The translations under genes and the position numbers were made by a program. This document shows positions 1 through 64,000 of a DNA stretch of 64,000 bases, one piece after another. This DNA is from Lawsonibacter asaccharolyticus (GTDB taxonomy: Bacteria > Bacillota > Clostridia > Oscillospirales > Oscillospiraceae). Numbering within the stretch: position 1 is the stretch's first letter; each line of letters begins with the position of its first letter. The stretch is from NCBI GenBank assembly GCA_003112755.1, contig BFBT01000001.1:1054001-1118000 (forward strand), given 5' to 3'. The notes below the pieces were generated by a model that was given only the letters and a program-made list of their open reading frames with translations, made no database searches and was not told the origin of the DNA.

Positions 1-123
1 CTGTATTTCCACATTGGCTGCCAGGCCGAGCACCCTTTGCACAACGACGCTTTTCTTCCCCGGGAGGAGGTGCTGGGCGTGGCCATTGATCTGATGACCG
101 ACTACTTCCTCGCCCAGGCCTGA
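1..123 (+). CDS. M20-family amidohydrolase/peptidase, C-terminal end only
   Basis: The last 40 codons of a gene that enters from the left. The visible end contains PLHNDAF followed by two acidic residues and a short helix (VLGVAIDLMTDYF). This matches the C-terminal His-Asn / Glu-Glu segment of M20D amidohydrolases such as hippurate or N-acyl-amino-acid hydrolases, where the His helps bind the metal pair. Family assignment rests on this short segment only, so the substrate cannot be named. A strong hairpin terminator follows 22 bp after the stop. Confidence 0.6.
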   Translation: MYFHIGCQAEHPLHNDAFLPREEVLGVAIDLMTDYFLAQA

Positions 124-145
124 TCTTTTTCTGAAAATCTGTCTT

Positions 146-179
146 ATGCCGCGCCCGGAAGTGACCCCGGGCGCGGCAT
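146..179 (+). terminator. Intrinsic terminator after the amidohydrolase gene
   Basis: Inverted repeat ATGCCGCGCCCGG / CCGGGCGCGGCAT with an 8-base loop. Only a short T-containing tail follows (TTTCT). It separates the partial gene from the antiporter leader. Confidence 0.75.
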
Positions 180-307
180 TTCTAGTGCGATCTCCTCTCT
201 CATTTATTTATTTGCTTCTTTCCCTTCCATTTTCTCACTTTTGACGTTCATAACAAAATTGTTGTTCAGTTTCTGTTAAAATCGTACACCTTCTCGGTGC
301 AAATCAC

Positions 308-336
308 TGGACTTTCTTTTTTGTTTGTGGTAGTAT
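308..336 (+). promoter_or_regulatory. Predicted sigma-A promoter of the antiporter gene
   Basis: TGGACT (308-313), 17-bp spacer, TAGTAT (331-336) preceded by TGG, giving an extended -10. It implies a 5' leader of about 140 nt. Confidence 0.55.
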
Positions 337-342
337 CCATAC

Positions 343-483
343 GCTGACGGAGACGGTTGCTCTTTCTTTGATCCCAGCGGCCGGACGTCTGGGGGCATTG
401 ATGTCTTCTCTTAATTCCCCATAGGGCATCCGCCGCAGCCGCCACAGTTACGCATCATTTCGTCTGCAAGAAGGTAATCTGCC
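343..483 (+). promoter_or_regulatory. Long structured 5' leader of the antiporter gene
   Basis: A 7-bp closing helix pairs 354-360 with 435-441. It encloses a hairpin CCCAG (373-377) / CTGGG (389-393) and a small GATG/CATC pairing (400-403 / 427-430), so the leader can form a multi-branched domain. The ribosome-binding site AGAAGG lies just before the ATG at 484. Leaders of cation/proton antiporters can carry ion or c-di-AMP riboswitches, but I cannot match this one to a known consensus. The rest of 180-483 shows nothing else. Confidence 0.3.
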
Positions 484-1818
484 ATGGAATCATATCATTT
501 TATTTTTGATGTGGCCCTGATCCTGCTGGTCACAAAGTGCTTTGCCATGCTTACCAAACGGGTGGATATGCCCCAGGTGGTAGGCTCTCTGCTGGCCGGC
601 CTGCTGCTGGGGCCCAGCATCCTCAACCTGGTCCAGCCCAGTGACTTTCTCGCTATGCTCTCCGAGCTGGGCGTGGTGGTGCTCATGTTCGGCGCCGGAC
701 TCCAGACCGATATCCAGGAGCTGAAAAAATCCGGCAAAGCTGCCTTTTTCATCGCCCTGATCGGCGTGCTGGTCCCCCTGGCGGGCGGCTATGTCCTGGC
801 CGAGGTCTTCAACCACGGGGGTTCCTTCCTGGAGAACATGTTCGTGGGCACCGTATTCACCGCCACCTCCGTCTCCATCAGTGTAGAGACCCTGAAGGAG
901 ATGGGCAAGCTGTCCACCCGTTCCGGCAACGCCATCTTGGGTGCCGCCCTGATCGATGATATTCTGGGGCTGATCCTGCTGACCCTGATCACCAGTGCCT
1001 CTGACAGCAGCATCAGCCTTGGCATCGTGATGATCAAGATCGTGGCTTTCTTTGTTGTCACCGGCGTGGCTGGCTACTTCCTCCACGGGCTGATCCAGCG
1101 GTGGATGAACTCTGCCTCCTGGAACCGGAAGCGCTTCGCCGTCATCTCCCTGGCTTTCTGCTTCTTCTATGCCTATGTGGCGGAGGAGGTCTTCGGCGTG
1201 GCGGATATCATCGGCGCCTTCTTCGCCGGCCTGATGATCGCCAACACCACCCGGGCCGTCTATGTCAACTCCCAGTGTGAGACCCTCTCCTACATGCTCC
1301 TCTCCCCCGTCTTTTTTGCCAGCGTGGGCCTGAAAGTCACCCTCTCCTCCATGGATGGGACCGTCATCCTGCTCACCGTCATCGCCATCGCGCTGGCCAT
1401 CGTCACCAAGGTCATCGGCTGCGGCCTGGGGGCCAAGCTGTTCGGCTACACCAACGCCGAGTCCCTGCGCATCGGTGTTGGCATGGTATCCCGGGGCGAG
1501 GTAGCCCTGATCGTTACCAACAAGGGGATCGCCACTGGAATGATGAACCCCATCTTCCTGGCCCCCATGGTCATCATGGTGGCTGCCACCACCATCGTCA
1601 CCCCCATCATGCTCCGCGCCGTCTACCCAAAGAAGAAGGCCGAAGAGGATTACAGCGACCTGGTACAGAGCGACTTGGTGGACAACTACGAGGAGGTCAG
1701 CGACTTCGATTTGGCCGCCCAGACCATGCTGGACATGCACAACCAGCTCCAGGGCAAGGGCCGGGACGGCCGCTCAAAGGGCAGTGGGAAGCCTCCCCGC
1801 ACCCCTGAGCAGGGCTGA
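484..1818 (+). CDS. CPA2-family cation/proton antiporter
   Basis: Integral membrane protein of 444 residues with about 12 hydrophobic segments, filling residues 5-385. The opening ([16 protein letters not shown]) and the conserved GADIIG-type segment ([19 protein letters not shown]) are those of KefB/NapA-type monovalent cation/proton antiporters. It has the length of the transport domain only. The hydrophilic tail (residues 390-444) carries no TrkA-N/RCK regulatory domain. Likely role: Na+/H+ or K+/H+ exchange for pH and ion homeostasis. It stands alone between two terminators and has its own promoter and long leader, suggesting individual regulation. Ion specificity is not readable from the sequence. 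Confidence 0.85.
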
Positions 1819-1835
1819 CCGTATCTCATTTTCAA

Positions 1836-1880
1836 CAGCGGGCCTCCGGAATCGTTCCGGAGGCCCGCTGTTTCTCCTTT
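1836..1880 (+). terminator. Intrinsic terminator after the antiporter gene
   Basis: 15-bp perfect stem (1836-1850 with 1856-1870), 5-base loop, then TTTCTCCTTT. Confidence 0.85.
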
Positions 1881-1889
1881 AACTCCCGC

Positions 1890-1917
1890 TTGCTTTCTCC
1901 AGTCCCTGTGATACAAT
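1890..1917 (+). promoter_or_regulatory. Predicted promoter of the FHA-ftsW / pbp operon
   Basis: TTGCTT (1890-1895) and TACAAT (1912-1917) with TGA before it (extended -10), spacer 16 bp. An open frame beginning at 1890 would use this promoter DNA as coding sequence, an argument for the downstream TTG start at 1980. Confidence 0.6.
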
Positions 1918-1979
1918 ATCACCGATCTCTTGTCTTGCAGTCCCCTGCCGGTCTGCCGTCCCCGAAAGGAGGGGTCCCC

Positions 1980-3731
1980 TTGTCTGAATCGATCTCCGCC
2001 TTCCAGGCCTTTCCCCAACTCCTGGGCACCTGGCTGACAGAGCACGCCCAAGCCGTCTGGTGGTACACCGCCCTGGTCCGCTTCCTCTTCCCCATCCTCG
2101 CCCTGCTGGTGCTGGTGCGGGCCATCCGCGGCCTGCTGCGAGTCCCCCACACCCCGGAGCAGTGGGGACAGCTCAGCCTGCCCGGCGGCGGCTCCCTCCC
2201 CATCGACCACTGGGAAAATATCCTGGGCCGCTCCTCCTCCGCAGATATCCGCCTCAATTTTTCCACCGTCTCCCGCCAGCACGCCGCCCTTCTCCGGGAC
2301 GAGTCCGGTTCCTGGTGGGTCACGGACCTGGGCTCTAAGGGCGGCACCCAGGTCAACGGCGTCCAGGTCTCCCAGCGCACCCCCATCCGGGTGGGGGACA
2401 CCCTCACCGTGGGGGGCGTGGACCTGCTCTTCCTCCCCCTGTCCCGGGAGGAGGGGGAACAGCTCTCCCGCCGGCGGCAGGAGGAGGCCCCTCTGCCCAT
2501 GTGGCCCTCCCTGCTGTGGCTGACTTTGTTCCAGCTGCTGGCTGCCCTCCAGCTGGCCGTCAGTGCGGGGGCGTCGGTCTCCCCCAGCCTGTTTCTCCTC
2601 TTCCCCGGCCTCCCCACCGTCATGTGGACCTACTATCTGGCTTTGCGCCGCTGCGGCGCCCGGGGGTTCGAGATGGAGACCATCGCCTTCTTTCTCTCCA
2701 CCCTCTCCCTGGCCGTCACCGCCTCCTCCGCCCCCGGCTCTGTGCTGAAGCAGTTCATCGCCATCCTGCTGGGGCTGACCGCCCTTGTGGTGCTGGGGGT
2801 GTGGCTGCGGGACACCAGCCGCACCCAGCGGCTGCGCTGGCTGATGGCTGCGGCTGCCATCGCCCTGCTGTCCGTCACCTTGGTGCTGGGACAGACCCGC
2901 TTTGGGGCGGCCAACTGGATCATCCTGGGCCCCCTCTCCTTTCAGCCCTCTGAGGTGGCCAAGATCTTCTACATCTTTGCCGGCTCCGCCACTCTGGAGC
3001 GGCTGTTCCACAGGCGCAACCTGGGGCTGTTCATGGTGCTCACCGGGGTATGTCTGCTCTGTCTGGCGCTGATGAGCGACTTCGGCACCGCCCTCATCTT
3101 CTTCGCCACCTTCCTGGTGATCGCCTACCTCCGCTCCGGCGACTTCGCCACCCTGTCCCTGATCTGCGGCGGGGCCCTGTTTGCCGGCCTGCTGGTCCTC
3201 AACTTCAAGCCCTACATCTTCCGCCGCTTCGCCTCCTGGGGCCACGCCTGGGAGTTCGCCTCCACCACCGGCTATCAGCAGACCCGGGCCATGTCGGCCG
3301 CCGCCTCCGGCGGCCTGGTGGGGGTGGGGGCCGGAGAGGGCTGGCTGCACACCGTGCCGGCGGCGGACACCGACCTCGTATTCGGCATGCTGTGCGAGGA
3401 GTGGGGCCTGCTCATCGCCCTGCTGGCGGTGGTCTCTATCGTCACCCTGGCCCTCTTTGCCGCCCGGGCCTGCCGGGTGGGCCGCTCCGCTTTCTATACC
3501 ATCGCCGCCTGCGCCGCGGGCTCACTCATGGTGGTGCAGACCGCCCTGAACATCTTCGGGGCCATGGACCTGCTCCCCCTCACCGGCGTCACCCTCCCCT
3601 TTGTCTCCAACGGCGGCTCCGCCATGCTGGCCTCCTGGGGCCTGCTGGCCTTCCTGAAGGCCTCTGACACCCGGGAAAAGTCCAGCTTTGCCATCCGTTC
3701 TCCCGCCGGAAAGGAGGTACCTGTCCCGTGA
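1980..3731 (+). CDS. FHA domain fused to FtsW/RodA-type peptidoglycan glycosyltransferase
   Basis: SEDS-family protein of 583 residues when started at the TTG preceded by AAAGGAGGGG (1965-1974). After one N-terminal membrane helix (about 30-50) comes a forkhead-associated domain (about 75-155) with the phosphothreonine-binding signature: GR at 83-84, SRQH at 98-101 and NG at 126-127. The remainder is the multi-spanning SEDS polymerase, with SFQPSEVAK, MSDFGTAL and VSNGGSAML motifs. SEDS proteins polymerise lipid II glycan strands with a class B PBP, and that partner follows with a GTGA overlap. The FHA domain suggests control by Ser/Thr phosphorylation, as with the separate FHA, RodA and PbpA genes of actinobacteria. 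Whether it serves division, elongation or sporulation is unknown. Confidence 0.9.
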   Translation: MSESISAFQAFPQLLGTWLTEHAQAVWWYTALVRFLFPILALLVLVRAIRGLLRVPHTPEQWGQLSLPGGGSLPIDHWENILGRSSSADIRLNFSTVSRQHAALLRDESGSWWVTDLGSKGGTQVNGVQVSQRTPIRVGDTLTVGGVDLLFLPLSREEGEQLSRRRQEEAPLPMWPSLLWLTLFQLLAALQLAVSAGASVSPSLFLLFPGLPTVMWTYYLALRRCGARGFEMETIAFFLSTLSLAVTASSAPGSVLKQFIAILLGLTALVVLGVWLRDTSRTQRLRWLMAAAAIALLSVTLVLGQTRFGAANWIILGPLSFQPSEVAKIFYIFAGSATLERLFHRRNLGLFMVLTGVCLLCLALMSDFGTALIFFATFLVIAYLRSGDFATLSLICGGALFAGLLVLNFKPYIFRRFASWGHAWEFASTTGYQQTRAMSAAASGGLVGVGAGEGWLHTVPAADTDLVFGMLCEEWGLLIALLAVVSIVTLALFAARACRVGRSAFYTIAACAAGSLMVVQTALNIFGAMDLLPLTGVTLPFVSNGGSAMLASWGLLAFLKASDTREKSSFAIRSPAGKEVPVP

Positions 3732-5092
3732 AAAAGATCGAACGCCGGGCCGTGCTCTGCCTGGTGCTGGCCGGCCTGCTGCTGGCCGGCCTGGCCCTCT
3801 TCCTCTTCCGCTTCTTCTCCGACGGGGGGCACTGGGCCTCCTCCCCCTTCAACCGCCACCTGTACAACAGCGCCGGACAGCTCATCAGCGGCACCCTGCT
3901 GGACCGGGACGGTGAAGTGCTCTCTGCCGTGGACCAGTCGGGCAGCCGCACCTATCCCGATGGGGAGACCCGCCGCAAGTCCATCCTTCACGTGGTAGGC
4001 GACCCCTACGGCAGCATCGGCACCGGGGCCCTCACCGCTTTTGCCGACCGCCTCACCGGCTTTGACCTGCTCAACGGCGCCTTCGGGGCCCAGCGGGGCA
4101 ATCAGGTATACCTCACCATCGATGCGGACCTGAATGAGACCGCCTACCGGGCCCTCAACGGCCGGAAGGGCACAGTGGCCGTCTACAACTACCAGACGGG
4201 GGAGATCCTGTGCCTGGTGTCCTCCCCCTCCTTCGATCCCCGGAACATCCCCTCCGGCTTGGAGACCGATCCCAGCTATGATGGTGTCTATCTCAACCGC
4301 TTTCTCTCCTCCACCTTCCCGCCCGGCTCCATCTTCAAGACGGTGACCCTGGCGGCAGCGCTGGAGGAGCTGCCCGACCTGGAGGAGCGCACATGGGTCT
4401 GTGAGGGCTCGGCCCAGATCGGGGACGGGACGGTCACCTGCACCGCTGCCCACGGGGAGCAGGACATCCGAGAGGCCCTGGCCAACTCCTGCAATGTGGT
4501 GTTCGGCCAGCTGGCGGTGGAGCTGGGCGGCTCCACCCTGGAGCGCTATGCCGGGAAGGCGGGCCTGACCAGCCGCTACTCTGTCAACGGCATCCCCACT
4601 GCCGCCGGCAGCTTTTCCCTCACCGGAATTTCGGACAACGACCTGGCCTGGGCAGGCGTGGGCCAGTACCACGACGCGGTGAACCCCTGCTCCATGCTGG
4701 TCTACATGGGGGCCATCGCCAATGGTGGAAGGGCCGCCGTCCCCTGCCTGCTCCTCCAGGTGGACACGCCGGGCCTGCCCGATCTGCCCCAGTTCACCCG
4801 CCGCACCGGCCGCCTCATTGCCCGGGACACCGCCGAGACCCTGGCCGACATGATGGCCTACAACGTCACCGCCGCCTACGGGACCAGCCGCTTTCCCAAT
4901 ATGGACCTGTGCGCCAAGTCGGGGACAGCGGAGGTGGGGGGCGGCCAGGCCCCCCACGCCTGGTTCACCGGCTTCCTCCGGGATGAGGACCACCCCTACG
5001 CCTTTCTCGTGCTGGTGGAGAACGGCGGGAGCGGCTCCTCCGCGGCCGGAGATGTGGCCTCCCGGGTGCTCAACGCTCTGGTGTCCCCCTGA
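3728..5092 (+). CDS. Class B penicillin-binding protein (transpeptidase), PbpA/FtsI-like
   Basis: Peptidoglycan transpeptidase of 454 residues with an N-terminal membrane anchor (residues 8-30) and an extracellular transpeptidase domain. All three active-site motifs are present: SIFK at 201-204 (nucleophile Ser201), SCN at 254-256 and KSGT at 397-400. It is shorter than FtsI/SpoVD and lacks PASTA repeats, most resembling PbpA of actinobacterial rodA-pbpA pairs. The GTG start overlaps the preceding SEDS gene by four bases, so the two are translationally coupled and probably act as one glycosyltransferase/transpeptidase unit at the membrane. It is a predicted beta-lactam target. Confidence 0.9.
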   Translation: MKKIERRAVLCLVLAGLLLAGLALFLFRFFSDGGHWASSPFNRHLYNSAGQLISGTLLDRDGEVLSAVDQSGSRTYPDGETRRKSILHVVGDPYGSIGTGALTAFADRLTGFDLLNGAFGAQRGNQVYLTIDADLNETAYRALNGRKGTVAVYNYQTGEILCLVSSPSFDPRNIPSGLETDPSYDGVYLNRFLSSTFPPGSIFKTVTLAAALEELPDLEERTWVCEGSAQIGDGTVTCTAAHGEQDIREALANSCNVVFGQLAVELGGSTLERYAGKAGLTSRYSVNGIPTAAGSFSLTGISDNDLAWAGVGQYHDAVNPCSMLVYMGAIANGGRAAVPCLLLQVDTPGLPDLPQFTRRTGRLIARDTAETLADMMAYNVTAAYGTSRFPNMDLCAKSGTAEVGGGQAPHAWFTGFLRDEDHPYAFLVLVENGGSGSSAAGDVASRVLNALVSP

Positions 5093-5098
5093 TCTCCC

Positions 5099-5140
5099 CC
5101 GTCCGGCAGAGGCCCTTCCCTGCCGGGCGGATTTTCTTCC
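5099..5140 (+). terminator. Intrinsic terminator after the pbp gene
   Basis: CCGTCCGGCAG pairs with CTGCCGGGCGG (5120-5130) with one G-U pair, followed by ATTTTCTTCC. Confidence 0.75.
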
Positions 5141-5149
5141 CCCTTCCCG

Positions 5150-5191
5150 TTGCATTTGTTATGCCGATATGGTACAGTTGACTTATGTAAC
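5150..5191 (+). promoter_or_regulatory. Promoter and possible auto-operator of the SorC-type regulator
   Basis: TTGCAT (5150-5155), 17-bp spacer, TACAGT (5173-5178) with TGG before it. The motif TTATGTAAC (5183-5191) lies on the expected transcription start. The same GTAAC core recurs around the dha promoter, so it may be the regulator's binding site. Confidence 0.5.
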
Positions 5192-5221
5192 AGCCGCGGT
5201 GTAGAAAGGCAGGTGAGCGGC

Positions 5222-6154
5222 TTGGCGCCCAGCAAGGAAAAGCTCCTCCGTCTGGCCCATGTGGCCCGGCGCTACTATCTGGAGGACTGGAAGCAGATCG
5301 ACATTGCCCGGGAACTGGGGGTGTCCCGTCCCCTGGTGAGCCGGATGCTGGGGGAGGCCCGGGAGCTGGGCGTGGTGCAGATCACCGTCTACGAACCGGG
5401 GGAAGAGAGCGCTGTCCTGCTGGACCGGCTGCGGCTGTCCACCTCCCTCCAGGGGGGCGTGCTGGTGGAGGACGGCCGGGACGACGACGCCACCAATCAG
5501 CTGCTCTCCCAGGGGGCCGTGGACCTGCTGCGGCAGATCGGCGCCCGCCGCCTGGGGGTAGGCTGGGGCCACCTGATCGGCCAGCTGGTGACCTGGCTGG
5601 AGGAAAATCCCCAGCCCAGCAGCACCGTCACTGATATCTTCCCCCTGGTGGGAAATGCCAGCATCCCTGCCCGCAACTACCAGTCCAACGAAAACGTCCG
5701 CCTCATGGCCCAGCAGCTGGGCGCCGCCCCCCACTTCCTCTATCTCCCCGCCCTGCCGGAGAGCCTGGAGGAGAAGCAGCTGCTGTGCTCCACCGAGGTC
5801 TACCGCCAGATCCAGGACCAGTGGGTTCAGATGGACACCGCCCTGGTCAACATCGGAAACTACCCCTCCAGCCCCGACTTTGCCTCCCTGGTCCGGTACG
5901 GCAGCCTGCTCCAGCAGCAGCACACCTGTGGACGGCTGCTGGTCTACTACTTCAACGAGGCAGGCACGGTGATCCAGTCGGATCAGGACTTCGCCATCCA
6001 GATCCCTTTGGAGCTGCTGAAGCAGTGCCCTCATATCGTGGGCGTCTGCTCCGCCAACACCAGTGAGAAAGCCCTGCGGGGCGCCCTCCGGTCCGGGATC
6101 TTCACCCACATCGCAGCCCGGGCGGAGCTGGTCAAGTCCCTGCTGGGCCAATAA
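5222..6154 (+). CDS. SorC/DeoR-family (LsrR-like) sugar-responsive transcriptional regulator
   Basis: Repressor-type protein of about 310 residues. An N-terminal helix-turn-helix (about 15-50, IDIARELGVSRPLVSRML) is followed by a sugar-phosphate-binding domain typical of the SorC family, with GVGWGHLIGQL and the late VGVCSANTSEKALRGALRSG segment. Length matches LsrR and CggR. The TTG at 5222 is preferred because AGGTGA lies 5 bases upstream; GTG at 5213 is the alternative. It sits just upstream of the dha/lsrF-like operon and is separated from it by a terminator, so it is probably its dedicated regulator. The effector is likely a phosphorylated intermediate of that pathway, by analogy with LsrR and phospho-AI-2. 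Confidence 0.85.
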   Translation: MAPSKEKLLRLAHVARRYYLEDWKQIDIARELGVSRPLVSRMLGEARELGVVQITVYEPGEESAVLLDRLRLSTSLQGGVLVEDGRDDDATNQLLSQGAVDLLRQIGARRLGVGWGHLIGQLVTWLEENPQPSSTVTDIFPLVGNASIPARNYQSNENVRLMAQQLGAAPHFLYLPALPESLEEKQLLCSTEVYRQIQDQWVQMDTALVNIGNYPSSPDFASLVRYGSLLQQQHTCGRLLVYYFNEAGTVIQSDQDFAIQIPLELLKQCPHIVGVCSANTSEKALRGALRSGIFTHIAARAELVKSLLGQ

Positions 6155-6166
6155 GTAACATATGTA

Positions 6167-6209
6167 ACTCCCTGCGGAGGATCGTCCCTCCACAGGGAGT
6201 TCTATTTTT
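6167..6209 (+). terminator. Intrinsic terminator after the SorC-type regulator
   Basis: ACTCCCTG / CAGGGAGT outer stem plus GGAGG / CCTCC inner stem (6167-6200), followed by TCTATTTTT. Confidence 0.8.
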
Positions 6210-6238
6210 GTCTGTTTTGCATAAATTTCAATATATCA

Positions 6239-6318
6239 TTACGTAAATGACAGAGAAAAAAAGATCTATCTATTGATTTTTGTTACCTTTTATAGTAGTA
6301 TCTACGCACAGAAGTAAC
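6239..6318 (+). promoter_or_regulatory. dha operon promoter with candidate SorC operator half-sites
   Basis: TTGATT (6273-6278), 17-bp spacer, TAGTAT (6296-6301). An inverted pair GTTAC (6282-6286, inside the spacer) and GTAAC (6314-6318, downstream of the start) is spaced 32 bp centre to centre, about three helical turns. TTACGTAA lies upstream at 6239-6246, and GTAAC is repeated directly at 6155-6159 and 6164-6168. The placement fits repression. Confidence 0.55.
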
Positions 6319-6370
6319 ACAGCCCAGCAGGAGCTTTCCTAAGTTTTGTCCAGGAGGGAGGTGACACCAT

Positions 6371-6979
6371 ATGACCAAGCAGGAATTTGCATCCCGGCTT
6401 CAGAACGCCTGTGCGGCAGTGACCGCCGCAGAGCAGGAGCTGACGGAGATCGACTCCCGGTTCGGCGACGCCGACCACGGCCTGACCATGAGCAAGATCG
6501 CCAAAGCCGTCTCCGCCGCAGCAGGGGAGTCAGAGGGCGGCATCCAAGCCATGCTGGACGATGCGGCCATGGCTGTCATGGTCCTGAACGGCGGCAGTGC
6601 CGTCCCCCTGTGGAACACCTGGCTGGATGGTCTCCAGGAGGAGGCCCCCGAGGGGAATGAGATCGATACGGCGGGCATCCAGGCCATCTTCGCCAAAGCG
6701 CTGAAGGCCCTCAGCGACATGTCCGGCGCCAAGGTGGGGGACAAGACCATGATGGACGCCCTGATCCCCGCCAGTCAGGCCATCGCTGCCTACTCCGGCA
6801 GCGATGAGGCCGGGCTGTTCGACGCCGCCGCCCAGGCCGCGCTCCAGGGGGCCGAGGCCAGCAAGCAGTTCGTCTCCAAGTTCGGCCGTGCCAAGAGCTA
6901 CGGCGAGCAGACCATCGGGACCCCGGATGCCGGGGCCGCCTCCATGGCCTATTTCTTCCAGGGGCTGGCACGGCCCTGA
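6371..6979 (+). CDS. dhaL: DhaL-type kinase subunit (ADP/ATP-binding)
   Basis: All-helical DhaL domain of 202 residues. The nucleotide-magnesium loop FGDADHGLTM (residues 36-45) carries the two Asp and one His of the family's D-x-D-H-G signature. In bacteria DhaL transfers phosphate to the hydroxyketone held covalently by DhaK. The ribosome-binding site GGGAGGTGA lies 7 bases before the ATG. It is the first gene of a four-gene operon with order dhaL-dhaK, the reverse of the common dhaKLM. No DhaM phosphotransferase subunit is present, so the phosphate donor (PTS or ATP) is unresolved. Confidence 0.88.
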   Translation: MTKQEFASRLQNACAAVTAAEQELTEIDSRFGDADHGLTMSKIAKAVSAAAGESEGGIQAMLDDAAMAVMVLNGGSAVPLWNTWLDGLQEEAPEGNEIDTAGIQAIFAKALKALSDMSGAKVGDKTMMDALIPASQAIAAYSGSDEAGLFDAAAQAALQGAEASKQFVSKFGRAKSYGEQTIGTPDAGAASMAYFFQGLARP

Positions 6980-7018
6980 GCGCATCTCCATTGATTTTGA
7001 ACGGGAGGTACTCCATAT

Positions 7019-8017
7019 ATGAAAATGAAGAAGTTTATCAACTCCCCCGAGACCATCACCGACGAGGAGCTGGTGGGTCTTGGCCTGGCCTACCCCGACA
7101 TTCTGGAGGTGGACGGCCATCTAGTCATCAGCAAGGACCTGGCCGACGCAGACCGGGTGACCATCGTCACCTACGGCGGCTCCGGCCACGAGCCCGCCCA
7201 GGCGGGTTTTGTGGGCAAGGGAATGCTGGACGTGCAGGCGGTGGGCGATATCTTCGCCGCCCCCAACGGCAAGCTGGTCTTTGACGCCATGAAGCTGGCC
7301 GATAAGGGCCACGGCGTGCTGCTGCTCACTCTGAACTACGCCGGCGACCAGCTGGCGGGCAAGCAGGCCATCAAGCTGGCCCAGAAGGCTGGGCTGAACT
7401 TCCGCCAGGTGGTCACCGGCGAGGAGATCCAGTACGACCCCAGCGGGGAGGACAACAAGCGGGGCCTGGCCGGTGCGGTGGCCCTGTATCACATTGCGGC
7501 CGCCGCCGCCCGGGAGGGCAAGAGCCTGGACGAGGTGGCCGAGATCGCCCAGCGGTACGCCGACAGCATGGCCTCTGTCACCGTCAAGTCCACCGACGCC
7601 ACCCACCCCCAGAACGGCATGTCTTTCGGCGACCTGGGTGAGACCGACCTGATGGAGATCGGTGCCGGCCAGCACGGCGAGGGCGGCGGCGTCCGGGTGC
7701 CCATGATGTCCTCCAAGGATACCGTGGCCACTGTGGCCGAGGCCCTGTCCAAGAAGCTGGAGCTAAAGGCGGGCGACAAGGCCTTCGTGATGATCAACGG
7801 CTGCGGCGCCACCACCATGATGGAGATGCTGGTGCTGTTCAAGGACACCGTGGAGTTCCTGAAAGCCAAGGGCGTGGAAGTGGTGGCCAGCATGGTGGGA
7901 GAGATCCTCACCGTACAGGAGGCCGCCGGCTTCCAGATGAACATCGCCAAGTGGGACGACGAGTTCATCCGCCTGTGGAACACCCCCTGCCACACCCCTG
8001 CGTACAGCAAGGAGTAA
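7019..8017 (+). CDS. dhaK: DhaK-type kinase subunit (hydroxyketone-binding)
   Basis: DhaK subunit of 332 residues, full length for the family. The substrate-binding residues are in place: GGSGHEP at 53-59, Asp110 in NYAGD, and His219 in AGQHGEGGG, equivalent to the His that forms a hemiaminal with dihydroxyacetone in E. coli. The ribosome-binding site GGGAGGT precedes the ATG; dhaL ends 39 bp upstream and the aldolase gene starts 3 bp downstream. The protein need not be specific for dihydroxyacetone. Its neighbour is an LsrF homologue, so a 4- or 5-carbon hydroxyketone such as DPD (AI-2) or erythrulose is possible. Confidence 0.9.
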   Translation: MKMKKFINSPETITDEELVGLGLAYPDILEVDGHLVISKDLADADRVTIVTYGGSGHEPAQAGFVGKGMLDVQAVGDIFAAPNGKLVFDAMKLADKGHGVLLLTLNYAGDQLAGKQAIKLAQKAGLNFRQVVTGEEIQYDPSGEDNKRGLAGAVALYHIAAAAAREGKSLDEVAEIAQRYADSMASVTVKSTDATHPQNGMSFGDLGETDLMEIGAGQHGEGGGVRVPMMSSKDTVATVAEALSKKLELKAGDKAFVMINGCGATTMMEMLVLFKDTVEFLKAKGVEVVASMVGEILTVQEAAGFQMNIAKWDDEFIRLWNTPCHTPAYSKE

Positions 8018-8020
8018 GAC

Positions 8021-8902
8021 ATGGCTGACAACATCGGAAACAAGGCCGCCCACGACTATCACCTGGACATCGCCCCGGTCCAGGAGGGCTTCTATGTGAA
8101 GGGGGCCGCCCACTGCGACTGGGGCATGAAAAACCGTCTGTCCCGCCTCTTTGATCCCAAGTCGGGCAACACGGTGATGCTGGCCTTTGACCACGGCTAC
8201 ATCATGGGCCCCACTGCCGGGCTGGAGCGCATCGACGTGGTGATCCCTCCCCTGATCCCCTATGTGAACGTGCTCATGGGCACCAAGGGCATCCTCCGCT
8301 CCTGCATTTCCCCCGCCGCCCCGGTGGCCAAGTGCGTCCGGGTGACCTATGACACCACCGTCCTCTTCGATGAGATGTCCAATGGCGGCGGCATCGCCTG
8401 CGACATCGAGAACGCGGTCCGGATGAACGCGGACTGTATGGCCGTCCAGACCTTCATCGGCGCCCCCGGCGAGTCCCGCTCCCTGGAGCTGCTGTGCCGC
8501 ACCGCCGATGCCGGCGCCCGGTACGGTATCCCCACTCTGGGTGTAGTGGCGGTGGGCAAACAGATGGAGCGCACCGAAAAGTTCTTCCAGCTGGCCACCC
8601 GTGTGCTGGCGGAGAACGGGGCCAACGTGGTCAAGAGCTATTACTGCGACGGCTTCGAGCGGGTGGCCGCCGCCTGCCCGGTGCCCATCGTCATCGCCGG
8701 CGGCAAGAAGCTGCCTGAGCTGGAGGCCCTGGAGATGGCCTATCGGGCCATCGCGGAGGGGGCCCGCGGGGTGGACATGGGCCGGAACATCTTCCAGTCC
8801 GACTGCCCCGCCGGCATGGCCCAGGCCATCGGCAAGGTGGTCCACGGGGGCTACACCGCCCAGCAGGCCTTTGAGGTCTACCAGGAAATCAAAAACGCTT
8901 GA
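8021..8902 (+). CDS. LsrF-like class I aldolase / thiolase
   Basis: A 293-residue DeoC/FbaB-type class I aldolase. From memory it aligns over its whole length with E. coli LsrF: DWGMKNRLSRLF, VMLAFDHGYIMGPTAGLERID, AGGKKLPE and GVDMGRNIFQSD are nearly identical blocks. Lys205 (VVKSYY) is at the Schiff-base position. LsrF transfers an acetyl group from phosphorylated 3-hydroxypentane-2,4-dione to CoA, giving DHAP and acetyl-CoA. The gene starts 3 bp after dhaK and shares its ribosome-binding region (AAGGAG). The exact substrate here is inferred, and no LsrK or Lsr transporter gene is in the window. Confidence 0.85.
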   Translation: MADNIGNKAAHDYHLDIAPVQEGFYVKGAAHCDWGMKNRLSRLFDPKSGNTVMLAFDHGYIMGPTAGLERIDVVIPPLIPYVNVLMGTKGILRSCISPAAPVAKCVRVTYDTTVLFDEMSNGGGIACDIENAVRMNADCMAVQTFIGAPGESRSLELLCRTADAGARYGIPTLGVVAVGKQMERTEKFFQLATRVLAENGANVVKSYYCDGFERVAAACPVPIVIAGGKKLPELEALEMAYRAIAEGARGVDMGRNIFQSDCPAGMAQAIGKVVHGGYTAQQAFEVYQEIKNA

Positions 8903-8918
8903 TCAGGAGGGAACTTTC

Positions 8919-9242
8919 ATGTCCGCTGAGTATATGCACATTGGTATCCCCATCACCAACAAGAAGCCCGGCATGACCTACAACGAGGGGGCCAAGTTCT
9001 GGGTGAGCAACGTGGACGACTACGACTACAAGATCGAGTATCTGAAATTTGAGGAGGGCACCCCTTTCCCCGAGGTGCTTCACCGCTGCCCCCACGTGGC
9101 CTACAAGGTGGACAGCCTGGAGAAGTACATTGCCGACGCGGACAGCGTCATCTGCGGCCCCATGCAGGCCAACGACCAGGGCGACCAGCTGGCCTTCGTG
9201 TGGAAGGACGGGGCCATCCTGGAGCTGTATCAGCCCAAGTAG
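8919..9242 (+). CDS. Small VOC-fold-like protein of the dha/lsrF-like operon
   Basis: A 107-residue protein starting at ATG 8919 behind AGGAGGGAAC. The pattern MHIGIPI near the start, HVAYKVDSLEKYI in the middle and an acidic beta-strand near the end (GAILELYQP) looks like a single glyoxalase/VOC repeat, whose His and Glu usually bind a metal. In the lsr pathway a small protein of similar size, LsrG (different fold), isomerises phospho-DPD before LsrF acts. This protein occupies that position in the operon, so an isomerase/epimerase role is a reasonable guess. No direct evidence of reaction. Confidence 0.7.
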   Translation: MSAEYMHIGIPITNKKPGMTYNEGAKFWVSNVDDYDYKIEYLKFEEGTPFPEVLHRCPHVAYKVDSLEKYIADADSVICGPMQANDQGDQLAFVWKDGAILELYQPK

Positions 9243-9266
9243 AACCATACTCTCACCCACACGCCA

Positions 9267-9300
9267 AGAGCGGGGCGCTCCTTCGGGAGCGCCCCGCTCT
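9267..9300 (+). terminator. Terminator-like hairpin ending the dha operon
   Basis: 15-bp perfect stem AGAGCGGGGCGCTCC / GGAGCGCCCCGCTCT with a 4-base TTCG-containing loop. No T-run follows. Between this hairpin and the promoter at 9514 I see no convincing gene. Confidence 0.6.
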
Positions 9301-9513
9301 GCTGTCTGCCCCTCCGGGGAACTTCGCCAGCCGTCCCCGTCCGGCTTGCTGAGGATGGCTCCCGCCCCCTGACAGGGCAGATATTTCAGAAAGCGGCGCA
9401 CCGCCATGCGGGCGCTCTTCCGGCTCCGGAAGGCCCTGGCACTGTCCGCCCAGCCCTTCGGGGCGGGGTCGGGCACTTCTTTACAAATTGGGGATAGAAT
9501 TCCCAAAAAATCG

Positions 9514-9522
9514 TGGTAAAAT
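9514..9522 (+). promoter_or_regulatory. Extended -10 promoter of the MoxR operon
   Basis: TGGTAAAAT; the -35 position is weak (ATAGAA at 9494). The first gene starts 50 bp downstream. Confidence 0.45.
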
Positions 9523-9571
9523 GGAGCTTATCTGTAAAACCGGCGAGAGCCGGCACAAGGAGGAGCTCCCT

Positions 9572-10531
9572 ATGGATATCGCTCAGCTGGCAGACCGCCT
9601 GACTGCGGAAACCGCCAAGATCATCTACGGCAAGGAGACGCAGATCCGCCTGATCGTCATGGCACTGCTCTCCCAGGGCCACGTGCTTCTGGAGGACCTG
9701 CCCGGCGTAGGTAAGACCACCCTGATCAAGACCCTGGCCGCCGTGTCCGGCTGCCGATCCAAGCGCATCCAGTTCGTCCCCGACCTGCTGCCCGCCGACA
9801 TCCTGGGCATGAACATCTATGACCGGAACCGGGGGGAGTTCCGCCACCTGCCCGGCCCCGTGTTCACCAATCTGCTGCTGGCCGACGAGATCAACCGGGC
9901 GGTCCCCCGCACTCAGTCCGCCCTGCTGGAGGCCATGGAAGAGCGGCAGGTCACCATCGACGGCGAGACCCTTCCCCTCCCCACCCCCTTTGTGGTGATG
10001 GCCACCCAGAACCCGGTGGAGTCGGAGAGCACCTTCCGCCTCCCCGCCGCCCAGATGGACCGCTTTCTCATCCGCCTCTCCATGGGCTACCCCGCCCCTG
10101 AGGAGGAGCGGCGGATGCTCTTCTCCCTGGGAGACAGCATCCCGCTGGACGGTCTGGAGACTGTCACCTCCCCGGAGGAGCTGGTGGCCGCCCAGGACTC
10201 CCTCTCCCAGATCCGGGTGTCCCTGGAGGTGGCCGGCTACTTGGTTTCCTTGGTGGGGGCCACCCGCAGCCACCCCATGGTCCGGATGGGGGCCAGCCCC
10301 CGGGCCTCCCGGGCCCTGTTCCGGGCCGCCCGGGCCTGGGCCGCCATGGCGGGCCGCTCCTTCGTTACCCCGGACGACATCCAGGCCCTGATCCACCCCG
10401 TGCTGGCCCACCGGCTGCTGCTCACCAACGAGGCCCGGCTCTCCGGTGTCACCGCTGACGGGGTGCTGGACCAGATCGCCGCCCAGCTCCCCGTCCCCCC
10501 GGCGGCGGGAGATGAGTTCCATGGAGCGTAA
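9572..10531 (+). CDS. MoxR-family AAA+ ATPase
   Basis: A 319-residue MoxR-type AAA+ protein. Walker A is GVGKTT (about residue 47), Walker B LLADEINRA, sensor 1 ATQNP, followed by the helical lid. The start is the ATG at 9572 behind AAGGAGGAG; an upstream in-frame start has no Shine-Dalgarno. MoxR proteins act as chaperone-like motors on VWA or DUF58 partners. The next gene, overlapping by 11 bp, is such a DUF58 protein, forming the common MoxR / DUF58 / membrane-protein operon. Physiological role unknown, often linked to envelope stress. Confidence 0.92.
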   Translation: MDIAQLADRLTAETAKIIYGKETQIRLIVMALLSQGHVLLEDLPGVGKTTLIKTLAAVSGCRSKRIQFVPDLLPADILGMNIYDRNRGEFRHLPGPVFTNLLLADEINRAVPRTQSALLEAMEERQVTIDGETLPLPTPFVVMATQNPVESESTFRLPAAQMDRFLIRLSMGYPAPEEERRMLFSLGDSIPLDGLETVTSPEELVAAQDSLSQIRVSLEVAGYLVSLVGATRSHPMVRMGASPRASRALFRAARAWAAMAGRSFVTPDDIQALIHPVLAHRLLLTNEARLSGVTADGVLDQIAAQLPVPPAAGDEFHGA

Positions 10532-11801
10532 GGCCCTGTTCGGCCGGGGCTCCAGCCTGCTGATCTCTTCCCCTGCCCTGGTGCTGTTCGGGGCCGGGGT
10601 CCTGCTGGCCCTGCGCCTGGGCAGCGGCGGGGTGGCGGGGGTATGCCTGTTCTTCCTCCTGCTGGGGCTGGCCGCCCGGTGGTGGGGGAGCAGAGCCATA
10701 CGCGGCGTCTCCATCCAGGTGGAGTGCCCCCGCCCCCGGCTCTTTCCCGGGCAGCAGACCCAGCTCATCTACCATCTGGAGAACGGGAAGTCTCTGCCGC
10801 TGATCTGGCTGGAGCTATCCCAAAACGCCCCGGAGGAGGGGTGCCTCACCCCGGACGATGCCTTTGAGTCCTATCTGCAGCCCGCCCCGGATCAGGAAGG
10901 GGGCGCCCCGGTCCCCGCCCTGCGCCAGTCCTTCTCCTTTGTGGGGAGCTGGCAGACCATCCAGGTTGAGAGCACCTGGACTGCCCAGCTGCGGGGACTG
11001 TACCGGGTCCACCGACTGGTGGCCCGCTCCGGGGACGGCTTCGGGCTGGTCCAGGGGGAACAGCCCCTCCCCGCCGGGCAGATCCCCGCCATCGCCGTCT
11101 ATCCCCGGCCGGTGGAGGTGGACCTCTCCCTCTTTCTCCGCCCCCAGTGGGACTGCGCCGCCGGCCGTCAGGGGTGGATGGAGGACAACACCGTGCTCCG
11201 GGGCTGCCGGGAGTACCAGCCCGGAGACAGCTGGAAGCATATCAACTGGCGCATGGCCGCCCGGGAGCAGGGCACGCCGGTAAACCTGTACCAGACCATC
11301 CAGCCCAGAGGGCTGCGCTTTCTGCTGGATGGGGAGTCCTTCTGCGGTCTCTCCCAGGACTGGAGGGAGCTGGAGGGGGCCCTGGAGGTACTGGCCTCCG
11401 TCCTTTCCGGCCTGTCTGGCGCAGGGGTGGACTGCTCCCTCTCCCTCCCCCACTCCCGCCTCTTCGGTCCCATGACCGTCTCCTCCGGGGAGGGCGGCGG
11501 GGACGACCTGCTCTTCTATCTGGCGGGCTACCGCTGCCTGGCCCAGCGGGTCCCAGAGGAGAGTCGCTCCCCCCAGGGGCCGGCCTTTCTCCCCTCCCGC
11601 TTCGCCGCCGACGCGGCCCCCCAGTCCGGCACCGCCTATCTGATCACCTGCTCCGGCAGCCGCCTCCCCGCCGCCCTGGTGGAGCGGCTGGACCCAGGGC
11701 AGCTGTGGGTGCTGTGCGCCCAGGACTGGGAGGTCCCCGCCCGGGCCGGGTTCCGGTCCCTCTCCTTGGACTCCCTGCGGAAAGGGGGGAGCCGCCCGTG
11801 A
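10521..11801 (+). CDS. DUF58-domain membrane-associated protein
   Basis: A 426-residue protein with two hydrophobic helices at the N-terminus (about 12-50) and the DUF58 signature in the second half (about 195-250): VLRGCREYQPGDSWKHINWR followed by a VWA-like region (FLLDGESFCG). DUF58 proteins pair with MoxR ATPases. ATG 10521 is chosen, with GGGAG 10 bases upstream; ATG 10512 is possible. It overlaps the moxR end and ends in a GTGA overlap with the next gene, so all three are translationally coupled. Confidence 0.88.
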   Translation: MERKALFGRGSSLLISSPALVLFGAGVLLALRLGSGGVAGVCLFFLLLGLAARWWGSRAIRGVSIQVECPRPRLFPGQQTQLIYHLENGKSLPLIWLELSQNAPEEGCLTPDDAFESYLQPAPDQEGGAPVPALRQSFSFVGSWQTIQVESTWTAQLRGLYRVHRLVARSGDGFGLVQGEQPLPAGQIPAIAVYPRPVEVDLSLFLRPQWDCAAGRQGWMEDNTVLRGCREYQPGDSWKHINWRMAAREQGTPVNLYQTIQPRGLRFLLDGESFCGLSQDWRELEGALEVLASVLSGLSGAGVDCSLSLPHSRLFGPMTVSSGEGGGDDLLFYLAGYRCLAQRVPEESRSPQGPAFLPSRFAADAAPQSGTAYLITCSGSRLPAALVERLDPGQLWVLCAQDWEVPARAGFRSLSLDSLRKGGSRP

Positions 11802-13099
11802 ACCAGAGCCGTTCCCGCCTTGTCGATTTGGCCGGCCTGCTGTCCAATGTGACTGCCCTGCACACCCTGTTCTCCATCTTCGCCTTCCGTCAGACCGGCC
11901 GGTCTGATCCGGCCGGCCTGCTCATCTGGTGCGTCTGCCTCTCCCTGACCTGTGGGGGTCTGGCCCTGTTTCTCCGGCGCCCCCGGACCCAGCGCTCCGT
12001 CCTGCTTCTGGCGCTGACCGCTCTGGCTCTCCAGGGGGCCGTCGTCTGGCTGTGGGGGGTGCGCTATCCCTCCCTGCTGTCCTGGCTGTGCCTGCTTGCC
12101 ATGTGGGGCTTCTCCTACTTCCGCTGCTATGAGCTGCTGATCCGCCCCACGCCCGCGGAGCAGCTGATGGTCTCCTTCGAGACCGCCTCCCTGGTCCTGC
12201 TGGCCGCCGCCCTGTGCACCGCCGCCGGTGTCCTCCCCCTGGACACAGCCCTGGCCCCCGCCGCCGGCACTCTGCTGGCCCTGGCAGCCCTGGCCGGACA
12301 GAGAGCCTCCAACAGCCGTCCCGGCGGACAGGCCGCCGGCTCCCTCCGGGGACGTCTGCTCCTTCTCCTGCTGCTGGCCGCCCTGGGCGGGGGCGCAGCC
12401 CTGTGCGTGCTGCTGTTCACCGGCACCGCCGCCCAGGCCCTCACCGCCCTCACCGGCTGGCTGCGTGAGCTGGCCTTTGGGGCGCTGGCCCTTCTGGACC
12501 GGTTCTTCCGCTGGCTCTTCTCCCTCTTCCCTGCCCCGGAGACCGGCTCCCTAAACCTGCCCGATCCCATCTCCGCCGCAGGCGGCCCGGCCGGCGAGGC
12601 CGTCCAGAGCAGCGATGCGGTCCTCTATGTGCTGGCCGGCCTGGTCCTGCTGGCCGGCGTCGGCGCGATCCTTTGGGCCCTCCGCCGGGGCGGAAGCCGC
12701 ACCCGGTCCCACCCTCCGGTCCGCAGGGGCCGCGTCGTGGACCGCCGCAGCCCACGGGACACCCTGGCAATGCTGTGGTCCCGGCTGGCGGACCGCGTCC
12801 GCTTCCAGCTCACCTACCTGGCCCGGCGGAATACCCCCGCCGGCGTGCTGGTGTGGCTGGACCGCCGCCTGAAGCGCCGCCGCAGGGGCCGCCGGCCGGG
12901 GGAGACCTGCCGCGCCTTCCTGGACCGGGCGGCGGCGGAGCTGCCCGGCTGTGCCCAAGAGCTGGGGGAGCTGGCCCGCTGTCTGGACCAGCTCTACTTC
13001 GGCGGCGGAGCCCCCGCCTTCTCCCCAGCCCGAGCCTCAGAGCTCCGCCGAGCCCTGCGCCTGGCCTCCCGTCCGCCGGAGAGGCCCGCACGGCACTGA
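11798..13099 (+). CDS. Multi-spanning membrane protein with DUF4129-like C-terminus
   Basis: A 433-residue protein with a GTG start overlapping the DUF58 stop. About six to seven hydrophobic helices occupy residues 35-240, one more at about 280-300, then a basic cytoplasmic linker. The C-terminal helical segment (about 365-425; GETCRAFLDRAA ... LDQLYFGG) resembles the DUF4129 tail of transglutaminase-like operon proteins. The transglutaminase core that normally lies between membrane helices and DUF4129 is absent. It probably forms the membrane platform for the MoxR/DUF58 pair. Very Leu/Ala-rich; function unknown. Confidence 0.75.
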   Translation: MNQSRSRLVDLAGLLSNVTALHTLFSIFAFRQTGRSDPAGLLIWCVCLSLTCGGLALFLRRPRTQRSVLLLALTALALQGAVVWLWGVRYPSLLSWLCLLAMWGFSYFRCYELLIRPTPAEQLMVSFETASLVLLAAALCTAAGVLPLDTALAPAAGTLLALAALAGQRASNSRPGGQAAGSLRGRLLLLLLLAALGGGAALCVLLFTGTAAQALTALTGWLRELAFGALALLDRFFRWLFSLFPAPETGSLNLPDPISAAGGPAGEAVQSSDAVLYVLAGLVLLAGVGAILWALRRGGSRTRSHPPVRRGRVVDRRSPRDTLAMLWSRLADRVRFQLTYLARRNTPAGVLVWLDRRLKRRRRGRRPGETCRAFLDRAAAELPGCAQELGELARCLDQLYFGGGAPAFSPARASELRRALRLASRPPERPARH

Positions 13100-13109
13100 C
13101 TCCCCCTCC

Positions 13110-13155
13110 GCGCCCCGAGATCTCCCAGTGGAGAGTCCTGGGGCGCTTTTTCTCC
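13110..13155 (+). terminator. Intrinsic terminator of the MoxR operon
   Basis: GCGCCCC (13110-13116) pairs with GGGGCGC (13140-13146), with a TCTCC/GGAGA inner stem, then TTTTTCTCC. Confidence 0.8.
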
Positions 13156-13247
13156 CTTTCCGCTGTCCTGTTGGTCAAAAAAACAGCTGTAAACGAAAAA
13201 ATGCCCCCAATTTTCCGGAAAATACTCTATCCTTTTCCTCCTGTTTG

Positions 13248-13380
13248 TGATAAGATAGTAACCTCAGTGTGCAGAGGACCGCACGGCGTTTCGGGGCGGG
13301 CAGACCGCGGGCGTGCCGCCCTTTGTGCACTGAGCGGACGCAAACTGTTTTTACCATGGAGTGTAAGGAGCGAGACGACT
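13248..13380 (+). promoter_or_regulatory. Promoter and structured leader of the ABC-F gene
   Basis: TGATAAGAT (13248-13256) is an extended -10 with a weak -35 (TATCCT, 13228). The leader contains a 15-bp stem pairing 13263-13277 with 13320-13334 (three G-U pairs) and a GC-rich interior. AAGGAG at 13365-13370 precedes the ATG by 10 bases. ABC-F genes are often controlled by attenuation in such leaders, but no clear terminator or leader peptide is visible. Confidence 0.4.
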
Positions 13381-14982
13381 ATGATCACCGCCACCGATCT
13401 GGGGCTGCAGTACGGCGGGCAGCCCCTGTTTTCTCACGTGGACCTGCAATTCACCCGGGGCAACTGCTACGGCATCATCGGCGCCAACGGGGCTGGCAAG
13501 TCCACCTTTTTGAAGATCCTGTCCGGGGACCTGGAATCCACCAGCGGCACCGTGTCCATCCTGCCCAACGTGCGCATGTCGGTACTGAAGCAGGACCAGA
13601 ACGCCTATGATGCCTACAACGTCATGGACACCGTCATCATGGGCAACCAGCGCCTGTATGAGGTGGGCAGGGAGAAAGAGGCCATCTACGCCAAGGAGGA
13701 GATGACCGACGAGGACGGAATGCGGGCCTGTGAGCTGGAGGAGGAGTACGCCGAACTGGGCGGCTGGGAGGCGGAGAGTGACGCCAGCCGCATTCTCCAG
13801 GGGCTGGGCATCGGCACGGAGTATCACACCAGCGACATGGCCACCCTGGATGCCCGTCTGAAGGTGAAAGTGCTGCTGGCCCAGGCCCTGTTCGGCAATC
13901 CGGACATTCTGATGATGGACGAGCCCACCAACAACCTGGACATCGACGCCATCAACTGGCTGGAGGACTTCCTGCTGGACTTTGAGGGCACCGTCATCGT
14001 GGTCAGCCACGACCGCCATTTCCTCAATACCATCTGCACCCACATCGTGGATATCGACTACAACAAGATCAAGATGTACGTGGGCAACTACGACTTCTGG
14101 TATGAGTCCTCTCAGCTGGTGCAGCAGCTCATCAAGAATCAGAACAAGAAGAACGAGGAGAAGATCAAGGAGCTCCAGGACTTCATCTCCCGCTTCTCTG
14201 CCAACAAGTCCAAGAGCAAGCAGGCCACTGCCCGGCGCAAGCTGCTGGACAAGCTCACCGTGGAGGAGATGCCTGCCTCCTCCCGCCGCTACCCCTGGGT
14301 GGGCTTTTCCCCCGACCGGGAGGTGGGCAAGGACATCCTCTTTGTCACCGATGTATCCAAGACCATCGACGGGGTGAAGGTGCTGGACAAGGTCTCCTTC
14401 ATTGTGGAGCACGGGGACAAGATCGCCTTTGTGGGCGACAATGAGAACGCTCACACCGCCCTGTTCAAGATCCTCGCCGGCGAGATGGAGCCCGACGAGG
14501 GCACTGTGAAGTGGGGGCAGACCGCCACCTTCTCCTACTTCCCCAAGGACAACACCGAATATTTCAAGGACTGCGACGACAATCTGGTACAGTGGCTGCG
14601 CCAGTTCTCCCCTGATCCCCAGGAGCAGTATCTCCGTGGCTTCCTGGGCCGGATGCTCTTCTCCGGCGACGAGGTGTATAAGCCCGTGAAGGTCCTCTCC
14701 GGCGGTGAGAAGGTGCGGTGCATGCTCTCCCGGATGATGCTGTCCGGGGCCAACGTGCTCATGCTGGACCAGCCCACCAACCACCTGGACCTGGAGTCCA
14801 TCGCCGCCCTGAACAACGGCCTGGAGGCGGTCAAGTGCAATGTGCTGGTCTCCTCCCACGATCACCAGCTCATCCAGACGGTGTGCAACCGGGTCTTCGA
14901 CTTCACTGAGGACGGCAGGCTCATCGACCGGAAGCTGACCTATGACGAGTATTTGGAGCGGCAGAAGGAGCAGCAGGGCTGA
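13381..14982 (+). CDS. ABC-F family ATPase (YbiT-like) with a degenerate second ATP site
   Basis: Soluble protein of 533 residues with two ABC domains and a charged linker. Domain 1 has intact Walker A (GANGAGKST, 34-42) and Walker B (MMDEPTNNLD, 177-186), but its LSGGQ signature is replaced (about 153-162), as in YbiT. Domain 2 keeps LSGGEK (439-444). Its Walker A reads GDNENAHT (352-359), without the GK[ST] triad, and its Walker B ends DQPTNHLD, so the catalytic Glu is Gln464. One composite site is therefore complete and the other lacks every catalytic element. ABC-F proteins act on the ribosome. The overall sequence follows E. coli YbiT closely in domain 1. Release factor 3 follows 42 bp downstream. 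Confidence 0.9.
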   Translation: MITATDLGLQYGGQPLFSHVDLQFTRGNCYGIIGANGAGKSTFLKILSGDLESTSGTVSILPNVRMSVLKQDQNAYDAYNVMDTVIMGNQRLYEVGREKEAIYAKEEMTDEDGMRACELEEEYAELGGWEAESDASRILQGLGIGTEYHTSDMATLDARLKVKVLLAQALFGNPDILMMDEPTNNLDIDAINWLEDFLLDFEGTVIVVSHDRHFLNTICTHIVDIDYNKIKMYVGNYDFWYESSQLVQQLIKNQNKKNEEKIKELQDFISRFSANKSKSKQATARRKLLDKLTVEEMPASSRRYPWVGFSPDREVGKDILFVTDVSKTIDGVKVLDKVSFIVEHGDKIAFVGDNENAHTALFKILAGEMEPDEGTVKWGQTATFSYFPKDNTEYFKDCDDNLVQWLRQFSPDPQEQYLRGFLGRMLFSGDEVYKPVKVLSGGEKVRCMLSRMMLSGANVLMLDQPTNHLDLESIAALNNGLEAVKCNVLVSSHDHQLIQTVCNRVFDFTEDGRLIDRKLTYDEYLERQKEQQG

Positions 14983-15024
14983 GCGCCGCCTGCCCCCCAT
15001 CCCACTGACTCAGGAGTGAAGCTC

Positions 15025-16632
15025 ATGTCTCAATATGAATCTGAAATCAAGCGCAGAAGGACCTTTGCCATCATCTCCCATCCCGATGCGGGCAAGACCA
15101 CACTGACGGAGAAGTTCCTGCTCTACGGCGGGGCCATCGCCCAGGCCGGCCAGGTGAAGGGCAAGAAGAACACCCGGGCGGCCACCTCCGACTGGATGGA
15201 GATCGAGAAGCAGCGCGGCATCTCGGTGACCTCCTCGGTGATGCAGTTCCAGTATGAAGGCTTCTGCATCAACATCCTGGACACCCCGGGACACCAGGAC
15301 TTTTCTGAGGACACCTACCGCACCCTGATGGCCGCCGACTCCGCCGTCATGGTCATCGACGCGGCCAAGGGCGTGGAGGCCCAGACCCGGAAGCTGTTCA
15401 GGGTGTGCGCCATGCGGGACATCCCCATCTTCACCTTCATCAATAAGATGGACCGGGAGGCCCGGGACCCCTTTGAGCTGTGCGAGGAGCTGGAAAAGGA
15501 GCTGGGCATCGACACCTACGCCATGAACTGGCCCATCGGCTGCGGCAAGGAGTTCCAGGGCGTCTACGACCGCCAGAACCGCCAGATCATCCATTTCACC
15601 TCCAACACCAACGCCAGGGCCGCCACTGCCACCCAGATTGAGCTGGACGACCCGGCTCTGGCCGGGCTCATCGGCCAGGCCAAAAAGGACCAGCTCACCG
15701 ACGAGATCGAGCTGCTGGACGGGGCCTCCTGCGACTTCGACATGGACCGGGTGCGCCACGGGAAGCTGTCCCCGGTGTTCTTCGGCTCCGCCCTCACCAA
15801 CTTCGGCGTGGAGCCCTTTCTGGAGGAATTTCTCCGCATGACCACGCCTCCCCTGCCCCGGAAGGCGGGAGAGGATATCATCGACTCCTTTGATGACGAT
15901 TTCTCCGCCTTTGTCTTCAAGATCCAGGCCAACATGAACAAGGCCCACCGGGACCGCATCGCCTTTATGCGGGTGGTGTCCGGCCGTTTTGATGCGGATA
16001 AGGAGGTCTACCACCTCCAGGGCGGGAAGAAGATCCGTCTTTCCCGCCCCCAGCAGCTGATGGCGGCAGAACGGGAGATCATCGAGGAGGCCTACGCCGG
16101 GGACATCATCGGCGTGTTCGACCCGGGCATCTTCTCCATCGGGGACACCCTGTGCGCCCCAGGGAAAAAGTTCCAGTTCGACCCCATTCCCACCTTCGCC
16201 CCGGAGCACTTTGAGCGTATCCGCTCGGTGGACACCATGAAGCGCAAGCAGTTTCTCAAGGGGGTGGAGCAGATCGCCCAGGAGGGCGCCATTCAGATCT
16301 TCAAGACCCCCTACACCGGCATGGAGGAGGTCATCGTAGGCGTGGTGGGCACCCTTCAGTTCGACGTGCTGGAGTACCGCCTGCGCAGCGAGTACAACGT
16401 GGAGCTGTACAAGGAGGGCCTGCCCTTCGAGTACCTGCGCTGGATCGTGAAGGAGGACGAGGACGCCCCCCCGCTGAAGGAGGAGGACCTGCTGCTCCCC
16501 AACGACGCCAAGCTGGTGGAGGACTACAAGGGCAATCAGCTGCTGCTGTTCGCCTCCCAGTGGTCCATCCAGTGGGTCCAGGACCGGAACAAGGGCCTTC
16601 AGCTGGCAGAGTTCGGCGGCGCAAAATTTTAA
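15025..16632 (+). CDS. prfC: Peptide chain release factor 3 (RF3)
   Basis: Translational GTPase of 535 residues, full length for RF3. G1 is HPDAGKTTLTEK, G2 lies in the GISVTSSVM stretch, G3 is DTPGHQDFSEDT (with the RF3-typical Q-D-F-S-E), and G4 is NKMDREARDPFEL. RF3 recycles RF1/RF2 after peptide release. ATG 15025 is chosen because CAGGAG lies 8 bases upstream. The preceding ABC-F gene also acts on ribosomes and the two are likely cotranscribed. Confidence 0.95.
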   Translation: MSQYESEIKRRRTFAIISHPDAGKTTLTEKFLLYGGAIAQAGQVKGKKNTRAATSDWMEIEKQRGISVTSSVMQFQYEGFCINILDTPGHQDFSEDTYRTLMAADSAVMVIDAAKGVEAQTRKLFRVCAMRDIPIFTFINKMDREARDPFELCEELEKELGIDTYAMNWPIGCGKEFQGVYDRQNRQIIHFTSNTNARAATATQIELDDPALAGLIGQAKKDQLTDEIELLDGASCDFDMDRVRHGKLSPVFFGSALTNFGVEPFLEEFLRMTTPPLPRKAGEDIIDSFDDDFSAFVFKIQANMNKAHRDRIAFMRVVSGRFDADKEVYHLQGGKKIRLSRPQQLMAAEREIIEEAYAGDIIGVFDPGIFSIGDTLCAPGKKFQFDPIPTFAPEHFERIRSVDTMKRKQFLKGVEQIAQEGAIQIFKTPYTGMEEVIVGVVGTLQFDVLEYRLRSEYNVELYKEGLPFEYLRWIVKEDEDAPPLKEEDLLLPNDAKLVEDYKGNQLLLFASQWSIQWVQDRNKGLQLAEFGGAKF

Positions 16633-16643
16633 AAACATCAAAT

Positions 16644-16687
16644 CAGCGGCTCCGTGGAAGCTCTCTTCCGCGGAGCCGCTGTTCTTT
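16644..16687. terminator. Terminator between prfC and the convergent ABC permease gene
   Basis: CAGCGGCTCCG(T)GGAAG pairs with CTTCC(G)CGGAGCCGCTG (16644-16681). GTTCTTTCATT follows on the plus side and an A-rich tract precedes it, so it may work both ways. Confidence 0.75.
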
Positions 16688-18546
16688 CATTCAAGCTTGG
16701 TCCAGCTCTGCCGGGCCATCCGACGGCAGGCCAGGGCTGTGGCCAGGAAGTAGCCTCCGTAGACCAGGATCAGCACAGCGGCTGTGGCCAGGCTGCTCCC
16801 CACCGAGTCCACCTCGCCCGCCGTGGCAATGATGTCGTTGGCCGCCTTCATCCCCACCATGGAGTGGATCAGGGCCAGCCCCAGGGGCATCAGGAAGGCC
16901 AGAGCCACCTGCTGGGAGGCCGAGCGGGCGATGAGGCCGTCGTCCGCCCCCAGCCGGCGGAGCATGGCGTACCGCTTCTGGTTGTCCGCCGCCTGGCTCA
17001 GCTGCTGGAGGGCCAGCACCGCGGCCGCCGCCAGCAGGAAGGTGAAGCCCAGATACAGCCCCAGAAACAGGGCCAGGATCTTGGAGCCCATGATGCTCTG
17101 ATAGGCGTCCAGGCGGCTGGAGAAGTGGAGGGCGTAGTCCAGGTCCAGGGGGCGGATCAGCTGGATCAACTCGGCCTCCGTCCGCTCCTCGTCCCCTCCG
17201 GCGTAGTCCACAAACCACACCTGCCGCCGCACCTCCAGCTGTCCAGCCAGCTCGTCTGGGACCACTGCGTAGCTCAGGGACAGCCCGCCGGTGACCGCCC
17301 GGCGCTCTGGGTCGTCAGGCACCATGGGCACCTCCTCATGACAGCTCCCCCGCCCGCCGTGGGCCAGCAGGGCGTTATAGTCGGAGAGCCGGATAGCCGC
17401 CGACACCTCCTCCACCCCGGTGACCGCTGGGTCATTGTAGTAAAACAGTACGTCCAGCTGCTCTCCCAGACGGTCCAGGTCAAAGCCGCCCTCCGCCAGC
17501 ACGGCCGGGAAGTCCACAAGGCCCGCGCTGTCGGCGGACTGATTCTGTACCGTCAGATCAAAGGGAGCCTCTTCATCGGCCGCCGCCTCCAAGGTGGAGT
17601 TGAGTCCGATGGAGCTGGCGGTGATGCCGACGGCCAGCAGCAGCAGGATGCAGATGACCGTCATGGACAGGTAGGTGGAGTGGACCCTGCTCAGCCACTG
17701 GCGCAGGGTGAATAGGTTCAGCCCCCGGAAGTAGAGCCCGGGCCGGCTCTGGACCAGCTTCACCACAAAGCCGGACAGGGACTTAAAGATCAGCAGAGTG
17801 CCCAGGGTGCCCAGGAACAGCATGGCCGCACAGATGGGCAGGACCGCCACAGCGATGGCCATGCCAAAGGTCAGCAGGATGGCATAGGCGGCCGCCAGGC
17901 AGACCGCCCCCAGCACGAACTGGACCACCGCCAGCCCCAGGGGCCTCTCCCGCAGCTCCTCATTTTTCCGCTCCCCCTGCATTAGGTCGATAAGCCGGGC
18001 CCGGGACACCTGGATGCCGCTGAACACCATCACGAGCAGAAAGATCAGGCCGAAATAGCCCACTGTGCGCACCGCTGCCCGAGGGGAGAAGGCCAGGGCG
18101 AAGGCGTCTACCCGGATGGAGAACATGGACAGAGTGAGGGCAGACAGGCCCTGGGAGGCCGCCAGGCCCAACAGCAGCCCCGCCGCCAGAGAGATCAGGC
18201 CGATGACCAGCGTCTCCAGCACCAGCAGTCCTGACACCTGCCGCTGGCTCAGGCCCAGCAGCAGATAGGTCCCCAGCTCCCGCTTGCGTCGGCGGATGAG
18301 GAACGTGTTGGCATACAGGATCAAACAGGCCAGCACCACCGCCACAAAGACGGAGAAAATATCCAGAATGGTCTGGATCAGCTGGGCCATGGGGTTTTGG
18401 CTCTGAGCCAGATAGACCATTACCCCCTGCCCGTCGATGGAATTAAAGGTATAAAACAGACACACGCCAAAGGTGAGGGTGAGCAGATACACCCCGTAGT
18501 CCCGAAAGGAGCGGCGGACGTTCCGCAGGGCCAGCTTAGAGAACAT
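16687..18546 (-). CDS. ABC transporter permease, BceB/YxdM type (FtsX-like)
   Basis: Permease of 619 residues. MFSKLALRNVRRSFRDYGVY at the N-terminus is the classic BceB-type start. FtsX-like helices lie at about 20-40, 55-80 and 105-130 (RRKRELGTYLLLG loop) and further helices to about 300. A large extracellular domain (about 305-490) precedes the final FtsX region (ILALFLGLYLGFTFLLA). BceAB-type exporters remove or sense cell-wall-active peptides such as bacitracin. The gene overlaps the ATPase gene by 11 bp. The usual BceRS two-component genes are not adjacent. Confidence 0.88.
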   Translation of the reverse strand: MFSKLALRNVRRSFRDYGVYLLTLTFGVCLFYTFNSIDGQGVMVYLAQSQNPMAQLIQTILDIFSVFVAVVLACLILYANTFLIRRRKRELGTYLLLGLSQRQVSGLLVLETLVIGLISLAAGLLLGLAASQGLSALTLSMFSIRVDAFALAFSPRAAVRTVGYFGLIFLLVMVFSGIQVSRARLIDLMQGERKNEELRERPLGLAVVQFVLGAVCLAAAYAILLTFGMAIAVAVLPICAAMLFLGTLGTLLIFKSLSGFVVKLVQSRPGLYFRGLNLFTLRQWLSRVHSTYLSMTVICILLLLAVGITASSIGLNSTLEAAADEEAPFDLTVQNQSADSAGLVDFPAVLAEGGFDLDRLGEQLDVLFYYNDPAVTGVEEVSAAIRLSDYNALLAHGGRGSCHEEVPMVPDDPERRAVTGGLSLSYAVVPDELAGQLEVRRQVWFVDYAGGDEERTEAELIQLIRPLDLDYALHFSSRLDAYQSIMGSKILALFLGLYLGFTFLLAAAAVLALQQLSQAADNQKRYAMLRRLGADDGLIARSASQQVALAFLMPLGLALIHSMVGMKAANDIIATAGEVDSVGSSLATAAVLILVYGGYFLATALACRRMARQSWTKLE

Positions 18547-19303
18547 CTTCCATCTCTCCTCCCAGTTGGGACACTACCCGGATGATCTGGGCGAAGAACG
18601 CCCGCCGGTCCATCCCGCCCCGGCTCAGTTCCAGGAAGATCTGCCCGTCCCGCAGGAAGATCACCCGGTGGCAGCAGCTGGCGGTGAAGGCGTCGTGGGT
18701 CACCATCAGAATGGTGGTCTGCCGGATCTGGTTCAGCTCCTCCAGCCGCTCCAGCAGCATCCGGGCGGATCTGGAGTCCAGCGCGCCGGTGGGCTCGTCG
18801 GCCAGCACCAGGGCGGGTCGGGTGACGATGGCCCGGGCCGCAGCGCAGCGCTGCTGCTGCCCGCCGGACATCTGGTAGGGGTATTTGTCCAGACAGTCCT
18901 GGATGCCCAGCAGCCGGGCGTTCTCCTCCACCTGTTCCCGGATCTCTCCCGCCGGCGTCCTGACGATGGACAGGGCCAGGGCGATATTCTCAAAGGCCGT
19001 CAGGGTGTCCAGCAGGTTGCAGTCCTGAAAGATAAAGCCCAGCCGTTCCCGGCGGAAGCGGGCCAGTTCCTTTCCCCTCAGGTCGGACAATTCCTTCCCA
19101 TCTACCAAGATGGAGCCGGAGGTAGGCCGGTCGATGGTGGAGACACAGTTGAGCAGAGTGGTCTTGCCCGAGCCGGAGGCCCCCATGATGCCCACATATT
19201 CTCCGCCTCTCAGGGAAAAGCTGACCCCGTTCAGGGCCGTCGTAGCGGCCCCCCGCTTTCCATAGACTTTTTTTAGGTCTGTGACCTTCAAGATTTCTTC
19301 CAT
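18536..19303 (-). CDS. ABC transporter ATP-binding protein, BceA type
   Basis: ATPase of 255 residues (MacB/LolD-like group): Walker A GASGSGKTT, Q-loop IFQDCNLL, signature MSGGQQQR and Walker B LVLADEPTGALD. ATG 19303 is preferred because AAGGAG lies 9 bases upstream; the ATG six bases earlier leaves only 3. It precedes and overlaps the BceB-like permease. The promoter region carries a perfect inverted repeat over the -10, so regulation is probably by a repressor or local regulator encoded elsewhere. Confidence 0.92.
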   Translation of the reverse strand: MEEILKVTDLKKVYGKRGAATTALNGVSFSLRGGEYVGIMGASGSGKTTLLNCVSTIDRPTSGSILVDGKELSDLRGKELARFRRERLGFIFQDCNLLDTLTAFENIALALSIVRTPAGEIREQVEENARLLGIQDCLDKYPYQMSGGQQQRCAAARAIVTRPALVLADEPTGALDSRSARMLLERLEELNQIRQTTILMVTHDAFTASCCHRVIFLRDGQIFLELSRGGMDRRAFFAQIIRVVSQLGGEMEDVL

Positions 19304-19356
19304 ATTCATGCGCTCCTTGCCGCAGGCGGCTCCGCCGCCCCAAAATGGTTTATTGA

Positions 19357-19382
19357 AACTGTATGAATGATACCATACAGTT
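19357..19382. promoter_or_regulatory. Inverted-repeat operator over the bceAB-like promoter
   Basis: AACTGTATG (19357-19365), 8-bp spacer, CATACAGTT (19374-19382): a perfect 9-bp inverted repeat. On the minus strand it contains TGGTATCAT (19367-19375), an extended -10 for the downstream ATPase gene. GGCGGC-TCC-GCCGCC (19325-19339) forms a small hairpin in the leader. Confidence 0.6.
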
Positions 19383-19441
19383 GCTTCAAATGCTCTAAAG
19401 GAGCTCTTAGGGTTTTCTTAAGAAATCATAAAGCCAGGGAC

Positions 19442-19470
19442 AAAAAAGCGCGCCCCGGATGGGGCGCGCC
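19442..19470 (-). terminator. Intrinsic terminator of asnB
   Basis: On the minus strand GCGCGCCCC pairs with GGGGCGCGC around a 4-base loop, followed by six T. Confidence 0.9.
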
Positions 19471-19515
19471 AGAAAGCAGGAGGAACAAACAGGAGAAACG
19501 CACTGTCACCGCAGG

Positions 19516-21363
19516 TCAGACAGTCAAGTGGTATCGGGACATCCATTCGTTGATCTGAATGAGGTAGGCCAGCATCTGGGGCCCGGCCATCAGCTGCCCG
19601 AACCAGGGCTTTCCATAGTCCCCTGCGTCGGACAACAGCCCTGCGCGCAGGGCTTTCTCGTCCACCAGGCTGTGGATGGGGGCGTCCCGGTCGTCCAGGA
19701 TGGTGAGCAGCCTTGCCCGGACCAGCTGCTCATACAGGGGGTCGTGGGTCTTGGGGTAGGGGCTCTTGGGCCGGCGGAGCAGCTCCTCCGGGAGCAGGCC
19801 TTCGGCCGCGTCCCTCAGCACCTGCTTGCGCTGCCCGTTCATAGCCTTCATTGCCCAGGGGATGTTCCACACATACTCCACCAGATGGTGGTCACAGAAG
19901 GGGACCCGCACCTCCAGCCCGGCGGCCATACTCATGCGGTCCTTCCGGTCCAGCAGGGTGGACATGAACCAGTTCAGGGACAGCCAGCCGACCTCCCGGC
20001 GGCGGCGTTCCCACAGGGCCTCCCCCGGCAGGGCCGGCATCTCCGCCAGGGACTGCTGGTAGCGGGCCTGGACATAGTCCTCCACCTGGAGGCTCTCCCA
20101 CAGCTCTGGCTTCACCACCGCCCTTCGGAACTCCAGGTCCGGACACCAGGGGAAGGTGTCCGCCTCCAGCAGCTCCGACCGCTCAAACCAGGGGTAGCCG
20201 CCAAACACCTCGTCAGCGCACTCCCCGGAAAGGGCCACCGTGTGCCGCTCCGCCACCTTCCGGCAGAAATACAGCAGGGAGGAGTCCACATCCGCCATCC
20301 CCGGCAGGTCCTTGGCCTCCACGGCCTCAGGGAGCAGCTGGAGCAGGGAGGGGATGTCGCACCGCAGCACCCGGTGTCGGGTACCCAGTGCCCGGACCGC
20401 CTTCTTTACCCAGGGAGCGTCGGCGTCCGGCTGGAAAGCGGACGCCTTGAAATGCTTCCGGTTGCCCACATAGTCAAAGGAGTAGGTCTCCAGGGGCTCC
20501 CGCCCCTGCTCCTGATAGGCCCGGGCGGCCACCGCGGTAATGATGGAGGAGTCCAGCCCGCCAGACAGGAAGGTGCACAGGGGCACGTCGCTGACTAGCT
20601 GCCGCCGGATCGCTCCCTCCAGGAGATGGCGCACCTTCTCCACCGTCTCCTCGTAGCCGTCCTCGTGGGGGCGGCTCTCCAGTGCCCAGTACCGACGGAT
20701 CTGGAGGCCCTCCGGGCCGGCCATCAGCTGACAGCCCCCCTTCAGTTCCCGGACCCCCTCGAATACACCTGCCCCCGCTGTACGGGCGGGGCCGATGCCC
20801 AGCACCTCGCACAGCCCCTGCCGGCCCAGCCGTGGCTCTAGGCCCGGATATTGGAACAGTGCCTTCAGCTCGGATGCAAACACCAGTGCCCCGTCCTTCC
20901 AGGCATAGAAGAATGGCTTGACGCCGAACCGGTCCCTGCAGCACATCAGCCGCCTCCGCCCCCCATCCCAGAAAGCAAAGGCGAAGATGCCCTCCAGCCG
21001 TTGGGCCGCCCCATCCCCCCAGGCGATGCAGGCGTTGAGCAGCACCTCGGTGTCTGACTCCGTCTCAAAGGAGAAGCCCAGCTTCCGAAGCTCCCGGCGC
21101 AGCTCATCGGTGTTATAGAGCTCGCCGTTGTAGATCAACACATATTCCACGCCGTCCCGCACCCGGGCCATAGGCTGCTGCCCCCGCTCCGGGTCGATGA
21201 CCGCCAGGCGTCGGTGGACCAGGACGCAGTCCGCTCCCTGCCAAAGTCCCTTTCCATCCGGCCCCCGGTGGGCAAGGGTCTCCCCCATCCGCTCTCCCGC
21301 TTCCCGCCAGACCGGGCCCGCGTTGTCCCGGGTAAAATCACAAAATCCGCAGATACCGCACAT
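19516..21363 (-). CDS. asnB: Asparagine synthase (glutamine-hydrolysing)
   Basis: Protein of 615 residues. The N-terminal class II glutaminase domain has the nucleophile Cys2 (MCGICGF), followed by the ATP-pyrophosphatase synthetase domain with the P-loop SGGLDSS (about residue 265). It converts aspartate, glutamine and ATP to asparagine, glutamate and AMP in the cytoplasm. AAAGGAG lies 8 bases before the ATG. It is flanked by its own terminator and a weak promoter overlapping the end of the next gene (TACAAT at 21436-21441, minus strand). Confidence 0.95.
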   Translation of the reverse strand: MCGICGFCDFTRDNAGPVWREAGERMGETLAHRGPDGKGLWQGADCVLVHRRLAVIDPERGQQPMARVRDGVEYVLIYNGELYNTDELRRELRKLGFSFETESDTEVLLNACIAWGDGAAQRLEGIFAFAFWDGGRRRLMCCRDRFGVKPFFYAWKDGALVFASELKALFQYPGLEPRLGRQGLCEVLGIGPARTAGAGVFEGVRELKGGCQLMAGPEGLQIRRYWALESRPHEDGYEETVEKVRHLLEGAIRRQLVSDVPLCTFLSGGLDSSIITAVAARAYQEQGREPLETYSFDYVGNRKHFKASAFQPDADAPWVKKAVRALGTRHRVLRCDIPSLLQLLPEAVEAKDLPGMADVDSSLLYFCRKVAERHTVALSGECADEVFGGYPWFERSELLEADTFPWCPDLEFRRAVVKPELWESLQVEDYVQARYQQSLAEMPALPGEALWERRRREVGWLSLNWFMSTLLDRKDRMSMAAGLEVRVPFCDHHLVEYVWNIPWAMKAMNGQRKQVLRDAAEGLLPEELLRRPKSPYPKTHDPLYEQLVRARLLTILDDRDAPIHSLVDEKALRAGLLSDAGDYGKPWFGQLMAGPQMLAYLIQINEWMSRYHLTV

Positions 21364-21460
21364 AAGTAAGCTCCTTTATCAGCCTTGGACCGGGAGCCCG
21401 GGCAGACGGGTCCGCCGCCGCCCGGTCCACATCCCATTGTATGCATGCGCCTCAGGTCTG

Positions 21461-21736
21461 TTACAGCAGAAACAGAACCAGCCCCCAGGCCAGCGAGGCC
21501 AGGACCGCCCCCGCAGCTCCCCAGGCCGGTCCGGGAAGCTGCCTGCCCCGGGCGTTCCATGCCCGGCTGCGGCGGAGATAGCCGTCCGCCGCCTGTCTGG
21601 CCTCCCGGATGACCTGGTCCGCGCTGACCCCCTCTCTGGCCAATGCCTCTTCTTTCACGATGAAAATGGCCTCCTCGAAGAGCTTGGGGTCCGGGGATTT
21701 CACCAGGATGACCTGGCGTGTGATGCCTTTGACCAT
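21461..21736 (-). CDS. Small protein with C-terminal membrane anchor, unknown function
   Basis: A 91-residue protein starting at ATG 21736 behind GGAGGAGG. A soluble N-terminal part begins with two beta-strand-like stretches (RQVILVKSPD, FEEAIFIVKEEA) and a charged helix. A single C-terminal hydrophobic helix (about 70-91, GAVLASLAWGLVLFLL) follows. The arrangement suggests a tail-anchored protein. It lies between asnB and a divergent 33-residue gene. I do not recognise the family with confidence; similar short proteins accompany sporulation genes in Clostridia. Confidence 0.65.
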   Translation of the reverse strand: MVKGITRQVILVKSPDPKLFEEAIFIVKEEALAREGVSADQVIREARQAADGYLRRSRAWNARGRQLPGPAWGAAGAVLASLAWGLVLFLL

Positions 21737-21875
21737 GAGATACCTCCTCCGTTTCCGGGGCCCCTGCCGTGAGCCCCCTGTGTACACAGTTATTCTTGCC
21801 CAATTTTACCGGGTATATTCCGGCCCGGACCGCCGTACACTGGATCTTGCCAAGAGATCTGAAGGAGGGGCGGAG

Positions 21876-21977
21876 ATGGACGATGAATCCAAGGAGCAGC
21901 TGCTGTCCCTGGCGCTGGTATGTGCGGTCAATCTGGCCGTGATCCTTCTCATCCCGGTGCTCCAGGGGCGGCTTTGA
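21876..21977 (+). CDS. 33-residue single-helix membrane protein
   Basis: Short gene with a very good ribosome-binding site (GAAGGAGGGG, 21861-21870) 5 bases before the ATG. The peptide has an acidic start (MDDESKEQ) and one membrane helix (LLSLALVCAVNLAVILLIPV), ending in QGRL. It is divergent from the 91-residue gene and ends just before a strong bidirectional terminator, so it looks like an independent transcription unit. No known family recognised. Confidence 0.6.
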   Translation: MDDESKEQLLSLALVCAVNLAVILLIPVLQGRL

Positions 21978-21987
21978 TCCCGTAGGA

Positions 21988-22031
21988 AAATGCCCCTGGC
22001 GGCCGCATCCATACGGCCGCCAGGGGCATTT
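21988..22031. terminator. Bidirectional terminator between the small gene and spoIIE
   Basis: 18-bp perfect stem (21988-22005 with 22014-22031) with AAA/TTT at its ends; serves both converging genes. Confidence 0.85.
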
Positions 22032-22063
22032 GCTGCCAGGCAAAGGGTCCGCGCACTTGACCT

Positions 22064-24397
22064 CTACGTTCTCCGCGCGATCCGCACCACCAAGGCGGTG
22101 CGGTCATCGGTGGCTCCCTCCGGGCTGTCGGTGATCAGACTCCGGGCCAGCTCCTTGGGGCTCTCCCCATCGAATTTAGCCAGCCGCTCCCGGACCCAGG
22201 CGTCGTCCCCAGTTCCGGCGATGCCGTCGCTGACCATAAGGACGCAGTCCCCCGCCTCCAGCCGCAGCCGGGTATGGTCGGGCACCGCGTGCTCCGAAGG
22301 GGCCAGCCCAGCGGGCAGGGAGCTGCCTGCGATCCGCCGCACCGAGCTCCCTCTCCGCACATAGGTGGGGGCAGCTCCCAGCTTGTACACCGCCCCCTCC
22401 CCTGTGAACAGGTCCACCTGAAGCAGGTCCACTGTGGTGAACCCCCCCTCCTCCTCTCCCCGAAGGGCCAGGGCAGAATTCAGTGTGGCCAGGGCGTGGC
22501 CCGTCTCCACCCCCGCCATCAGGAACTGCTCCAGCAGGCGGACAGCCAGGGAGCTCTCCCGGCCCGCCCCGGGCCCGCTCCCCATGCCGTCGCACAGCAG
22601 CACATAGAGGGTGCCGTCCTCCCGCTTGAAGTAGGTCCCGGCGTCCCCGCTCACCGTCTCCCCGTCCTTCTTCCGGGCTGCCACACCCGCCACCGCCATC
22701 AGCGGCTCCAGCTGGATCAGAGTCAGGCTCTCCTCCCCCGCCTCCGCCCGGGTAGGCACACCCAGCAGATCCGATAGGGCGGCCAACTCCTCCGGTGTGT
22801 CCAGAGTCTGGCATCCCTCCCCCTTCAGCTCCGCCCGCAGACGGCCGTACTCGTCCCGGTACACCGCCGTCTCCATCTCCAGTCCCAGCAGAGCCAGGTG
22901 CCGCCTCAGCTTCTGATTGCCTGCCGGGTCCGGGATCAGCTCCCGGCTCAGCTCTGCCGCCGCCGTCCCCAGAAGGGCGGACAGCTCCCCATACTGCCGG
23001 CACACCGCCGCCCGGCTCTCCCGGATGCGGCTGTTGTACTGCCGGCGGTAGAGCAGGGCGGTGAGCTCCTGGTTCACCGCCTCCACAAAGGCGGGGAAGT
23101 GGAGGCAGCGGTCGGCGAAGTAGCGGGGGTAGTCGCTGGCCACTCCCCGCCCCCGCTCCAGCATGGGGGCCGTGGCGTCGTTGAGGGCGTTGAAGGTGGT
23201 CACATAGTCCCGCTCCCAGCAGCTGGACCGGAGGGAGCAGGTCCGGCACACCCGACAGGCCGCCCGGTCAAAGACCGCCGCCACATCGTTGTCGTTCTCC
23301 GGCACCCGGAAGGAGCCCCGCAGGGACTCGTACAAGGTACGGAAGGCGGCGGCGGTGGCCTCCAGCTTTTTCTGCACATAGCCCTGGGCCCTGCCATCCG
23401 GGGGCGCCGTCTGGGCTGGGGCCAGCAGGCCTCCCAAGCGCTTCCACTGGCGCTCCGGCACCATGAAAAAAGCCACCGAACCCAGAAACACCTCATACAG
23501 GATGGCCAGGGTCAGCCCCCGGTCCCAGGTCCACAGGACGGCGGCCCCGTCCGCCGCCGCGAAGGCCGCCGCCGCCCACACCCGTTTCTTGCCCCGGAAG
23601 GCCCCTGCCGCCAGAGCGGCCAGCCCCCAGGCCATGGCGTAGAGTGGGACGCCCGAGCCCGCCAGATCCATGGACAAGCCGATGGTCACCCCAAGTACGG
23701 CTCCTGCCGCCAGTCCGCCCTGCCAGGCCCCCGCCAGCACCAGACAGGCTCCCAGCGTCCGGCCGAAGGAGACATCCTTCCATAGATACAGGTTGGAGAG
23801 GGAGATCAAGGTGGTACACACCAGGACCAGGGCCCCGGTCCGCCGGGCTGCGGAGCATACCCCCTCCCCGCTCCCCCGCCGTATAGGCAGCAGCAGCACC
23901 CGGTAGCACCAGGCCGCGGCCACCGTCAGGGCGATCTCACTAAGGAAGTAGATCACGTCCACTGTTCGCCAGCCCCCCTGGGACAGGTAGATGAAGCCGG
24001 TGCAGCCGTTCATCAGGCCTGCCACCCCGGGCATGGTCCAGGGCCTCTGGAAGAGCTTCATGTCGTAAAATGCAAAGCCCACCGCGAAGGTCAGGATGGC
24101 AGCGGACAGATAGCGCAGTGCATCAGAGAAGCCCAGCAGGGTCAGATAGCCGAATCCCGCCCCCAGCAGGGCCGCACCGCCGCACAGTCCGGTGCCTGAT
24201 GCCCCCACCATGGCCACGCCGAAGGGGGCGAAGCCGCCGAACACCTCCGCCCCTGCCAGCACCGCCGCCAGCATTAGATGGATGCCCACCTCTGCCGTCC
24301 GCAGCACCGCCGGGCCGCTCAGCCCTGTCCGCCCCAGCCGGGCCGTCTGCCCCCGCAGCCTCGTCAGCCGCATTTTCAGATCCTCTCTGGCCGCCAT
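22064..24397 (-). CDS. spoIIE: Stage II sporulation protein E (membrane PP2C-type phosphatase)
   Basis: A 777-residue protein with about ten membrane helices (residues 25-320), a central helical regulatory region with a Cys-rich patch (CRVCRTCSLRSSC), and a C-terminal PP2C-type Ser phosphatase (about 565-775) with the metal-binding signature LCDGMGSGPGA and MVSDGI. SpoIIE dephosphorylates SpoIIAA to release sigma-F in the forespore and takes part in polar septation. GGAGGAG precedes the ATG. A perfect TATAAT (24448-24453, minus strand) lies upstream with a poor -35, as expected for a Spo0A-activated promoter, though I could not identify a clear 0A box. Confidence 0.94.
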   Translation of the reverse strand: MAAREDLKMRLTRLRGQTARLGRTGLSGPAVLRTAEVGIHLMLAAVLAGAEVFGGFAPFGVAMVGASGTGLCGGAALLGAGFGYLTLLGFSDALRYLSAAILTFAVGFAFYDMKLFQRPWTMPGVAGLMNGCTGFIYLSQGGWRTVDVIYFLSEIALTVAAAWCYRVLLLPIRRGSGEGVCSAARRTGALVLVCTTLISLSNLYLWKDVSFGRTLGACLVLAGAWQGGLAAGAVLGVTIGLSMDLAGSGVPLYAMAWGLAALAAGAFRGKKRVWAAAAFAAADGAAVLWTWDRGLTLAILYEVFLGSVAFFMVPERQWKRLGGLLAPAQTAPPDGRAQGYVQKKLEATAAAFRTLYESLRGSFRVPENDNDVAAVFDRAACRVCRTCSLRSSCWERDYVTTFNALNDATAPMLERGRGVASDYPRYFADRCLHFPAFVEAVNQELTALLYRRQYNSRIRESRAAVCRQYGELSALLGTAAAELSRELIPDPAGNQKLRRHLALLGLEMETAVYRDEYGRLRAELKGEGCQTLDTPEELAALSDLLGVPTRAEAGEESLTLIQLEPLMAVAGVAARKKDGETVSGDAGTYFKREDGTLYVLLCDGMGSGPGAGRESSLAVRLLEQFLMAGVETGHALATLNSALALRGEEEGGFTTVDLLQVDLFTGEGAVYKLGAAPTYVRRGSSVRRIAGSSLPAGLAPSEHAVPDHTRLRLEAGDCVLMVSDGIAGTGDDAWVRERLAKFDGESPKELARSLITDSPEGATDDRTALVVRIARRT

Positions 24398-24521
24398 CTC
24401 GTCTCCTCCTATGTAGCTTCCGGCTTGTCCGGAACGTTGTGCCCCACATTATAATCCATTATTTGGAAAAACATGGTCGGAATCAGGAGACGATTTCCTC
24501 CGGCGGCCTTTTTCCCTCCGG

Positions 24522-24612
24522 TTGCTTTTTGCCAGGCAATATGATATTATAACAATAGACCTATTGGGTGAGCACCTACCATCAGTCAGGCTGTTTCAGT
24601 CTGGCTTTTTTT
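24522..24612 (+). promoter_or_regulatory. Promoter and terminator-like attenuator ahead of the GNAT gene
   Basis: TTGCTT (24522-24527), 17-bp spacer, TATTAT (24545-24550) with TGA before it. The leader holds a 10-bp hairpin (24584-24593 with 24597-24606, two G-U pairs, TTT loop) followed by seven T (24606-24612), a factor-independent terminator placed before the gene start at 24643. Confidence 0.6.
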
Positions 24613-24642
24613 ATGGAAACAGAGAAAGGGAGGTCAACAGAA

Positions 24643-25089
24643 ATGATGTTAAAAGTATTGGGGATGGCGCATGAGCAGGCCGTCAAAGGACTGATCCGGG
24701 ATGCCTTTTCGGCGGAACCCTGGTGTGACCGCTGGGAGGATGAGGATGTGTTTCATTCCTATATTCTGGACGTGATGGGCAATCAGAATTCTTTGGCCCT
24801 GGGACTTTTTTCGGAAGATGTCCTGATTGGGATCTCTCTGGGCCGTCTGCGGCACTGGTACAATGGCATTGAATACTGCATTGACGACCTGTGCATTGCC
24901 TCAGAACATCAGGGACAAGGGTTCGGGTCCCTGTGGATCCAGCTGATCCGAAATTATGCTCGTCAGCACGGCTTTCGGAACATCTCGCTCCAAACCAAAA
25001 GAAACGCGCCCGCTTACCACTTTTATCAAAAAACCGGCTTTGAAGAGCAGGAGGACCGGGTCTGCTTTTCTCTGGACTGCCTTCCATGA
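24643..25089 (+). CDS. GNAT-family N-acetyltransferase
   Basis: A 148-residue GNAT protein. The acetyl-CoA-binding motif EHQGQGFGSLW lies about residues 87-97 and the C-terminal NAPAYHFYQKTGFEEQ motif about 120-135. ATG 24643 is preferred (GGGAGGT 8 bases upstream); the frame is open back to a GTG at 24568, which falls inside the attenuator. The gene is less GC-rich than its neighbours, hinting at acquisition. Substrate unknown: size and leader would fit a drug or amino-acid acetyltransferase, but no family-specific motif proves it. Confidence 0.8.
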   Translation: MMLKVLGMAHEQAVKGLIRDAFSAEPWCDRWEDEDVFHSYILDVMGNQNSLALGLFSEDVLIGISLGRLRHWYNGIEYCIDDLCIASEHQGQGFGSLWIQLIRNYARQHGFRNISLQTKRNAPAYHFYQKTGFEEQEDRVCFSLDCLP

Positions 25090-25173
25090 TCTGAGGGCAG
25101 TCCCCCGCCGCGCTCATCGCGCGGTCGATTTTTGCTCAGAGGGCAGAAGTTCCATAAAATTTTTTCTCTGGAA

Positions 25174-25204
25174 TGTATAACCATCCCCGGGCCTGTCCAC
25201 AATA
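25174..25204 (+). promoter_or_regulatory. Sigma-F/G-type promoter candidate for the M23 gene
   Basis: TGTATA (25174-25179), 15-bp spacer, GTCCACAATA (25195-25204). This is close to the forespore sigma-F consensus as I recall it (GYATA, N15, GGNRANAMTA-like). No sigma-A promoter is evident in 25090-25222. Confidence 0.45.
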
Positions 25205-25222
25205 GGCTTCGGAGGTGGTTCC

Positions 25223-25981
25223 ATGAAACGAACCGTATTTCAGAAACTGGGCGACTTCGTACTGGGAAAGGGCTTCTACATAGTCCTTTTCCTCTGTGTC
25301 GCCACCATTGGAATTTCGGGCTATTACCTTGTTCGCACCGTCAGCAGCACCCCCGGAGAGGCGGAACCGGTCACCGGCAGCCCCACCGTGGTCCTTCCCG
25401 ACAGCAGCCAGAATGCGGCTCCCCCCCATACCACTCCCTCTGTCACCACACCCACCACGCCTACTGTGACCGAGCCAGAGGACAGCGGGAGCCAGGAGGC
25501 TTCCCTCCCCCAGACCGTGGAGGAGGAGCCGGCCGAGACGGTCCAGCCGGTGGAGGAGGACCCTGTTCCCGCTGTCTTCACCTGGCCGGTGAAGGGGGAG
25601 ATCCTCTCCGGCTTCAGCCTGGAGGTGCTGGCCTATGATGAGACCATGGGCGACTGGCGCACCCACAGCGGCGTGGACATCGCCGCCAGCGTGGGCACCA
25701 ACGTGCTGGCCATCAGCGCGGGCACGGTCCAGGGAGTCTACGACGACGACCTGATGGGCACCTGCGTGGTAGTGGACCACGGGGACGGCCTGACCAGCAC
25801 CTACTGCAACCTCAGCGCCAAGCCAACTGTTTCGGAGGGCGACACCGTCAGCACCGGCACCGTGCTGGGCGTGGTGGGTGAGACCGCCATCGCCGAGAGC
25901 AGCCGCCCCTCCCATCTCCATCTGGAGATGGCCCAGGACGGCAAGGCGGTGGACCCTGTGAGCTACCTGCCCCAGCGCTGA
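25223..25981 (+). CDS. M23-family peptidase, SpoIIQ-like
   Basis: A 252-residue protein: one N-terminal membrane helix (about 18-37), a Pro/Thr/Glu-rich linker, and a C-terminal LytM/M23 domain (about 115-250). The zinc-binding motifs THSGVD and SHLHLE are both intact, so it should be an active endopeptidase, like clostridial SpoIIQ and unlike the Bacillus protein. SpoIIQ sits in the forespore membrane and partners SpoIIIAH during engulfment. The upstream sequence resembles a forespore promoter and spoIIE is close by. The gene is monocistronic with GGAGGTGG before ATG. Confidence 0.8.
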   Translation: MKRTVFQKLGDFVLGKGFYIVLFLCVATIGISGYYLVRTVSSTPGEAEPVTGSPTVVLPDSSQNAAPPHTTPSVTTPTTPTVTEPEDSGSQEASLPQTVEEEPAETVQPVEEDPVPAVFTWPVKGEILSGFSLEVLAYDETMGDWRTHSGVDIAASVGTNVLAISAGTVQGVYDDDLMGTCVVVDHGDGLTSTYCNLSAKPTVSEGDTVSTGTVLGVVGETAIAESSRPSHLHLEMAQDGKAVDPVSYLPQR

Positions 25982-25993
25982 AGGATCAAAAGA

Positions 25994-26027
25994 GCTCCAC
26001 GCCCTTGATGGGTGTGGAGCCCTTTGC
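25994..26027 (+). terminator. Intrinsic terminator after the M23 gene
   Basis: GCTCCACGCCC pairs with GGGTGTGGAGC (one G-U), then CCTTTGC. Confidence 0.65.
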
Positions 26028-26090
26028 TGTCTGCGGAATAATCTTATCCCCCGCCCCGCCATGCCTTTCACCAAGGGAGAAGGGCCCTCT

Positions 26091-27155
26091 TCAAGCCCGC
26101 CGGGCCAGGACTTCCAGCATATGGTCCGCGAACCGGTCCAACCGATCCCGGACCCCGGGCAGCCCCATGGCCTCCCCTGGGTCGTTGGCTGTCTCCAGCA
26201 GGGCAAAGCGTCCTGGCAGATAGAAGGACTTGTTCATGTTCATGGCCGAGATCAGCTGCCGGGCCACCAAGTCGCTGCCCGAATAGCCTGAGACCACCAG
26301 GGCGAACAGGGCCTTGTCATAGAAGCGGGTCTGGCGGAACAGGGCGGTGAGGCGGTTGATGAAGGCAGTGAGATTAGCGGAGAGTGCGTCGTTGTAGTTG
26401 GGGCACAGCATGACCACCCCGTCGGCCCGGCGCACCGCGGGATAGACCTCCCGGGACATGACTCCGCCATAGAAGCACTCCCCCTTCTCCCCGAAGTGGA
26501 TACACATGGTGTAGGGACAGCCGGAGCAGTCGTCCAGTGTCCCGTTGCGCAGGCCGATCTCCTGGACACTGCACACCTCCCCCAGCCGCTCCCGCACCCC
26601 TGCCCACAGGGCCATGGTGTTGGATGTGTGGTGGCTGGAGGCGTGGAGGACCAGCAGCTCAGGCCGCTCCTTTTGGGGGAAAGTGAAGGTGTCCAGACGC
26701 TGGACCAGCTCCTGTGCCGCCGCCAGATAGGCCCCCATCAGGTCGGTGCCCAGGTTTTTGGCCTGGACGCGGAAGTTGGCCAGGGAGCCCGTCCCCTCCA
26801 CCAGCGGCCGCCCGATGAGGGCGCATCCCGCCATATCTGCGGCCAGGGCCAGCTCTCCGGCGGTGGATTTGGTGTACAGCTCTCCGGGGCCATCCACGAT
26901 CAGCGCGGCGGTGCATCCCTCCAGCAGGTCCGGCTCCCGCCGCAGCCGGGAGAGCATGCGGTAATACTCCAAATTCTGTCCCGCCCTGTCCAGGGCCAGG
27001 GCAAACAGGACCCGGTCTCCCGGCCTCAGGTCCAGCTCCTCCGCGGTGCGGATGGTCCTCCCCTCCCGGTCCGCCAGGGCGTGGGAGAGGATACCGGACA
27101 GGCGGACGTCCGCCTCCGGCCGGCCCGGGTATGGATGGATCAAAATGATGGACAT
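26091..27155 (-). CDS. Two-domain flavoprotein (NADPH-dependent FMN reductase-like)
   Basis: A 354-residue protein. The C-terminal half (about 165-350) is a flavodoxin-like FMN reductase domain starting ELLVLHASSHHTSNT. It carries a four-Cys cluster (CSGCPYTMC ... GEC, about 212-232) as in iron-sulfur flavoproteins. The N-terminal half (about 1-150) is Rossmann-like with a shikimate-dehydrogenase-like feel (IVDGPGELYTKSTAGELALAADMAG). Probably a cytoplasmic redox enzyme for quinones, nitro compounds or an unknown electron carrier. A small membrane-protein gene lies 45 bp upstream and may be cotranscribed. Confidence 0.75.
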   Translation of the reverse strand: MSIILIHPYPGRPEADVRLSGILSHALADREGRTIRTAEELDLRPGDRVLFALALDRAGQNLEYYRMLSRLRREPDLLEGCTAALIVDGPGELYTKSTAGELALAADMAGCALIGRPLVEGTGSLANFRVQAKNLGTDLMGAYLAAAQELVQRLDTFTFPQKERPELLVLHASSHHTSNTMALWAGVRERLGEVCSVQEIGLRNGTLDDCSGCPYTMCIHFGEKGECFYGGVMSREVYPAVRRADGVVMLCPNYNDALSANLTAFINRLTALFRQTRFYDKALFALVVSGYSGSDLVARQLISAMNMNKSFYLPGRFALLETANDPGEAMGLPGVRDRLDRFADHMLEVLARRA

Positions 27156-27200
27156 GAGATCGCCTTCTTCAAAAGTTGATGTGCGGAGAGACCGGAAAGT

Positions 27201-27605
27201 TCAGTCTTTTCCCAGGGGTGGCCGCCGACCGTCCACAAAGGACAGGGACCCCAGGGCGGTGATCACCGCAGCGACAGAGAGGTGGAGCGCCACATTGGGG
27301 GGCGTAAAGTTGCAGGTATTGGACACCTCACCAAACTCCATCAAAAACCGGCAGGCCAGCCCCAAAAGCGTCATACCGAGGGCGAGGGCAGCTGATCTCC
27401 ACACCTTGTTCCGGCTATACAGCACACCCAGGAGCTGTCCGATTTCAAAGTAACCGATACAGAGCATTAGCATAAAATACCAGCTGCCAAGCTGCCGCCC
27501 TGTGGTGAAATTATAGATGGGGAAGCCAGAACAGCCGAAAAGCACCAGAAATATACAGAGACCGATAAGCCAGCGGATGCGGTGGGCCAAAATTTTTTCT
27601 CTCAT
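27201..27605 (-). CDS. Four-helix membrane protein, unknown function
   Basis: A 134-residue protein with hydrophobic helices at about 11-30, 42-60, 70-90 and 103-121. The helix 2 sequence (WYFMLMLCIGYFEIGQLLGVLYS) resembles small conserved membrane proteins of Clostridia. AAGGGAG precedes the ATG by 6 bases. The gene lies between the LDH-like gene and the flavoprotein gene on the same strand. GC content is a little below that of its neighbours. No function can be assigned. Confidence 0.7.
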   Translation of the reverse strand: MREKILAHRIRWLIGLCIFLVLFGCSGFPIYNFTTGRQLGSWYFMLMLCIGYFEIGQLLGVLYSRNKVWRSAALALGMTLLGLACRFLMEFGEVSNTCNFTPPNVALHLSVAAVITALGSLSFVDGRRPPLGKD

Positions 27606-27688
27606 GGGACACTCCCTTTGTCATGCAGGGCAAGTTATTCCATTCGGATGCAGGGGCACAACAAATCGCGTCCTTACCGGTTTTCCCT

Positions 27689-28927
27689 CTATAATACCGA
27701 CTTTAAATGCTCCGCCGCCTCCCGGATATGGCCGAACAGGGGGTCCGGGATACGGGGCAGCAGCTCGGTCTCCACCCCGGCAGGGGTATAGCGGTTCTTG
27801 ACCCCCATAAAGACCCCGTCCAGGAAGACGGAGCCGCAGTGCCACGCCCCCCGCAGGGTAAGCAGGATGGACAGGGCTCCGGAGGACAGTGCAGGGGCTA
27901 CATAGGGCTTAAAGCCGATCTCCCGCATGACCAGATTGGCGGTGACCGTCCTGTGGGTCAGCTCCCGGGAGACCTCCTCATCGTAGTGGTCGATGGAGTT
28001 GGCAATGAACAGTCCCGTGCCGTGGGGGCCGAAGGAGCGCCCCTCCGTCAGGAAGGAGGCCAGCCTGGGGTCCCGCTTTGCAAAGTAGGCTGCCCGGGCG
28101 TTCATCACCCCCAGGCCGAAGCCCTGGATCTGCTCTGGCCGCAGGCCCTTTCCATCCCATACGCCGTTCTCGTCCCGGTTGCTCTCCAGATAGGCGGTCT
28201 TGGCCAGGGGGTCCACTGGGTCGGACACCGCGCACCACAGCCCCTGGAAGTCGGCCGCCCGTGCCATGCGGGCGTACTGCTTCACAATGGCGGCGTTGTT
28301 TTCGAACTGGGCCATGCGCACGTCCTTCACCTGGGAGCCCACCGGCGGGATGCCCCGGGAGGCCACAAAGACGAACACATCGCAGTCAAACAACTTTTCC
28401 AGGGAAATGACCTCCACCTCCGGAAATGCCCCGTAGTCCCAGGGCAGGCTGATCTGCCCCATCTCGAACTCCCACCGGGCGGTGATCTGGTCGGAGAGGT
28501 CGCAGATGCCGATGGATGAGATCACATCCCCGCCCAGCAGCTTCAGCCCGGTGAGCAGAGTGGAGCCCACGTCCCCGATGGCCAGGATATTGACCCGCTT
28601 TTTCTCCGTCCCGGCCCTCTGGGACAACACCTGCTCCCACCCCGCCCGGCCGGTATTGACGGCGGTGAGCAACCCCTCCTCCAGGGCGGCGGACAGGGGC
28701 GCGTCCAGGGGAAAGTCCGGCAGGCGGGAGGCGTCCAGCACCTCCAGGCCGTGGGGGGCCCTCAGCTGGCCCGGACAGTTTACCTTGAAGGAGCCCCGGC
28801 CCAGCACCGGGTCCCCCTCCACCAGATAGCAGATCGGAGTCCCCGGGGCGGGCTCCGCCTTGAGATAGGGGAGGTCCCTCCGCTCAGAGGCCAGGAGCTT
28901 TCCAGCCTTTTCATAATAATAGAACAT
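27689..28927 (-). CDS. Lactate/malate dehydrogenase-like protein with N-terminal extension
   Basis: A 412-residue protein. Residues 112-400 follow the LDH/MDH fold: Rossmann loop AIGDVGSTLLTG (116-127), an R-rich loop (KDVRMAQFENNAAIVKQYAR), SDPVDPLAK corresponding to the family's NPVD segment, and FGPHGTG with the catalytic-type His. About 110 N-terminal residues have no counterpart in ordinary LDH. The NAD-binding Asp after strand 2 (IGICDLS) is present. Substrate uncertain. The start lies 54 bp after the stop of the 1599-residue gene, so the two are probably one operon. Confidence 0.72.
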   Translation of the reverse strand: MFYYYEKAGKLLASERRDLPYLKAEPAPGTPICYLVEGDPVLGRGSFKVNCPGQLRAPHGLEVLDASRLPDFPLDAPLSAALEEGLLTAVNTGRAGWEQVLSQRAGTEKKRVNILAIGDVGSTLLTGLKLLGGDVISSIGICDLSDQITARWEFEMGQISLPWDYGAFPEVEVISLEKLFDCDVFVFVASRGIPPVGSQVKDVRMAQFENNAAIVKQYARMARAADFQGLWCAVSDPVDPLAKTAYLESNRDENGVWDGKGLRPEQIQGFGLGVMNARAAYFAKRDPRLASFLTEGRSFGPHGTGLFIANSIDHYDEEVSRELTHRTVTANLVMREIGFKPYVAPALSSGALSILLTLRGAWHCGSVFLDGVFMGVKNRYTPAGVETELLPRIPDPLFGHIREAAEHLKSVL

Positions 28928-28981
28928 AATATTACACCTCGTAATGGTTTCCCGCAGATCATTTCCAGCAGTCGGCGGAGG

Positions 28982-31900
28982 TCAGCCCCGGGGGTGGGTC
29001 CTCAGCAGCTGCTCCAGGTCGTTCTCCAGATAGACCGACGCGGCCAAGTTGGGGTCATAACCCAGGCAGGTGCCCTTGTCGGGACACAGGGGCAGGATGA
29101 CCGCCTCAGCCAGCCGGCCCAGAGTCAGATTCCGACCGTAGAGTGCCCGGTACTCCCGCTCCAGGGTGCCGATCACATCCCGGGCGGACTCCAGGCAGCA
29201 GCGGGAGAGTTGGAAGACGGCCTCCTCCCCGCACTCTTTGGCGAAGGGAGGGACGGCATAGGGCAGGATGTGGTTGATTCCCGGCAGCAGGCCGGGGACT
29301 GGGGGCCGGGAGCGGCGCACTGTGTTGCCCCCGATGAAGGGGTACAGGGTGGCCTCCACGAACCACTGCCGCAGAGAGGGCAGGAAGTACACGCTGTCTA
29401 CCGGCCGCTTCTGCTGACTCATCAGGTCCCGGCCGTAGCCGGAGAGGATGCCCACCAGGACAAGCTGGATGTCCACCCCCTCCTGGCGCAGGACGGGGTC
29501 CAGGGCCTTGATGCGCACCCCGGGGTGCATCAGGTCGTCCACCAGGATGACGGGCCGGTCAAAGGATTTGATGGTGCGCACCTGGCAGGGGATGGAGGCG
29601 TAGTTGGGAAATGCCTCGATGGTGCTCTCGCTGAGGTCAGGGGAGTACACCCGGTCGGTGTGGATGGTCTTGGTGACCGTGTTGGGCACAGTCTTGCCCC
29701 GGAGCAGCTTACCGAAGGGGACGCACATATATTTCCCCAGCTTCCGGGGGGTGGTGGGCTCCTGAGGCACCTGGTTGAACTGGGTGATCATCCGCAGCAG
29801 CCGGTGGTGGATCACGTCGGCAGACAGGGTGAGGACCAGGTTGCCTGGATACAGGCCGGTGAGGGCGGTCTGGAGCCGCTGGTGTCCCCGCCGGATGGCG
29901 GCGAGCACCCTAGGGTTGCGGCTCAGGGGCTCCTGAATGGTGGTCTCCAAATTCTGGAGCAGCACCACCGGGGCCCGCAGATCGGCCTCCAGCGGCCCCC
30001 CATCCCGGCGGATGAAGCCCTGCCGCCGGAAGAGCTCCTCTGTCTCCGGGGAGCACAGCCCCTCGTGGGGGTGGAAGACAGCGTAGACGCACTCCGCCTC
30101 CAGGGCGTGGGAGAGCACCTCGCTGACCAGCAGCTGGGCATAGTCCTTCTCCTGCTCCTCTTCGGCGGCCAGGCCGGTGATGAACAAAGTCTTACCTCCC
30201 GCCCGCAGGCGCACCTGGTCCGCCAGATCGGCGTTTTGAAACGCGGAGTAGAGGTCGGCTGTAGACAGATAGCGGAAGCTGAGCCAACCCAGCATGGGCT
30301 CCCCGCCCTCCCGACGGTGGCGCAGCACCAGCAACTGGTCCCCGTCCCGGAGGATAGCGGTCCGCAGGCTCTCCCGCTCCCGGTGCCCAGCAGTGACATC
30401 GGCCACCAGCAGGGGGGCCGGCCGCTCCACCCACTGGAAGGACAGGTCCCGGGCGTTGAGCAGGGGCTTGTCCTGGGTGTCGCGGAGGTACAGGCCGTTC
30501 TGATAGATGAAGTCCTGGATCACCGGGTCGATGAAGGTGGAGATGTCCCGGTTCATGTCCACGTTCTCCCGGATACGGGTAGAGCTGATGTCCTCCAGGT
30601 GGGGGGGCAGCTGGAGCTGGATCACTTTTCCGGTGATGCCCAGCTCCTTTCCCTCCGGCAGGGGGGGCTGGCCCGCCCTGCGGAAGATGATGTGGTCCAT
30701 GGAGTGGACCGACCAGTCCACAGGGGCGGCCTGATAGGCGCTGGCGTGGCCCACCACATCGCTGCCCACCACCAGATAGACCTCCTGGCCGGGGAAGAGC
30801 TCCCGCAGGCGGCGCAGGTCCCTGGGGTTGGACAGGTTCACCGGGATATCGTTGGGAAACAGGTGGATGTGGAAGTCCCCGGCGATGGACAGGTTGACGA
30901 TCTGCCGGCGGATCATGTGGGGCTGGGGCTTTTTGGACCAGGAGAACTCGTCCACCGCCAGATACACCTCAAAGCCCATCTCCCGAATGGCGTGGGCGAT
31001 GCCCTTGTGGGACAGGGTGAAGGGGTCAAAGGTGCCGGGGAAAAAGGCGATCTTCCGGGGCTGGGAGAAGGCGAAGGGCCCCTTGTCCAACCGCCGCAGG
31101 GCGATGAAGCGGTTGATGTGGGCCAGGGCGGAAGCCCGGTAGAAGAAGGTCAGCGGGTCCTGACGGGGGCCCGCCTGGATGAGGAAGAGGAGCTTGCGGT
31201 AGCACAGGGAGAACAGGCGGGACTTCTCCTCCATGGAGAGCACCGGGCTGTCGAAGAGCATGGTCCCGGTGACCAGAAGGGCCTCCTGCCGCACCTCCTC
31301 CCGGTAGTGGGCCAGCCCCTGGAGCAGCAGGCCCAGCAGCTCCTGGCGGCGGGCCTCATAGGCCCGCTCCGGCTCAGGGAAGCGCCCCCGGTAGGCGGGG
31401 TAGTGCTGGAGCAGCACCCCCACGGTGTTCAGCGCCCCGGACACGGCGATGTTGGTGGGGGAGCCCAGCAGGTTCTTCAGCCACAGCACCTGCTCGTCCA
31501 GCTCGCTGGGGTGGAGGGACAGGGCAGCCCGGCCCAGATACTCCGGGATATACTTGGAGATCTGGTACTGGCCCATCTCCAGGCCCTTGCCCAGCTCCAC
31601 CACCACCTCGTTGCGCTGCTCCCGGCGCAGCAGGGGGATCAGGCGGACCAGGGCCTCGCCGGCGGCGTGGCGGACGCCCACCCGCTCGGACACCTTCACC
31701 AGGTTGGAGAAGTGGGTGGCGATGTGGAGCATGTGCTCCCGCAGGCCGTGCTCCACCTGGTCCTGGAGCAGCTCGATGCCCACCACCTTGATGATCCAGT
31801 GTGTGGCGCTCTTCAGGTTGTCCAGGAAGATCTCGCTGGTCACGTCCTGCTCATACAGGGCCGCCTGATAGTCGGACACGTCCTCCCCCGCCCGCTGGAG

Positions 31901-33781
31901 GACCTTATACCGCAGGAAGAGCAGCGGCAGGCTCCCGCCGGCGGCAGACCGGGCGGCCGCCGCGATCTGAGCCATCTGGGGGTGATCCTGGGGCAGGGAG
32001 CGCTGGGCCTCCCGCAGGAACTGGAGGGCCGCCGCCTGGAGGCGCAGGTTGCCGGAGGCGGCGAACCAGGCCGCAAAGCGGATGAGGCCGCCCCGGGTCT
32101 CCTGGTCATATTGCTGGGCGGGCAGATAGCGGATGGCGTCCAGCAGGGTGAAGGCGGTATCCTCGTCCTTCTCCTCCGGCCGGTCATAGTAGCGCAGCAG
32201 CGCCCCGATGAAGCGTGGCATGGTCTCGCTCCGGCCGTACTCCAGCAGGGCGTCCACCACCAGCTTCAGGGTATAGCCGATCTGGCCCCGCTGCTGGGGG
32301 GTGGTCTTGTGGTCGGGGTAGATGAGCTTGTCCAGATACTCCTCCCACAGGGTGAAGGGCACCTCCTCCGCCGGGTCAGTGCGGGCGTCGGCAGGCACCT
32401 CCTTGCGGTAGACCAGGTGGAATTTGGCGATGATCTTTCCGATGAGGCTGGCTGCCTGGCGCCGGATATCCCCCTCCCGGTGGATCAGCAGCTCATAGAG
32501 GAATGCCAGGGCCTGGGTCTTCTGCCGCACGGACAGATAGGTGCAGTACTCGTCGAACACATCCAGATAGGCCCGCAGCTGCTGCCAGCTCTTGGCCGAG
32601 CGGGCGGCCTCGATGATGTTGCCGAACTTCCGCTCGCTGCTCAACTGGTGCATCAGCTTCAGGTTGTGCTCTACCGACAGCAGGATCAGACTGTCCACCG
32701 TCTCGTCCGGGGGCATCAGGGCCGGGTCCTTGGGGGGCTTCCGCGCCCCCGGCTGCCCGGTCAGGTCTACGTCCACCCCCAGAGAGCGCATGTAGTCCTC
32801 GAAATCGTGGAGCTTGCCGTAGACGAACTCATACCGGCGGCGCTTTGCCTGGTCCACATTCTCCAGCTTCCTCAGGATGATGTGGAAGGACTCCTCCAGG
32901 GGATAGAGGATGGTGGTCTCCCGCCCCTGCTCATCCCGTCCCTGCTTGCTGCGGAAGTCGGCGTAGATCAGACACAGGGACTCCATGGAGAGGGTGTCCA
33001 GCTCCAGGTCCCAGGTGGAGTGGTTGGCAGCGATGTGGCTGACGGCGGGCATCCCCCGCCCCAGCAGCCACTGGTCGGTGTAGTAGTAGTGGAGGAGCGG
33101 GACACGCTCCCCGGGCCGGCAGCCGAACTTGCCCAGGTCGTGGGCGGCGGCGGCAGCGGACACCAGCGCCAGGTCTACGTTCTCCCCCGCCTCCCGGATG
33201 CCCCGGGCCACGGTCATGGCGATGTAATGCACCCCCGCGATGTGCCCCAGGGTGCGGAAGGGGGTGGTCTCCTCGCTCAGCCGCATCATCTCATAGACGT
33301 ACTCCTCCCGGAAGGCGGCCAGGAAGCGGCGGTACTCCTCCCCGCACTCATATTCCTCCATTTCCTCTGAGGAGAGGAACTGGAAGTCCTTCAGGGGGTC
33401 GAAGGGCACCGCCCTCCGCTCCCGGTCCAGCATCACCTGGAGGACGGTGAGGAAAAACAGGGCCCCCGCCTCATACTCCTCCCGATCAGGGGCGAAGCCT
33501 TGGCCGGGGTACATCCGCTCCCGGGCGTACTGGGTGCAGAAGGCCAGCCACCCCTCCTCCGGCCGGGGGGCAAGCCGGGGCAGTACACAGGAGCACAGCT
33601 CCAGCACATGGGCGCACTCCAGCCGCCCCCGGATGGGCAGCATCTGCTCCAGCCCCTCCGTCCATCCCGGCACCTTCAGCAGGGCCAGCGCCGCCTTCCG
33701 GCTGGGGGCAAAGGGCAGCTTACGCGCCAGCAGCGCGTCGGCGATCTCCCCGTTGATCTCTCGGATCAGCTTCTCATGCAT
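28982..33781 (-). CDS. Giant multi-domain enzyme: HD, helical repeat, nucleotidyltransferase, GNAT-like and PRTase-like domains
   Basis: A 1599-residue soluble protein. Residues 160-310 look like an HD phosphohydrolase (GHIAGVHYIA at 179-188, AAHDLGKFG at 212-220, HIAANHS at 249-255). Residues 380-900 are helical, HEAT-like repeats. Residues 908-1100 are a NadD/CoaD-type nucleotidyltransferase (FPGTFDPFTLSHKGI at 914-928, ISSTRIRE at 1065-1072), but the second His of HxGH is Ile. Residues 1110-1290 end like a GNAT (ELFRRQGFIRR). Residues 1310-1480 contain a phosphoribosyltransferase-type motif (VILVDDLMHPGVRIKAL, 1411-1427). The C-terminal 120 residues are unassigned. The promoter is at 33851-33879. 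Function unknown; nucleotide or NAD-related chemistry is suggested. Confidence 0.85.
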   Translation of the reverse strand: MHEKLIREINGEIADALLARKLPFAPSRKAALALLKVPGWTEGLEQMLPIRGRLECAHVLELCSCVLPRLAPRPEEGWLAFCTQYARERMYPGQGFAPDREEYEAGALFFLTVLQVMLDRERRAVPFDPLKDFQFLSSEEMEEYECGEEYRRFLAAFREEYVYEMMRLSEETTPFRTLGHIAGVHYIAMTVARGIREAGENVDLALVSAAAAAHDLGKFGCRPGERVPLLHYYYTDQWLLGRGMPAVSHIAANHSTWDLELDTLSMESLCLIYADFRSKQGRDEQGRETTILYPLEESFHIILRKLENVDQAKRRRYEFVYGKLHDFEDYMRSLGVDVDLTGQPGARKPPKDPALMPPDETVDSLILLSVEHNLKLMHQLSSERKFGNIIEAARSAKSWQQLRAYLDVFDEYCTYLSVRQKTQALAFLYELLIHREGDIRRQAASLIGKIIAKFHLVYRKEVPADARTDPAEEVPFTLWEEYLDKLIYPDHKTTPQQRGQIGYTLKLVVDALLEYGRSETMPRFIGALLRYYDRPEEKDEDTAFTLLDAIRYLPAQQYDQETRGGLIRFAAWFAASGNLRLQAAALQFLREAQRSLPQDHPQMAQIAAAARSAAGGSLPLLFLRYKVLQRAGEDVSDYQAALYEQDVTSEIFLDNLKSATHWIIKVVGIELLQDQVEHGLREHMLHIATHFSNLVKVSERVGVRHAAGEALVRLIPLLRREQRNEVVVELGKGLEMGQYQISKYIPEYLGRAALSLHPSELDEQVLWLKNLLGSPTNIAVSGALNTVGVLLQHYPAYRGRFPEPERAYEARRQELLGLLLQGLAHYREEVRQEALLVTGTMLFDSPVLSMEEKSRLFSLCYRKLLFLIQAGPRQDPLTFFYRASALAHINRFIALRRLDKGPFAFSQPRKIAFFPGTFDPFTLSHKGIAHAIREMGFEVYLAVDEFSWSKKPQPHMIRRQIVNLSIAGDFHIHLFPNDIPVNLSNPRDLRRLRELFPGQEVYLVVGSDVVGHASAYQAAPVDWSVHSMDHIIFRRAGQPPLPEGKELGITGKVIQLQLPPHLEDISSTRIRENVDMNRDISTFIDPVIQDFIYQNGLYLRDTQDKPLLNARDLSFQWVERPAPLLVADVTAGHRERESLRTAILRDGDQLLVLRHRREGGEPMLGWLSFRYLSTADLYSAFQNADLADQVRLRAGGKTLFITGLAAEEEQEKDYAQLLVSEVLSHALEAECVYAVFHPHEGLCSPETEELFRRQGFIRRDGGPLEADLRAPVVLLQNLETTIQEPLSRNPRVLAAIRRGHQRLQTALTGLYPGNLVLTLSADVIHHRLLRMITQFNQVPQEPTTPRKLGKYMCVPFGKLLRGKTVPNTVTKTIHTDRVYSPDLSESTIEAFPNYASIPCQVRTIKSFDRPVILVDDLMHPGVRIKALDPVLRQEGVDIQLVLVGILSGYGRDLMSQQKRPVDSVYFLPSLRQWFVEATLYPFIGGNTVRRSRPPVPGLLPGINHILPYAVPPFAKECGEEAVFQLSRCCLESARDVIGTLEREYRALYGRNLTLGRLAEAVILPLCPDKGTCLGYDPNLAASVYLENDLEQLLRTHPRG

Positions 33782-33850
33782 AGGCTCCGCCCCTCTTCTC
33801 CTCCGAGGCCGGCCTGTCCGCGCTCAGGGCCGCCTCCGGGTTATTTTTTT

Positions 33851-33879
33851 ATTGTATCACGTGGAGCACGCCCGGTAAA
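33851..33879 (-). promoter_or_regulatory. Promoter of the giant multi-domain gene
   Basis: Minus strand: TTTACC (33874-33879), 17-bp spacer, TACAAT (33851-33856) with TGA before it, the same extended -10 as at 1909-1917. Confidence 0.6.
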
Positions 33880-33949
33880 GAATCTTTCGCCTGGGAGACT
33901 CCCATTTTTTCCCGCTTTTGCCCAATCTCTCCCGTGTTTTCGATTCTCA

Positions 33950-33978
33950 TTGCAAATCCTGGCCCGGCGCGGTACAAT
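33950..33978 (+). promoter_or_regulatory. Promoter of the flavodoxin-family reductase gene
   Basis: TTGCAA (33950-33955), 17-bp spacer, TACAAT (33973-33978). Divergent from the promoter of the giant gene about 70 bp away. Confidence 0.65.
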
Positions 33979-34025
33979 GGGAGCATATGGGAAAGGGCTC
34001 AAGATGCCCAAAGGAGGAGATACGT

Positions 34026-34682
34026 GTGAAAGTCCTGCTCATCAACGGCAGCCCCCACAAAGAGGGCTGCACCTACACCGCCCTGTCCGAGGTGGCGGCT
34101 CAGCTCCAGAAGCATGAGATCGAGACCGAGATCTTCTGGATCGGCAATCAGCCCATCCGGGGGTGTATCGACTGTAGATCCTGCTGGGGCAAGGGCCGCT
34201 GTGTTTTCGACGATGACAGCGTCAATCAGTGCATCCAGAAGATCATCCAGGCCGACGGCCTGGTGGTGGGCTCCCCAGTCTATTTCGGCGGCATCGCGGG
34301 GGGGCTGAAGTGCCTGCTGGACCGGGTGTTCTACGACGCCAAGCGGCTGTTCTTCTACAAACCTGCCGCCGCCGTGGTCACCTGCCGCCGTGGCGGGGCC
34401 GGCAACACCTTTGACCAGCTCAACAAGTACTTCACCATCTCCTCCATGCCGGTGGTGTCCTCCCAGTATTGGAACGGCGTCCACGGGGACCGGCCGGAGG
34501 AGGTCCGGGCGGATCTGGAGGGGATGCAGACCCTGCGCCTGGTGGGGGACAATATGGCCTGGCTGCTCCGCTCCATGACCGCCGCCCGCGAGGCCGGCGT
34601 GGTCCCCTATGAGCGGGAGGTCCGTGTGAAGACCAACTTCTACAAGCCGGAGGCCGACCCCAATGTCCAGGGGGAGGGCTGA
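34026..34682 (+). CDS. NADPH-dependent FMN reductase / iron-sulfur flavoprotein
   Basis: A 218-residue flavodoxin-like protein. It begins KVLLINGSPHKEGCTYTAL (the FMN phosphate loop of the NADPH-dependent FMN reductase family), has a Cys cluster CIDCRSCWGKGRC (about 42-54), and SPVYFGGIAGGLKCLLDR, the isoalloxazine-side loop. It likely transfers electrons from NAD(P)H to small acceptors in the cytoplasm. The GTG at 34026 is chosen because AAAGGAGGAG lies just upstream and the family motif starts there. Single-gene unit between its own promoter and a bidirectional terminator. Confidence 0.87.
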   Translation: MKVLLINGSPHKEGCTYTALSEVAAQLQKHEIETEIFWIGNQPIRGCIDCRSCWGKGRCVFDDDSVNQCIQKIIQADGLVVGSPVYFGGIAGGLKCLLDRVFYDAKRLFFYKPAAAVVTCRRGGAGNTFDQLNKYFTISSMPVVSSQYWNGVHGDRPEEVRADLEGMQTLRLVGDNMAWLLRSMTAAREAGVVPYEREVRVKTNFYKPEADPNVQGEG

Positions 34683-34724
34683 GCTCCTCATCCCCTCTTC
34701 TTTTACATCCTGCATGGAATATCC

Positions 34725-34767
34725 AAAAAAACATCGGGAGCAGCCTAAGGCTGCTCCCGATGTTTTT
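34725..34767. terminator. Bidirectional terminator between the reductase gene and the fakA-like gene
   Basis: Perfect stem ACATCGGGAGCAGCC / GGCTGCTCCCGATGT flanked by an A-run on the left and TTTTT on the right. Confidence 0.92.
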
Positions 34768-34771
34768 GCAC

Positions 34772-36460
34772 TTATTCGGCGGAGATCATGTAATAATACA
34801 CAGGCTGTCCGCCGGGCAGCAGGTTGATCTCGGCGGAGGGACACGCCTCCGTGAAGATATCCGCGGCCTTTTGGGCCTGCTCCTCCGTCACATCCTCGCC
34901 ATAGAAGATGGTGATGAAGCCGGCATCCTGGTGCTCCGGGGCCTGGGCCAGCCGGGTGAGCAGGGTGTCCAGGTCCTGATCCGTACCGAACAGCTGGTGC
35001 TCCTCCAGGGCCAGATAGTCCCCCTGTTTGATGGTGAAGCCGCCAAAGTCGGAGTCGCGGGCGGCATAGGTGACCTCCGCGGTGTGGACATTCTGAAGCG
35101 CCTCAGTCATGGCCTGGGTGTTGTCCTCCTCCTGGGCATCCAAGTCCACCGCCAGCATGGCGGAGATGCCCTGGGGCACCGTTTTGCTGGGCAGGACCAC
35201 CACCCTCTTGTCCTCGCACAGCCGCACGCACTGCTCCGCGGCCATGATGATGTTCTTGTTATTGGGCAGCACATAGACGATCTCTGCGGGAGTCTTATCC
35301 ACCTCTCGCAGGATGTCCTCGGTGGAGGGGTTCATGGTCTGTCCGCCGGAGATGACTCCGTCCACCCCCAGGTCACGGAACACAGCCTCCAGCCCCTGTC
35401 CGGCACAGACGGCTACAAAGCCATACTTCTTCTCCGGGGCGGCCTTCACCGGCGCCCCGCTGTCGGCGCCGGCCTCCAGTTCGGCCTCCACCGCCTCCAG
35501 GTCGTCGGTGCTCTGCACGTGCTTGCCCGCCGCCAGGTCATCGGCCTGGGTGCGCATGTTCTCGATCTTGGCCAGCTCCAGGGTGCCGTACTTCTGGGAC
35601 TCGGTAAGGGCGGCGCCGGGGGTGTTGGTATGGACGTGGACCTTGAAGGCCGTGTCGTCCTCTCCGATGACCAGGCTGTCCCCGATGCTGTTCAGATAGG
35701 TGCGGAAGGGCTCCAGATCCACCTCCTCAGTGTGCTTGCGCACGATGAATACGGTGTCAAAGGCGAAGGTGATGTCCTCGGCGGCCATGGCCACGAAGTC
35801 GGCCTTGTCCGCCGGGGCGGACTCCTCCTCCACCTGAGGCATGGGCTCTCCCCGCAGGCTGTCCAGCATCCCCTGGAGGATCACCAGGAAGCCCTTGCCC
35901 CCCGCGTCCACCACGCCGGCCTTCTTCAGCACCGGGTTCTGGTTGATGGTGTCGGCCAGGGCTTCCTGCCCCTCCCGAATGGCGGCCTCCAGCACGGACT
36001 CCGCCGCGTTCTCCTCCCGGGCGGCGGCGGCGGCCTGAGCGGCAGCCAGGCGGGACACGGTGAGGATGGTGCCCTCCGCGGGCTTCATCACCGCTTTATA
36101 GGCGGCGGCCACGCCGAAGTCCAGGGCGATGGCCAGATCCCGGCCGTCGATGGTCTCCCGGTCCTTGAGGGACTTTGCAATGCCGCGGAACAGCAGGGAG
36201 AGGATGACGCCGGAGTTTCCCCGGGCCCCCCGAAGCAGGGCGCTGGCCGCTGTCTGGGCCGCTTCTCCCACGGTGGCACACTGCTTTTTCTTCAGCTCCG
36301 CGGCGGCAGCGCTGATGGTCAGGCTCATATTGGTCCCGGTATCCCCGTCGGGGACTGGGAATACGTTCAGGTCGTTGATGTGCTGCTTCTGGGCACTGAT
36401 GGCGGCGGCGGCATGGATGACCATCTGCTGAAAGGCCGCTGCGTCAATGGTCTGTGTCAT
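34772..36460 (-). CDS. fakA: DAK2/DegV-type fatty-acid kinase subunit (FakA/YloV-like)
   Basis: A 562-residue protein. The N-terminal DhaL-like ATP-binding domain carries NDLNVFPVPDGDTGTNM (two metal-binding Asp) and RGARGNSGVILS. A middle FakA domain and a C-terminal domain follow (about 310-560; NPSTEDIL, VLPNNKNIIMAAEQ), exactly the architecture of YloV/FakA. FakA phosphorylates fatty acids bound to FakB (DegV) proteins to feed phospholipid synthesis; no fakB lies in the window. The gls24/asp23-type gene 27 bp upstream matches the yloU-yloV arrangement of Bacillus and supports the call. Confidence 0.92.
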   Translation of the reverse strand: MTQTIDAAAFQQMVIHAAAAISAQKQHINDLNVFPVPDGDTGTNMSLTISAAAAELKKKQCATVGEAAQTAASALLRGARGNSGVILSLLFRGIAKSLKDRETIDGRDLAIALDFGVAAAYKAVMKPAEGTILTVSRLAAAQAAAAAREENAAESVLEAAIREGQEALADTINQNPVLKKAGVVDAGGKGFLVILQGMLDSLRGEPMPQVEEESAPADKADFVAMAAEDITFAFDTVFIVRKHTEEVDLEPFRTYLNSIGDSLVIGEDDTAFKVHVHTNTPGAALTESQKYGTLELAKIENMRTQADDLAAGKHVQSTDDLEAVEAELEAGADSGAPVKAAPEKKYGFVAVCAGQGLEAVFRDLGVDGVISGGQTMNPSTEDILREVDKTPAEIVYVLPNNKNIIMAAEQCVRLCEDKRVVVLPSKTVPQGISAMLAVDLDAQEEDNTQAMTEALQNVHTAEVTYAARDSDFGGFTIKQGDYLALEEHQLFGTDQDLDTLLTRLAQAPEHQDAGFITIFYGEDVTEEQAQKAADIFTEACPSAEINLLPGGQPVYYYMISAE

Positions 36461-36487
36461 ATCGGCGATGTTCCTTTCTACAAATGG

Positions 36488-36835
36488 TTAAAACCGCATG
36501 GAGTCCACAAAGACGTCCACGGATCTCACTTCCACGCCGGTGGTCTTGCTCACCACATAGCGCACCTCACTCATGATGGAGCGGCAGACGGCGACCAGAT
36601 TGACGCCGTTTTCCACAATAATGTGCAGCTCGATGGAGACGGTCCCGTCCTCGTTGTAATATACTTTGACTCCCTTGGCCATGGATTCCCGCTTGAGCAG
36701 ATGGACCAGGCCGTCGGTCTTGGAGCGGACCGCCATGCCCTTCACGCCATAGCAGTTGGTGGCGGCGCTGCCGGTAATGGCAGTAAACACATCGCTGCTG
36801 ATGCGGATCTCGCCCAGATCGTTTTCCAGTTTCAT
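36488..36835 (-). CDS. Asp23/Gls24-family envelope stress protein (YloU-like)
   Basis: A 115-residue Asp23/Gls24 protein: GEIRISSDVFTAITGSAA at the start, CYGVKGMAV in the middle and VRSVDVFVDSMRF at the end. These proteins lie at the membrane periphery and are linked to envelope stress. The start is ATG 36835, shortly after GAAAGGAAGG; a longer frame upstream is Arg/Pro-rich and non-coding in appearance. First gene of the yloU-yloV-type operon. Confidence 0.92.
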   Translation of the reverse strand: MKLENDLGEIRISSDVFTAITGSAATNCYGVKGMAVRSKTDGLVHLLKRESMAKGVKVYYNEDGTVSIELHIIVENGVNLVAVCRSIMSEVRYVVSKTTGVEVRSVDVFVDSMRF

Positions 36836-36948
36836 GGTTGCATCCTTCCTTTCACCAGGGCGGCCGGGGCCGCGGCGGACGGCGGGCCCTGAGGCGGGCT
36901 CTCCCGCGGCGCGCCCTCTGGATGGGCTTTCATACTGATACTGGTCAT

Positions 36949-36977
36949 ATTTTATTCTATTTCCCGTAAAAATACAA
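36949..36977 (-). promoter_or_regulatory. Promoter of the gls24-fakA operon
   Basis: Minus strand: TTGTAT (36972-36977), 17-bp spacer, TAAAAT (36949-36954). A GC-rich leader of about 110 nt follows. Confidence 0.65.
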
Positions 36978-37012
36978 GTACAAGATGGGTCTCTTCCGCC
37001 CCGGGCACAGAG

Positions 37013-37051
37013 AAAAACGGAGGCCGGAGCACGGGGTCCCCGCGTCCGGCC
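37013..37051 (-). terminator. Intrinsic terminator of the MoxR-VWA operon
   Basis: Minus strand: GGCCGGA / TCCGGCC stem with a CGGGG/CCCCG inner pairing, then TCCGTTTTT. Confidence 0.8.
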
Positions 37052-37077
37052 TTGGCCCGCTCCAGGAAAACCGGTGC

Positions 37078-38274
37078 TCACCGCACCAGAAGCTTCTTCA
37101 TAGCCTCCTCCAGCCCCTCCACTGTCAGGGGGAACATGGGGAACTCCCGGCCGATGGTATCATAGGTCCGGGTCCAGTACTCCCCCCAAGTGGGCCGGTC
37201 GCCGGGATTGAGCCACACGATATGGGGATATTTCCCCTTGAGCATCTGGAGCCACTCCAAGCCGCAGCGCTTGTGCTCCTCCCCATCCGGAGTTCGGTAG
37301 CGGAACTGGGTCACCAGCTCGTGGGGAGCCATCTGGGCGTCCCCCACCAGGATGACCTTGTACTCGCTGGACAGGTTGCTCAGCACCCAGTCGGTGGGCA
37401 CCGTGTTGCTGGGACGGAGGGTGGGCTCGGTGTACAGGCGGGAGTAGACGCAGTTGTGGAAATAGTACACCTTCAGATCCTTGAAATGGCCCGACTTGCT
37501 CACCGCCTGGAACAGAGCGGAGCACAGGCGGCTGTAATACTCCATGGACCCGCCGGAGTCCATGAGCAGCAGCACCTTCACTGTGTTCTGCCGGGGCTTT
37601 TTATAGCGCACCTTCAGGGAGCCGGCGTTGTTGGCGGTGTCCTTGATGGTGTTGTCCACATCGAACTCAGTGGCAGGCAGGTCCACCAGGCCGGAGAACT
37701 GCCGCAGATGGCGCAGGGCCACCTGGAACTGGCGGGTGTCCAGGGTGTTGTCCCCCCGGAAATCCCGGAAGCGGCGCTCGCCCGCCACCCGGAAGGCCCG
37801 CTTGCCCTGGCCCTCGCCCCCCACCCGGATGCCGTTGGGGCTCATGCCCGAGTTGCCGAAGACGGACATGCCGTGGGTGCCTACCCAGTAGTTGCCGCAG
37901 TTGTGCTGCTCCCGCTGCTCGTTCATCCGCTCTCGGAACATCTCTTCGATCTCCGTGTTGGACAGCAGCTCATTGAGCTCGGCCTGCTGCTCGTCATACC
38001 GGCCCATCAGAGCATCGGGGCGGTCCAGCCAGTCCAGCAGCTCCTGGGACACCTCCTGCTCGAAGGGCACGTCCTTGAAGTACTCCAGGAAAGCCCGGTC
38101 AAAGCGGTCGAAGTCGGCCTCCGTCTTCACCAGCAGTGCCCGGCACAGGTAGTAAAAGCCAGTGAGGCTGGCCCCCTCCAGCCCCTTGTCCAGGGCTTCC
38201 ATCAGAGCCATCCACTCGGTGAGGGAGATCTTCAGGCCGCTGCGGCGCAGCAGATAGAGAAAATCACCGAACAT
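37078..38274 (-). CDS. VWA-domain (CoxE-like) protein, partner of MoxR ATPase
   Basis: A 398-residue protein. The N-terminal helical part (about 1-140) precedes a VWA domain (about 230-395) whose metal-ion-dependent adhesion site reads LLLMDSGGSM (D-S-G-G-S) with a later LVGDAQMAP. CoxE/ViaA-like proteins work with MoxR/RavA AAA+ ATPases, and here the ATPase gene lies 4 bp upstream. A role in metal-centre insertion or envelope stress is typical, but the client is unknown. No membrane helix is seen. Confidence 0.88.
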   Translation of the reverse strand: MFGDFLYLLRRSGLKISLTEWMALMEALDKGLEGASLTGFYYLCRALLVKTEADFDRFDRAFLEYFKDVPFEQEVSQELLDWLDRPDALMGRYDEQQAELNELLSNTEIEEMFRERMNEQREQHNCGNYWVGTHGMSVFGNSGMSPNGIRVGGEGQGKRAFRVAGERRFRDFRGDNTLDTRQFQVALRHLRQFSGLVDLPATEFDVDNTIKDTANNAGSLKVRYKKPRQNTVKVLLLMDSGGSMEYYSRLCSALFQAVSKSGHFKDLKVYYFHNCVYSRLYTEPTLRPSNTVPTDWVLSNLSSEYKVILVGDAQMAPHELVTQFRYRTPDGEEHKRCGLEWLQMLKGKYPHIVWLNPGDRPTWGEYWTRTYDTIGREFPMFPLTVEGLEEAMKKLLVR

Positions 38275-38278
38275 ACCA

Positions 38279-39091
38279 TCACCGCCAGCTCTTGCGCAGG
38301 GCGTCGATGTCCTCGTTCTTCTTCAGCAGCACGCCCAGATAGGGCACCTCGGCCACGACGCGGTCGGGGTCATAGCCCCCGTGGATCAGGGCCTGTATCC
38401 AGTCGATGATCTCGCTGGTGGAGGGCTTTTTCTTGATCTGGGGCAGGCTGCGGATGCGGTAGAAGGCCTCCAGCACCTGGTCCAGCAGATGCTGGTCCAG
38501 ATTTTGGAAGTGCACGTTGACGATCTCTGCCATCAGCTCCCGGTCTGGGAACTCGATGTAGTGGAATACGCAGCGGCGCAGGAAGGCGTCGGGCAGCTCC
38601 TTCTCCGCATTGGAGGTGATAATGACGATGGGGCGGTGCTTGGCGGTGACGGTGCGTCCCGTCTCCGGGATGTGGAACTCCATCCGGTCCAGCTCCCACA
38701 GCAGGTCGTTGGGGAACTCCAGATCGGCCTTGTCGATCTCGTCGATGAGCAGGATCACCTGGTCGTCGGCGGTGAATGCCTCCCCCAGCTTGCCCAGCTT
38801 GACATACTTCTCGATGTCGTCCACGCCCTCGCCGCCGAATTGGCTGTCATACAGCCGCTGGACCACGTCGTAGACATACAGACCGTCCTGGGCCTTGGTG
38901 GTGGACTTGATATTCCAGATGATCAGCTCTTTGCCCAGGGATTTGGCGATGGCCTCAGCCAGCACCGTCTTTCCCGTGCCCGGCTCCCCTTTGATCAGCA
39001 GGGGCTTCTGGAGCACCATAGCGATATTCACCGCCCGCATCAGTTCCTCGGAAGCGACATAGTCCTGGCTTCCCTGAAATGTCTCACTCAT
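38279..39091 (-). CDS. MoxR-family AAA+ ATPase (second paralogue)
   Basis: A 271-residue AAA+ protein: Walker A GEPGTGKTVLAEAIA (about 34-48), Walker B ILLIDEIDKAD (about 109-119), sensor 1 IITSNAEKELPDAFLRRC. It starts at ATG 39091 behind GAAAGG; an in-frame ATG 45 bp upstream has no ribosome-binding site. It belongs to a different MoxR subgroup from the protein at 9.6-10.5 kb and is paired with a VWA rather than a DUF58 protein. Confidence 0.92.
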   Translation of the reverse strand: MSETFQGSQDYVASEELMRAVNIAMVLQKPLLIKGEPGTGKTVLAEAIAKSLGKELIIWNIKSTTKAQDGLYVYDVVQRLYDSQFGGEGVDDIEKYVKLGKLGEAFTADDQVILLIDEIDKADLEFPNDLLWELDRMEFHIPETGRTVTAKHRPIVIITSNAEKELPDAFLRRCVFHYIEFPDRELMAEIVNVHFQNLDQHLLDQVLEAFYRIRSLPQIKKKPSTSEIIDWIQALIHGGYDPDRVVAEVPYLGVLLKKNEDIDALRKSWR

Positions 39092-39147
39092 AGCAGTATC
39101 CTTTCCCGGCCCGGGGGCCATTTCATCATTTGACATAGATATTTGGA

Positions 39148-39176
39148 ATTTTATCGTTTTTTCCCCGCAAATGCAA
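39148..39176 (-). promoter_or_regulatory. Promoter of the second MoxR operon
   Basis: Minus strand: TTGCAT (39171-39176), 17-bp spacer, TAAAAT (39148-39153). Confidence 0.65.
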
Positions 39177-39283
39177 GCCCTTCCCGCCCAAAATCCAAAA
39201 TTTCAAAGTCTTTTGCAGGAGCGGGGCCGGGCCAGCCCTCCAAAAACGGCCTGGAATAAAAAAATTTAAAAAATAAATCGGCC

Positions 39284-39312
39284 TTGCTCCAATATTTTAA
39301 TTGTGCTACCGT
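39284..39312 (+). promoter_or_regulatory. Promoter of the C45 acyltransferase gene
   Basis: TTGCTC (39284-39289), 17-bp spacer, TACCGT (39307-39312) with TGC before it. Confidence 0.5.
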
Positions 39313-39373
39313 TCTTTTGAGAGGCGGCGCCGCGCTCTTTACTCTGAGATCTGAACAGAAAAGGAGCGTTTTT

Positions 39374-40387
39374 ATGCTTCACACACAACTGCACGGCACA
39401 CACTGGCAGATCGGCTTCCAGCTGGGAGCCGGTCTGGCCCGGGACGGCCATTTTATCCTGGACGCTGTTCCCTTTCCCATCACCCCGGCGCGGCTGGAGT
39501 TTGCCCGGACCTGCCTGCCCCTCTGCCGCCGGTGGTTCCCCGCCGCCCTGGAGGAGCTGCGGGGGCTGGCCCAGGGGCAGGGGTGTGCCCCGGACGAACT
39601 GGCCGGGGTCCTCTTCTCCATGTACGCCATGCCGCCCGGCCCCTGCTGCTCCTGCTTTGCCCTGCGCAGGGGGAGAGGAGCCCTGTTCGGCCGGAACAGC
39701 GACTTTCTCACGGAGCTGGAAGAGCACAACGCCAACTGCCTATACCGTTTTTCCGACGGCGGCTATTCTTTTGTGGGCAACACCACCTCCTTCCTCCAGA
39801 TGGAGGACGGCGTCAATCAGTTCGGACTGGCGGCGGGACTCACCTCGGTGCCCCCCAGCCCACCCCGCCCCGGGCTGAATGCTGGTCTGACCCTGCGGCT
39901 CCTGCTGGAATCCTGCCGGGATGTTCCCCAGGCCCTGGCGCTGCTCCGGCAGCTCCCCGTCTCCTCCTGCCACACGCTGGTGCTGGCCGACCGGGCTGGG
40001 CGTATCGCCCTGGCGGAGTGTGCCCCGGAGCGCACCCAGATCCATTGTCCCGGGGAGACGGACGCCTTCGTCTGCTCCGTCAATTCCTTCCACCTCTCCG
40101 CCATGGCCCCCTTCCGCCGGCAGACGGACGACGACTGGCGGGCGGAAGAGCGCTATCTGACCCTCACCCGCTCCCTGGCCGCCTGGGGCCCGGAGCTCGA
40201 CCTCCAAGCTGGACAGGACCTGCTCTCCGGCAGGATGGGCTTCCTGTGCCAGTATGACCGCAGGGAGGGCCGGGACACCGTCTGGTCCGTGCTCTATGAC
40301 ACGGCCTCCGGCACCCTCCTGCGTGCGGAGGGCAACCCCGGCCGCCTCCCCTTTCAGCCAGACTCCAGGCTCTCGTTTCGTTCCTGA
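39374..40387 (+). CDS. C45-family Ntn hydrolase (acyl-CoA:6-aminopenicillanic acid acyltransferase-like)
   Basis: A 337-residue protein. The segment PPGPCCSCFALRRGRGALFGRNSDF (about 87-111) is the Ntn-hydrolase core of the C45 peptidase / IAT family. A Cys (91 or 92) would become the N-terminal nucleophile after self-cleavage, and RNSDF supplies the oxyanion region. GLAAGLTS and VNSFH also fit. Members hydrolyse or transfer amide-linked acyl groups, including bile-acid conjugates and beta-lactams. No signal peptide. ATG 39374 has AAAGGAGCG 6 bases upstream. Substrate unknown. Confidence 0.82.
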   Translation: MLHTQLHGTHWQIGFQLGAGLARDGHFILDAVPFPITPARLEFARTCLPLCRRWFPAALEELRGLAQGQGCAPDELAGVLFSMYAMPPGPCCSCFALRRGRGALFGRNSDFLTELEEHNANCLYRFSDGGYSFVGNTTSFLQMEDGVNQFGLAAGLTSVPPSPPRPGLNAGLTLRLLLESCRDVPQALALLRQLPVSSCHTLVLADRAGRIALAECAPERTQIHCPGETDAFVCSVNSFHLSAMAPFRRQTDDDWRAEERYLTLTRSLAAWGPELDLQAGQDLLSGRMGFLCQYDRREGRDTVWSVLYDTASGTLLRAEGNPGRLPFQPDSRLSFRS

Positions 40388-40393
40388 CCTCAT

Positions 40394-40422
40394 ACGGGGA
40401 GCGGCCCTCTGCCGCTCCCCGT
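40394..40422 (+). terminator. Terminator-like hairpin after the C45 gene
   Basis: ACGGGGAGCGG / CCGCTCCCCGT, 7-base loop, followed by CATCTTATT. Confidence 0.65.
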
Positions 40423-40443
40423 CATCTTATTACACTTGTCATC

Positions 40444-40506
40444 TTGCAAAGTATTATTATTTTTTTGCAAAGTTTACTTGACAAATTTGGGGTGACGTGA
40501 TATGCT
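40444..40506 (+). promoter_or_regulatory. Strong promoter with direct-repeat operator, XRE/small-membrane-protein operon
   Basis: Consensus TTGACA (40478-40483), 17-bp spacer, TATGCT (40501-40506) with TGA before it. Two exact copies of TTGCAAAGT lie at 40444-40452 and 40465-40473, 21 bp apart (two helical turns), directly upstream of the -35. They are a likely binding site, perhaps for the operon's own XRE regulator. Confidence 0.65.
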
Positions 40507-40534
40507 TGCCTCACCAAACGAAAGGAGCGCTGCT

Positions 40535-40846
40535 ATGATGGACAAGGAAGACATTCTGAAGCGGAGCCGCCGCGAGAAGGACGAGGGCCTGACCTATGCC
40601 CAGGACCGGGGCCGGCAGTACGGCGTGGTGGGATTTCTGGTGCTGTTTCTCGTCATCATGATCTACAACATGGTCCGGGGGCTGGACAACTCCCTGCCCC
40701 TGACCCTGTTTTGGGCCTATCTCTCCTGCGAGGCCGCAGGCCGCTACTTTGCCCGGAAGGAAAAGAGCGTGCTGGCCACCGCAGTGCTGGCCGGACTGGC
40801 CTTCCTCTTCTCCCTGGTCTCCTATATCCTAGAGACCCTGCCGTGA
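40535..40846 (+). CDS. Small membrane protein (DUF6442-like), copy 1
   Basis: A 103-residue protein with a charged N-terminus (MMDKEDILKRSRREKDEG) and three hydrophobic segments (about 33-50, 55-70, 78-98). It shares N-terminal motif, layout and length with the gene at 40996 (KEDILKRSRRE versus KEEILAKSRKE), so the two are paralogues. I believe this is the family called DUF6442, from memory. AAAGGAG is 7 bases before the first ATG. It may sense or respond to membrane stress, but nothing shows function. Confidence 0.78.
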   Translation: MMDKEDILKRSRREKDEGLTYAQDRGRQYGVVGFLVLFLVIMIYNMVRGLDNSLPLTLFWAYLSCEAAGRYFARKEKSVLATAVLAGLAFLFSLVSYILETLP

Positions 40847-40974
40847 GCCCGGCCAGACCGCTGGGGCCGGCCAGGCTGGTACTGACGTTTGTGCTGCTGT
40901 CCGCCCTTTTCCTGCTGGCCCTGCTGGCGGGAATGCTGCGGCTGCTGGTACTGGCGCTGGTGCCCGCCCAATGA
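40843..40974 (+). CDS. 43-residue single-helix membrane protein
   Basis: The GTG start overlaps the preceding stop as GTGA, indicating translational coupling. The peptide has a short basic start (SPARPLGPARL) and one long Leu-rich helix (VLTFVLLSALFLLALLAGM), ending before the ribosome-binding site of the next gene. Placement inside the operon supports it being real, though Leu-rich reading of GC-rich DNA is a risk. Confidence 0.5.
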   Translation: MSPARPLGPARLVLTFVLLSALFLLALLAGMLRLLVLALVPAQ

Positions 40975-40995
40975 GAAAAGAAAGGAGCATGATCC

Positions 40996-41310
40996 ATGAA
41001 CAAGGAAGAGATCCTGGCGAAAAGCCGCAAAGAAAACGTCCTTCAGGACGAGATGGAGCGCACTGTCCGCATCGAGGGGGAGTCCTTCAGCCTGATCCTG
41101 GTCTTTCTGGTGGGGGTAGTGATCGTGATCTTCAACCGGCTCCACGGCCTGCCCGCCAACAGTGTGCTGGCCATGTTCTGGGCCTCCTGTGTGGGCAACC
41201 GCCTCTACCGTCTCACCAAGCGGAGGAACACCTCCGACGTGGTGACGCTGCTGATCTCTCTTGCTTTTTTGGCCTGGAATCTGGTAAGATACTTCACACA
41301 GGGATGGTGA
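40996..41310 (+). CDS. Small membrane protein (DUF6442-like), copy 2
   Basis: A 104-residue protein with the conserved start MNKEEILAKSRKENVLQDE and three hydrophobic segments (about 32-48, 52-68, 82-100). Paralogue of the gene at 40535. AAAGGAG lies 9 bases before the ATG. It ends four bases before the XRE regulator gene, which suggests regulator and membrane protein work together, as in pairs of a membrane protein and an XRE regulator found in Clostridia. Confidence 0.8.
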   Translation: MNKEEILAKSRKENVLQDEMERTVRIEGESFSLILVFLVGVVIVIFNRLHGLPANSVLAMFWASCVGNRLYRLTKRRNTSDVVTLLISLAFLAWNLVRYFTQGW

Positions 41311-41314
41311 GGAC

Positions 41315-41521
41315 ATGGATGAACAGCTGGTCTTGAAAAATCGCTTAAAGGTGGCCCGGGCGGAGCGCGGTCTGTCCCAGGGAGACCTGGCCAAGCTGGT
41401 GGGCGTGTCCCGCCAGACCATCAGCTCCATTGAGACCGGCCAGTTCAACCCCACCGCCAAGCTGGCCCTGGTGCTGTGCATCGCGCTGGACAAAAAATTT
41501 GAGGAGCTTTTCTATTTCTGA
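41315..41521 (+). CDS. XRE-family transcriptional regulator (minimal HTH protein)
   Basis: A 68-residue Cro/CI-type protein consisting of the helix-turn-helix only: RLKVARAERGLSQGDLAKLVGVSRQTISSIETGQFNPT, followed by the short tail KFEELFYF typical of the YdaS/YozG-like group. It starts 4 bp after the membrane-protein gene. Probable autoregulator of the operon through the TTGCAAAGT repeats. Confidence 0.9.
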   Translation: MDEQLVLKNRLKVARAERGLSQGDLAKLVGVSRQTISSIETGQFNPTAKLALVLCIALDKKFEELFYF

Positions 41522-41579
41522 AATAAATTTTTCGAATTTTTGGTTTAATTTTTCTGTAATTTCTTGATATTAAACCTTG

Positions 41580-41703
41580 TTATTATCTACCCGCAAAAAT
41601 TATATAATATTGAATATACGCCGACCAGCTGGCAGCAATATGCTCGTTAACGGTCCGCACAGAATTTACCGGGCCCCGGAGATCAAATATCTCCGGGGCC
41701 CGG
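41580..41703 (+). ncRNA. Candidate small RNA with own promoter and terminator
   Basis: Promoter TTATTA (41580-41585), 17-bp spacer, perfect TATAAT (41603-41608). It points into about 60 bp without a gene and then a 15-bp perfect hairpin (41669-41683 with 41689-41703). The expected transcript is about 90 nt. The hairpin lacks a strong T-run and may also end the convergent hydrolase gene, so this could simply be an isolated promoter. No known RNA family recognised. Confidence 0.35.
41669..41703. terminator. Convergent terminator hairpin
   Basis: 15-bp perfect GC-rich stem with loop CAAAT; flanked by ATTTACC and TTATAC, so weak tails on both sides. Confidence 0.65.
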
Positions 41704-41714
41704 TTATACTGTCC

Positions 41715-42617
41715 TCATATTTTCTTTGATGGCAGGTAGAAGGCCGTCCCCTGGCGGGTCTCCATGCCCAGCTCCCCCTGGTCCATCAGATACTCCACAA
41801 ACAGGCGGATGTTCCGCTCGTAGTACAGCGCCCGGCGGGGCCGCCGGGTGAGCAGGGAAAACCGGGTGCATACCGCCCGGCAGATCTGGCTGAAGTCCAT
41901 GGGCTCTGTGATCAGGTCCCGGATCTCTCCGGCCCGGCGGCGCACCAGCTCCTGGTTGGCGTCGATGAGGGGGCCGATCTCTCTTCCGGCGCACACCCCC
42001 TTGTGAGCCATGATAAAGAAGTCGCAGTCCTCCAGCTCCCGCAGCCGCTCCCGGCTCTCCATGGCCAGCTGGATGGACAGGCCGTAAGGCAGCTTGGCGT
42101 CCAGCAGCGCCTGGGACATCAGGGCGTCCCCGGTGTAGCACACGTTGTCCGGGGTGACGGCACAGATGTGGCCGGAGGAGTGCCCCGGTGTGTGCAGGAT
42201 GCGGAACATGGCTCCCGCCAGCCGGATGGGCCCGTCCACCGGTGGGAGGATCAGATCCGGGACGTGCACCATCTCGCTCATCTCCTGCTCCGCCGCATCG
42301 GGGGAGACCAGCAGCCGGTAGCACTTCAAATTCAGGATACTGCTGCACATCCCCGCCTCCGGGGCGGTGAGTGCCACGGGGAGGTGGTACTTCTCCTGAA
42401 AATACCGGTTATTGGCGCAGTGGTCCACATGGGCGTGGGAGCACAGGATGCCTGCCGGCTCCAGCCCCGCCTCCAGCAGGGTCTTCTCGATCTCATCCCG
42501 CTCCTTGGCCAGCCCGCTGTCCAGGAGAACACACCGCCGGTCGTCCAGCAGGTACAGGGGGATCAGCTCGTTGGCCTCCAGCACCCAGGTGCTGCCCTTC
42601 ACTTGTGTCAGCTTCAT
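41715..42617 (-). CDS. Metallo-beta-lactamase-fold hydrolase
   Basis: A 300-residue protein with the metal-binding motif SHAHVDHC (HxHxDH) and later TPGHSSGH, CYTGDAL and MAHKGV motifs, as in glyoxalase II-like and related MBL hydrolases. A C-terminal helical extension (about 205-300) ends in a winged-helix-like segment (VEYLMDQGELGMETRQG). ATG 42617 is chosen, close behind AAAGGAG; a GTG 21 bp earlier would overlap the next gene. Follows mnmG closely (17 bp), so probably cotranscribed. Substrate unknown. Confidence 0.85.
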   Translation of the reverse strand: MKLTQVKGSTWVLEANELIPLYLLDDRRCVLLDSGLAKERDEIEKTLLEAGLEPAGILCSHAHVDHCANNRYFQEKYHLPVALTAPEAGMCSSILNLKCYRLLVSPDAAEQEMSEMVHVPDLILPPVDGPIRLAGAMFRILHTPGHSSGHICAVTPDNVCYTGDALMSQALLDAKLPYGLSIQLAMESRERLRELEDCDFFIMAHKGVCAGREIGPLIDANQELVRRRAGEIRDLITEPMDFSQICRAVCTRFSLLTRRPRRALYYERNIRLFVEYLMDQGELGMETRQGTAFYLPSKKI

Positions 42618-42634
42618 CTTCTTCTCCTTTGTCC

Positions 42635-44500
42635 TCACTTGCCCAGATAGACCATCAGCACCGCCACATCAGCGGGGGAGACGCCGGACACCCGGCTGGC
42701 CTGCCCCAGGTTCCGGGGCCGGATCTGGGCCAGCTTCTGCCGGGCCTCCAGCCGCAGGCCGCCAATGGCCTCATAGTCCAGGTCCGGTGGGAGAGGCCGG
42801 GCCTCCAGCTTCTTCATCTCCGCCACCTGCCGCAGCTGCCGGTCGATATAACCCTGATACTTGATGGTGATCTCCACCTCCCGGACAATCTCCCTGGGAA
42901 GGGGGGGGCGCTCCGGGTCGAAGGGAGCCAGCTCCTCATAGGTGATCCTGGGCCGGCGCAGCAGGTCGGCCAGCCGGGCCCCGTCCCGCACCGGAGGCTC
43001 CCCTTTCTCTGCCAGCAGGGTGTCCAAGGCAGCGGAGGGAGGTGTCCCGGCCCGCTCCAGCCGGGCCGCTTCCCGGTCCACCGCCTCATACTTGACCTGC
43101 ACCGCCTCCGCCTGCTCCCGGCTCACCAGCCCCAGCCCGCGGCCGATGGGAGTCAGGCGGCGGTCGGCGTTGTCCTGGCGGTGGAGCAGCCGGTACTCGG
43201 TGCGGGAGGTCATCATGCGGTAGGGCTCGTTGGTCCCCTTAGTCACCAGGTCGTCGATGAGCACCCCGATGTACCCCTGGTCCCGGCGGAGGATCAATGG
43301 CGGGCGGCCCAACAGCTTCAGGGCGGCGTTCACCCCCGCCACAAAGCCCTGCACCGCCGCCTCCTCATAGCCGGAGGAGCCGTTGAACTGTCCCGCTCCG
43401 TACAGTCCCGGCACCTGCTTGCTCTCCAGGGTGGCCTCCAGCTGGGTGGGGTCCACGCAGTCATATTCGATGGCATAGGCGCACCGGGTCATCTCCGCCC
43501 GCTCCAGCCCCGGAACGGTGTGCAGCATCTCCAGCTGCACCTCCTCAGGCAGAGAGGAGGAGAACCCCTGGATGTACAGCTCCTCCGTGTCCAGCCCCAT
43601 GGGCTCCACGAAGAGCTGGTGGCGCTCCTTATCCGGGAAGCGGACCACCTTGGTCTCGATGGAGGGGCAGTACCGGGGCCCTACCCCCTCGATGGTGCCA
43701 TCGTACAGGGGGGAGCGGTCCAGATTGGCCCGGATGATGTCGTGGGTGCGCTGGTTGGTGTAGGTCAGCCAGCAGACCGCCCGGTTCTCCGGCGGGCGCT
43801 CTGTCCGGAAGGAGAAGGCCAGCCCCTCCTCATCCCCAGGCTGCCGCTCCATGCGGGAGAAGTCCACACTGCGGGCATTGACCCGGGGGGGCGTGCCCGT
43901 CTTGAAGCGGCGGATGGTCAGGCCCAGCCCCGTCAGGCACGCTGTCAGGGGGACGGCGGCAGCCAGGCCGTCAGGCCCGGAGTCCCGGACCACCTCCCCC
44001 ACGATGGTGCGTCCCCCCAGATAGGTCCCGGTGGCCACCACAGCCGCCTTGACCCGGTAGACCGCCCCGGTGTAAGTGACCACGCCGGACACCGCCCCTC
44101 CGTCTGTGAGGATGTCCACCACCTCGGACTGCTTCACCCACAGGTTTTCCTGGCGCTCCAGGGTGTGCTTCATCACCTTCTGATATTCCCGCCGGTCCGC
44201 CTGGGCCCGCAGGGACCAGACTGCCGGCCCCTTGCCCCGGTTGAGCAGGCGGTACTGGATGCAGGCCCGGTCGGCCGCCCGGCCCATCTCGCCCCCCAGG
44301 GCGTCCAGCTCCCGGACCAGATGGCCCTTACCGGTGCCGCCGATGGCCGGGTTGCAGGGCATGTTGCCCACCGCATCCAGGTTGATGGTGAAGCACACCG
44401 TCCGCAGCCCCATTCTGGCGCAGGCCAGGGCGGCCTCAATGCCAGCGTGGCCCGCGCCGATGACGGCCACATCAAATTCTCCTGCGTCGTATCGTGTCAT
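42635..44500 (-). CDS. mnmG: tRNA uridine-5-carboxymethylaminomethyl(34) synthesis protein
   Basis: A 621-residue FAD protein: dinucleotide loop [19 protein letters not shown] near the N-terminus, [23 protein letters not shown], and the C-terminal helical domain ending YLGK. With MnmE it installs the cmnm5 group at wobble U34 in tRNAs. ATG 44500 is chosen; the frame upstream is unlike the family. mnmE is not adjacent. The promoter on the minus strand is TTGCGC (44593-44598) and TACAAT (44570-44575) with TGT before it. Confidence 0.95.
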
Positions 44501-44569
44501 CGCTCTTTCTCGTCTCCCCGGCAGGCGGCGTGGATGATCCTCTGCCGCCTGCTCTGTGCATTTCGGGTC

Positions 44570-44598
44570 ATTGTAACACAAAATCGGCCCACGCGCAA
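44570..44598 (-). promoter_or_regulatory. Promoter of mnmG
   Basis: Minus strand: TTGCGC, 17-bp spacer, TGTTACAAT (extended -10). Confidence 0.6.
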
Positions 44599-44704
44599 GG
44601 AAAAGGCCCGGTCTCGCCCCGCCTCAGCCTACCAGGTCCGCTGCCGCGGCGTGGCTGAGGATATAGAATTCCCCTTGTCTGGGCCTCCCATACCGCTTGT
44701 TTTC

Positions 44705-44790
44705 CTTGACTTTTCCCGGTTCTGTTTATAAAATGGATGGGACACATTGATCTGATGCCCGGCCCTGCGGGGCCGCGCCAGTTTTTAGTT
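44705..44790 (+). promoter_or_regulatory. Promoter and hairpin leader of proS
   Basis: TTGACT (44705-44710), 17-bp spacer, TAAAAT (44728-44733). The leader contains CGGCCC / GGGGCCG around a TGC loop and then CGCCAGTTTTTAG, weakly resembling an attenuator. No T-box (AGGGTGG-type) element is seen. The rest of 44599-44813 shows nothing else. Confidence 0.5.
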
Positions 44791-44813
44791 TGATGATAAA
44801 GGACGGATCTAGA

Positions 44814-46256
44814 ATGGCCAATGACAAGAAGAAGCAGGTGGAGCAGATCACCGACATGGAGGTGGACTTCGCCCAATGGTACACCGACGTGTGCAAGAAG
44901 GCGGAACTGATCGACTACTCCTCCATCAAGGGCATGTTCATCTACCGCCCCTATGGCTATGCCATCTGGGAGAACATCCAGCGGGAGATGGACCGTCGGT
45001 TCAAGGAGACCGGCCACGAGAACGTGTATCTGCCCATGCTGATCCCCGAGTCCCTGCTCCAGAAGGAGAAGGACCATGTGGAGGGCTTTGCCCCTGAGTG
45101 CGCCTGGGTCACCTACGGCGGCAGCGAGAAGCTGGAGGAGCGCTACTGCATCCGTCCCACCTCTGAGACCCTGTTCTGTGAGCACTATAAAAACATTATC
45201 CACTCCCACCGGGACCTGCCCAAGCTGTACAACCAGTGGTGCTCTGTCCTGCGCTGGGAGAAGACCAGCCGCCCCTTCCTGCGCCACCGGGAGTTCCTGT
45301 GGCAGGAGGGCCACACCATGCACGCCACCGAGGAGGAGGCCCGGGAGGAGACCATGCGGATGCTGAACCTCTACGCCGACTTCATGGAGAATGTGCTGGC
45401 CATGCCCGTGGTCCGGGGCCGCAAGACAGATAAGGAGAAATTCAACGGCGCGGAGGAGACTTATACCGTGGAGTGCATGATGCATGATCGGAAGGCCCTC
45501 CAGGCGGGCACCAGCCACTACTTCGGTGACGGCTTCGCCCGGGCCTTTGACATCACCTTCACCGGCAGGGACAATCAGCTCCACTACCCCCACCAGACCA
45601 GCTGGGGCGTGTCCACCCGGATGATCGGCGGCATCATCATGACCCACGGGGACAACAACGGCCTGGTCCTGCCCCCCCGCATCGCCCCCATCCAGGCCAT
45701 CGTCATCCCCGTGGCCCAGCACAAGGAGGGCGTGCTGGACGCCGCCGCCGCCCTGCTGGACCGCCTGAAAGCGGCGGGCATCCGGGCCCAGATGGATGAC
45801 AGCGACCAGTCCATGGGCTGGAAGGCCGCCCAGTACGAGATGAAAGGCGTCCCCCTGCGTGTGGAGATTGGGCCCAAGGACATGGAGAAGGGCCAGTGCT
45901 GCATCTGCCGCCGGGACTCCGGCGAGAAGGTCTTCGTCCCCCTGGCAGATCTGGAGGCTAAGGTTCAGGAGCTGCTGGACGCGGTCCACGACGGACTGTT
46001 CCAGCGGGCTAAGCAGAATCTAGAGGACCACACCAAGGTGTGCCGCACCCTGGACGAAGTCAAGTCCTTCATGGAGGGCGAGGGCGGCTTTGCCAAGACC
46101 ATGTGGTGCGGTGAGCTGGAGTGTGAGCTGAAGATGAAGGAGCAGGCCGGGGTCACCTCCCGGTGCATGCCCCTCAAGCAGGAGGCAGTGGGCGACACCT
46201 GCGTCTGCTGCGGCAAGCCCGCCAAGCACATGATCTACTGGGGCGTGGCATATTGA
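44814..46256 (+). CDS. proS: Prolyl-tRNA synthetase, archaeal/eukaryotic-type short form
   Basis: A 480-residue class II synthetase. Motif 2/3 regions [39 protein letters not shown] and [18 protein letters not shown] are typical. The anticodon-binding domain follows, then a C-terminal Cys-containing zinc-like domain ([14 protein letters not shown]), ending in Tyr (WGVAY) as in ProS type 3. It lacks the editing (INS) insertion of bacterial-type ProRS. ATG 44814 is preceded by AAAGGACGG. The enzyme charges tRNA-Pro in the cytoplasm. Confidence 0.96.
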
Positions 46257-46279
46257 CCTTTGATGGATGAAATATGGAA

Positions 46280-46315
46280 GGGCTCCGGCAGTCAGAAGCT
46301 GCCGGAGCCCTTTTT
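46280..46315 (+). terminator. Intrinsic terminator of proS
   Basis: 12-bp perfect stem GGGCTCCGGCAG / CTGCCGGAGCCC, then TTTTT. The following 46316-46565 holds no gene I can support. Confidence 0.93.
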
Positions 46316-46565
46316 GTATCCCCGCCTCTTCCCAATGCCATTCGGAGGCCGGCCTGCATCTGCGGCTCTGCTGTTGCTCCAGGTGCTCATATAGGGAGGC
46401 ACCGCCCCGCGGGATGGTCTTTGAATTCTGCTCTCTGGTCCACTCCTCATCTGGCCGTGTTCCCGTATCTGGTGCTCTTCCTATGTGCTGCGGCCGCGGC
46501 GGACGGGACAGCCCTCTGTCAGAAGCGGAGGGGCCTCCGGTGCGGCGGGGGCTGTTTCCCCGATC

Positions 46566-47633
46566 TTATTCCCCCGCCGCTCCGTACAGCTCCCCCACCT
46601 CTGTCCCAGTGTAGTACCAGGTGAGGATCTCCTCGAAATCGCTCCCCTCCCTAGCCATGGCATTGGCCCCGTACTGGCTCATGCCCACCCCGTGTCCGTA
46701 GCCGGTGACGTCAAAGGTGAAGGCTTCCCCGTCCCAGGATACGGAAAAGCTGGCGGAGCGGAGCCCGAACAGAGTCCGCACCTCGCTCCCGGTGAGGGTG
46801 ACGCCTCCCAGATCCACGGAGGCCACTCCGCCGGCTGAATTTTCTACCGGCTGTGAGAACCACCCCGAGGGGTCCCCGGACAGGTCCGCCCCCGGATACT
46901 GTGCCAGCGCCGCCGTCCTGACCTCTTCCGCCGTCAGGACCACCTGACTGTGGTAGTTGGGCACCTCCTCCCCCTCCGGGCTCTCCACTCCTACCAGATA
47001 GTCCACCGAATTCCCCCATGCCTCCACTGCCCCCACCGTCCGGCCTGCAGCGGAGGAAAAAAACACCGCCTGAATGGGCGCCCCGTTATAGAGCACCCCC
47101 AGTCCATCGGTCTCCTCCACGGCCCGCTGGATCTTTCCGCTATACAGTTCCGCATTGGCCCCCCAGCGGGCCTCCGCCTCCGCCCGGTCCAGATACGCCT
47201 GGCAGCAGCCGCTGTCATCGCAGATCTGGGCGTCCGGGTGCCGGGGGCTGGATGCCTCCTGAAGGGTGACCGTATAGGTACGGGCAGCGCAGGCCTGTGC
47301 CTTCAGGGCCTCCTCCTCAAAGGAAGCGGGCATCTCCGCTGCCACCACCCCCCACAGGTACTCCTCCATGGTCAGCTCCTCCACTGTCCCGTCCGATCGG
47401 CTCAGCCGCACTACCCGCCCCCGGTCCTGGCTGGCGGTCGAGACGCTGGACGGCGTCCGATGGAGAGGCAGTGTTCCCTGGGGCAGAAGCTCCTGGGAAA
47501 ATTCCCCCTGCCGCACCAGCAGGGCGGGCATCAGGAACAGGACCAGCGCCAGGGCCACCCCCGCTCCGGCCGTCCGGCCCAGATCCTTCCGCATCCTCCG
47601 CCCCCTGGCGGCGTCTCGCCCCTGGAATCTCAT
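46566..47633 (-). CDS. spoIID: SpoIID-type lytic transglycosylase
   Basis: A 355-residue protein: N-terminal membrane anchor (about 22-42), then the SpoIID domain (about 75-350) with MEEYLWGVVAAEMPASFE and the C-terminal GYGHGVGMSQYGANAMA. The acidic residue in AAEMP is the likely catalytic Glu. SpoIID cleaves glycan strands during engulfment, in the mother-cell membrane with SpoIIM and SpoIIP. The start at 47633 has GGGAGGG upstream. A sigma-E-like promoter lies at 47677-47705. Confidence 0.9.
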   Translation of the reverse strand: MRFQGRDAARGRRMRKDLGRTAGAGVALALVLFLMPALLVRQGEFSQELLPQGTLPLHRTPSSVSTASQDRGRVVRLSRSDGTVEELTMEEYLWGVVAAEMPASFEEEALKAQACAARTYTVTLQEASSPRHPDAQICDDSGCCQAYLDRAEAEARWGANAELYSGKIQRAVEETDGLGVLYNGAPIQAVFFSSAAGRTVGAVEAWGNSVDYLVGVESPEGEEVPNYHSQVVLTAEEVRTAALAQYPGADLSGDPSGWFSQPVENSAGGVASVDLGGVTLTGSEVRTLFGLRSASFSVSWDGEAFTFDVTGYGHGVGMSQYGANAMAREGSDFEEILTWYYTGTEVGELYGAAGE

Positions 47634-47676
47634 GTCCCGCCCTCCCTCTTTTCCCCTGATCGCTCTCACACCCTCC

Positions 47677-47705
47677 AGATTATGCATGTCCCACCCCAAA
47701 CATGC
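47677..47705 (-). promoter_or_regulatory. Sigma-E-like promoter of spoIID
   Basis: Minus strand: GCATGTT (47699-47705), 14-bp spacer, CATAATCT (47677-47684), close to the mother-cell sigma-E pattern (GNATATT, N14, CATACANT). Confidence 0.45.
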
Positions 47706-47707
47706 GC

Positions 47708-47750
47708 AAAAAGAGATCACCGGACGGGTCTCCCGACCGGTGATCTCTTT
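47708..47750 (-). terminator. Intrinsic terminator of queT
   Basis: Minus strand: AAAGAGATCACCGG pairs with CCGGTGATCTCTTT, followed by a T-rich end. Confidence 0.88.
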
Positions 47751-47762
47751 CTCGTTCTATCT

Positions 47763-48305
47763 TCAGGCCCGCTCCCGCCCCGCACGGGAAAACAGCCGCT
47801 CCAGCCGCTCGGCCGGGATCATCCCCCTGAAATAGGGCACCTGAGGCATTGCGGACAGCAGCAGGGAGCCCAGAGCATAGCAGGCGATCAGCTCACCCAG
47901 CCCCACCGTCACCGCGTTGAAGCCGAATGCCGTCCAAAACGCGGGAGTGATGCCGGTCTCCGCCCAGGCGATCTCCGCCCCCACGATCACTGCGTTGCAC
48001 AGCACGGGGGGCAGGGGTGCCAGCCATCGGCTGGTCATCCGGCTGGTCCACAGGCAGGCCAGCAGGGTGGCCATGGACCCGAACACCACATCCAGCACGA
48101 AGGGGGAAAACAGGTTGGCGATGATGCACCCCACAAACAGCCCCGGCGTGGCGGCGGGGAACAGGAACGGGAGCACGGTGAGGGCCTCGGCGAACCGGAT
48201 CTGGACCGCTCCGTACTGTGGCACGGGCAGAGTGATGGTGAGCGCTGCGTAGACAGCGGCCAGGACAGCGGCCAGGGTCAGGTCTCGGGTGGTAAATTTG
48301 CGCAT
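47763..48305 (-). CDS. queT: QueT-family queuosine-precursor ECF transporter S component
   Basis: A 180-residue membrane protein with about six helices. The N-terminus (TTRDLTLAAVLAAVYAALT) and the YGAVQIRFAEALTVLPFLFP segment are the family signature (COG4708/QueT). It binds preQ1/preQ0 or related precursors and works with shared ECF energising subunits encoded elsewhere. A structured leader consistent with a preQ1-III riboswitch lies directly upstream, strongly supporting the substrate. GGAGG precedes the ATG by 7 bases. Confidence 0.9.
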   Translation of the reverse strand: MRKFTTRDLTLAAVLAAVYAALTITLPVPQYGAVQIRFAEALTVLPFLFPAATPGLFVGCIIANLFSPFVLDVVFGSMATLLACLWTSRMTSRWLAPLPPVLCNAVIVGAEIAWAETGITPAFWTAFGFNAVTVGLGELIACYALGSLLLSAMPQVPYFRGMIPAERLERLFSRAGRERA

Positions 48306-48312
48306 AAAAAAA

Positions 48313-48408
48313 CCTCCATTTTCTTTTTTAGAGAACGAGAGGCAGGGCCTCCCGAACGAACACGGTGCGTCTCACGACCGTGCTTGGACGAGATGTGGGA
48401 ACTCGTCC
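48313..48408 (-). promoter_or_regulatory. Candidate preQ1-III riboswitch upstream of queT
   Basis: In transcript order: hairpin GGACGAG / CTCGTCC (48402-48408 with 48386-48392), hairpin CACGG / CCGTG (48378-48382 with 48361-48365), a third GC-rich stem region (about 48330-48355), then an A-rich tract running into the ribosome-binding site GGAGG. Size, two adjacent stems with an A-rich 3' side, and the queT gene fit the preQ1-III class described from Ruminococcaceae. I rely on memory of that class, not an alignment. Confidence 0.6.
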
Positions 48409-48413
48409 CCGGC

Positions 48414-48442
48414 ATCATACCACAGCCCGCTTCCCCTGTAAA
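48414..48442 (-). promoter_or_regulatory. Promoter of queT
   Basis: Minus strand: TTTACA (48437-48442), 17-bp spacer, TATGAT (48414-48419) with TGG before it. Transcription would start at the first base of the riboswitch. Confidence 0.65.
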
Positions 48443-48597
48443 GAAAAATTTTGCCCCCGGTCGTTCGCCTACTGTAGGAGTACAATACATGCTGGACAGA
48501 TGAATAAAAAGGATGGAGGACAATGCCTCATCGGTTAAAGTTGAAGTTGTGGACAACAACTCAACGAGAGAGGGAGGAAGATCGGGACAGACTCGGC

Positions 48598-48626
48598 TTT
48601 TCTTTCCCGGGCGGCTGTGATATAAT
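48598..48626 (+). promoter_or_regulatory. Promoter of the acyltransferase-3 gene
   Basis: Extended -10 TGATATAAT (48618-48626); weak -35 TTTTCT (48598-48603), 17-bp spacer. Confidence 0.55.
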
Positions 48627-48657
48627 GTTACGTTACAGGCCAGAGGAGGTGAGGCGC

Positions 48658-49701
48658 ATGGAGCGCGGGAGCGGACACAACGACAAGCTGGACCTGTGGA
48701 AATGTGTCGCCATTTACAGCGTCATCTTTATCCATATCCTCCTTCCGGGACAGATCGGGGTGGCGGTGAACTGCCTGGCCCGGTTCGCGGTCCCGCTGTT
48801 TTTCCTCTCCGCCGGCTTTTTCAGCTGGCGCAGTCCGCCCCGTGTGCTGGCCCGCCGGACGGTCCGCACCGCCGGCCTGCTGCTCTTCGCCTGCCTCGCC
48901 CTGCTGGGTCTTGGGTGCGCCATGGCCAGACACGGCGGTGCCTCCATGGGTGCCTACCTTCTGGGGCGCTTTACCTGGGCCAACGCAGCATCGCTGGTAC
49001 TGTGGCAGCTCTTTCCCCTGCCCTACTCCTGGCCGCTGTGGTTTCTGGCCGCGCTGCTGATGATCTACCTGATGTGGTGGGGCCTCACCGCGCTGCTCCG
49101 GGGCCGCCTGCCCCACCGCCTGCTGGCCGTCCTGGCCCTGGGCCTGCTGGCCGTCCACCTGGTGCTGGGGGAGGGCCGGAGCCTCCAGGGGCTGGCAGTG
49201 GACAGCGTGCGCATCCGAAACGTGTGGCTGGACGGCCTGCCCTTCTTCCTCCTGGGCACCTGGATGGGATCGCAGCGGGAGCGGATCGAGGCCCTGCGGC
49301 CGGGCTGGCTCTGGCTGGGGGGGGCGGCGGGGTCCCTTCTGGCACTGTGGGAGCGCAGCCGCACGGAATTCCTGGACCTCCATGTGGGGACGGTGCTGGC
49401 CGCGGTGTGCGTGATGGCGGCCTGTGTGGCCGGTCCGGCGGTGAAAAGCCCGGTGCTGAGGAGGACCGCCTGCCGCTGCGGACGGGAGCTGACCTTTTAT
49501 ATCTTTGCCTTTCATGTGCCCATCTACGGGGTGATGAAGGAGTGGAGCGACACTGTGCCGGGCTTTGCCTGGGCCATGGAGCGGAGCTGGCTGCTCCCCT
49601 TCCTGGTGGCGGTGCTCTCCACACTGCTGGCCATTGGCCTGAATGGGGGCGCGGCCTGGCTGCGCCGCCGGATCAGAGGAGGGACTTATGAAGATCATTG
49701 A
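48658..49701 (+). CDS. Acyltransferase-3 family membrane protein
   Basis: A 347-residue protein with about ten membrane helices. It opens DKLDLWKCVAIYSVIFIHILL, the acyltransferase-3 signature containing the catalytic-type His. Such enzymes O-acylate sugars or other cell-surface molecules. ATG 48658 is chosen behind GAGGAGGTGAG and an extended -10 promoter 32 bp upstream. The frame stays open back to an ATG at 48523 with its own GGAGGAC. The 3' end overlaps the next gene by 14 bp, indicating an operon with the amidohydrolase. Confidence 0.85.
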   Translation: MERGSGHNDKLDLWKCVAIYSVIFIHILLPGQIGVAVNCLARFAVPLFFLSAGFFSWRSPPRVLARRTVRTAGLLLFACLALLGLGCAMARHGGASMGAYLLGRFTWANAASLVLWQLFPLPYSWPLWFLAALLMIYLMWWGLTALLRGRLPHRLLAVLALGLLAVHLVLGEGRSLQGLAVDSVRIRNVWLDGLPFFLLGTWMGSQRERIEALRPGWLWLGGAAGSLLALWERSRTEFLDLHVGTVLAAVCVMAACVAGPAVKSPVLRRTACRCGRELTFYIFAFHVPIYGVMKEWSDTVPGFAWAMERSWLLPFLVAVLSTLLAIGLNGGAAWLRRRIRGGTYEDH

Positions 49702-50509
49702 CGCGCACCTGCACATCTTTCCGTCCGAGCCGGGGACCGATGCCATGGCCCGTGGGGTGGGGCACGAGAACTCGGTGGAGCATCTCCGGCAGGTCTATGG
49801 GGAGCTGGAGATCGTCCACGGGGTGGTGATGGGCAACCGCAGCCTGGAGACCGGCTTCCACAACTACCCCCGGGACCTGTTCCACTACTGCGTGGGGCTG
49901 GACAGCCTGGTGCTCCGCCGGGGGAGCCACATCCCGGAGGACCTGCCCGACCAGGTGGAGGAGCATCTGAAGCGGGAGAACTGCTGCGGCGTGAAGCTCT
50001 ACCCCGGGTACAACCGGATCTGGCTGTCCGATCCGGTGTACGAGCCCGTCTACCGTCTGGCGGAGCGGTATGACAAGCCGGTAGCGGTCCATATGGGGCT
50101 CACCGCCCACCCCCGGGCCCACCTGAAGTACAGCCACCCCCTGGCGCTGGACGAGGCGGCGGCGGACTTCCCCAGGACCCGGTTCGTCATGTGCCACTTC
50201 GGCAACCCCTTCCTGGAGGCGGCCGCGGCGGTGCTGGAGAAGAACCCCAACGTGTGCGCTGACCTGTCCGGGCTGCTGGAGGGGCGTGCGGACCTGGACC
50301 GCTACTTTGTGGAGCGGGCCGGATACGTGGGGCTGCTGCGCACCTGGATGGACTATCTGGGCTGCTGGGACCGCTTCCTGTACGGCACCGACTGGCCCAT
50401 CGTCAATCTGGCGGAATACCGGGACTACGTCACCCGCATCGTGCCGGAGGAGCGCCGCCCCGCCGTCTTCTTTGACAACGCCAACCGGGTCTATGGGCTG
50501 GGGCTTTGA
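49688..50509 (+). CDS. TIM-barrel amidohydrolase (Amidohydro_2 family)
   Basis: A 273-residue metal-dependent hydrolase: N-terminal DAHLHIF (HxH), GVKLYPGYN (strand 4 Lys region), HMGLTAHP, VMCHFGNP and the late GTDWP Asp-motif. These proteins hydrolyse or decarboxylate small cyclic or acidic compounds. The start ATG 49688 overlaps the acyltransferase end, with GAGGAGGGA upstream. The next gene, a MATE pump, starts about 35 bp downstream. Substrate unknown. Confidence 0.85.
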   Translation: MKIIDAHLHIFPSEPGTDAMARGVGHENSVEHLRQVYGELEIVHGVVMGNRSLETGFHNYPRDLFHYCVGLDSLVLRRGSHIPEDLPDQVEEHLKRENCCGVKLYPGYNRIWLSDPVYEPVYRLAERYDKPVAVHMGLTAHPRAHLKYSHPLALDEAAADFPRTRFVMCHFGNPFLEAAAAVLEKNPNVCADLSGLLEGRADLDRYFVERAGYVGLLRTWMDYLGCWDRFLYGTDWPIVNLAEYRDYVTRIVPEERRPAVFFDNANRVYGLGL

Positions 50510-50543
50510 CTCAAAATCCAGAAAAGAAAGGCAAGTGACTCCT

Positions 50544-51917
50544 GTGGAGGAGAGAGAATCAAATGTGCTGGGGACGGCACCCATCGGCCGTCTGATGCTG
50601 AAGCTGGCCGTACCAGCGGTGGCCGCCCAGTTCATCAACATGCTGTACAACATCGTGGACCGCATCTACATCGGCCACATCCCCGAGGTGGGGGACCTGG
50701 CACTGACCGGGGTGGGGGTGACCTTTCCCATCATTACGCTGGTGTCCGCCTTTGCCGCCTTTGCCGGTCAGGGAGGCGCGCCGCTGGCCGCCATCCAGCT
50801 GGGGGCGGGAAAAAAGGACCAGGCGGAGCGGATCCTGGGCAACTCTCTGGCCCTGCTGCTGATGACCGCCGCAGTGCTGACGGTGGGCTTCAGCGCCTTC
50901 AAGGAGCCCATCCTGCGGGCCTTCGGCGCCTCGGACGCCACCATTGGCTATGCCTCCAGCTACATCGGCATCTATCTGCTGGGCACGGTCTTCGTCCAGC
51001 TGGCCCTGGGCCTGAACACCTTCATCAGTACCCAGGGGAAAGCGATGACCGCCATGCTCAGCGTGCTCATCGGCGCGGTGCTGAATATCGTACTGGACCC
51101 CATCTTTATTTTTGTTTTCCAGTGGGGGGTAAGGGGTGCGGCCCTGGCCACCATCCTGTCCCAGGCGGTGAGCGCCTGTTGGGTGCTTGCCTTCCTTTGC
51201 TGTCCCCACAGCATCCTGCGCATCCGCCGCGCCTATGTCCGGCCTGACCCCAGAGTGATGGGGAAGATCGCCGGCCTGGGAGTGGCACCCTTTATCATGC
51301 AGTCCACCGAGAGCCTGGTGACCGTGGTCCTGAACACCGGGATGCAGACCTACGGCGGGGACCTGTATGTAGGCTCCATCACCATCATCCAATCCATTAT
51401 GCAGATGATCGTCATGCCCACCCAGGGCATCACCCAGGGGGTCCAGCCCATTATGAGCTACAACTACGGGGCCAAGAACTACCGGCGGGTCCGGCAGACC
51501 TTCAAGCGGCTGCTGGCCGTCACCATGACGGTCACCTGCTCCGCCTTTGTCATGGTGGCCCTGATCCCGGGGGTGCTGGCCCGTATCTTCACCCCTGAGC
51601 AGGAGCTGATCCAGCTGGTGTCCCGGGTCATGCCCCTCTTCTTCGGGGGCATCTGGGCCTTCGGCGCCCAGATGGCCTGCCAGAGCACCTTCATGGCCCT
51701 TGGTCAGGCCAGGACCAGCCTGTTCCTGGCCCTGCTGCGGAAGGTAATCCTGCTGGTGCCCCTGGCCCTCATCCTGCCCAGAGTCACCGGCAGCGTCATG
51801 GGGATCTATGCGGCCGAGCCTATCGCCGACATCCTGGCCAGTGCCACCACCCTGACTTTGTTCCTCTCTCAGCGGAAAAAGCTGCTGCCCACCGAGAAGG
51901 ACGCTCCGAAGGGCTGA
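50544..51917 (+). CDS. MATE-family multidrug/cation efflux transporter (first copy)
   Basis: A 457-residue protein with 12 helices in two MatE halves: GRLMLKLAVPAVAAQFINMLYNIVDRIYIG, LNTFISTQGKAMTAML, and in the second half GVQPIMSYNYGAKNYRRVRQ. Probably exports cationic drugs or metabolites using an ion gradient. Start uncertain: GTG 50544 is used; GTG 50535 and GTG 50565 are also in frame with partial Shine-Dalgarno sequences. It closes the acyltransferase-amidohydrolase operon. Confidence 0.88.
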   Translation: MEERESNVLGTAPIGRLMLKLAVPAVAAQFINMLYNIVDRIYIGHIPEVGDLALTGVGVTFPIITLVSAFAAFAGQGGAPLAAIQLGAGKKDQAERILGNSLALLLMTAAVLTVGFSAFKEPILRAFGASDATIGYASSYIGIYLLGTVFVQLALGLNTFISTQGKAMTAMLSVLIGAVLNIVLDPIFIFVFQWGVRGAALATILSQAVSACWVLAFLCCPHSILRIRRAYVRPDPRVMGKIAGLGVAPFIMQSTESLVTVVLNTGMQTYGGDLYVGSITIIQSIMQMIVMPTQGITQGVQPIMSYNYGAKNYRRVRQTFKRLLAVTMTVTCSAFVMVALIPGVLARIFTPEQELIQLVSRVMPLFFGGIWAFGAQMACQSTFMALGQARTSLFLALLRKVILLVPLALILPRVTGSVMGIYAAEPIADILASATTLTLFLSQRKKLLPTEKDAPKG

Positions 51918-52043
51918 GGGGCGAGACGGGCCGCTGTGGCAGAAGGCCCCACGGTCCCGGTCATGACAATTTGACAGACCGGCCGGAGGGGAGCGGGGAA
52001 AAGATTGTGAAAAAAAGCTCTATCCCAAAGGGGGGCGGACCGC

Positions 52044-52049
52044 TATAAT
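52044..52049 (+). promoter_or_regulatory. -10 element upstream of the second MATE gene
   Basis: Perfect TATAAT with a poor -35 (TATCCC at 52021-52026). TTGACA at 51971-51976 is too far upstream to pair with it. The gap 51918-52108 holds nothing else clear. Confidence 0.45.
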
Positions 52050-52108
52050 ATTGCAGTCCAGGAGACGGGCGCAGGCGCCCCGCTCCGCATCAGAAGGAGG
52101 GACCCCCT

Positions 52109-53503
52109 ATGACCCGCGATCTCACCACCGGCAGCCCCATGCGGCTGATCGCCGGCTTCACCCTGCCCACGCTGCTGGGCCTGTTGTTCCAGCAGCTCTA
52201 CAATCTGGTGGATACCATGATCGTGGGCAAACTGCTGGGGTCTGCCGCGCTGGCGGCGGTGGGCTCCACCGGCTCCATCAGTTTTCTGGTCATCGGCTTC
52301 TGCATGGGCATCTGCAACGGTTTCGCCATCCCGGTAGCTCAGCGCATTGGGGCGGGAGAGCCCTCCAAAATGCGCCGATACGTAGCCAACGCCGCCTATC
52401 TGGGGGCGGGCATCGCCGTGGTGCTCACCGCAGCCACCGGCCTGCTGTGCCGTACGATCCTGACCGCCATGCAGACGCCGGAGGAGATCTTCGCGGATGC
52501 GTACAGTTATATCTTCGTGATCTTCATGGGTATCCCGGCCTCCATCCTCTACAACCTGCTGGCTGCCATCATGCGCTCTCTGGGGGACAGCAAGACGCCG
52601 GTCTATTTCCTGGCCCTGGCCTCCATCCTGAATATCGGCCTGGATTTCGCTTTCATTCTGCTCTTCCGTGCGGGAGTGACGGGGGCGGCCATCGCCACCG
52701 TGCTCTCCCAGGCTCTGTCCGGCCTGGCCTGTCTGGCTTTCATGGTCAGGCGCTTCCCCATCCTGCGCATGCAGGGGGCGGAGAAGCGGTTTGACCTCCA
52801 CTCCGCCAAGGTTCTGTGCTGGATGGGCATCCCCATGGGCCTCCAATACTCCATCACCGCCGTCGGCTCCATCATCCTCCAGTCCGCCGTCAACGGCCTG
52901 GGAACTGCCGCTATCGCCTCGGTGGCCGCCGGAGCCAAGCTGTTCCAGCTGATCTGCTGCCCCTATGACGCCATGGGCTCCTCTATGGCCACCTACTGCG
53001 GCCAGAACGTGGGGGCCTGCAAGCTGGACCGGCTGGGACAGGGGATGCGGGCCTGCGCCTGGCTGGGGCTGGGCTATGCCGTGCTGGCCGTGGGGGCCAT
53101 GCTGCTCTTCGCTCCCCAGTGCGCCATGCTGTTCCTGAACCAGGATGAGGCCGATCTTGTCCGGCTTGTGTCCCTCACCAGCCAGTATATCACTACCCTC
53201 ACCGCTTTCTTCTTCCCCCTGGCCCTGGTCAATATCGTGCGCTTCTCCATCCAGGGGATGGGCTTCAGTCAGCTGGCCATCCTGGCGGGGGTGCTCGAGA
53301 TGGCCGCCCGGACGGTGATGGGCCAGGTCTTCGTCCCCCTGTTCGGCTTCACCGCCGCCTGCTTTGCCTCCCCGGTGGCCTGGATCAGCGCCGATCTGTT
53401 CCTGATCCCCGCCGCCATCCTCTGCATCCGCCATCTGCGGAAGCTGTATCCCGATCAGACCGAGGAGGCCGCCCTCCGCCCCGTCCGCGCGGAAGGACCG
53501 TAA
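52109..53503 (+). CDS. MATE-family efflux transporter (second copy)
   Basis: A 464-residue MATE protein: LTTGSPMRLIAGFTLPTLLGLLFQQLYNLVDTMIVGKLLG start, AIMRSLGDSKTPVYFLALA, GLQYSITAVGSIILQSAVN, twelve helices. It is only distantly similar to the MATE protein at 50.5-51.9 kb, so this is not a recent tandem duplication. GAAGGAGGGAC precedes the ATG. Terminator immediately downstream. Confidence 0.9.
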   Translation: MTRDLTTGSPMRLIAGFTLPTLLGLLFQQLYNLVDTMIVGKLLGSAALAAVGSTGSISFLVIGFCMGICNGFAIPVAQRIGAGEPSKMRRYVANAAYLGAGIAVVLTAATGLLCRTILTAMQTPEEIFADAYSYIFVIFMGIPASILYNLLAAIMRSLGDSKTPVYFLALASILNIGLDFAFILLFRAGVTGAAIATVLSQALSGLACLAFMVRRFPILRMQGAEKRFDLHSAKVLCWMGIPMGLQYSITAVGSIILQSAVNGLGTAAIASVAAGAKLFQLICCPYDAMGSSMATYCGQNVGACKLDRLGQGMRACAWLGLGYAVLAVGAMLLFAPQCAMLFLNQDEADLVRLVSLTSQYITTLTAFFFPLALVNIVRFSIQGMGFSQLAILAGVLEMAARTVMGQVFVPLFGFTAACFASPVAWISADLFLIPAAILCIRHLRKLYPDQTEEAALRPVRAEGP

Positions 53504-53519
53504 CCCCATTGACACAGAG

Positions 53520-53550
53520 GGCCCAGGCGCAAAAGCGCCTGGGCCTTTCC
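53520..53550 (+). terminator. Intrinsic terminator after the second MATE gene
   Basis: 11-bp stem GGCCCAGGCGC / GCGCCTGGGCC with AAAA loop, then TTTCC; may also serve the convergent kinase gene. Confidence 0.83.
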
Positions 53551-53595
53551 ATTTGTCAAAAAAGTCCGCCCGTACGGCTGTTTCCGAAATGCGGA

Positions 53596-55890
53596 TCACC
53601 TGGGATCGGACGGGGAGGCGTCCAGGGGGAAGGAGACCAGGGCGGTGAAGAGGTCGGCCTGGGTCTCTACCTGGAACTGACCGCCGCAGGCCTGGACAAA
53701 GCTGGAGGCAATGGACAGGCCCAGCCCGCTGCCGCCGTCGGTACGGCTCTCGTCCCCCCGGACGAAGCGCTGGGTGTAGTCCAGGCCGGGACGGAGTTCT
53801 GCGGCAGAGGTGTTGCGCAGGGCGGCCACCGCCTGTCCCTCCTCCACCGTGAGGGTCAGGTACACCCGGGAACCGGCCAGGGAGTATTTCAAGGCGTTGC
53901 CCAGCAGATTCTGGAACACCCGGTAGAGGCGGTCACTGTCCCCCTGGATGAGCACCGAGTGGTCGGGGAGCTGGGTGCGCAGCTGCAGCCCGCTCTCCTG
54001 GATGGGCTGGTCCATATCCGCCAAGGTCTGGCGGAGCAGGCGGGCCAGGTCCAGCCGTTTGAGGCTCACCGGCAGCTGGCCGGAGGCCGCCTTGCTCACC
54101 TCGAACACATCCTGCACCATCCCCTTCAGCCGCTGGGCCTTTTGGGAGAGGATAGTCACATACTCTCCGGCAGGGGGCTCCAGATGTTCCTGCTCCAGCA
54201 GCTCGGCATAACTGATGATAGAGGTGAGGGGGGTCTTCAGGTCATGGGACACATTGGTGACCAGCTCCACCTTCATCCGCTCGCTGCGGGTGCGCTCCTC
54301 CATGGCGGCCTGGAGCCCCTGCTGGATGTGGTTCAGGTCATCCGCCGCCTGGGACAGGTCGTGGTCCCGGGGCAGTTCCAGGGGGCGGGCCAGCTCCCCC
54401 GCCCGGACGGCGGCGATCTGATCGGTGAGCGCCCCCAGATCCCCCCACAGCCGGCGCTGGCGGAACAGGAATGCCGCTGTCACAGCAGCGAGCAGAAGGG
54501 GCGGCAGACAGAGGAGCCAGGCCGTCTCCAGCCGGACGGAGCCCCAGGACCAGCTGGAGCACCAGATCAGCAGACCGGCTGTGACGCAGTTCAGCAGCAG
54601 ACAGGACAGGGAGACCAGGCCGGCGGAGCGGCTGAGCCGCTTCTGGACAGGGAGCTCCAGCTCCCGGGCGGCCAGCATCCCCAGCACTCCGTGCCGCCAT
54701 GCCTGCCTGTTGTACCGCAGGTCGTTGAATACCAGCAGGTACAGAGCCAGGAAGGCCAGAACAGCGGCGGCGGGACGGGTGCCCAGCGCCTGAAGGAAAT
54801 CGAAGAGCACGTCCGGCCCTTCCCCCGTTCCATACACATGGGTCTCTGCCTGGGACTGAACCACATCCCCGCTGTAAGAATAGAGGGCGACGGCCCCCGT
54901 GTCCCACTGTGCGGAGCCGCTGCTGGCGGTGGAAGAGGCCGCGGCATAGGCCGAAGTGGGCGTGGAGGCGATCCAGCCGCTCAACTCCCCCCAGGGGAGG
55001 AGGAGCAGCGCCAGAAGGGCCAGGAGCACCTTGACCTCGAACCAGATCCGGCCGGTCCCCCGGGCCAGGAAGCGGTCCGCCCTGGCCTTGTCCCGGCGCA
55101 GGACCAGAGCCAGGGCCAGCAGCAGCGCACCGCCCCCCAGCATCCCCCACTCTGTCAGCAGCTCCCGGCGGTACTGCGCCAGGTTCTGGACCAGGTCATA
55201 GAGCTGGGAGGTGCGGATATCCGCGCCGGAGCCCAGATAATTCCCGTAGACCATAGGCTTTGGATCTGACGCCGCGGCCAGATAGACCTGGATGTTTCTG
55301 GCATCCGCATCCATAGGGAAGTTCTCATAGCCTGGGACGAACCACAGGTCGTCCTCGGTGTACCAGCCGTCCCCATATACATCCAGTTCCCGGCCGTCCT
55401 GGGTAATGGACACCATTCCGTCCTCACAGCGCAGCGCGAAGCGGTACCCCTCCGGCGGCTGACCGTAGGAGAGGAAGCCGCCGTCCGAGGTGTTGGTGTA
55501 CAGGACACTGCCCCGCCGCGCCACGGCGTAGAGCAGGTTCTTGTCCCCCTCCAGGCCATCCAGGAGCTCCTTCCCGTAGTCGCCTCCGGAGGTGTACTCC
55601 CAGGTCCCCGCGGTGAGACAGGCGTCCAGCCAGTTGCAGATGATAGTTCGGAAGGCGGCGGTGTCCTGCCAGTCCTCCTCCAGGCTGTCCCTGGCCCACC
55701 GGGCGCCCAGCTCCGTGGACCACCAGCCGTACTGGCCCAATCCGCCGGCCAGCAGGAGGCTGATCCCCAGCAGGAAAGCCGTCAGCCCCGCCGCCGCCCG
55801 CAGGCGGCCCCCCGCCGGGCACGCCGCCGGTGCCGGGGCCCTGTCTGTCTTGTTGCCTCTGTTAAGGATGTTTTTCCATTTTATAACCAA
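53596..55890 (-). CDS. Membrane sensor histidine kinase with large N-terminal sensor region
   Basis: A 764-residue kinase. A helix at about 33-53 and an extracellular sensor region to about 245 precede further helices at about 250-310 and 365-475. A HAMP-like segment, HisKA with NVSHDLKTPLTS (phospho-acceptor His549) and HATPase_c (NLLGNALKYS N-box, GGSGLGLSIA G-box) follow. The start is TTG 55890, inside the 3' end of the response-regulator gene (29-bp overlap). The kinase end resembles VanS-type and other envelope-stress kinases. The signal is unknown. Confidence 0.9.
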   Translation of the reverse strand: MVIKWKNILNRGNKTDRAPAPAACPAGGRLRAAAGLTAFLLGISLLLAGGLGQYGWWSTELGARWARDSLEEDWQDTAAFRTIICNWLDACLTAGTWEYTSGGDYGKELLDGLEGDKNLLYAVARRGSVLYTNTSDGGFLSYGQPPEGYRFALRCEDGMVSITQDGRELDVYGDGWYTEDDLWFVPGYENFPMDADARNIQVYLAAASDPKPMVYGNYLGSGADIRTSQLYDLVQNLAQYRRELLTEWGMLGGGALLLALALVLRRDKARADRFLARGTGRIWFEVKVLLALLALLLLPWGELSGWIASTPTSAYAAASSTASSGSAQWDTGAVALYSYSGDVVQSQAETHVYGTGEGPDVLFDFLQALGTRPAAAVLAFLALYLLVFNDLRYNRQAWRHGVLGMLAARELELPVQKRLSRSAGLVSLSCLLLNCVTAGLLIWCSSWSWGSVRLETAWLLCLPPLLLAAVTAAFLFRQRRLWGDLGALTDQIAAVRAGELARPLELPRDHDLSQAADDLNHIQQGLQAAMEERTRSERMKVELVTNVSHDLKTPLTSIISYAELLEQEHLEPPAGEYVTILSQKAQRLKGMVQDVFEVSKAASGQLPVSLKRLDLARLLRQTLADMDQPIQESGLQLRTQLPDHSVLIQGDSDRLYRVFQNLLGNALKYSLAGSRVYLTLTVEEGQAVAALRNTSAAELRPGLDYTQRFVRGDESRTDGGSGLGLSIASSFVQACGGQFQVETQADLFTALVSFPLDASPSDPR

Positions 55891-56569
55891 TTCCCCACAC
55901 CACCTTCAAATAGTCCGGCTCCCGAGGGTTGAGCTCGATCTTCTCCCTGATCCGGCGGATGTGCACCATCACTGTGTTCTCCGAGGCGTAGGCCTCCTCC
56001 CCCCAGACCCGGCGGTAGATCTCCTCCGCAGGAAAGACCCGGCCCAAGTTGCACATCAGCAGGTCCAGGATGCCCAGCTCCGTTGCGGTGAGCTTCACCT
56101 CGTCCCCGTCCGCCGTCAGGACCCGGCTGTCCGGGTCGTAGGACAGCCGGCCGTTGACAATGCGCCGGTCTCTGGCGGAGGCGTTCACATCCCCCAGCCG
56201 GGTGTACCGCCGCAGCTGGCTGCGCACCCGGGCCACCAGCTCCTGGGTGGAGAAGGGCTTGGTCACATAGTCATCCGCCCCCATGGACAGTCCCAGCACC
56301 TTGTCGCTCTCCTCGCTCTTGGCGGACAGGACAATGATGGGCAGGTTGCGCCGTTCCCGGATGCGGAGGACGGCGGAGAGGCCGTCCAGGCGGGGCATCA
56401 TCACATCCATCAGGATCAGCCGCAGCTCCGGGTCCAGGGCGTGGTCCAGGGCCTCCATGCCGTCATAGGCACGCAGCACCCGGTAGCCCTCCTTTTCCAG
56501 GGCCAGGGCGATGGCCCCCACGATCTCCCGGTCGTCATCCACCACCAGGACGGTCTCCTTTGTGTCCAT
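55862..56569 (-). CDS. OmpR/PhoB-family response regulator
   Basis: A 235-residue regulator. The receiver domain has the acidic pocket VDDD and phospho-acceptor Asp55 (LILMDVMMP), with Lys in VTKPF. The C-terminal winged helix (LTATELGILDLLMCNLGRVFPAEEIYRRVW and a YLKVVWGIGYKME end) is PhoB/VanR-like. It is translationally coupled to the kinase gene. Three direct TCTTACA repeats at its promoter suggest positive autoregulation. Confidence 0.95.
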   Translation of the reverse strand: MDTKETVLVVDDDREIVGAIALALEKEGYRVLRAYDGMEALDHALDPELRLILMDVMMPRLDGLSAVLRIRERRNLPIIVLSAKSEESDKVLGLSMGADDYVTKPFSTQELVARVRSQLRRYTRLGDVNASARDRRIVNGRLSYDPDSRVLTADGDEVKLTATELGILDLLMCNLGRVFPAEEIYRRVWGEEAYASENTVMVHIRRIREKIELNPREPDYLKVVWGIGYKMEKHP

Positions 56570-56602
56570 AGCGCAGCTCCTCTCTCGGTTTGCCTGGGAA
56601 CA

Positions 56603-56657
56603 GGATAGCAGAGATTTCTTACAAAAAAGCGGGGGGAAGTCTTACAAGTTTCTTACA
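56603..56657 (-). promoter_or_regulatory. Promoter and direct-repeat binding sites of the two-component operon
   Basis: On the plus strand TCTTACA occurs at 56617-56623, 56640-56646 and 56651-56657 (minus strand TGTAAGA). Spacings are 23 and 11 bp, i.e. two turns and one turn on one DNA face. The -10 on the minus strand is TGCTATCCT (about 56603-56611); the -35 is weak, as expected for an activator-dependent promoter. Confidence 0.6.
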
Positions 56658-56743
56658 GATGGGGCCCGGCCGCCGGCCCTTCCATTTTTCCTGATATATA
56701 TATACCATAAATGAGGAGATCACAAAAGAGGAAAGGTGCGGAC

Positions 56744-56806
56744 CGCCCCCAAAGCCTTCCCCCCTCTGGGGGGAGGTGGCACGGTGAAGCCGTGACGGAT
56801 GAGGGG
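56744..56806. repeat. Short extragenic hairpin element, probably dispersed
   Basis: Two adjacent hairpins, CCTTCCCCCC / GGGGGGAGG (56755-56776) and CACGG / CCGTG (56780-56794), then GACGGATGAGGGG. From memory, near-identical elements recur between genes in many Oscillospiraceae and Lachnospiraceae genomes. Single copy in this window. Confidence 0.5.
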
Positions 56807-56901
56807 TCTTTCTTCTCCCGTCCCGCTTCTATGAGGCAGACACCCACTGTGTGCCCCTGCGCAGGTCCGGTTCAGGGGCCGCGCAAAAATTTTTTGATCC
56901 C

Positions 56902-56930
56902 TGCAACATTTTGCCCCGCTGTGGGGTGTT
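56902..56930 (+). promoter_or_regulatory. ECF-type promoter candidate of the sigma-factor gene
   Basis: TGCAAC (56902-56907) followed after 17-18 bp by GGTGTT (56925-56930). An AAC-containing -35 and a GT-rich -10 are typical of ECF sigma autoregulation. No sigma-A elements are nearby. Confidence 0.4.
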
Positions 56931-56953
56931 TGAGGTGAAAGGAGGGGGATGAC

Positions 56954-57418
56954 ATGGACCGGACGAGCCAGGCGGAGGAGACGGTCCGCCGCTACTCTGA
57001 CATGGTCTATCGCCTTGCCTTTGCCCGGACGGGGAACACCGCAGACGCTGAGGATGTGTACCAGGAGGTCTTTCTCCGCTACCTCCGCAGCGACCCCCAG
57101 TTCACCTCGGAGGAGCACCGGAAGGCCTGGCTGCTGCGGGTCACTATCAACTGCGCCAAAAAGCTTCATGCGGCGCCCTGGCGGCGGCGGACGGAGCCCC
57201 TCAGTGAGACGCTGGAGGCCCCCTCCCCGGAGGGAGAGGCGCTCTGGGAGGAGCTGCGCCGCCTGCCGGACAAGTACCGCACGGTGCTCCACCTCTACTA
57301 CTACGAGGACATGACCACGGAGGAGATCGCCCGGCTGCTGGACCGGAGCCCGGCCACGGTGCGGTCCCAGCTGATGCGGGGCAGAGACAGGCTGCGGGTG
57401 CTGCTGGAGGAGGGATAG
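56954..57418 (+). CDS. ECF-family RNA polymerase sigma factor
   Basis: A 154-residue sigma-70 family protein with regions 2 and 4 only. Region 2 (about 10-75) has SDMVYRLAFARTGNTADAEDVYQEVFLRYL; region 4 (about 95-150) has LPDKYRTVLHLYYYEDMTTEEIARLLDRSPATVRSQLMRGRDRL. The short acidic linker is normal for ECF factors. GGAGGGGGATGAC precedes the ATG. Its end is one base from the start of a membrane protein of anti-sigma type, so the pair forms a signalling unit. Confidence 0.93.
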   Translation: MDRTSQAEETVRRYSDMVYRLAFARTGNTADAEDVYQEVFLRYLRSDPQFTSEEHRKAWLLRVTINCAKKLHAAPWRRRTEPLSETLEAPSPEGEALWEELRRLPDKYRTVLHLYYYEDMTTEEIARLLDRSPATVRSQLMRGRDRLRVLLEEG

Positions 57419-57419
57419 C

Positions 57420-58820
57420 ATGGATCGAAGAGAATACAAGCAGATGATGGAGCAGATCCGTCCTGCGCCCGAGCTGATGGAGCGGGTGCTGGCGGAGGGG
57501 CAGACGGAAAGGAGCAGACCGATGAAGCACAGGATACGTGCTGCGGGGGTAGCGGCCCTGGCGGCAGCACTGCTGATGGGCACCGCCCTGGCAGTGAACA
57601 GCGGATTTTTGGAGCGGTATTTCAAGGGCGACCTGAGCGTGGTGGAGCCCTATATCCAGGGGGGCGAGAGCGTGTCGGACGGGAAATTCCGCCTGACCCT
57701 GGACAGCGCCGTGGTGGACCAGTACGGCCTGGTAGCCCAGGTGACCCTGGAGGCCCTCACCGACGAGGGGGCGGCCTGGCTGATGGAGGGGGCCCAGATG
57801 AGCCCATGGGAGCGCTATGATGCCCCTGAGTCCACCTTTGATCCCGGAGACGTATGGCTGGCCAGCGCCGACTACGCGGGGGAACAGCTGTCCTGGCGGT
57901 ACTGCAACGCCTCCCCCAAACTGGAGGGTGAACACAGCTACAGCTATTGGGAAGACATCAGCCTGCGCACCGACCGGAGCGTGACCACCCAGCTCCGGGT
58001 GGAATTCGACCCCAACGAGATGGAGGAGGGACTGGACACCCTGTGGATCGGGGTGGACTGCATGGGACCGAAGTATGCCATCCGTCTGCCGGAGGTGGGC
58101 TCCATGGGCGCCGTGACGGTGGAGCCGGAGCGCAAGATCCTCCTCAATCCGGAGTGGGACCGGAGCGCCACCGTCCACCTGCTGGAGTTCGGCCCCCTGA
58201 GCTACAAGCTGGTCTACTCTTATGGGGAGTGGGAGGAGTCCTGGGACACCTTCCTCCAGGGGGAGTTCTTCCTGAAGCTGAAGGACGGCACCATTTACAC
58301 CCCCGGCGACCTGAAGGCCGGGTGGGGTACCCGTCCGGAGTATGACGATGCCCCGGAGGGCCAGCGCACCATCACCGAGACCACCATCGGCTTCTTTGAC
58401 CGGGTGGTGGATCTGGACCAGGTGGAGTCGGTGATCCTGGGGGACCTGGAGTACCCGGTGGACAGCAGCGGGCCCGTCCCGGCGGAGCTGGACGAGAGCC
58501 TGCGGCCCTTCGTCCTCTACTACCCCGGCTGGAGCGCTGACGACCAGGTGCCGGCGGCGGAGCTATGCAGCCGGCTGGGAGCCGGCTGTCATTGGGACCG
58601 TGAGGCCGGGACGGTGACCATCACCTACCGGGGCCACACCGCGGTGCTCACCGTAGGGACTGAGGAGCTGGTGGTGGATGGAGCAGAGGAGATGACCTTC
58701 GGCCCCACTGTGGAGCGGGACGGCCAGGTGTACCTCAACTGGAAGGTCTGCGACTACCTGGAGATCCCCTGCCAGAGCATGACCTACGCCCTGCGGATCA
58801 TGCCGCCTGGTCTGAAATAA
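57420..58820 (+). CDS. Membrane anti-sigma-like protein (DUF4179-type) with C-terminal copper-amine-oxidase-N-like domain
   Basis: A 466-residue protein. Residues 1-35 form a short cytoplasmic helix region (EYKQMMEQIRPAPELMERVL) able to bind the sigma factor. One membrane helix lies at about 40-60. A large extracytoplasmic region follows, resembling DUF4179 proteins that accompany ECF genes in Firmicutes. The last about 90 residues (AELCSRLGAGCHWDREAGTVTITYRGHTAVL) look like a copper-amine-oxidase N-terminal-like module. It starts one base after the sigma gene. Probably holds the ECF factor inactive until an envelope signal arrives. Confidence 0.78.
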   Translation: MDRREYKQMMEQIRPAPELMERVLAEGQTERSRPMKHRIRAAGVAALAAALLMGTALAVNSGFLERYFKGDLSVVEPYIQGGESVSDGKFRLTLDSAVVDQYGLVAQVTLEALTDEGAAWLMEGAQMSPWERYDAPESTFDPGDVWLASADYAGEQLSWRYCNASPKLEGEHSYSYWEDISLRTDRSVTTQLRVEFDPNEMEEGLDTLWIGVDCMGPKYAIRLPEVGSMGAVTVEPERKILLNPEWDRSATVHLLEFGPLSYKLVYSYGEWEESWDTFLQGEFFLKLKDGTIYTPGDLKAGWGTRPEYDDAPEGQRTITETTIGFFDRVVDLDQVESVILGDLEYPVDSSGPVPAELDESLRPFVLYYPGWSADDQVPAAELCSRLGAGCHWDREAGTVTITYRGHTAVLTVGTEELVVDGAEEMTFGPTVERDGQVYLNWKVCDYLEIPCQSMTYALRIMPPGLK

Positions 58821-58858
58821 AGGGGGACTGGCATCGGGCCCACACCCCGGCATATCAA

Positions 58859-59294
58859 CGCGCCCCCGGGACAGAAACTGTCCCGGGGGCGCGTGAAACT
58901 GTCGAAAAGTGGAAAAGTCACTTTTTCGAGAAAGCAGCAGTGCTGCGCGCAGGGTCTGTCCGCCGCAGGCGGGCAAACCCTCAGCTTGTCGACAAAGCAT
59001 TTTCGACGAGCTGAGAGCACTTTTCAGAACGTTTTAACGTTCTGAAAAGTGGTTTGATTGCATGTGAAAGACAACCCTGACGGTTTTCTTTCACAGTATC
59101 TTTCCCCCCGAGTCCTTCGGCTGGCCGTTTTTTCGACAGTATGCCTGCACCTGCAGCCTGAGCAGTGTTTTTCCCGACGCACATGTCGCCGGGAAAAACA
59201 GCTCAGAACTTGGTTCGCATCTGCGGGCGCGAACTCTGCCAGGCTTTTTCCACAAGCTGATGCGTCCCCGGGACAGTTTCTGTCCCGGGGACGC
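58859..59294. repeat. Array of perfect hairpins (mosaic extragenic element or structured RNA)
   Basis: The interval contains at least five strong inverted repeats: 58859-58893 (16-bp arms), 58980-59015, 59018-59051 (16-bp arms), 59166-59200 (11-bp arms) and 59262-59294 (15-bp arms), plus weaker ones at 58901-58930 and 59064-59094. The first and last share the core CCCCGGGACAG / CTGTCCCGGGG and bound the array. Motifs such as TTTTTCGA and CAGCTTGTCGAC recur with variation. No convincing coding frame; hairpin symmetry produces long frames on both strands. Either a composite of extragenic repeats or a large folded RNA. Confidence 0.7.
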
Positions 59295-59321
59295 ATTCTG
59301 ATAGGAGCTCAGACGGAGCGG

Positions 59322-60668
59322 TCAATACACGCCCTGCCACAGCATGGCGTCGGCCACCTTCAGGAAGCTGACGATATTGGCGCCGGCCTGGATGTCGCCC
59401 TCCTGGCCGTACTTAGCTGCGGTGTCGGCGCACTGGCGGTAGATGTTCTCCATGATCTCCTTCAGCTTGGCGTCCACCGCCTCAAAGGTCCAGTACAGGC
59501 GCTCGCTGTTCTGGCTCATCTCCAGACCGGAGACAGCCACGCCGCCGGCGTTGGAAGCCTTGGAGGGGGAGTAGAGGAGGCCGGAGGCTTTGATGGCCTG
59601 GATGGCCTCGGGAGTACAGGGCATGTTGGAGCCCTCAAAGACGGCCTTACAGCCGTTGGACACCAGCAGTTTGGCGGAGTCGGTGTCGATCTCGTTCTGG
59701 GTGGCGCAGGGCATGGCGATGTCGCAGGGGACGGACCAGATGCCGGCACAGCCCTCCACGTATTTGGCAGTGGGGACATAGTTGGGATAGGTGCTGATGC
59801 GCTCCCGCTTCTGCTCCTTGATCTGCTGGATGATGCGGAAGTCGATGCCGTTCTCGTCCACCACATAGCCGTTGGAGTCGCTCATGGCCACCACAGTGGC
59901 TCCCATCTCGGTGCACTTCTGATTGGCGTAGGTGGCCACATTGCCCGAGCCGGAGATGATGACCTTCTTCCCCTGGAAGGACTGGCCGTGGTCGGCCAGA
60001 TAGGCGGCGCCGAAGTAGCACAGGCCGAAGCCGGTGGCCTCGGTGCGGGTGAGGGAGCCGCCGGAGGCCAGACTCTTTCCGGTGATGGCGCCGGTCCACT
60101 GGTTCTTCAGCTTCTTGTACCGTCCGAAGAGGTAGCCGATCTCCCGGCAGCCCACACCGATGTCACCCGCAGGGACGTCGGTGTTCTCACCGATGTGGCG
60201 GTAGAGCTCATTCATAAAGGCCTGGCAGAACCGCATGACCTCGCCGTCGGACTTACCCTTTGGGTCGAAGTCGGACCCGCCCTTGCCGCCGCCCATGGGG
60301 AGGGTGGTCAGACAGTCCTTAAAAGTCTGCTCAAAGGCCAGGAATTTCATGACAGACTGGTTGACAGAGGGATGGAATCGCAGCCCCCCCTTATAGGGGC
60401 CCAGGGCGGAGCTGTGCTGCACCCGGAAACCGTGATTCAGGCGGGTCTTGCCCTGATCGTCCACCCAGGACACCGGGAAGCAGATCAGGCGCTCCGGCTC
60501 GGCCATGCGGCCCACGATGTTCTGCTGCTCATAGCGGGGGTCGGAATCGATCACAGGGGAAAGGGGCTCCAGAAATTCCTCCACAGCCTGGAGGTACTCG
60601 GGCTCGTGGGCGTAGCGGGCCCGCAGATCATCCATCACGGAATTAAGGTAAGCGTTCTGAAAGGACAT
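59322..60668 (-). CDS. gdhA: Glutamate dehydrogenase (NADP-type, hexameric)
   Basis: A 448-residue enzyme of the usual length. The substrate pocket motif KGGLRFHP and catalytic Lys region LPMGGGKGGSDFDPKGKSD are intact. The Rossmann part has ISGSGNVATYA. It interconverts glutamate with 2-oxoglutarate and ammonia. The promoter on the minus strand is close to consensus. Downstream lies the hairpin at 59262-59294, which may end transcription. Confidence 0.96.
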   Translation of the reverse strand: MSFQNAYLNSVMDDLRARYAHEPEYLQAVEEFLEPLSPVIDSDPRYEQQNIVGRMAEPERLICFPVSWVDDQGKTRLNHGFRVQHSSALGPYKGGLRFHPSVNQSVMKFLAFEQTFKDCLTTLPMGGGKGGSDFDPKGKSDGEVMRFCQAFMNELYRHIGENTDVPAGDIGVGCREIGYLFGRYKKLKNQWTGAITGKSLASGGSLTRTEATGFGLCYFGAAYLADHGQSFQGKKVIISGSGNVATYANQKCTEMGATVVAMSDSNGYVVDENGIDFRIIQQIKEQKRERISTYPNYVPTAKYVEGCAGIWSVPCDIAMPCATQNEIDTDSAKLLVSNGCKAVFEGSNMPCTPEAIQAIKASGLLYSPSKASNAGGVAVSGLEMSQNSERLYWTFEAVDAKLKEIMENIYRQCADTAAKYGQEGDIQAGANIVSFLKVADAMLWQGVY

Positions 60669-60736
60669 TGTTGACCACTCCTAGAAATTTGTTTTCTCTG
60701 GCACCAGGTACTTTATTGAGTTAGCGAAGTGATGCT

Positions 60737-60765
60737 ATTATAGTCCTTTAAAAATTGATACGCAA
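60737..60765 (-). promoter_or_regulatory. Promoter of gdhA
   Basis: Minus strand: TTGCGT (60760-60765), 17-bp spacer, perfect TATAAT (60737-60742). Confidence 0.75.
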
Positions 60766-60969
60766 GATGGGAAAATAAATAATTCATATTTTAACGAAAA
60801 TGACGGATTTTTACCGCCAAATCCATTAAAAACAAAGGAGCGTAAAAATTATAATGCAAAAAAGACGGATGAGCTGCATCAAAATCCAGACTGGCCGCCG
60901 GGGCTGCCGGGGAGAGCACGCAGGCCGCCCTATGACTTTGTTAAAAATACCGAAAACTATGGGAAAATA

Positions 60970-61153
60970 TGGTATATTCGGACAAAGGCCAGCCAAACAT
61001 GTCCGCCCAGGCGCAAAGCCTCCCTGCTCCGGCTCGTCAGCGCCGGAACAGGGAGGCTGGAACGGGCACGGTCCCGTCCGGAGGTGGGCGGGTGCTGGGG
61101 CCCTCTGCAAAAAGGCGCGGTCCCCGTCCGCATGATCGGACGGGGACCGCGCC
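60970..61153 (+). ncRNA. Possible non-coding transcript from an orphan promoter
   Basis: TGGTATATT (60970-60978) is a good extended -10 on the plus strand but no plus-strand gene follows. The next 175 bp hold two strong hairpins, 61018-61057 (GCCTCCCTG-TCCGGC type, one mismatch) and 61114-61153 (17 bp). The second is also the terminator of the opposite gene. There is no good -35 and no T-run on the plus strand, so this is tentative. I see no supported gene between the gdhA promoter and 61191. Confidence 0.25.
61109..61153 (-). terminator. Intrinsic terminator of the ABC ATPase gene
   Basis: Minus strand: 17-bp perfect stem (61137-61153 with 61114-61130), 6-base loop, then TTTTT. Confidence 0.92.
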
Positions 61154-61191
61154 GGGTGCTTATCCGTGTCTTCCTACTTCTGTTCCTCGAT

Positions 61192-62316
61192 TCAGACGAG
61201 CAGGCTCTTCTCAGATTCGGGGTCGAAGAGATGGATGAGGCTGGGGGAGAAGGTGAAGCGGAGCTTGGTGCCATAGGGCACGCCGCCCCGGTACTCTGCC
61301 GGCAGTTCTACGGTGGGGGTGCGGATGACCACCTCCTGGCCGCCCTCCACGGTGGCGTGGAGGTACAGCTCGCTGCCCATCAGCTCGGACACCTCGATGG
61401 ATGCCTCGATGGCGGAGGCGGAAGGGTCCTTCTGCACCGCGATGTGCTCCGGACGCACGCCCAGGATCACGTCGGCGCTCTGCTGTCCCTTCCCGGCCAG
61501 CTTGGCGCTCATCTCCCCGTCCAGCGGGAAGCTGGCCCCGGCATACTCCACCGAGTAGTCGCCGCCCTTCTTCTCCAGGCGGGCGTTGAAGAAGTTCATC
61601 TGGGGCGTACCGATGAAGCCGGCCACGAAGATGTTGATGGGCTTCTCAAAGACCTCCTGGGGGGTGCCGATCTGCTGCACAAAGCCGTCCTTCATGATCA
61701 CGATCCGGTCGCCCAGGGTCATGGCCTCTGTCTGGTCGTGGGTCACGTACACGAAGGTGGTGTTGATCCGCTGCCGCAGCTTGATGATCTCCGCACGCAT
61801 CTGGTTGCGCAGCTTGGCGTCCAGGTTGGACAGGGGCTCATCCATCAGCAGCACCTTGGGCTCCCGGACAATGGCTCGCCCGATGGCCACACGCTGCCGC
61901 TGGCCGCCGGACAGCGCCTTGGGCTTCCGGTCCAGATACTGGGTGATGCCCAGGATCTCCGCCGCCTGGTCCACCCGCTGCTGGATCTCCTCCTTGGGCA
62001 CTTTCTTCAGCTTCAGGGGGAATTCCATGTTCTCCCGCACCGTCATGTGGGGATACAGTGCGTAGCTCTGGAACACCATCGCGATGTCCCGGTCTTTGGG
62101 CTCCACGTCGTTGACCAGCTTGCCGTCGATGTACAGCTCTCCCTTGCTGATCTCCTCCAGGCCCGCCACCATCCGCAGGGTGGTGGACTTGCCGCAGCCG
62201 GAGGGGCCCACCAGCACGATGAACTCCTTGTCCGCGATCTCCAGGTTGAAGTCGCTCACTGCGGTGACCGAGTTGTCATAGATCTTGTAGATGTTCTTCA
62301 GACTGACAGTTGACAT
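61192..62316 (-). CDS. Carbohydrate ABC transporter ATPase (MsmX/UgpC type)
   Basis: A 374-residue ATPase: Walker A GPSGCGKST, Q-loop VFQSYALYPHMTV, signature ALSGGQRQR, Walker B VLLMDEPLSNLD, and the C-terminal OB-fold regulatory domain of the UgpC/MalK group (about 240-370; VRPEHIAV). Such ATPases energise one or several sugar importers. It lies downstream of an N-acetylneuraminate-lyase-like gene and a sugar ABC permease on the same strand. The ribosome-binding site before ATG 62316 is weak. The gap 62317-62500 holds a GC-rich palindrome (CCGCCGGCCGGCGG) and no gene. Confidence 0.93.
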   Translation of the reverse strand: MSTVSLKNIYKIYDNSVTAVSDFNLEIADKEFIVLVGPSGCGKSTTLRMVAGLEEISKGELYIDGKLVNDVEPKDRDIAMVFQSYALYPHMTVRENMEFPLKLKKVPKEEIQQRVDQAAEILGITQYLDRKPKALSGGQRQRVAIGRAIVREPKVLLMDEPLSNLDAKLRNQMRAEIIKLRQRINTTFVYVTHDQTEAMTLGDRIVIMKDGFVQQIGTPQEVFEKPINIFVAGFIGTPQMNFFNARLEKKGGDYSVEYAGASFPLDGEMSAKLAGKGQQSADVILGVRPEHIAVQKDPSASAIEASIEVSELMGSELYLHATVEGGQEVVIRTPTVELPAEYRGGVPYGTKLRFTFSPSLIHLFDPESEKSLLV

Positions 62317-62500
62317 GGCTTCTGGCCGTGAGACCTCTGCCTCCGCAGCAGGCCCCTCCCCCGGACGGACTGTCCCTCCCGGGGCTTACGACAGGTCTCC
62401 ACACTGCCGCACCGCCGGCCGGCGGTCTTTTCTTCCTCCTTTTTTATGGGGCCGAGGACTATGAAGAATGGAGTAGTTCCACGGCCCTGGTCTCGTTAGA

Positions 62501-63409
62501 TCAGCAGTACTTCCCGATGGCAGCCGAGATCATCCCTGCCGCTTCCCGCACGATGGATGCGTCTCCGTCGGCCAGGGGGGGCATGGGCAGGCGGACGCTG
62601 CCTGCGTCGGGGCCGCCCTGGAGACGGATGATGGCCTTCTGGACCGCGTACAGGTTGCCCTTGGCGGTACACATCTTGTAAATGATGCGGCAGGCCTCGT
62701 TCTGGATCTGGCGGGCGGTCTCCATCTCACCCTTGCCGTACAACTCATAGATCTTCAGATACAGCTCGGGCATGACGGCATAGGTGCCGCCGATGCCGCC
62801 GATGGCGCCCGCCGCCAGGCCGGACAGGAACTGCTCATCGGGGCCGTTGAATACGATGCAGCCCTCGTCCTTCCACATCTGAATGTCCTGGACAGGCATG
62901 GAGGAGTTCTTTACGCCGATGACCCGGGGATTCTTCAGCATCTCCTTGAGCAGGGAGCCGTTCAGGGCCACACCGGCCAGCTGGGGGATGTTGTAGATGA
63001 CGAAATCCGTGTTCGGGGCGGCGGCGGAGATGTCGTTCCAGTACTTGGCGATGGCGTAGTCAGGCAGGTGGAAGTAAATGGGTGGGATGGCGGCGATAGC
63101 GTCCACCCCCAGGCTCTCCGCGTGGGCGGCCAGGGCCTGGCTGTCAGAGGTGTTGTTGCAGGCCACGTGGGCGATGATGGTGACCTTGCCTCTGGCCTCG
63201 GCCATCACATTCTCCAGGACCAGCTTGCGCTCCTCCACGCTCTGGTAGATGCACTCGCCGGAGGAGCCGCCCACATACAGGCCCTTCACGCCCTTGCCGA
63301 TCAGATAGCGGGTGAGCTCCCGCACCTTGGTGGCGCTGACGGCGCCCAAATCGTCATAGCATGCGTAGAATGCCGGGATGACGCCCTGATATTTGCTGAA
63401 ATCGCGCAT
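62501..63409 (-). CDS. DHDPS/N-acetylneuraminate lyase family aldolase
   Basis: A 302-residue class I aldolase: substrate-carboxylate loop VGGSSGECIYQS, catalytic Tyr in VIYNIP, Schiff-base Lys in IGVKNSS, and IPPIYFHLPDYAI. The YNIP and SSGE forms resemble N-acetylneuraminate lyase (NanA) more than DapA. Its place between parts of a carbohydrate ABC importer also favours catabolism of sialic acid or a related keto acid, giving pyruvate and an aldehyde sugar. No nanE/nanK is in the window, so the substrate is inferred. Confidence 0.8.
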   Translation of the reverse strand: MRDFSKYQGVIPAFYACYDDLGAVSATKVRELTRYLIGKGVKGLYVGGSSGECIYQSVEERKLVLENVMAEARGKVTIIAHVACNNTSDSQALAAHAESLGVDAIAAIPPIYFHLPDYAIAKYWNDISAAAPNTDFVIYNIPQLAGVALNGSLLKEMLKNPRVIGVKNSSMPVQDIQMWKDEGCIVFNGPDEQFLSGLAAGAIGGIGGTYAVMPELYLKIYELYGKGEMETARQIQNEACRIIYKMCTAKGNLYAVQKAIIRLQGGPDAGSVRLPMPPLADGDASIVREAAGMISAAIGKYC

Positions 63410-63457
63410 AAATCGATCACTCCAATATAATTTGCAAAGATTTAAAGTTTTTTAGGA

Positions 63458-64000
63458 TCAGCCCTTGACCGCACCCATGGCGATACCCTGGGTGAAGTAC
63501 TTCTGGAAGGCCACGAATACGATGATGATGGGGATGGAGGCCAGCGCCGCGCCCGCCATGATCAGGCCGAAGTCAGTGGACATCTCGCCCTGAAGGTTGG
63601 CGATGGCCAGCGGCAGGGTCCAGCTCTCCGTGCTGGTGAGCATGACCAGCTGGAGGAAGTAGTCGTTCCAGGTGTTGACGAAGGTGAAGATTGCCAGCGC
63701 GCCGATACCGGGCTTGATCATAGGGAAGACCACGGTGATGAAGGTGCGCAGCTCACCCGCGCCGTCCACCCGGGCCGCCTCCAGGATCTCTGTCGGGATG
63801 GTCTCGGAGAACTGCTTCATCAGGAATACGCCGAAGGGCCAGCCCACCGTGGGCAGGATGACGGCCCAAAGGGTATCGTTCAGATGGAAGAAGTTGGTCA
63901 TCTCCTGGGCCAGAGGGATGACGATGACCTGCTTGGGCAGGGCCATGGCGCAGATGATGATGGTGAACAGGACGCCCCGGCCGATGAAGCGCTTCTTGCC
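63458..64000 (-). CDS. Carbohydrate ABC transporter permease (MalG type), 5' end outside window
   Basis: The last 180 residues of a binding-protein-dependent permease. The frame stays open to position 64000 (visible start GKKRFIGRGVLF). The EAA loop that docks to the ATPase is EILEAARVDGAGELRTF, followed by VVFPMIKPGIGALAIFTFVNTWNDYF. Ends in YFTQGIAMGAVKG, typical of MalG/UgpE. Same strand as the aldolase (48 bp downstream) and ATPase genes. The partner permease and binding protein presumably lie to the right. Confidence 0.92.
   Translation of the reverse strand, partial: GKKRFIGRGVLFTIIICAMALPKQVIVIPLAQEMTNFFHLNDTLWAVILPTVGWPFGVFLMKQFSETIPTEILEAARVDGAGELRTFITVVFPMIKPGIGALAIFTFVNTWNDYFLQLVMLTSTESWTLPLAIANLQGEMSTDFGLIMAGAALASIPIIIVFVAFQKYFTQGIAMGAVKG

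Follow-up and report, generated by a model that had tools for sequence, protein, structure and literature searches.

The window analysed here, a stretch of 64,000 nucleotides from Lawsonibacter asaccharolyticus, carries a gene for a protein of 1599 amino acids and, downstream of it, genes for two smaller proteins that accompany its homologues in other genomes (Table 1). The original prediction had placed the large gene correctly; its strand, not given there, is minus, and the unit is a three-gene module rather than one gene. A single copy of the large gene is present in the genome of the window. The gene of the first partner, a protein resembling lactate and malate dehydrogenases (LDH/MDH), lies 54 bp downstream on the same strand. 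The small open reading frame (ORF) between the two partner genes was found in 1 of 92 loci, that of its own genome, and probably stands outside the module. At the opposite end, a further ORF, flavodoxin/FMN-reductase-like by reading, adjoins the large gene in divergent orientation; among the 92 loci it, too, is confined to this genome. Another plus-strand ORF, of 1539 amino acids, runs antisense through nearly the whole large gene; because its G+C content by codon position mirrors that of the real gene, it looks like a compositional (GC) shadow.

Table 1. Features of the window, with positions counted from its first nucleotide
Feature	Residues	Position	Strand	Basis
Large multidomain protein, 1599 aa		28982..33781	-	ORF with ATG start; family search and alignment
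HD phosphohydrolase-like domain	141-345	32747..33361	-	PF01966 and conserved residues
HEAT/armadillo-type helical solenoid	about 360-903	31073..32704	-	AlphaFold2 model
NadD/NMNAT-type adenylyltransferase domain	908-1100	30482..31060	-	GTFDP...TLSH, GSD, ISSTRIR
GNAT-like fold	1111-1268	29978..30451	-	fold of the model
Type I phosphoribosyltransferase-like domain	1285-1500	29282..29929	-	VPNTVTKTIHT and ILVDDLMHPGVR
Partner 1, LDH/MDH-like protein, 412 aa		27689..28927	-	weak Ldh_1_N, LDH/MDH profile, co-occurrence
Small ORF between partners, 134 aa		27201..27605	-	1 of 92 loci, own genome only
Partner 2, flavodoxin-like FMN_red protein, 354 aa		26091..27155	-	PF03358 (1.6e-17), alignment, co-occurrence
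Antisense ORF, 1539 aa		28751..33370	+	
Flavodoxin/FMN-reductase-like ORF		33918..34682	+	sequence reading
Glutamate dehydrogenase-type gene		about 59331..60062	-	PF00208
malK-I RNA		62311..62492	-	Rfam, 127 bits

Homologues of the large protein are numerous: 7144 of 7994 scored candidates match it at E<=1e-3, and a contig scan with it as query gave 63 loci with identities of 41 to 72%. Among the 120 matches listed, records bear the name 'cytidyltransferase-related domain protein' or are called nicotinate/nicotinamide nucleotide or nicotinic acid mononucleotide adenylyltransferases. The predicted order of domains (HD, solenoid, adenylyltransferase, GNAT-like, phosphoribosyltransferase (PRTase)-like) agrees with profiles and structure models and is kept throughout the aligned family. 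The accompanying statement that no characterised protein has this order also stands for the open-access titles and abstracts searched; neither the order nor the three-gene module is described in this body of literature, which takes in few subscription journals. Active-site counts given below come from an alignment of the query and 77 loci, with denominators equal to the number of sequences covering each site. Mean column identity in the family alignment is 51%, and the most variable parts are the GNAT-like segment and the first 140 residues. At one locus (L063, Clostridia bacterium UC5.1-2E3) the large gene is interrupted into several ORFs and the partners are short too, which may reflect sequencing error or decay.

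The N-terminal HD domain is supported by profile search, PF01966 matching 20 of 21 family members (best 1.1e-7) and the window protein alone reaching 15.3 bits against a cut-off of 22. Residues H180, H214-D215, H231, H254, D258 and D275 are each found in all 77 covering sequences, query included, and H180, H214, D215 and D275 form the metal-ligand pattern H...HD...D. Identity of this domain with YqeK, plausible by eye, was rejected on profile comparison: the hhalign probability was 15.6% against YqeK and 88.7% against a dGTPase control. TIGR00488 (YqeK) is likewise absent from the profile matches of the 21 members. Searching PDB sequences with the N-terminal half of the protein returned 4mcw as the sole match (E 0.068). 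The alpha-solenoid of some 500 residues, also foreseen from the sequence, is of HEAT type in the AlphaFold2 model (mean pLDDT 89.8), with HEAT proteins matching residues 377-903 in Foldseek and VIA, and makes up about one third of the chain. HEAT and NadD rows dominate the VIA fold lists, in which missing HD or PRTase rows carry no meaning.

The NadD fold of the adenylyltransferase domain, originally described as NadD/CoaD-type, is confirmed by structure model search. F918, D919 and H925 are invariant (78/78), D1008, S1066, S1067 and R1071 nearly so (76/77), and the motif I/V-S-S-T/S-x-I-R is intact in every covering sequence except two copies of the large gene, L109 and L111, that stand without partners. 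The tetrapeptide HKGI, previously taken for an altered HxGH signature, proved to be a misalignment: GTFNPPHLGH of the host's own NadD aligns gap-free with GTFDPFTLSH of the large protein, which places TLSH at this site and preserves the second histidine. Most family members have T/S-L-S/G-H here, so that Thr or Ser takes the place of the first catalytic histidine, presumably as in CoaD (TxGH). The domain further differs from NadD/NMNAT enzymes in its scores with TIGR00482, whose equivalog cut-off is >= 112.45 bits. The window gene reaches 38.9 bits and its best relative 59.4, and none of the 25 TIGR00482 matches that fall within large-gene copies attains the cut-off.

Of the two C-terminal domains, the first has the GNAT-like fold that had been proposed. 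GNAT acetyltransferases carry an acetyl-CoA loop of the pattern Q/R-x-x-G-x-G/A; none was recognised by eye in 21 aligned sequences, and the domain is probably devoid of acetyltransferase activity. The proposed PRTase module finds a profile match in relatives, PF00156 matching 15 of 21 members (best 3e-5). Its similarity to type I PRTases lies in the C-terminal half of that profile and takes in the VDD strand, whereas the PRPP-loop residues are off-pattern and the window segment remains under the Pfam cut-off (10.9 against 26.3 bits). The structure model is confident over this region, where the VIA list is filled by other domains, and a PDB sequence search with it gave only matches at E 0.51 and 1.2. 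The PRPP motif of type I PRTases comprises D-D and T-G, with S/T usual at the positions preceding the glycine, which in the large protein are mostly H/N and P/K/H/R. D1415 (77/77) and G1421 (76/77) are retained, D1416 is found in 73/77 and replaced by N, T or E in the other four, and one copy from outside the class (L128) has a changed site in spite of having both partners. Because of the off-pattern motif, the changes of D1416 and the altered site in L128, phosphoribosyl transfer may not happen in this domain. Its profile similarity is to type I PRTases and not to those of the NadV/PncB kind, which handle nicotinamide or nicotinate.

Such departures could mean that the large protein is a scaffold of mostly pseudo-enzyme domains, which would bind nucleotides and thereby regulate the LDH-like and flavodoxin-like partners. 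The GNAT-like part without recognisable acetyl-CoA loop, the PRTase-like motif that is off-pattern and under the Pfam cut-off, the adenylyltransferase damaged in two copies and the large share of solenoid in the chain would all be compatible with it. The catalytic positions of the HD domain (77/77) and of the adenylyltransferase (78/78 and 76/77) are, however, conserved far above the mean column identity, and we consider this explanation unlikely.

The linkage of the three genes was followed in a sample of 291 Clostridia genomes, 25 of which carry the large gene (counted at E<1e-15). Partner 1 is present in 24/25 carriers and 0/266 non-carriers (Fisher P 3e-34), partner 2 in 23/25 and 0/266 (P 4e-32), and the missing partners (both in G178, partner 2 in G240) fall at contig ends. 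Partner 1 was also found in all 11 further carrier genomes, nine from the family of the window and two from elsewhere in the phylum. It lies on another contig than the large gene in G386, at contig ends, and in G360, despite room beside the large gene. An unguided count of neighbours, which covered 77 loci grouped into 10 clusters, placed partner 1 in 74 loci and all 10 clusters and partner 2 in 71 loci and nine clusters. The loci without partner 1 are L109 and L111 and that of G360 (L122). Partner 2 does not adjoin the large gene in these three, in L021 and L116 and, by ORF count, in the interrupted L063; for L021, L116 and L122 its absence refers to the locus only.

Carriers are patchily distributed, with 10 among 120 genomes of the window's family and four among 299 drawn from the phylum, two of them outside the class (threshold for both E<1e-15 or stricter). 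Matches weaker than this were left out. In the 291-genome draw they concern 56 genomes and, with few exceptions, the NadD part; of the four in the family draw, two are NadD-like, one is HD-like and the last, 40 residues long and situated where a contig ends (G350), may be a genuine copy that is cut off. Among the named carriers are Pseudoflavonifractor, Flavonifractor, Lawsonibacter, Clostridium symbiosum, C. sporosphaeroides and Acetoanaerobium noterae.

Both partners resemble redox proteins and deviate from them at defined positions. The profile of partner 1 matches solved LDH/MDH structures with a best value of 2.2e-7 over its N-terminal part only. With L-lactate and malate dehydrogenases it shares a Rossmann motif, GDVG, and conserved arginine and histidine residues (R278 and H302, both invariant). 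The enzymes of this group use a catalytic His and Asp168 and bind the substrate through Arg171. Partner 1 differs from them in carrying methionine (M275) at the position of Asp168 in 26/26 sequences, as placed by motif counting, SDPVD in place of NPVD, and about 105 additional N-terminal residues. Because of the methionine in place of the catalytic aspartate, it is doubtful whether partner 1 is a dehydrogenase. Behind the second Rossmann strand, the acidic residue is mostly D and is replaced by A, G or S in L093, L094, L099 and L100, whose partner 1 may, judging by this position, use NADP instead of NAD.

Partner 2 belongs to FMN_red by profile and possesses four cysteines (210, 213, 218 and 227) that are invariant in 25/25 aligned sequences. 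A compact motif of four cysteines is also found in iron-sulfur flavoproteins; the spacing in the window protein, C-x2-C-x4-C-x8-C, differs from CX2CX2CX5-7C as given in the accessible part of PMC3164229, and partner 2 has an extra N-terminal half. A PDB search with its profile gave no match at 0.1.

Exceptional copies of the large gene throw light on the relation between its domains and the partners. Two genomes (G155 and G199) each hold an extra copy, L109 and L111 respectively, to which neither partner is adjacent, and a single partner 1 per genome. The adenylyltransferase motifs are damaged in both copies and the HD and PRTase-like motifs are intact. The two are sister rows in the tree and probably go back to one event with two descendants. 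This pattern suggests that the adenylyltransferase product concerns the partners, and that the HD and PRTase-like sites serve a separate function. The third partnerless locus, L122, retains the adenylyltransferase motifs, though partner 1 is encoded elsewhere in its genome.

The idea that the protein might make and unmake a dinucleotide had been put forward together with a role in nucleotide or NAD salvage, and the two have to be separated. For the first there is tested precedent in the NadD-YqeK fusion of JCVI-Syn3A, whose HD part hydrolyses NaAD and analogues, according to the accessible part of PMC9426524. The second is not supported as a general function, and housekeeping NAD synthesis was rejected as the role of the large protein: 24/25 carriers have a separate NadD over the TIGR00482 cut-off (all except G056), which the large-gene copies do not reach, and 23/25 a separate YqeK (all except G056 and G178). 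The genome of the window itself encodes a NadD-YqeK fusion elsewhere, in an ORF of 428 amino acids (L142:81-1367). A back-up, salvage or repair enzyme, forming NaAD or NAD from base, PRPP and ATP and clearing damaged forms, would make use of the NadD-type fold and motifs and of the PRTase-like and HD domains, and would parallel the proofreading seen in NadD-YqeK. We nevertheless judge it very unlikely in view of the separate enzymes, a PRTase-like part that is nearest to type I by profile, the presence in 25 of 291 genomes, and the strict tie to two partners.

A patchy presence and several nucleotide enzymes on one chain would also be compatible with an anti-phage defence or NAD-reconstitution system, and phage NAD+ reconstitution pathways employ related kinds of enzymes, as far as the accessible part of PMC12774641 describes them. 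PADLOC assigned none of the three module proteins to a family at E<=0.1. Residues 893-1599 had a single match in 50,697 phage records, with 29% identity over the NadD part, and one among plasmid records, NZ_CP154629.1, so that phage or plasmid cargo was rejected. This record of 2.6 Mb from Acetoanaerobium noterae (L113) is filed as a plasmid, carries the full module and looks, from its size, like a chromosome. With redox-like partners in addition, a defensive role appears extremely improbable. A riboswitch was sought as a clue to the substrate and the attempt abandoned: in the window and 19 of the 92 loci (L065-L083), Rfam found no RNA recurring before the module; besides one FMN riboswitch, in L065, its matches were several tRNAs and a malK-I RNA distant from the large gene.

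More can be said of the genomic surroundings, whose genes were named by sequence reading and, for ELFV-type dehydrogenases, by PF00208. Glutamate dehydrogenase (GDH) or glutamate synthase genes lie near the module in 14/76 loci (flank mostly up to 10 kb). They correspond to at least six label changes on the tree, in about five lineages, and their arrangement varies. Some follow partner 2 in line, some precede the large gene in divergent orientation, and some separate the large gene from partner 1. The last arrangement is seen in L093 and L094, where, by reading, genes for glutamate synthase and an Amt-type transporter intervene and a RibU-like gene precedes the large gene; in L065, which is the same site as L093, the FMN riboswitch is situated 5' of the RibU-like gene. 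GDH was top among non-module genes in the unguided count (13 loci, 4/10 clusters), a ranking that sets aside a 35-locus family with equal count, antisense to partner 2 in 35/35 ORFs. One of the GDH clusters is the interrupted L063, separate merely through its shortness, and without it GDH falls to 3/9, level with three other, unrelated families. The GDH gene of L049 is separated from the large gene by hundreds of kilobases. The better-scoring PF00208 match of the window's genome lies on the same strand as the large gene, about 25.5 kb from it, which is too far to count as linked. A general link to GDH was rejected, since it has no support beyond certain lineages and GDH is about as frequent in carriers (23/25) as in non-carriers (47/55, P 0.49). 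Homologues of 2-hydroxyacyl-CoA dehydratase occur in 18/25 carriers and 9/55 hand-picked non-carriers (P 2e-6, uncorrected for kinship). In some lineages, the module may serve glutamate and ammonium metabolism.

Taken further, these associations would make the large protein a regulatory hub of glutamate and ammonium metabolism, in which a nucleotide signal would likely be subject to the opposed activities of nucleotidyltransferase and HD domain, much as with GlnD or SpoT. Ligand sensing would then fall to the GNAT-like and PRTase-like domains, and the redox partners would be sensors or targets. The recurrence of GDH or glutamate synthase in differing arrangements argues for such a hub, as do the dehydratase contrast and the HD and PRTase-like sites that outlast the nucleotidyltransferase in partnerless copies. 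It is weakened by the 62/76 loci without such a neighbour, the dependence of the cluster count on L063, the distant GDH of L049 and the similar frequency of GDH in carriers and non-carriers. The dehydratase contrast, moreover, is uncorrected for kinship and drawn against a hand-picked set, and a family scan found no ACT or PII-like domain. We regard the hub as rather unlikely.

The explanation that we prefer, as a tentative proposal that falls short of being probable, is that the large protein makes, and likely hydrolyses, an NAD-like adenine dinucleotide serving the two predicted redox partners. The PRTase-like domain would bind a mononucleotide, or form it from PRPP and a base, and the NadD-type domain would join it to AMP from ATP. 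By analogy with NadD-YqeK fusions, the HD domain would hydrolyse wrong or surplus product. The HEAT solenoid may serve as a scaffold for both enzymes and may dock the partners, of which the LDH/MDH-like and the iron-sulfur flavoprotein-like protein would use or reduce the product. Several observations count against this proposal: the PRTase-like site is off-pattern and changed in L128, the HD domain is no nearer to YqeK than to another HD family, the damaged copies probably represent one event, partner 2 is missing beside the large gene in L021 and L116, the first histidine of the nucleotidyltransferase is replaced, partner 1 has M275, the cysteine spacing of partner 2 is its own, and L122 keeps its nucleotidyltransferase motifs at a locus without partners, though partner 1 is found elsewhere in G360.

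A bolder version appears distinctly unlikely to us. It envisages a private system, for a cofactor or a nucleotide signal, in which the five-domain megaenzyme would build and destroy an NAD-like dinucleotide whose base is non-standard. The LDH-like protein and the iron-sulfur flavoprotein would be dedicated to this compound and depend on it, and fermenting anaerobes would thereby possess, where glutamate and ammonium metabolism meet, a second redox circuit alongside that of NAD. A family known by nucleotidyltransferase-type names is, in any case, central to a strict module of three genes with patchy presence in anaerobes, of which many live in animal guts. A dinucleotide made beside the housekeeping NAD route would, if true, mean that these bacteria, from the gut and elsewhere, have a nucleotide chemistry so far undescribed. 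The constant partners, the preserved active sites and the natural copies with damaged nucleotidyltransferase open the idea to direct testing in vitro.

Two known systems invite comparison. Like the synthetase-hydrolase regulators GlnD and SpoT, the large protein combines a nucleotidyl-transfer domain with an HD domain in a single chain, and a link to nitrogen or starvation control would be a further common trait; no ACT domain was found in it, and the nucleotidyltransferase fold of these regulators differs from its own. Fusions of NadD with an HD domain are already known, and the present module differs from these. The NadD-YqeK fusion of mycoplasmas and other Gram-positive bacteria has in common with the large protein a NadD-type adenylyltransferase and an HD phosphohydrolase in one chain. 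In the large protein, their order is reversed, with the HD domain first and a solenoid of about 500 residues in between, GNAT-like and PRTase-like domains are added, and HxGH is replaced by TLSH. Its HD domain is not specifically YqeK-like, and it coexists with housekeeping NadD and YqeK and is accompanied by two constant partners.
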